A stretch of 15,808 nt of DNA from Candidatus Altarchaeales archaeon WOR_SM1_86-2 (GTDB lineage Archaea > Altiarchaeota > Altiarchaeia > IMC4 > MCBC01): assembly GCA_001723855.1 (NCBI GenBank), contig MCBC01000148.1, positions 1 to 15,808 on the forward strand, written 5' to 3'. The translations under genes were made by a program, and so were the position numbers. Positions 1 to 15,808 of this stretch are shown one piece after another. Each line of letters opens with the position of its first letter. Position 1 is the first letter of the stretch. Below the pieces are notes generated by a model that made no database searches, was not told the origin of the DNA, and saw only the letters and a list, made by a program, of their open reading frames with translations.

Positions 1-231
1 GAAAACTCAAAAAATAATGGCCAATTATGAGCTAAAACAGTTGCCAGAGAATCCATAACTGAATTTCTGATAAAACCTATTACGAAAAATGGGCATAGTT
101 ACGGATTTAAATAATAAGTTATTTTCAATCATAACCTAATCATCACAATTTTCATACAAATCAGGAGTAAAAATGCAGTTATAAATTTTTGTTCAATCAG
201 ACATTTATTTTTGTTAATAAATTTTATATTA
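1..231. other. AT-rich intergenic DNA, no supported gene
   Basis: This stretch lies beyond the 3' end of the large STAND gene on the minus strand. It is strongly AT-rich with many stops in all frames. A short open stretch on the plus strand ending at a TAA at 56-58 (…YELKQLPENP) could be the tail of a gene that starts outside the window, but nothing identifies it. I see no RNA gene, repeat or clear terminator. Confidence 0.5.
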
Positions 232-3200
232 TCAGATACTGTGTCTAATCAACCTTTTTATGCCTTTCCATAATTCATCCCCTCCATAATTCTCTGTGTT
301 TATTGCACGATGTGTGGTTGCAAATCTGTAGATATTGCAATTTACATCAAGCGCGGTCAACCAACCATCGGGCTCCGCCAGAAGTGCAATTGGCTGAGCA
401 GGAAGGAGCGTTGCTTGTATAATCCTTTTGTTAGTGATCTCGATCCCATAAATGAATCTGTCAGATCCCGCCGTGTAAAGAACAGTCGCATCTTCTGTGA
501 AAACGAGCGCCGTCACCTCACCCTGATGAAGGGTTAGCTTCGCCTCCAATTCACCGTCACTGCATCGCCAAAGTAAGACTTCGCCATTAATATTTCCACT
601 TGCAGCTACATTACATTGCGGATCTAGCGCAGCAGCTGTACCCATCAGCGTGTGAGGGTTTTTCCGCCACCACTCTTCTCTTATGTGATGATTTTTCCGC
701 CACCACTCTTCTCTAAAGAAGCTCACTTCTCCACTATGGTAAACACTAAACACAGACAGTGGCTTTCCAGCAACTGCCAGAGCAGAAATGCCCGGTCTAT
801 CCAGATAGGTATTGCTTGGTAGCGAAAACTCCTTTACAGAATCTCCTTTTCCAAGAACAGCTATTTTGTCATCTTGGGTTCCTCCAATGCCGAGGGGGGT
901 GCCCTGCCAGCCGGTACAGGATGTAAAGTCCACCTCAGCTAATGTGTGAACCTTGGCTGCCTTGCTACCTTGCCATATTACAGCGGTTCCATCTTTGTCC
1001 ACAGTAAGCGCCAAGTTAGCCTCGATGACAGCAACACCAGATATTGCTTGTGTGTGTGGGGATTTATTAATAGCTTTGATTATGCCTGAGGGCAAGATGA
1101 AAAGGATTTTATTTCCTGTTATAGCGTGGCCGGCTAGTCGTGTTCCCCGAACTCCAATAGCACCTCCTCCACCAGGATAAATCGCTCCCATGGAAAGTGA
1201 GCCGCCTGGCTCCCACTGCTGGAGTATCGATCCACTGTCCCAGTCAAAAAGTGTTAAAGCACCTGATTTTTGGCCAAATATAAGTCTTTTGTTGTCAGAA
1301 AGAGACATCATTGCTCCGGGGGGATGGTAGCGTAGACTCTCAATCGTGGCAGAACTCTTGGTTTCTATGTGAATCCTGTCGTCGACGACTATTCTGTGCA
1401 ACTTGCTGTACATATCGTATGCAAAAAACACTGAGCCTTCAAATGCTCTGCATAAAGCATATAGCGGCTTAGTTAAAGTGGTATCTATCTGCATGCCGGT
1501 CCGAGGATCATATGCTGTCAAATATCCCTGGTGGTTGGCTACGATCAATACATTCCCATCAGAAGACAGAGCCACCTTCGCAACCGAGCCAGATACTTGG
1601 AGAGTCGCAAGAATCTCACCAGTTTCCCCAGCACATACTTTGACCTTCTTATGTCCGCCCCCGACTATTAAAAGGTTCGAACAGGGAGAAAAATCAATTC
1701 TACATGTGCTATATCCTCTGTTAACGTGGATAAAGATCTCTGAATTTCGCCACACTTCGTATCCACTGAGAATATCAATTTTCATACAGGCGCCTGCTCT
1801 GGATACCAATATTGATTCATCGTCTAGAAATGTGCAGAACTCTGCGGAGGGCCAATGGAAAGATTTACCGCCAAAATACTCGTCATACAATTGCCGGTAC
1901 ATACCAACTTTGACATCCCAGAGAAGAACGCGACCATCATCACCTGTGGATAGGGCTCGCCGCCCATCTTTGGACAATGCTACCCATGTCACTACCCCCT
2001 TATGAGCGCCAATGATCCAGATGGGATGTTGCTTACCCACCTGCCAATACCCAACACATCCATCCTCTCCTCCTGAAAGAAAATGTTTGCCCGAAGGCGA
2101 TAATGTAAATGTGGTCACACCGGAGGAATGTCCGGGAGTGGGAGGAGTATTAAGTATCTTGTCAGTAACGATGAGCCCTCCTTTAAGTCGCTTTATATCA
2201 GACTTACGCAGCGATGTTGTGATTTTACCAGTTGAGACACGGTCAGTATAATTAATGATTTCTTGCGAGATAGTTTTAGGAAACCGTCTGACCAATTGGT
2301 TTCGTTCGACAAGAAGATCGAACATTCCTTGTAGTTGCTGCATTAACTTACCTGACTCATTACTCTTTGCAGTATCAAGAAATTGAACAGCATGATGAAT
2401 GTTGGATAGTAAGTCAAATATGCCAAAATACTCATTTGGACCGTCCGGCATGATGTGAGTTTTGCGGATCGAACAAATGGCTTCAAGATAAATAAAGTCA
2501 GTGTATAGAGATTCGAGTTCTTTATATTTGTATGCATGAAGAAGATGGAAAGGCAATTCATTTAGCGAACGAGGGGATGCTCCTATCCATTGTCTGTCAC
2601 CTCCCGAATCCGCATTTTTACGGAAGTATTCGGCGAGATCGCGGTGGGCGCATAGTTTGTAGTCACCGGCCAGGTATAGTCGTGCAATGGCTTCACCAAG
2701 TTGTTGATGATAGAATGTTAGTAGTGCTGTGCCATCAATGTCCCGCTCGGTGAGATACGGTTCCATGTCAAAGTACAGGCGCGACCAGACTACCACCGGG
2801 AGTCTCTTTTCTGGTGGCTCATAGTAGGCGCGTTGAATAAAGTCCTGGAAGACATCTTCATTGAGGGAAAGCACATCCAGCATTTCGTCTTCAGAAAGGC
2901 CATTTTTCGCTGCTGCCAGGTATCCCAAGCTGCGTGAGACCATTATCCTGCCGTGATTAGTATCGGATGAAAGTCGTTCAAATAGATCACAAATGATCCC
3001 TGGAATATCTGAACTGAGTTCTGTTTTTTTGGTGTATGATTTCCACCGTCGCGCTTCCTCAAAAGCCAACTTGAGGTATAGTGGCAACCCACAACCAGCA
3101 AATTTATCCAAGACCTCGTTCCACTGATGATCCTGAAGTGTCCTCCCCACATCTTCAAACCAGAGGCCTAACAACTTGCTACCCTCATTCAATGGCATCG

Positions 3201-4659
3201 GCTCCATTTCAATGCGGTTCGTTTCAGGGAGTTTACCCTCCAGTACTGAGAGGCATTCACCGGGCAGGGTCGAGACAATAAGGCGTACATGCTCGGGCAG
3301 TTTAGCAGATAACCATAACAGGTTGCGAGCGTTGTTGGCGTCAGAGAGCTGGTCTAGCGCGTCTAGGAACACGATCAATGGCTTTCCTTGGGTGGACAAC
3401 GCCAGCCGTTTTTGGAATTCCTGAACAAGTTCTCTGTATTCAGCTGGGGTTGTGGATTCGTCTGCCCCGTAGCGGCGTGAAATCTGGCGGCACAGACTCT
3501 CTAGTAATGCTCTACCGTCTGACGACCTCGGCGTCGCACCGATGAAGCGAAAGACGACCTCAGTATTGGGATAATTCTTGAGAATCTCTTTGACTGCACG
3601 AGCAGTAAGTGCCGTTTTCCCCGTTCCAGACGCGCCAAATACTGCCAGTGGATGACGATCATCTCCTTTTATGTAGTCAGCGATAGTTTGCAGAATGGCA
3701 GTCCGTCCGGTGAAGAATCTTGCCCTTTCTTTGCCGAATGTCTCATGATCTGAAATCTCCTTCTCCAGTGGATCAACCTCCTCAATCTTCGCTACCTCTT
3801 CAAGAATTATCCTTGAAAGGGAATTGTAAACATTCTCACACAGCTTATCGAGGTGGTCGGTTGTAACCCCACTTCCTGTCCACTTCGCCTCGTAGTTGTG
3901 TACATTTCCGGGTAGCATGCGACTCAAACATTCTTTTAGATTATTCATCTGTTTGTTTGCACCCCCGTCAAGATTTCCCGTCTTATCCATATCAATGAAG
4001 TCCTTTGCACTCGGATCAAGAGGCAAATCCTTGATTTTTCGGAAAAAGCAGAATACGTGTTCATTAGCATCCGGAACCTTCAATCCGTGGATGATCTCCT
4101 GTTCTGTAGCAGATGCGGTGTATTTAACTCGCTTATCAGGTTTAATTTCTGAATTCTTTATCGCTTCAAGAAGGATGGAACGCAATTTATGTTCTACTGG
4201 CTCCCACTTCGCTGAATCAGTGAATTCATCAGTTCTGGGTTGCAAACAGTAGACAGGGGGCAATGCGTTATCATCGCGCCTGTACCAGTGGGCGAGCAAT
4301 TCTCTACTCTTTCTATCTGAAACATTCCGCAAAATCTCTTCAAATTCTTTTGCAGGAATCTCGTACGGCAGTGGACGCCAACCATAGCGGTCTCCCAAGA
4401 GCACAATAAAGTTAGGACGAGGTGTGACCTTCTGGCAGCGGTTAATCTCCTCCATACATATCTTCATGGTCTGCTGATCCAGGGCTGCTTCTTCTCTTAC
4501 ACCCCAGCGCAGGTCAATCACCTGGAATCTGTAGCCGTGCTGCATGCAGAGTTCTCGTAATCTGGGAAAGACCCTTTTCTGTAACGCATTCCTTTCTTCC
4601 TTCAGGTCGGTGAAGGTGGAACTTACAAAGATCCGGAATGTCTTGGTTGATTGCACCAT
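232..4659 (-). CDS. DUF4062-NACHT/STAND NTPase with C-terminal WD40-like beta-propellers
   Basis: The protein has 1475 residues. Residues ~7-100 form a DUF4062 domain (FRIFVSSTFTDLKEER near the start, then VIDLRWGVRE and LLGDRYGWRPLP). A P-loop NTPase follows, with Walker A GASGTGKTAL at about 340 and Walker B PLIVFLDALDQL at about 430, typical of NACHT/STAND ATPases. An all-helical middle leads into WD40-like blades from about residue 845 to the end (SPSGKHFLSGGEDG, SKDGRRALSTGDDGRVLLWD). The order DUF4062-NACHT-WD40 is known from animal NWD1/TEP1-type proteins and from bacterial STAND proteins, where the propeller senses a ligand, the NTPase oligomerises and the N-terminus is the effector. 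By inference this is a cytosolic threat sensor, possibly anti-phage. The ATG at 4657-4659 fits the DUF4062 start; there is no clear Shine-Dalgarno. The gene stands alone and looks intact. A 33-bp duplication sits in the propeller (659-714). Confidence 0.9.
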   Translation of the reverse strand: MVQSTKTFRIFVSSTFTDLKEERNALQKRVFPRLRELCMQHGYRFQVIDLRWGVREEAALDQQTMKICMEEINRCQKVTPRPNFIVLLGDRYGWRPLPYEIPAKEFEEILRNVSDRKSRELLAHWYRRDDNALPPVYCLQPRTDEFTDSAKWEPVEHKLRSILLEAIKNSEIKPDKRVKYTASATEQEIIHGLKVPDANEHVFCFFRKIKDLPLDPSAKDFIDMDKTGNLDGGANKQMNNLKECLSRMLPGNVHNYEAKWTGSGVTTDHLDKLCENVYNSLSRIILEEVAKIEEVDPLEKEISDHETFGKERARFFTGRTAILQTIADYIKGDDRHPLAVFGASGTGKTALTARAVKEILKNYPNTEVVFRFIGATPRSSDGRALLESLCRQISRRYGADESTTPAEYRELVQEFQKRLALSTQGKPLIVFLDALDQLSDANNARNLLWLSAKLPEHVRLIVSTLPGECLSVLEGKLPETNRIEMEPMPLNEGSKLLGLWFEDVGRTLQDHQWNEVLDKFAGCGLPLYLKLAFEEARRWKSYTKKTELSSDIPGIICDLFERLSSDTNHGRIMVSRSLGYLAAAKNGLSEDEMLDVLSLNEDVFQDFIQRAYYEPPEKRLPVVVWSRLYFDMEPYLTERDIDGTALLTFYHQQLGEAIARLYLAGDYKLCAHRDLAEYFRKNADSGGDRQWIGASPRSLNELPFHLLHAYKYKELESLYTDFIYLEAICSIRKTHIMPDGPNEYFGIFDLLSNIHHAVQFLDTAKSNESGKLMQQLQGMFDLLVERNQLVRRFPKTISQEIINYTDRVSTGKITTSLRKSDIKRLKGGLIVTDKILNTPPTPGHSSGVTTFTLSPSGKHFLSGGEDGCVGYWQVGKQHPIWIIGAHKGVVTWVALSKDGRRALSTGDDGRVLLWDVKVGMYRQLYDEYFGGKSFHWPSAEFCTFLDDESILVSRAGACMKIDILSGYEVWRNSEIFIHVNRGYSTCRIDFSPCSNLLIVGGGHKKVKVCAGETGEILATLQVSGSVAKVALSSDGNVLIVANHQGYLTAYDPRTGMQIDTTLTKPLYALCRAFEGSVFFAYDMYSKLHRIVVDDRIHIETKSSATIESLRYHPPGAMMSLSDNKRLIFGQKSGALTLFDWDSGSILQQWEPGGSLSMGAIYPGGGGAIGVRGTRLAGHAITGNKILFILPSGIIKAINKSPHTQAISGVAVIEANLALTVDKDGTAVIWQGSKAAKVHTLAEVDFTSCTGWQGTPLGIGGTQDDKIAVLGKGDSVKEFSLPSNTYLDRPGISALAVAGKPLSVFSVYHSGEVSFFREEWWRKNHHIREEWWRKNPHTLMGTAAALDPQCNVAASGNINGEVLLWRCSDGELEAKLTLHQGEVTALVFTEDATVLYTAGSDRFIYGIEITNKRIIQATLLPAQPIALLAEPDGWLTALDVNCNIYRFATTHRAINTENYGGDELWKGIKRLIRHSI
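659..714. repeat. 33-bp in-frame tandem duplication in the STAND propeller
   Basis: A 23-base string beginning TTTTTCCGCCACC occurs exactly at 659-681 and again at 692-714, a period of 33 bases. In the minus-strand protein this reads as two consecutive copies of REEWWRKN, spaced 11 residues apart. The exact match indicates a recent slippage-type duplication that keeps the reading frame. Confidence 0.9.
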
Positions 4660-4731
4660 TAGTTAGTTATTTATCGTGATTACATTTATATTGAAATTTG
4701 AATAGTATTCACAATAAATAAATTTAGGTGA

Positions 4732-4875
4732 TTAAGTAAAATCTGCATCAAATCGCTTATAGATCATATTAAACATCTTATTAAATATATTTTCACCTCT
4801 ATTGTTGAACCGAAATTCCATTTCTTTTAAATAGAGGTAATAGTTGTTCTTATTGATGCCGTGAAATTTCAGCGG
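4732..4875 (-). pseudogene. C-terminal remnant of an IS1595 (ISXO2-like) transposase
   Basis: The last ~45 codons before the TAA/TGA-side stop at 4732 read KFHGINKNNYYLYLKEM, EFRFNNR and then a short helical tail. This is the classic end of ISXO2-like transposases of the IS1595 family, where a [KG]-[FY]-HG-[IV]-[SN] segment is followed by YL.E.EFRFN.R. None of the DDE-type catalytic core is present: upstream residues (4876-5097) are low-quality sequence joined in frame to the end of a HEAT-repeat gene. I see no terminal inverted repeats around it. So it is a dead 3' fragment of an insertion sequence; the same strand reads open into the HEAT remnant only by chance or by deletion. Confidence 0.65.
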
Positions 4876-4992
4876 AAGGTTCGCGAAGAATTGAGCAGGA
4901 GGTATGCAAGCAATCGTGATGCATTTCTTCGTGAACTTAAGGAGAAATATAGGCGTATGCAGAAACAGAGAGTTGATGTGGAGGTTAGATAG
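4852..4992 (+). pseudogene. Antitoxin-like small protein, 5'-truncated remnant
   Basis: On the plus strand, opposite the meaningless middle of the minus-strand reading frame, an open stretch ending at TAG 4990-4992 translates as a highly charged helical peptide (KVREELSRRYASNRDAF, then LRELKEKYRRMQKQ). This has the look of the C-terminal half of short archaeal antitoxin-like proteins that accompany PIN or RelE toxins. There is no ATG in frame; a GAGGT at 4834-4838 and an ATT at 4852 are the only start-like signals, and codons up to about 4870 overlap the transposase remnant. A short ATG-led reading beginning MFDVKFHP lies just downstream (about 5020) and resembles a RelE/ParE toxin start, but it stops after ten codons. 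I read this as debris of a toxin-antitoxin locus cut by a transposon; identity is by style only. Confidence 0.35.
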
Positions 4993-5097
4993 CATTCCTT
5001 TGTGCGTATTTTGTGCATGTTTGATGTTAAATTTCACCCCCTCAGGTAAAAGATTATCCAGCGTTTTAAGTGCCCTCAAAAATTTCCGATAACTCCT

Positions 5098-5592
5098 CGA
5101 TTTTCGAACATCTTCATTTTTATCTTTCAATGCCTGAGTGAGCGGTTCCACCGCCCATTTATCCCCTATCTTTCCAAGAGCCCATGATGTTTTCTTCCGA
5201 ACATGGTCATTTTTATCCTTCAGAGCCTGAGAAAGAGATTTCAGTGCCCTTGCACCCCCTATCTTTCCAAGAGCAGGTGCTGCTTTCTCTCGAACATCTT
5301 CAGAATATTCATCATCCTTTAAAGCATGAATGAGGGGGTTCCACCGCTCTTACATCCACGTCTTTCCAAGAGCATATAGTGCACAATTTTGAACCGCCGC
5401 CACTTCATCATGCAGAGCCTGAATGAGATGCTTGACTGCCCGCTTATCTCCTACCTTTCTAAGAGCACATGCTGCACTCACTCGGATATCGTCACTCTTA
5501 TACTTCAATGCCTTTATCAATCCTCCAACATCTTTCTTAGATTCCAACTATTCCACATTCAGTGGCCCGAATAAAAAGTCAAATACTCCCAT
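5098..5592 (-). pseudogene. HEAT-repeat protein gene, broken by amber, frameshifts and 3' loss
   Basis: The intended start is the ATG at 5590-5592 (MGVFDFLFGPLNVE), a typical beginning for small archaeal HEAT/PBS-lyase repeat proteins. Codon 15 is TAG (5548-5550), where relatives carry lysine before the first repeat; the same frame continues with LESKKDVGGLIKALKY. About five HEAT repeats follow, built on ALGKIGD..AVEPL.QALKD. At about 5357-5362 one base is missing relative to the repeat consensus, creating TAA at 5350-5352; a G5 tract at 5334-5338 (C5 on the coding strand) has one base too many and restores the frame. HEAT homology stops near 5098 (…KNEDVRKS) and the frame runs on into unrelated sequence and a transposase tail. 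HEAT repeats are protein-binding scaffolds. The gene starts 31 bases after the LRR stop, so the two once formed one transcript. Sequencing error could explain one lesion, hardly all. Confidence 0.75.
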
Positions 5593-5623
5593 CTTTACTT
5601 TGTTTAGTGGTTGTTTTTCTTTT

Positions 5624-6436
5624 CTATGATTTGAAATAATCATGTATTGCATCTATACCTTTTTCCGCAATTTCTGATGGAGGTTGTTTAAGCGGATTTC
5701 TACGCACATCAAGTACAGTTAAATTTGTCAACCGGGAGATTTCTTTTGGGAGCGAGGTTAGTTGATTATCAGACAAATACAATTTAGTTAAATTTGTCAA
5801 CCGGGAGATTTCTTTTGGGAGCGAGGTTAGTTGATTATCAGACAAATTCAATACAGTTAAATTTGTCAACTGGGAGATTTCTTTTGGGAGCGATGTTAGT
5901 TGATTGGCAGACGAATACAATTCAGTTAAATTTGTCAACTGGGAGATTTCTTTTGGGAGCGATGTCAGAGGGTTATAAATCAAATTCAATACAGTTAAAT
6001 TTGTCAACCGGGAGATTTCTTTTGGGAGCGATGTTAGTTGATTACCATACAACTCCAATCTAGTTAAATTTGTCAACTGGGAGATTTCTTTTGGGAGCGA
6101 TGTTAGGTCATTATTATACACATACAATTCAGTTAAATTTGTCAACCGGGAGATTTCTTTTGGGAGCGATGTCAGACGAATACTACGCAACTTCAATTTA
6201 GTTAGGTTTTCCAGTTGCAGGATGGCCTGTGGGAATTCTTTTAATTGTACAAGATATAAAGCCAGGGCAGTTACTTTTTGATTTGAATCTGTTTTGTAGC
6301 CTGTTGAATACCTGTCCATTTCTCCTTTAATTTCTGTTAATTCAATTCCAATCTCTTTTTCTAATTGTTTAATGATTTGTAAATCAGTGTCCCTATTAAC
6401 ACCCTTCTTTCCGAACAATTTATCGAATATTCCCAT
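5624..6436 (-). CDS. Leucine-rich-repeat protein (Roco-type LRR without GTPase)
   Basis: The protein has 270 residues. It opens with MGIFDKLFGKKG, which resembles the opening of the HEAT gene downstream, and a ~75-residue helical lead. Eight LRR units of 23 residues follow; seven are nearly identical (LTSLPKEIS[RQ]LTNLT plus a variable LxLxxN segment). The end reads NPLKQPPSEIAEKGIDAI and then HDYFKS, a capping motif that in bacterial and archaeal Roco and other LRR proteins is normally followed by a Ras-like GTPase or another effector domain. Here a TAG stop follows at once. No signal peptide or membrane segment is visible, so it should be a cytosolic protein-binding module. Seven cloned units suggest fast repeat expansion or gene conversion. 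Either the protein works alone, or with a separate partner, or it is a truncated Roco protein. The start ATG at 6434-6436 has no strong Shine-Dalgarno. Confidence 0.85.
   Translation of the reverse strand: MGIFDKLFGKKGVNRDTDLQIIKQLEKEIGIELTEIKGEMDRYSTGYKTDSNQKVTALALYLVQLKEFPQAILQLENLTKLKLRSIRLTSLPKEISRLTNLTELYVYNNDLTSLPKEISQLTNLTRLELYGNQLTSLPKEISRLTNLTVLNLIYNPLTSLPKEISQLTNLTELYSSANQLTSLPKEISQLTNLTVLNLSDNQLTSLPKEISRLTNLTKLYLSDNQLTSLPKEISRLTNLTVLDVRRNPLKQPPSEIAEKGIDAIHDYFKS
5718..6200. repeat. Seven tandem 69-bp repeats encoding the LRR units
   Basis: The string GTTAAATTTGTCAAC recurs with an exact 69-base period at 5718, 5787, 5856, 5925, 5994, 6063 and 6132. Each is followed by [CT][GT]GGAGATTTCTTTTGG and GAGCGA. 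A degenerate eighth unit begins at 6201. The variable part of each unit codes the LRR beta-strand face. The array is coding, not CRISPR: period, lack of spacers and frame all fit LRR units. Confidence 0.95.
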
Positions 6437-6452
6437 TTTATTTATTGTCTAT

Positions 6453-6468
6453 TGTTGTGATCACCACA
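6453..6468. promoter_or_regulatory. Operator-like inverted repeat upstream of the LRR gene
   Basis: Read on the minus strand the site is TGTGGTGATCACAACA. It contains the perfect palindrome GTGATCAC and shares its first nine bases (TGTGGTGAT) with the 16-base inverted repeat at 8207-8222. It lies 17 bases upstream of the LRR start codon. The likeness to the DUF1670 promoter site suggests a shared regulator; this is an inference from two sites. Confidence 0.4.
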
Positions 6469-6528
6469 TACTCTTACCGTGGTCGATTTATGGTGGACGG
6501 ATGAAAAAAACATTCAACCGTATGTTAA

Positions 6529-7329
6529 TTATTTACTTTGATTATTTAAATTCATTTTGTCTTTTACCTTCTGATAATATTTGATGTGTTCTTCGACTAA
6601 CGATTGGGACAGCCCTGTGAGGAAGCATATCTTTTCAACTAAATAACCTGCTTCATAAGATTCAATAATTCTGTTATGGTCATCAAAATATTTGTCAACC
6701 CGTTCAGGGTGGTGATTTATCCGTCTTGCGACTTCCTGAGTTAGCATTCCCTGATACCTGAGATATAGAGCTACATCTTTATGCGTCAGGGTTCTACCCA
6801 AATCAAAGATCGTTCCGGCATGTGGCAGCACCTCTCCAGGGTGATCTTCATTGTATTTCTTAACTGCATTACCAATTGTAGTTTGTGTAACGCATAATAA
6901 CATGCCCACGGTATTAAATGAAAGTACACTTCATTGGGAATATGCTTCTTTTAGTATTCTGGCAACGATCAGAGGCCGCACATCCATAATAGATTTCCCA
7001 TCCGCCAACAGCATAATTTCTTCTGGCGTTATTAATGTTATTATTGCGGGCTTTAGCTTAACATTGGCTATCGATGTGCCGTATCCAAATTTTTCGTGCT
7101 TATCAATGCCTATAACCATGGTCTGGTACGGCTGTAATCTCTCTTTTTCTAATGTGAACTCATTGATTATGTTCAAGAATCTTTCTATCAGCACATCTGC
7201 TACGACTACCATATTCTCAAACCCGAAATTTGTCATCAATTCTCTCTTCAATGCCGAATGCAGGGTCTTTTCACATAAAGGTCCATAAATCCTTTTATTA
7301 CTTAAACGCTTACTGTTTTCTTGGTCCAT
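6529..7329 (-). pseudogene. DUF1670 protein, second tandem copy, interrupted by in-frame TGA
   Basis: From ATG 7327-7329 the frame is open for 132 codons (MDQENSKRLSNKR… to RILKEAYSQ), meets TGA at 6931-6933 and continues in the same frame for 133 more codons to 6529. The continuation (SVLSFNTVGMLLCV…, NEDHPGEVLPHAG, DLGRTLTHK) is the conserved helix-turn-helix half of DUF1670. Aligned with the intact neighbour, EAYSQ-stop-SVL faces EAVDSGGCL, so the stop replaces glycine: GGA to TGA is one base change. DUF1670 is an uncharacterised family of DNA-binding-like proteins. The start overlaps the end of the upstream copy by 28 bases and has a GAGATGAT Shine-Dalgarno-like site, so the two are co-transcribed. 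A GTG at 6907-6909 could restart the C-terminal half. Gene death, split function or a sequencing error are all possible. Confidence 0.8.
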
Positions 7330-8138
7330 TTTATCATCTCGCTTTTTTTTAAAGATACAAGAAGCCCGCTATCATAAAAATCCAATGTTTTATGGAGGGC
7401 TTCTTTAAAATATGAATCATTATCAAATCCTTCATAGAGTTTGATGTATTCCCGGATAAGATTGGGTGTTAAGCCAGTCATTCTGGCTATCGAGTATTCG
7501 CTGTCACCTTTGCGATATGAAATACCGATTCTGAGGAAGTCTTTGATGTAGGTCTCAACGCAGCTTAATTCATGACATGTTCTTTCAGAGATTTTAGTCT
7601 CAGGAACACCTTGAAGAAACAGTTTGAGGATAGGGGCTTTATGACTTATTCCCCTGCCAGAGTCTGTAAAGTCTGCTCTTGTTTTAACCTCAATTCCCCA
7701 CCCCTTCAGTTCTTTAATATATGCAGATACTGTACTCCTATCAATAAATAGGATATCTGATATATCCTCATGCGCCAAGCATCCACCAGAGTCCACTGCC
7801 TCATCAGTTATGCGTTTAATAACTCGCAATTTGAGTTCTTTCAAACCATTCCTTTGCCTGTGTTCAGCATCATCTGGTGCATTAACCGTCAACTTTGCTG
7901 GAACATATTCGCAGTTCTTTAACGGCTTACCCGCAGGTTCAGTATTTTTAACAACATATCGAGTTATCTGCCCATCCTGTCGCGAGTCAGGATTTAAAAT
8001 CGTCCTCAAATACACACCATCTGAAGCAAGAGATTCAGCAACAACCGGGCTGAATTTATATCTGCCCTCAAAATGGTTTGTAAGCATGGCTTTCAGGGTT
8101 TTACTATTAAGCCTATCTTTCACAGGTATTGTTTTCAT
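7302..8138 (-). CDS. DUF1670 domain protein, first tandem copy, intact
   Basis: The protein has 278 residues when started at ATG 8136-8138 (MKTIPVKDRLNSKTL). An upstream in-frame GTG at 8145-8147 lies inside the strong Shine-Dalgarno GAGGTGAT and is rejected as start. The N-terminal half is a variable alpha/beta region; from about residue 115 comes a helix-turn-helix segment (LAHEDISDILFIDRSTVSAY, IKELKGWGIEV), then the family signature GRGISHKAPILKLFLQG, two more HTH-like helices (PETKISERTCHELS, SIARMTGLTPNLIREY) and a helical tail. This layout is that of DUF1670, a family without known function seen in archaea and some bacteria; DNA binding is inferred from the HTH segments. It leads an operon with the second, broken copy. 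Operator-like repeats sit at its ribosome binding site and in the divergent promoter, suggesting autoregulation. Confidence 0.82.
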   Translation of the reverse strand: MKTIPVKDRLNSKTLKAMLTNHFEGRYKFSPVVAESLASDGVYLRTILNPDSRQDGQITRYVVKNTEPAGKPLKNCEYVPAKLTVNAPDDAEHRQRNGLKELKLRVIKRITDEAVDSGGCLAHEDISDILFIDRSTVSAYIKELKGWGIEVKTRADFTDSGRGISHKAPILKLFLQGVPETKISERTCHELSCVETYIKDFLRIGISYRKGDSEYSIARMTGLTPNLIREYIKLYEGFDNDSYFKEALHKTLDFYDSGLLVSLKKSEMIKWTKKTVSV

Positions 8139-8151
8139 GGTAATCACCTCT
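8139..8151 (-). promoter_or_regulatory. Shine-Dalgarno of the DUF1670 gene embedded in GGTGATTACC motif
   Basis: On the minus strand AGAGGTGATTACC directly precedes the ATG at 8138. GAGGTGAT matches the archaeal anti-Shine-Dalgarno and decides the start. The same 10-mer GGTGATTACC recurs at 8210-8219 on the plus strand within an inverted repeat, so a protein binding it could block both transcription and, at the RNA or DNA level, this start region. Confidence 0.55.
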
Positions 8152-8206
8152 TTTATTTTTACTTCTAATTATATTTTACACCAATTAATCGATATTGGTG
8201 GAGACA

Positions 8207-8222
8207 TGTGGTGATTACCACA
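8207..8222. promoter_or_regulatory. 16-bp inverted repeat operator candidate in divergent promoter
   Basis: TGTGGTGATTACCACA has perfect 6-base arms (TGTGGT/ACCACA) around GATT. It lies between the divergent DUF1670 gene and the plus-strand ORF at 8274, about 70 bases upstream of the DUF1670 start, among TATA-like AT-rich DNA. It shares the 10-mer with the site at 8139-8148 in the opposite orientation. Confidence 0.55.
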
Positions 8223-8254
8223 ATTGTAAATACAAAATATATTCCCTTTTAAAA

Positions 8255-8297
8255 TGTGGGTGTAATTGAGATTATGACAAAAACAACCACACCCACA
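8255..8297 (+). promoter_or_regulatory. 9-bp stem hairpin enclosing a start codon
   Basis: TGTGGGTGT (8255-8263) and ACACCCACA (8289-8297) are perfect complements separated by 25 bases. The ATG at 8274-8276 sits in the loop. In RNA this would present or hide the start codon; as DNA it could be an operator or an old transposon end. The stem is more GC-rich than all surrounding DNA. Confidence 0.45.
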
Positions 8298-8489
8298 AAT
8301 ATTAATGAGATTCAAAATATAAAAACATCTGGAATAACGATCAACCAGATATTCTCAGATCACTGGGAAGATTTACAGAGAGCACAAGAAGGAACAAAAC
8401 AGGGTAGGATAGATAACTTTTATTTTTTTCTTTTAACTCTAAATAAGAATAATGGATGTGGATGTAGAGGGGGTGATCAAAGAAGGTGA
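8274..8489 (+). pseudogene. Short ORF, possibly N-terminal remnant of an IS91-like transposase
   Basis: From ATG 8274 the frame gives 71 residues. The first ~40 look like real protein (SGITINQIFSDHWEDLQRAQ), and the IF.DHWE.. segment recalls the N-terminus of IS91/IS801-type transposases just before their zinc-binding motif. The remainder (NFYFFLLTLNKNNGCGCRGG) is read out of AT-rich promoter DNA and overlaps the next gene in another frame by 38 bases, so it is probably not natural sequence of the original gene. No zinc motif or catalytic part follows. I rate the family link as weak; a genuine short unknown protein remains possible. Confidence 0.35.
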
Positions 8490-9837
8490 GGGTCAGGAAC
8501 TGGAGTTCAAGAGATCCCTTGCGGAAAGAAAGGAGATTCTTGAAACTATTTCGGCATTTGCGAACTCCAATGGAGGGAGGATTTTTATTGGGATAGAGGA
8601 AAACAAGGACGGCTCCGTAAAGGAAATAGTTGGGATTAAGATCAGGGGGAGGGAGATAGAGAACATGAGTAATGATATCAAGCAGAATACTGATTCAGTG
8701 GTTTATCCTTCCATTGAGGTGAAGGAGATTGAAGGAAAGCCAGTCCTGGTTGTGGAGGTGAAAGAATCCCCACTTAAACCAGTATTTGTCAAGATTGGCG
8801 GAATACCGGTGGCATTTAAGAGGGTTGGGAAGACAAACCAGAAGATGGATGCGAATGAATTAAGAAGGGTTATTTCAGAGGGCAGGGAATTCCTCTGGGA
8901 TTCCCAGGTATGCGAAGAAGCGAGTTTGGATGATATTGATGAAGAAAAGGTAAAGTGGTTTCTGAGAAAAGCAAAATATGAGAGGAATTTTGATGTTGAC
9001 CCTGAAACGCCGGTGGATGAGGCACTGGAAAGACTGGAGTTGATGAAAGAAGAGCAGTTAACTAACGCTGCCGTTCTGTTATTTGGGAAAAAACCACAGA
9101 GATTTTTCCTGAAGGCAAAAACAAGATGCGCTCGTTTTAAAGGAACAGAGCCGCTGGAATTTATTGATATGAAAGTTTTTGGAGGAAATGTTATTGATCA
9201 AAGAGATGATGCACTTGGATTTGTAAAAGAGCATATTAAACTGCACGCAAAAATAGTTGGGACTGAAAGAAAAGAGGATTGGGAGTACCCGATAGAGGCC
9301 GTAAGAGAAGCGATTTCAAACGCGATATGCCACAGGGATTATGAAATATCAAGCAATGTCCAGATTAGAATATTTGATGACAGACTTGAGGTATGGGGTT
9401 GCGGCCCCTTACCAAAACCACTTAGAGTGGAGGATTTGAAAAGAAAACACCCCTCTGTTTTAAGGAATGACTTAATAGGTAGCTGTTTTTTCCTGATCAA
9501 GTTCATAGAGGAATGGGGAACGGGAACAAACAGGATTATCAACGAGTGCTTAAATCACGGCTTGCCAGAACCCTTATTCGAACTGATTGCAGAAAATCTT
9601 GTTGTAACTTTTAGGAAATATAAGATTACAGAAGATGTACTGAAAGAATTAAATGAACGGCAGAAGAAAGCGATTGACTTCCTAAAAGAAAGAGGGATGA
9701 TAACTAACAAAGATTTACAGAAATTGTGTCCTGGTGTGACAAGAGAGACGCTAAGAAAAGATTTGAAGGCTATGATCGGCAAAAAAATCATTACTAAAAA
9801 AGGTAGGAAAAGAGGCGTGTATTACGAACTTATATGA
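8452..9837 (+). CDS. AlbA_2/HATPase_c_4 ATP-binding protein (RecG-like, Schlafen AAA_4 type) with winged helix
   Basis: The protein has 461 residues. An AlbA_2 (Schlafen AAA_4) domain spans ~8-135 (EGQELEFKRSL, ISAFANSNGGRIFIGIEEN, IGGIPVAFKRVGKTNQKM). A GHKL-type ATP-binding domain follows at ~270-395 with the N-box-like EAISNAICHRDY near residue 290 and the glycine loop EEWGTGTNRII near 355. A winged helix closes the protein at ~400-461 (LNERQKKAIDFLKERGMITN, RGVYYEL). Such proteins are often misnamed ATP-dependent DNA helicase RecG; they have no helicase motors. They are predicted nucleic-acid-binding regulators, common in archaea and near mobile or defence loci. The ATG at 8452 follows an AT-rich stretch with TATA-like T/A runs and no Shine-Dalgarno, consistent with a leaderless or short-leader transcript. 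Three 11-bp repeats follow directly after its stop. Confidence 0.88.
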   Translation: MDVDVEGVIKEGEGQELEFKRSLAERKEILETISAFANSNGGRIFIGIEENKDGSVKEIVGIKIRGREIENMSNDIKQNTDSVVYPSIEVKEIEGKPVLVVEVKESPLKPVFVKIGGIPVAFKRVGKTNQKMDANELRRVISEGREFLWDSQVCEEASLDDIDEEKVKWFLRKAKYERNFDVDPETPVDEALERLELMKEEQLTNAAVLLFGKKPQRFFLKAKTRCARFKGTEPLEFIDMKVFGGNVIDQRDDALGFVKEHIKLHAKIVGTERKEDWEYPIEAVREAISNAICHRDYEISSNVQIRIFDDRLEVWGCGPLPKPLRVEDLKRKHPSVLRNDLIGSCFFLIKFIEEWGTGTNRIINECLNHGLPEPLFELIAENLVVTFRKYKITEDVLKELNERQKKAIDFLKERGMITNKDLQKLCPGVTRETLRKDLKAMIGKKIITKKGRKRGVYYELI

Positions 9838-9870
9838 TTATGCCAACTTTATGCCAACTTTATGCCAACT
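9838..9870 (+). repeat. Three exact 11-bp direct repeats (iteron-like operator)
   Basis: TTATGCCAACT occurs three times without spacing, starting one base after the TGA of the AlbA_2 gene and ending 25 bases before the start of the next gene. A period of 11 bases puts all copies on one face of the helix. Position between two winged-helix genes suggests an operator or iteron for one of them; it could also be simple slippage. Confidence 0.7.
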
Positions 9871-9895
9871 ATCGCAATCTCCTATTTAATTATCT

Positions 9896-10201
9896 ATGGG
9901 ATTGAATGAAAGACAAAAGAAGGCAGTGGAATATGCTAAAGAAAAGAACAGAGTACCGAATATGGAATATCAGGAAATCAACAAAATCTCAAAACCAACT
10001 GCAACAAGAGAACTAAAGGAACTTGTGGAAAAGAAAATATTTATCCGATATGGTGGAACGGGAAAGGGTACTTATTATGTTTTATTTGAAAGGGCTCATA
10101 AAGGGCTCAAAAGTAAAAACTCAACAGAAAGAATCGTTCTCAAAAAGAACGAAAAAAGAACGAAAAGAAATGGGATATATGAACAACAGGAGATTATCTA
10201 A
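9896..10201 (+). CDS. Small winged-helix protein resembling the AlbA_2 protein C-terminus
   Basis: The protein has 101 residues. Residues 3-70 form a winged helix (LNERQKKAVEYAKEKNRVPN, ISKPTATRELKELVEKK, GKGTYYVLFE) with clear similarity to the last ~60 residues of the preceding gene, including the shared LNERQKKA start and the G.YY.L end. The tail is basic (ERIVLKKNEKRTKRNG). RecG-like AlbA_2 proteins usually end in just this domain, so this is either a stand-alone DNA-binding regulator born from such a gene or its surviving 3' part. It starts at ATG 9896 without a Shine-Dalgarno; TTTAATTAT lies only 7-15 bases upstream. Its stop is 5 bases from the stop of the convergent ribbon-helix-helix gene, which supports both ends as real. 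Confidence 0.75.
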   Translation: MGLNERQKKAVEYAKEKNRVPNMEYQEINKISKPTATRELKELVEKKIFIRYGGTGKGTYYVLFERAHKGLKSKNSTERIVLKKNEKRTKRNGIYEQQEII

Positions 10202-10206
10202 AATAA

Positions 10207-10362
10207 TCATTTCTTCCCCTTCTTGGCCAGGAAACCCCTCATGTTGTGGTAAATGACAAACGCATTCCTCAACTTCTCTGAATCCGTTGACCCTAATTCA
10301 TCCATTTCTTTAAGCAGCTCATACTGCTTCTCATTGAGGGTTACCATTACTTTCTTTTTCAT
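10207..10362 (-). CDS. Ribbon-helix-helix (CopG-like) small DNA-binding protein
   Basis: The gene codes for 51 residues beginning MKKKVMVTLNEKQYELLKEM and ending FLAKKGKK. The pattern KKKVMVTL (beta strand) followed by NEKQYELLKEMDELG (helix 1) and DSEKLRNAFVIYHNM (helix 2) is that of ribbon-helix-helix repressors, which dimerise through the strand and read DNA through it. No coding potential on the opposite strand competes. A perfect inverted repeat with 8-bp arms lies 12 bases upstream of its start (10374-10394), the expected place for an autoregulatory operator. It converges on the winged-helix gene with 5 bases between stops. No toxin partner lies beside it; the next gene upstream on this strand is a 50-residue membrane protein. 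Confidence 0.8.
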   Translation of the reverse strand: MKKKVMVTLNEKQYELLKEMDELGSTDSEKLRNAFVIYHNMRGFLAKKGKK

Positions 10363-10373
10363 TGTTTTTTGAT

Positions 10374-10394
10374 TAAACTTTCTTTAAAAGTTTA
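10374..10394. promoter_or_regulatory. Inverted repeat upstream of the ribbon-helix-helix gene
   Basis: TAAACTTT (10374-10381) and AAAGTTTA (10387-10394) are perfect complements separated by 5 bases. The site is 12 bases upstream of the start codon at 10362 (minus strand). Ribbon-helix-helix proteins commonly bind such short palindromes at their own promoter; here that is inferred from position alone. It is AT-rich and could also be part of a TATA region. Confidence 0.4.
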
Positions 10395-10432
10395 TTGCTT
10401 GAATATTACCCAGAACTTAATAAATATCCAAC

Positions 10433-10487
10433 GATACATTTCAAATTCCTTCGGAATTTGATGTATCAAAAATCGCAAAGCGATTTT
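10433..10487 (-). terminator. Two adjacent hairpins at the 3' end of the small membrane gene
   Basis: The first hairpin (10433-10467) has an almost perfect 15-bp stem with a TTC loop: GATACATTTCAAATTCC against GGAATTTGATGTATC with a two-base bulge. It overlaps the stop codon of the minus-strand gene. The second (10469-10487) is AAAATCGC-AAA-GCGATTTT and lies within the last codons. They separate the membrane protein gene from the ribbon-helix-helix gene on the same strand, so termination or RNA 3'-end protection is plausible; there is no long T run. Confidence 0.5.
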
Positions 10488-10618
10488 AGGATATCTGCAA
10501 GTTCTTCGTAGGGGTCTGATGGCGGCTCCGGAACGCCATGGGTTTGTATCCTGATGTAGATGAGAGCCATCATCAGCAGGATCGCTAACACCAAAAACAC
10601 TATTTTTCTCTTATCCAT
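10466..10618 (-). CDS. 50-residue single-pass membrane protein, unknown function
   Basis: The gene codes for 50 residues. MDKRK is followed by a hydrophobic helix (IVFLVLAILLMMALIYIRIQ, residues 6-25) and a short acidic-polar tail (THGVPEPPSDPYEELADILK) ending CDF. The positive-inside rule places the N-terminus in the cytoplasm and the tail outside. The start ATG is at 10616-10618 with a weak GGGTAAT upstream. It diverges from the membrane module at 10685 through a 66-base shared promoter and may serve with it. I do not recognise a family. Confidence 0.65.
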   Translation of the reverse strand: MDKRKIVFLVLAILLMMALIYIRIQTHGVPEPPSDPYEELADILKSLCDF

Positions 10619-10630
10619 TTTATATTACCC

Positions 10631-10676
10631 ATATATTACTTAAAACTTACTTATTTATTAACAAAAAGTAATATAT
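10631..10676. promoter_or_regulatory. Symmetric divergent promoter with overlapping TATA-like arms
   Basis: ATATATTACTT (10631-10641) and AAGTAATATAT (10666-10676) form a perfect 11-bp inverted repeat with a 24-base gap. Each arm carries a TATA-like element at a proper distance from the gene on the opposite side: the left arm for the plus gene at 10685 and the right arm for the minus gene at 10618. The two promoters would then overlap face to face and could exclude each other. It could also bind one dimeric regulator. Confidence 0.5.
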
Positions 10677-10684
10677 AAATATAA

Positions 10685-11557
10685 ATGAAAATGAAGAGAA
10701 CACTGCTGGTTTTATTATTGCTTGCATGGAATGCATCAGCGCTGATTGAATCATCAACACAGGAGCTGACCCCGGGAATAAACAACTTCACCGTTATAGT
10801 AGATTGTGGGGAATGTGAGGTTGAGATACTGAAGGAGGTTGAGAGCAAGTATAAGTCCACAAAGACATCCAGCCAGACATCAGAGAAGGTTACAGAGTCG
10901 CAGTCAAGTTCCAGTGAAGTATCTGCAACGGATTCAGATTCAGTTACAGATTCAATTAAATCTGCAGATGAGGAGGGGAGGAATAGCTGCGGATGCGTTT
11001 ACAGGGATGAGGATGGGGCTGAATCACCGGGAACAAAAAGGATATGCTGCGGTTTTGAAGAGGTCATCCCAAAGGTGCTGGAATCAACAAGTGTTGAAAA
11101 TATAAGCAGCAGTGAGTCTGCAAAGAGTCTAACATCCGGTAATGAAACAGCATTCAAGAAGACCAAGGAAAATCCAGTGGAGGAGACTGAAGTCGAGGAT
11201 TATTCATTCTATGAAGACATCCCATTTGTTGTTCTCGGACCGTCAAAGAAGAAAGGCACTGGGAGATTTGAGTTCATGGTTTATGTATCCGGTATAGAAG
11301 GGGCATACTGGATTCCGGTCAAGGTTGATGGTAAGACAGAGTATGTTGGAGTTCTGTTTAAGAGGCCTGCTGTGAACAAAACAGTTCCGGTTGAAGAGGA
11401 ACCAGAAGGAAAGCCCAGTTATTTACCCTTCATCATTCTGTTGTGTATTGGAGCATTACTGCTTGCGGTCTGGTATTTTAAGTTCAGAGGAAATAGTCCG
11501 GAGTTTGTAAAAAAACTAAAGGAGAAATTAAAGCACAGAGGGGGTGATGAAAGATGA
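10685..11557 (+). CDS. Secreted Ser/Thr-rich, C-terminally membrane-anchored protein
   Basis: The protein has 290 residues. A signal peptide (MKMKRTLLVLLLLAWNASAL) opens it. The outside region starts with a short beta-like segment with a CGEC pair near 40, then a Ser/Thr/Glu-rich low-complexity stalk (about 55-95), a Cys cluster (NSCGCVY, RICCGF) around 100-120, a second low-complexity stretch, and a folded part (about 165-230, VVLGPSKKKGTGRFEFMVYV). A membrane helix at ~246-265 (YLPFIILLCIGALLLAVWYF) and a lysine-rich cytoplasmic tail end it. Several N-glycosylation sequons (NFT, NIS, NET, NKT) fit an archaeal surface protein. Family unknown to me. It leads a three-gene unit: its TGA overlaps the next ATG (ATGATGA). 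The start has no Shine-Dalgarno. The gene is more GC-rich than its left neighbours. Confidence 0.8.
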   Translation: MKMKRTLLVLLLLAWNASALIESSTQELTPGINNFTVIVDCGECEVEILKEVESKYKSTKTSSQTSEKVTESQSSSSEVSATDSDSVTDSIKSADEEGRNSCGCVYRDEDGAESPGTKRICCGFEEVIPKVLESTSVENISSSESAKSLTSGNETAFKKTKENPVEETEVEDYSFYEDIPFVVLGPSKKKGTGRFEFMVYVSGIEGAYWIPVKVDGKTEYVGVLFKRPAVNKTVPVEEEPEGKPSYLPFIILLCIGALLLAVWYFKFRGNSPEFVKKLKEKLKHRGGDER

Positions 11558-12597
11558 TGAGTTACACGCATATAACGTTCGGAATCCTATTTTTCCTTTT
11601 GTTTGGATCGGTGCTTGGGATTGAAGCAGATTATACATTGATTGGTGTTGCAGCATTCTTTGCTCTGCTGGCGGACATAGACCACCCGAAATCAGCGATA
11701 GGCATGCTATTCTATCCGGTTTCAACATGGATCTCGCAGAGGTATGACCACCGCACTATCACACATTCAATGAAGGTGTTTCTGCCTTTAACCTTTGCTG
11801 CACTGATATTCACACCATTCTATGGAGTGGGGGCAGCATTCGCCGTCATAATCGGCTACCTAAGCCATCTGGTAGCGGATGGGATGACAGTAACAGGATG
11901 CCCTCTGCTCTACCCGGACCCGAGACCTTTCTGGTTTCTGCCAAAGCAGCTGCTGATCAAGACAGGAGGATGGCAGGAACTTGTAATGTTCGGGATATTC
12001 TCCCTGTTTGTCGTGGCACTTTCAGGAGTGAGCTACTTTGGATTCAGGTCGTTAATGCATATGATCATTCCATCATTCCATGGGTCATACTACGATTACT
12101 GCAAGTTCTGCGATGGAGACGGTGAAAGGTATCTTTGCAATGTTAATGCCCAGGTCTGCGATGAGAGTGTCTGCGGTGATGCCAGCGGAATCGGTTTAGG
12201 GCTCACAATGGGGAACCTTATCCTGTACAGGGATGGGACATACCTTGTGATCAGAGACGCAACAACAAATCAGGTGTCTGTTGACCGGTTAAACGGAGTT
12301 TCGATTTCACACCAGAACATGCATTTCCAGAGAAAGCCGTTCACCTATGTAAGGCAGAAGCTGTCCGGGTTCGGCGGATACTCCACTGTAAGCGGGGTTA
12401 TAGAATACAGCCAGGAGGATTTCTTCTGCGACAACTGCAACGAGTTCATAATCCCCGAGGAGGTGCTTAAGGTGGACGCCCGGAAGATAACCATAAATCA
12501 CCTGCTGGTCTCGGACTTCCGGAAACCTCAGCTTCACGGGTTTGTTCAGTCAGGTCATTTAGAGATAAAGGAGGTGAGGGTTCAAGATGAAACATGA
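11554..12597 (+). CDS. YdjM/DUF457-like membrane metal-dependent hydrolase with Cys-rich C-terminal domain
   Basis: The protein has 347 residues. Residues 1-170 carry four to five membrane helices and the motifs of the YdjM (LexA-binding, DUF457) membrane hydrolase family: H6 in SYTHITFG, DIDHP at 41-45, HRTITHS at 66-72 and SHLVADG at 104-110, then TGCPLLYP. These His/Asp residues presumably bind metal at the membrane. Residues ~180-347 are not typical for the family: a Cys-rich region (CKFCDGDGERYLC, VCDESVC) and a beta-rich domain with FFCDNCNEF. Translation starts at ATG 11554 (or the next codon) with a GGGGGTGATG Shine-Dalgarno; the start overlaps the stop of the preceding gene. Its own end overlaps the ATPase gene by 11 bases. 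Substrate unknown; the added domain probably faces outside or interacts with the secreted partner. Confidence 0.8.
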   Translation: MMSYTHITFGILFFLLFGSVLGIEADYTLIGVAAFFALLADIDHPKSAIGMLFYPVSTWISQRYDHRTITHSMKVFLPLTFAALIFTPFYGVGAAFAVIIGYLSHLVADGMTVTGCPLLYPDPRPFWFLPKQLLIKTGGWQELVMFGIFSLFVVALSGVSYFGFRSLMHMIIPSFHGSYYDYCKFCDGDGERYLCNVNAQVCDESVCGDASGIGLGLTMGNLILYRDGTYLVIRDATTNQVSVDRLNGVSISHQNMHFQRKPFTYVRQKLSGFGGYSTVSGVIEYSQEDFFCDNCNEFIIPEEVLKVDARKITINHLLVSDFRKPQLHGFVQSGHLEIKEVRVQDET

Positions 12598-13483
12598 AGA
12601 GCCAGAGAATGGGGGGTCGGAGTTGAGGGGTGAGGTGAAGAAAGAGATTTTGGATTATGTGCGCAAGGGCTATTCGGTTCTGGTTAAAGGCAACCATGGA
12701 ATAGGAAAGTCCCATCTGTTAACCGAGCTCTGCATGGAAACCCACCCCCAGGATGAGATATGGATGTATTTCCCATACTGCAAGCCCCCAAAGCAGATAA
12801 TGCTGAAGATAGTTGAGAGGCTTCTGCCGGAGGGCAGGGACAGCGAGGAGTGGAAGATGATCCGCAGGGGAACCCTGCTTGAGTTGACGGAGGAGATCAG
12901 GGACAGGCTGCCAGGGGATAAGAAACTGGTTATGGTGCTCGATGAGATACACACCTTGATTGCAACGGCGGCAGCACACTACTATGTGTTGATGAAGGAA
13001 GACAACATCATTCTTGTTACAGCGGGCACGTCAAAGTACCTGGACGCTAAATTTGAGAAGCCTGAGTTGAAGAGGTTCTACTGGGATCTGAAGCAGGTTG
13101 ATCTGCCACCGCTCAGCACCGGGGAGTCGGAGGAGTTGATAGAGAAGTTCTATGACACATATGAGATTCCGAAGACGGATGAGACAGGGAAGGTAAAGAG
13201 ATGGATCCTGCAGAATGCTAAGGGAAACCCGCTGGGGATTGAAAGAGCGGTTGAGGACCTGTCCAGGGAAGATAATCTGAAGGATCTGGATATAACAAAA
13301 CATGGTGCAGTCCAGGATGTTGGGGTTAACCTGTTCCCGATCTTTGTTATCCTGATGGTTGTGGTTGTGGCATGGAGGTTCCTTGCAAGAGGAGCGGGGG
13401 ATATAGATCTGTATGCGTTCACAGGGTTCTTTGGCATAATCTTCTATATCCTTGCAAGATATCTGATGTATAAGAACAGGTGA
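12587..13483 (+). CDS. AAA/STAND-like ATPase with C-terminal membrane anchor
   Basis: The protein has 298 residues. A P-loop ATPase spans ~15-230: Walker A GNHGIGKS at 35-42, Walker B VMVLDE at 115-120, a sensor-1-like ILVTAGTSKY at 142-151, and a winged-helix-like end with LQNAKGNPLGIERAVEDL. Archaeal ATPases of this Orc1/Cdc6-MNS build are known, but this one ends in two membrane helices (NLFPIFVILMVVVVAWRFLA and YAFTGFFGIIFYILARYL, about 247-295), so it works at the inner face of the membrane. The ATG at 12587 has a strong GGAGGTGAG Shine-Dalgarno and overlaps the hydrolase gene by 11 bases, indicating coupled translation. It likely powers or gates a complex with the two upstream membrane proteins. 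A T-run follows its stop. Confidence 0.82.
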   Translation: MKHEEPENGGSELRGEVKKEILDYVRKGYSVLVKGNHGIGKSHLLTELCMETHPQDEIWMYFPYCKPPKQIMLKIVERLLPEGRDSEEWKMIRRGTLLELTEEIRDRLPGDKKLVMVLDEIHTLIATAAAHYYVLMKEDNIILVTAGTSKYLDAKFEKPELKRFYWDLKQVDLPPLSTGESEELIEKFYDTYEIPKTDETGKVKRWILQNAKGNPLGIERAVEDLSREDNLKDLDITKHGAVQDVGVNLFPIFVILMVVVVAWRFLARGAGDIDLYAFTGFFGIIFYILARYLMYKNR

Positions 13484-13490
13484 ATTTGCG

Positions 13491-13510
13491 TGTTTTTTTA
13501 ATTTTATTTG
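13491..13510 (+). terminator. T-run terminator after the three-gene module
   Basis: A run of seven T (13493-13499) followed by ATTTTATTTG comes 10 bases after the ATPase stop. Archaeal RNA polymerase terminates at such oligo-T tracts without needing a hairpin. It fits the end of the three-gene transcript. Confidence 0.6.
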
Positions 13511-13532
13511 AAATGAATAAAGAATTTTAAGA

Positions 13533-13639
13533 GCAGATTAACGGAAGCAGCATATACGACGTTTTGCGATAGCAAAATGTCCTGAAAGGCAAGGGCTGAA
13601 AGCCCGCAACGTATATGCTGGGTTATCTGCCGTTGCGGG
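13533..13639. repeat. Folded ~107-base element with nested and competing inverted repeats
   Basis: An outer stem pairs GCAGATTAAC (13533-13542) with GTTATCTGC (13622-13630, one bulge). A perfect 11-bp inner stem pairs CAGCATATACG (13548-13558) with CGTATATGCTG (13610-13620). Inside are three hairpins: ACGTTTTGC-GATA-GCAAAATGT (13559-13580), a small CCT-GAA-AGG (13581-13589) and GGGCT-GAA-AGCCC (13593-13605). A competing 9-bp stem joins CCCGCAACG (13603-13611) to CGTTGCGGG (13631-13639) and would break the inner stem and the last hairpin. The two-stem-plus-bubble layout recalls an integron attC site, but the terminal boxes do not match the attC consensus. It may be a structured RNA, a single-strand-recognised recombination site, or a mobile palindromic repeat. 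Confidence 0.7.
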
Positions 13640-13733
13640 TTCAAATACAATCACATCATCAATCTATCAGTTACTGTACACTCTTTTACCTTTTGCTTTT
13701 CTATCCTTGATTGCATTAACCTGCTCGTCGATT

Positions 13734-15626
13734 CTACAACACATCCTCAAATATCCCTAAAAATTTCTTCATAGGCATATTAGTATCTGCCCAAATAATA
13801 TGTTTTTTTAGTTCTTTAATATCTTTATACACAAAATCAGCACCAGCACTTTTTAGTTTTCTAGTAGAAAGAGGAGACGAACCTTTAACAGCAAAGCAGG
13901 TTAAACTAGCACTTTTAGCGGATTTAATTCCCAATGGTGCATTTTCAATTACATAACAATTACGAGCAGGAATAAGTAATTTTTCAACAGCTTTAAGATA
14001 AGGTTCTGGTGATGGCTTACCGGTTTTCGTTTCCCCACCAGTAACTATTACATCAAATAGAGAAAAAATAGTGGTTTTCGATTTAAATTCTTCGATTGTT
14101 TTGGTTACAGAGCCAGTAACCAATCCTAATTTAATATTTTTGGCTTTTAGTAAATTTAATAACTCTACAATTCCAGGAAATATTTTACTCTTGAAAATTC
14201 TATGATATGCTTCTTCTTTTCTTTTGACAATAGCTCTTATTAAGTCATCGTCTGGTTCATATCCTTTGTGTTCTTTGAAAATCTCTTTAGCAGTAATCTC
14301 TCTTTTTTCGCCTTCTCTCATGTATATCTCTTCTTCACTAACATTTACACCAACTGTTTCAAAGGCTTCCTTCCATGCTTTATAATAAAAAGGCATACTA
14401 TCGATAATTACACCGTCTAAATCAAAGATGACTGCTTTTTGTTCGGTAAGTGTATCCCATGAGTAATCAAATCTGCTTTGAAATAGATCTAATAAATGTC
14501 TTTCAAAAAAAGATCTACCTCTCGCATGAATTAAATAATTATACTCTGCACCTACAAATCTCATAGAATGTTTGGGGTCAAATTTATATAAGCCTAACAA
14601 ACCTTCAGATTTCTTATTCCTTTTACGAAAGATGTACGTGCGTAGAAGTGGTTCATTATCATAGAAACGAACATTGAAGATTATATTTGAATTTTGTTTA
14701 ATAACCTCCGCCATGATGCCAATTGAACTCTGGATGAATGGTCTCTTTTTTGGGTCCTTTAATGGATTCCGGATTCTGACCCTAAATATTAATGGGGTTG
14801 GGGGATGGAGATCTTCTAAATCGTATCTTAGAGCAGCAGCAAGAGTCTCATAAGTATATAAAGATAGATCAATCTGCTCGGTAGGCTCTAACAAATTGTT
14901 ATCTTTTATAAATTTATAAACTGCTGGTTCATTCGCAGGAATCATAAAAACCGAAGGCTCTTCTTCAAATTTAATTCCCAGTTCTCCCAGCTTTTTATTC
15001 CAAATTACTTCATGGACTCCAACCTCCTCCTTGATACCCTTAAATTTTTTACTTTCTTTTCTACCAAATTTTACACTAATCTTATCTTCTGCATGAGTTT
15101 TAGCATCTTCTGATATCAATATTTGGTATGGTTTTGCTAGACTAACTATCCTTGCAGCTCTGTCTACAACCAACCCATAAGGATCAATAGGAAAATTATA
15201 GTATTGGGCAAACAGTACATCTCCAAAATCTATGCCCATCTTGGGTTTATACTCATCAAGTTCATTTCTTATTTCTTTATTAACATCTTTAAAATATTTC
15301 TGAATATCTATTGCAATTTCTATGGCGACTTTAGAGCTATTTTTTCCTTTAAAATAAGCCATTACTTCATCGCCTATATATTTACAGATTTCGTATTCTT
15401 TAATTTCGCCCTTTTGCTTGTACTTTTCTCCCTTCCTCTTAATAATTTTAGTAACATCAAGATTGAATTTAATTACCTTTTCAACACCGACTGCAATTCC
15501 TCTTTCATCCTTATAGGTGGTAGACTCTGTCATATCGATGAAAATGACTGTTGCACTGTCAATTAACCCTTCTATCTCTTTCCGTACTTGTTTTAATTTT
15601 TCTAAAACAGATATCAATGTTGTCAT
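13734..15626 (-). CDS. Class III nucleotide cyclase - middle domain - HAD phosphatase fusion
   Basis: The protein has 630 residues. The cyclase domain spans ~20-210: metal Asp31 in FIDMTEST, Lys82 and metal Asp86 in KYIGDEVMA, GIDFGDVLF at 131-139, Asp148 (IDPYG) and VDRAAR at 154-159. Lys82 with Asp148 is the pair that marks ATP use in this family. The usual transition-state Asn is Asp155; Arg159 is kept. The middle (about 225-390) ends in a segment (NVRFYDNEPLLRTYIFR) that recalls DUF5919-like sensor domains, weakly. The HAD-IA domain (398-605) is complete: DLDGVIIDS with Asp402/Asp404, Thr504 in VTGS, Lys537 in TGKPSPEPY and ENAPLGI at 561, as in beta-phosphoglucomutase-like phosphatases. 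I infer a signalling enzyme that makes a cyclic nucleotide and carries a phosphatase on the same chain. No membrane segment is seen. It starts at ATG 15624-15626 after a weak AAGGTA, and is much more AT-rich than the module to its left. Confidence 0.85.
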   Translation of the reverse strand: MTTLISVLEKLKQVRKEIEGLIDSATVIFIDMTESTTYKDERGIAVGVEKVIKFNLDVTKIIKRKGEKYKQKGEIKEYEICKYIGDEVMAYFKGKNSSKVAIEIAIDIQKYFKDVNKEIRNELDEYKPKMGIDFGDVLFAQYYNFPIDPYGLVVDRAARIVSLAKPYQILISEDAKTHAEDKISVKFGRKESKKFKGIKEEVGVHEVIWNKKLGELGIKFEEEPSVFMIPANEPAVYKFIKDNNLLEPTEQIDLSLYTYETLAAALRYDLEDLHPPTPLIFRVRIRNPLKDPKKRPFIQSSIGIMAEVIKQNSNIIFNVRFYDNEPLLRTYIFRKRNKKSEGLLGLYKFDPKHSMRFVGAEYNYLIHARGRSFFERHLLDLFQSRFDYSWDTLTEQKAVIFDLDGVIIDSMPFYYKAWKEAFETVGVNVSEEEIYMREGEKREITAKEIFKEHKGYEPDDDLIRAIVKRKEEAYHRIFKSKIFPGIVELLNLLKAKNIKLGLVTGSVTKTIEEFKSKTTIFSLFDVIVTGGETKTGKPSPEPYLKAVEKLLIPARNCYVIENAPLGIKSAKSASLTCFAVKGSSPLSTRKLKSAGADFVYKDIKELKKHIIWADTNMPMKKFLGIFEDVL

Positions 15627-15808
15627 GATCTTTTACCTTATAATAATATAAGATGTTTTAATTATTAAATATTAGCCTAATGAAAAACTATTTTTACTAA
15701 ACTGTTGGGTGCTCCCCCTTTTAAATTGGGTTAATTAGCTGTGGAAAATCTTGTTGAATTATTATATTTGAGTAGATGATAATTAAACTAAGCACATAAA
15801 GCATCAAA
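15627..15808 (-). promoter_or_regulatory. Upstream region of the cyclase-HAD gene
   Basis: The DNA next to the start is very AT-rich. Read on the minus strand, TTATATTATTATAAGG lies at 15634-15649 and TAATATTTAATAATTAAAAC a little further up; either could hold the TATA box. AAGGTA 9 bases before the ATG is a weak Shine-Dalgarno. The outer 100 bases hold no gene or repeat that I can support. Confidence 0.4.

Follow-up and report, generated by a model that had tools for sequence, protein, structure and literature searches.

The window, by which we mean the whole 15,808-nucleotide stretch of DNA analyzed, encodes a single protein in which a class III nucleotide cyclase is joined through a phospholipase D (PLD)-fold domain to a complete HAD-IA hydrolase (Table 1). 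The cyclase-PLD-HAD family to which it belongs is real and conserved and looks rare, and its design is unusual among class III cyclases. Our preferred interpretation, which we hold tentatively and at a little under even chances, is that a ligand gates the cyclase, which probably makes cAMP, and that a BT2127-type pyrophosphatase in the same protein would pull the cyclase reaction forward.

An earlier, sequence-only reading of the window had described an intact 630-residue chain, and this is borne out by one uninterrupted ORF that occupies exactly 13734-15626 on the minus strand, with an ATG start and no internal stops across its 630 codons; the plus-strand reading of the same interval is full of stops. 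Pfam matches place Guanylate_cyc at residues 22-200 (E 1e-7; 32.2 bits against a cut-off of 21.9) and HAD_2 at residues 399-580 (E 8.2e-35; 121 bits). The model of the full-length protein had a pTM of 0.57, too low to fix the relative placement of the domains.

Table 1. Features of the cyclase-PLD-HAD gene, in window coordinates.
Feature	Position	Strand	Basis
Whole gene, cyclase - PLD-like - HAD, 630 aa	13734..15626	-	ORF, domain matches, conserved order
Class III nucleotide cyclase domain, residues ~22-210	14997..15563	-	
Middle domain with PLD fold, residues ~216-392; lacks the catalytic His, retains Arg329 + GAExN; probably a ligand sensor	14451..14981	-	
HAD-IA domain, BT2127 inorganic-pyrophosphatase type, residues ~396-612	13791..14441	-	
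K82-Y-I-G-D86, adenine-type Lys and second metal Asp	15369..15383	-	17/17 covering cyclase rows
D148 (purine-specificity Asp) ... D155 (replacing usual Asn), R159	15150..15185	-	19/19 cyclase rows
Glu438, equivalent of BT2127 cap Glu47	14313..14315	-	16/16
Glu561-Asn562, the 'EN' form of HAD motif IV also seen in BT2127	13941..13946	-	16/16

A protein database search, which scored 7,999 candidates sharing most words with the query and therefore gives a lower bound on family size, returned 31 proteins, 20 of them family members (P0001-P0020). Thirteen of these, the window's own included, are complete: the cyclase-middle-HAD order, when sought in other proteins, was found entire in 12 further metagenomic sequences at 45-79% identity (P0002-P0009, P0011 and P0013-P0015). 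P0010 and P0012 are N-terminally truncated members with the same domain order, so that 13 complete and two truncated fusions stand among the 20 rows and the homologues are not always two separate genes. Recurrence of the same complete order in 12 other proteins indicates that the fusion is maintained and, at these levels of identity, rules out a chance ORF or an assembly artefact. Family members were drawn from several sources, and P0011 sits on a 98 kb contig.

The remaining family rows carry other combinations of domains. P0017 and P0018 comprise cyclase and middle domains without the HAD, which may thus be dispensable, although P0017, from a contig of just 1.7 kb, is perhaps cut. In P0019 and P0020, close relatives of the cyclase, the PLD module is replaced by C-terminal parts of another kind, of no assigned family. 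P0016 retains the middle and HAD domains behind a different N-terminal domain that carries a GG...KDIDLV pattern and an AbiEii match of 18.4 bits, under the Pfam cut-off of 22.5; the pattern and this sub-cut-off match, in one protein, suggest a nucleotidyltransferase-like domain. Compared with PDB sequences the same domain gave no meaningful match, and a protein database search with the middle region of P0016 returned P0016 as its sole match. The other 11 matches (P0021-P0031; 24-35% cover) have HAD domains and no Guanylate_cyc. A separate 266-residue protein, P0032, opens with ~30 residues like those at the start of the cyclase family and continues straight into the HAD, as if the cyclase and middle domains had been deleted in frame. 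In a tree of the middle domain, from which P0019 and P0020 were excluded since both lack it, P0015 fell outside the remaining members at 94/89 on a branch that was not starred; because only 3 of the 16 inner branches were starred, the order of the domain swaps cannot be read from this tree.

The N-terminal domain has the attributes of a class III cyclase: a Guanylate_cyc match above cut-off, the cyclase fold, two metal-binding Asp residues and the transition-state Arg. D31, K82 and D86 are present in all 17 cyclase rows that cover those sites, and D148, D155 and R159 in all 19. The sequence-only reading had credited the domain with most of its catalytic residues, which proved correct, the sole replacement being that of the transition-state Asn usual in class III cyclases by Asp155 in 19/19 rows. 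Retention of the catalytic residues in relatives argues against a cyclase that is inactive throughout the family. The Asn is not universal, since the solved adenylyl cyclase Ma1120 has Ala at this site, and Asp also occupies it in two actinobacterial cyclases. The latter are plasmid-encoded (L015:2423-3649 and L016:2429-3673), share with the family an 'EV(I/L)W..FG' stretch as well as the Asp-for-Asn change, and are followed by cold-shock-type domains (under cut-off in L016). The Lys82/Asp148 pair suggests that the product is probably cAMP; this specificity is a prediction only, because a Lys (K104) likewise takes part in UTP recognition in the uridylate cyclase AnPycC, according to excerpts of PMC11224242.

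What the sequence-only reading called an unknown middle domain can now be assigned a fold: structure prediction yielded a PLD fold in a confident model. We located the catalytic site by sequence, using the HKD motif, presumably the catalytic signature of the PLD superfamily, and found Leu or Met in place of the His nucleophile at the inferred site in 18/18 rows. An active PLD nuclease was rejected on account of this lost His. The domain keeps Arg329 and a GAExN motif, whose Arg and Asn are probable anion-binding residues, and it resembles the sugar-binding (ligand-binding) domain of TrmB. In a bacterial MAG (L001:1448-2383), the same PLD-fold module follows an HTH (DNA-binding) domain within one protein. 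Since the module thus occurs behind a DNA-binding domain and, in P0016, behind a nucleotidyltransferase-like domain, it is probably a ligand sensor. The earlier reading held that cyclases are usually fused to sensors, not to small-molecule phosphatases; this cyclase, conserved in its fusion to a HAD, is joined to a probable sensor as well.

Pfam DUF5919 matched 4 of the 20 family rows at E<=1, with a best E of 0.0082 and all below the cut-off of 23.5 (P0017 scored 15.8 bits); the same profile gave no match in G001, the genome containing L001, or in 14 control genomes, a result that is uninformative. Searching an 84,980-species genome collection with the middle domain recovered one locus, L001, and with a cyclase-middle alignment no match; among 398 genomes of the phylum of G001, the middle-domain alignment matched in G001 alone.

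The HAD-IA motifs (D402, D404, T504, K537 and E561-N562) are present in 16/16 HAD-bearing rows, in agreement with the earlier description of a full HAD-IA hydrolase with four motifs. By residue markers and fold rank, the closest characterised enzyme is BT2127, a HAD-IA inorganic pyrophosphatase of Bacteroides thetaiotaomicron (PDB 3quq, 3qut and others) reportedly described by Huang and co-workers in 2011. Seven BT2127 marker residues are kept in 16/16 members, among them cap Glu47, which we take, with Thr113, Lys147 and Glu171-Asn172, to mark the pyrophosphatase; titles of BT2127 PDB entries name mutants of D11, D13 and E47. Motif IV reads 'ED' in two pgmB proteins and one other HAD comparator, as opposed to 'EN' here and in BT2127. 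The invariance of Glu438 in our HAD alignment, which comprised 44 of the 120 HAD matches listed (371 in all) and seven family rows, is partly a selection effect because close relatives were chosen.

Other features set limits on this likeness. Tyr76 of BT2127, presumably a cap residue that shapes the pocket, is replaced by Val, Ile, Thr or Leu in 16/16 members. NCBIfam model NF053653 scored the HAD at 171.5 bits, under its equivalog cut-off of 245 (a Parabacteroides HAD-IA hydrolase scored 344.9), and stand-alone HADs of no assigned substrate carry the same markers, which therefore define a clade wider than the proven pyrophosphatases. Since both the residue markers and the ranking of folds point to BT2127, a generic sugar phosphatase or beta-phosphoglucomutase was set aside as first choice, though it may yet apply. 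For a HAD-IA enzyme to cleave a cyclic phosphodiester would be chemically unusual, and general HAD chemistry makes degradation of the cyclic product unlikely. The likeness to BT2127 makes by-product PPi the likeliest substrate. The best single argument for it is that the same HAD stands beside a cyclase and beside a nucleotidyltransferase-like domain, both PPi-releasing; it draws on one protein, P0016, and its sub-cut-off match.

Under the interpretation we prefer, the N-terminal cyclase, presumably a homodimer, would convert ATP to cAMP and PPi, as the Lys82/Asp148 pair suggests; the PLD-fold module would bind a small, probably phosphorylated ligand and switch the cyclase; and the C-terminal HAD, judging from its residue markers, would hydrolyse the released PPi in place. 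The cyclase reaction is readily reversible, and such hydrolysis would make it irreversible. The advantage of a fused pyrophosphatase is not obvious, since cells normally contain soluble ones. A broader proposal, possible but on the whole doubtful, is that of a modular family whose different PPi-releasing messenger enzymes have in common a single kind of PLD-fold sensor and a single dedicated HAD pyrophosphatase, the enzyme being either a class III cyclase or an AbiEii-like nucleotidyltransferase, with sensing, synthesis and PPi removal on one chain, possibly in an uncharacterised stress or antiviral response that is perhaps archaeal here. Were the HAD a pyrophosphatase, the protein would be a class III cyclase carrying its own by-product sink, and the nucleotidyltransferase version in P0016 would suggest a more general way of driving nucleotidyl transfer. 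The protein is also a candidate for class III cyclase signalling in a possibly archaeal setting; such cyclases are said in excerpts of PMC8646023 to be very few in archaea. Several queries of the open-access literature, some of them narrow and matched against partial texts, found no mention of a cyclase-PLD-HAD protein.

The gene and an AAA ATPase gene (12587-13483, +) are convergently arranged. It lies close to the contig end, with 182 bases upstream of it in the window, so that any upstream operon partners are out of view. The GC content of the cyclase-HAD gene (0.328) is the lowest of those measured (LRR 0.354, DUF1670 region 0.388, AlbA_2 0.396, a 290-aa protein 0.433, STAND 0.466, YdjM 0.481, AAA 0.491). 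The minus strand also encodes a 1475-aa STAND-type protein (232-4659) with DUF4062, NACHT/AAA_16 and WD40 repeats; a stretch of 93-nt repeats over several short frames (4732-5550), whose residues look HEAT-like by eye and which is perhaps a decayed gene; an LRR protein with near-identical tandem units at 69 nt spacing (5624-6436); and two adjoining DUF1670 proteins (6931-8147). Among 14 control genomes DUF1670 matched in Methanosarcina acetivorans alone, which may point to an archaeal source resembling Methanosarcina, and it was not found in plasmids. An AlbA_2 (Schlafen) and HATPase_c_4 protein lies on the plus strand (8452-9837; PADLOC pAgo 78.6 bits, Aga 49.3 bits). Between the AAA and cyclase-HAD genes is a strongly folding intergenic element (13534-13640), with an MFE of -46.1 kcal/mol (z -4.98) over 13520-13650, outer arms CAGCATATACG inverted, and two inner hairpins; it had no Rfam match, its core had no exact match in viral contigs, and none was found in plasmids.

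Several other explanations were weighed. The protein might be a self-resetting circuit: a phosphorylated metabolite would be detected by the PLD-fold domain, signalled by the cyclase (or nucleotidyltransferase) and then itself dephosphorylated by the HAD, which ends the signal. Sugar and hexitol phosphatase models do match the HAD, more weakly, in 10/13 and 11/13 members, respectively, at E<=1e-20; the loss of Tyr76 may widen its pocket; and the probable anion-binding residues and TrmB-like form of the PLD module would suit such a ligand. The closest characterised enzyme is nonetheless a pyrophosphatase, and with Glu438 and Glu561-Asn562 in every HAD-bearing member we regard this circuit as unlikely, if worth keeping in mind. 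We give still less credence to the idea that the cyclase yields a different cyclic nucleotide, such as a pyrimidine one, or acts only as a nucleotide-binding regulator attached to a HAD that is the real enzyme. The invariant change of Asn to Asp155 would fit this idea, as would P0012, named in its source by its HAD alone; against it, the metal, specificity and Arg residues are all kept, and Ala at the Asn site of Ma1120 accompanies a solved adenylyl cyclase, leaving the idea the least probable of those considered.

A Pycsar-like unit, in which the cyclase would be switched on by infection and the HAD would be either a toxic effector that drains nucleotides or sugar phosphates or its control, is improbable too. 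The PADLOC PycC models match at 43-46 bits (best 46.4), higher than the 32 bits of the Pfam cyclase match, but of three ordinary cyclases one scored higher (L017, a HAMP/Cache protein, at 101.2 and 80.9 bits) and two lower (best 27.4 for P0153 and 15.7 for L014). The match is hence not diagnostic and was rejected as evidence for Pycsar; with controls on both sides, it speaks neither for nor against kinship with PycC. The low GC content of the gene and the STAND, AlbA_2 and LRR genes in the same window would suit a defence role, as would published conflict systems: excerpts of PMC7159879 describe vWA-MoxR systems that combine a cNMP cyclase with Band 7 and a C-terminal HAD, the last of these highly derived, missing a Lys and perhaps inactive. 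Against this, no TIR or cyclic-nucleotide-binding domain was seen in the nine of 47 window ORFs scanned (for STAND, among the best 25 of 37 families), and no cyclic-nucleotide receptor, TM effector or TIR effector was seen within the window, which has 182 bases upstream of the gene. Across 2.9 million viral contigs, searched with two queries or patterns, no homologue was confirmed, and two neighbouring window genes likewise gave none in viral contigs. No plasmid (373 records) or phage (40 records) match covered 80% of the protein; among the 15 listed in each, matches centred on the HAD, and a few plasmid matches crossed an adjoining gene to reach as far back as residue 277-382.

Comparison with known systems places the protein near several of them. 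It shares with Pycsar PycC a soluble class III cyclase and profile similarity, but here that match is non-diagnostic, no receptor or effector gene was seen in the nine of 47 ORFs scanned, the Lys/Asp pair is of the adenine type, and PLD and HAD domains are added. The cyclase-HAD linkage resembles that of the vWA-MoxR systems as excerpted in PMC7159879, whereas the window protein has Lys537 and all HAD motifs, and its linker is a PLD fold. Unlike Ma1120 and other class III adenylyl cyclases, it has Asp155 at the Asn site, an 'EVIW..GI' stretch behind the cyclase domain, and PLD and HAD domains attached. BT2127 stands alone, whereas the HAD here is fused, has not kept Tyr76 and scores under the NCBIfam equivalog cut-off. 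Finally, the PLD fold is common to the ligand-binding domain of TrmB/TrmBL2 and to DUF5919-type regulators, and L001 carries the module behind an HTH; in the family described here, whose DUF5919 matches are sub-cut-off, the output is a cyclase, or a nucleotidyltransferase-like domain, in place of DNA binding.
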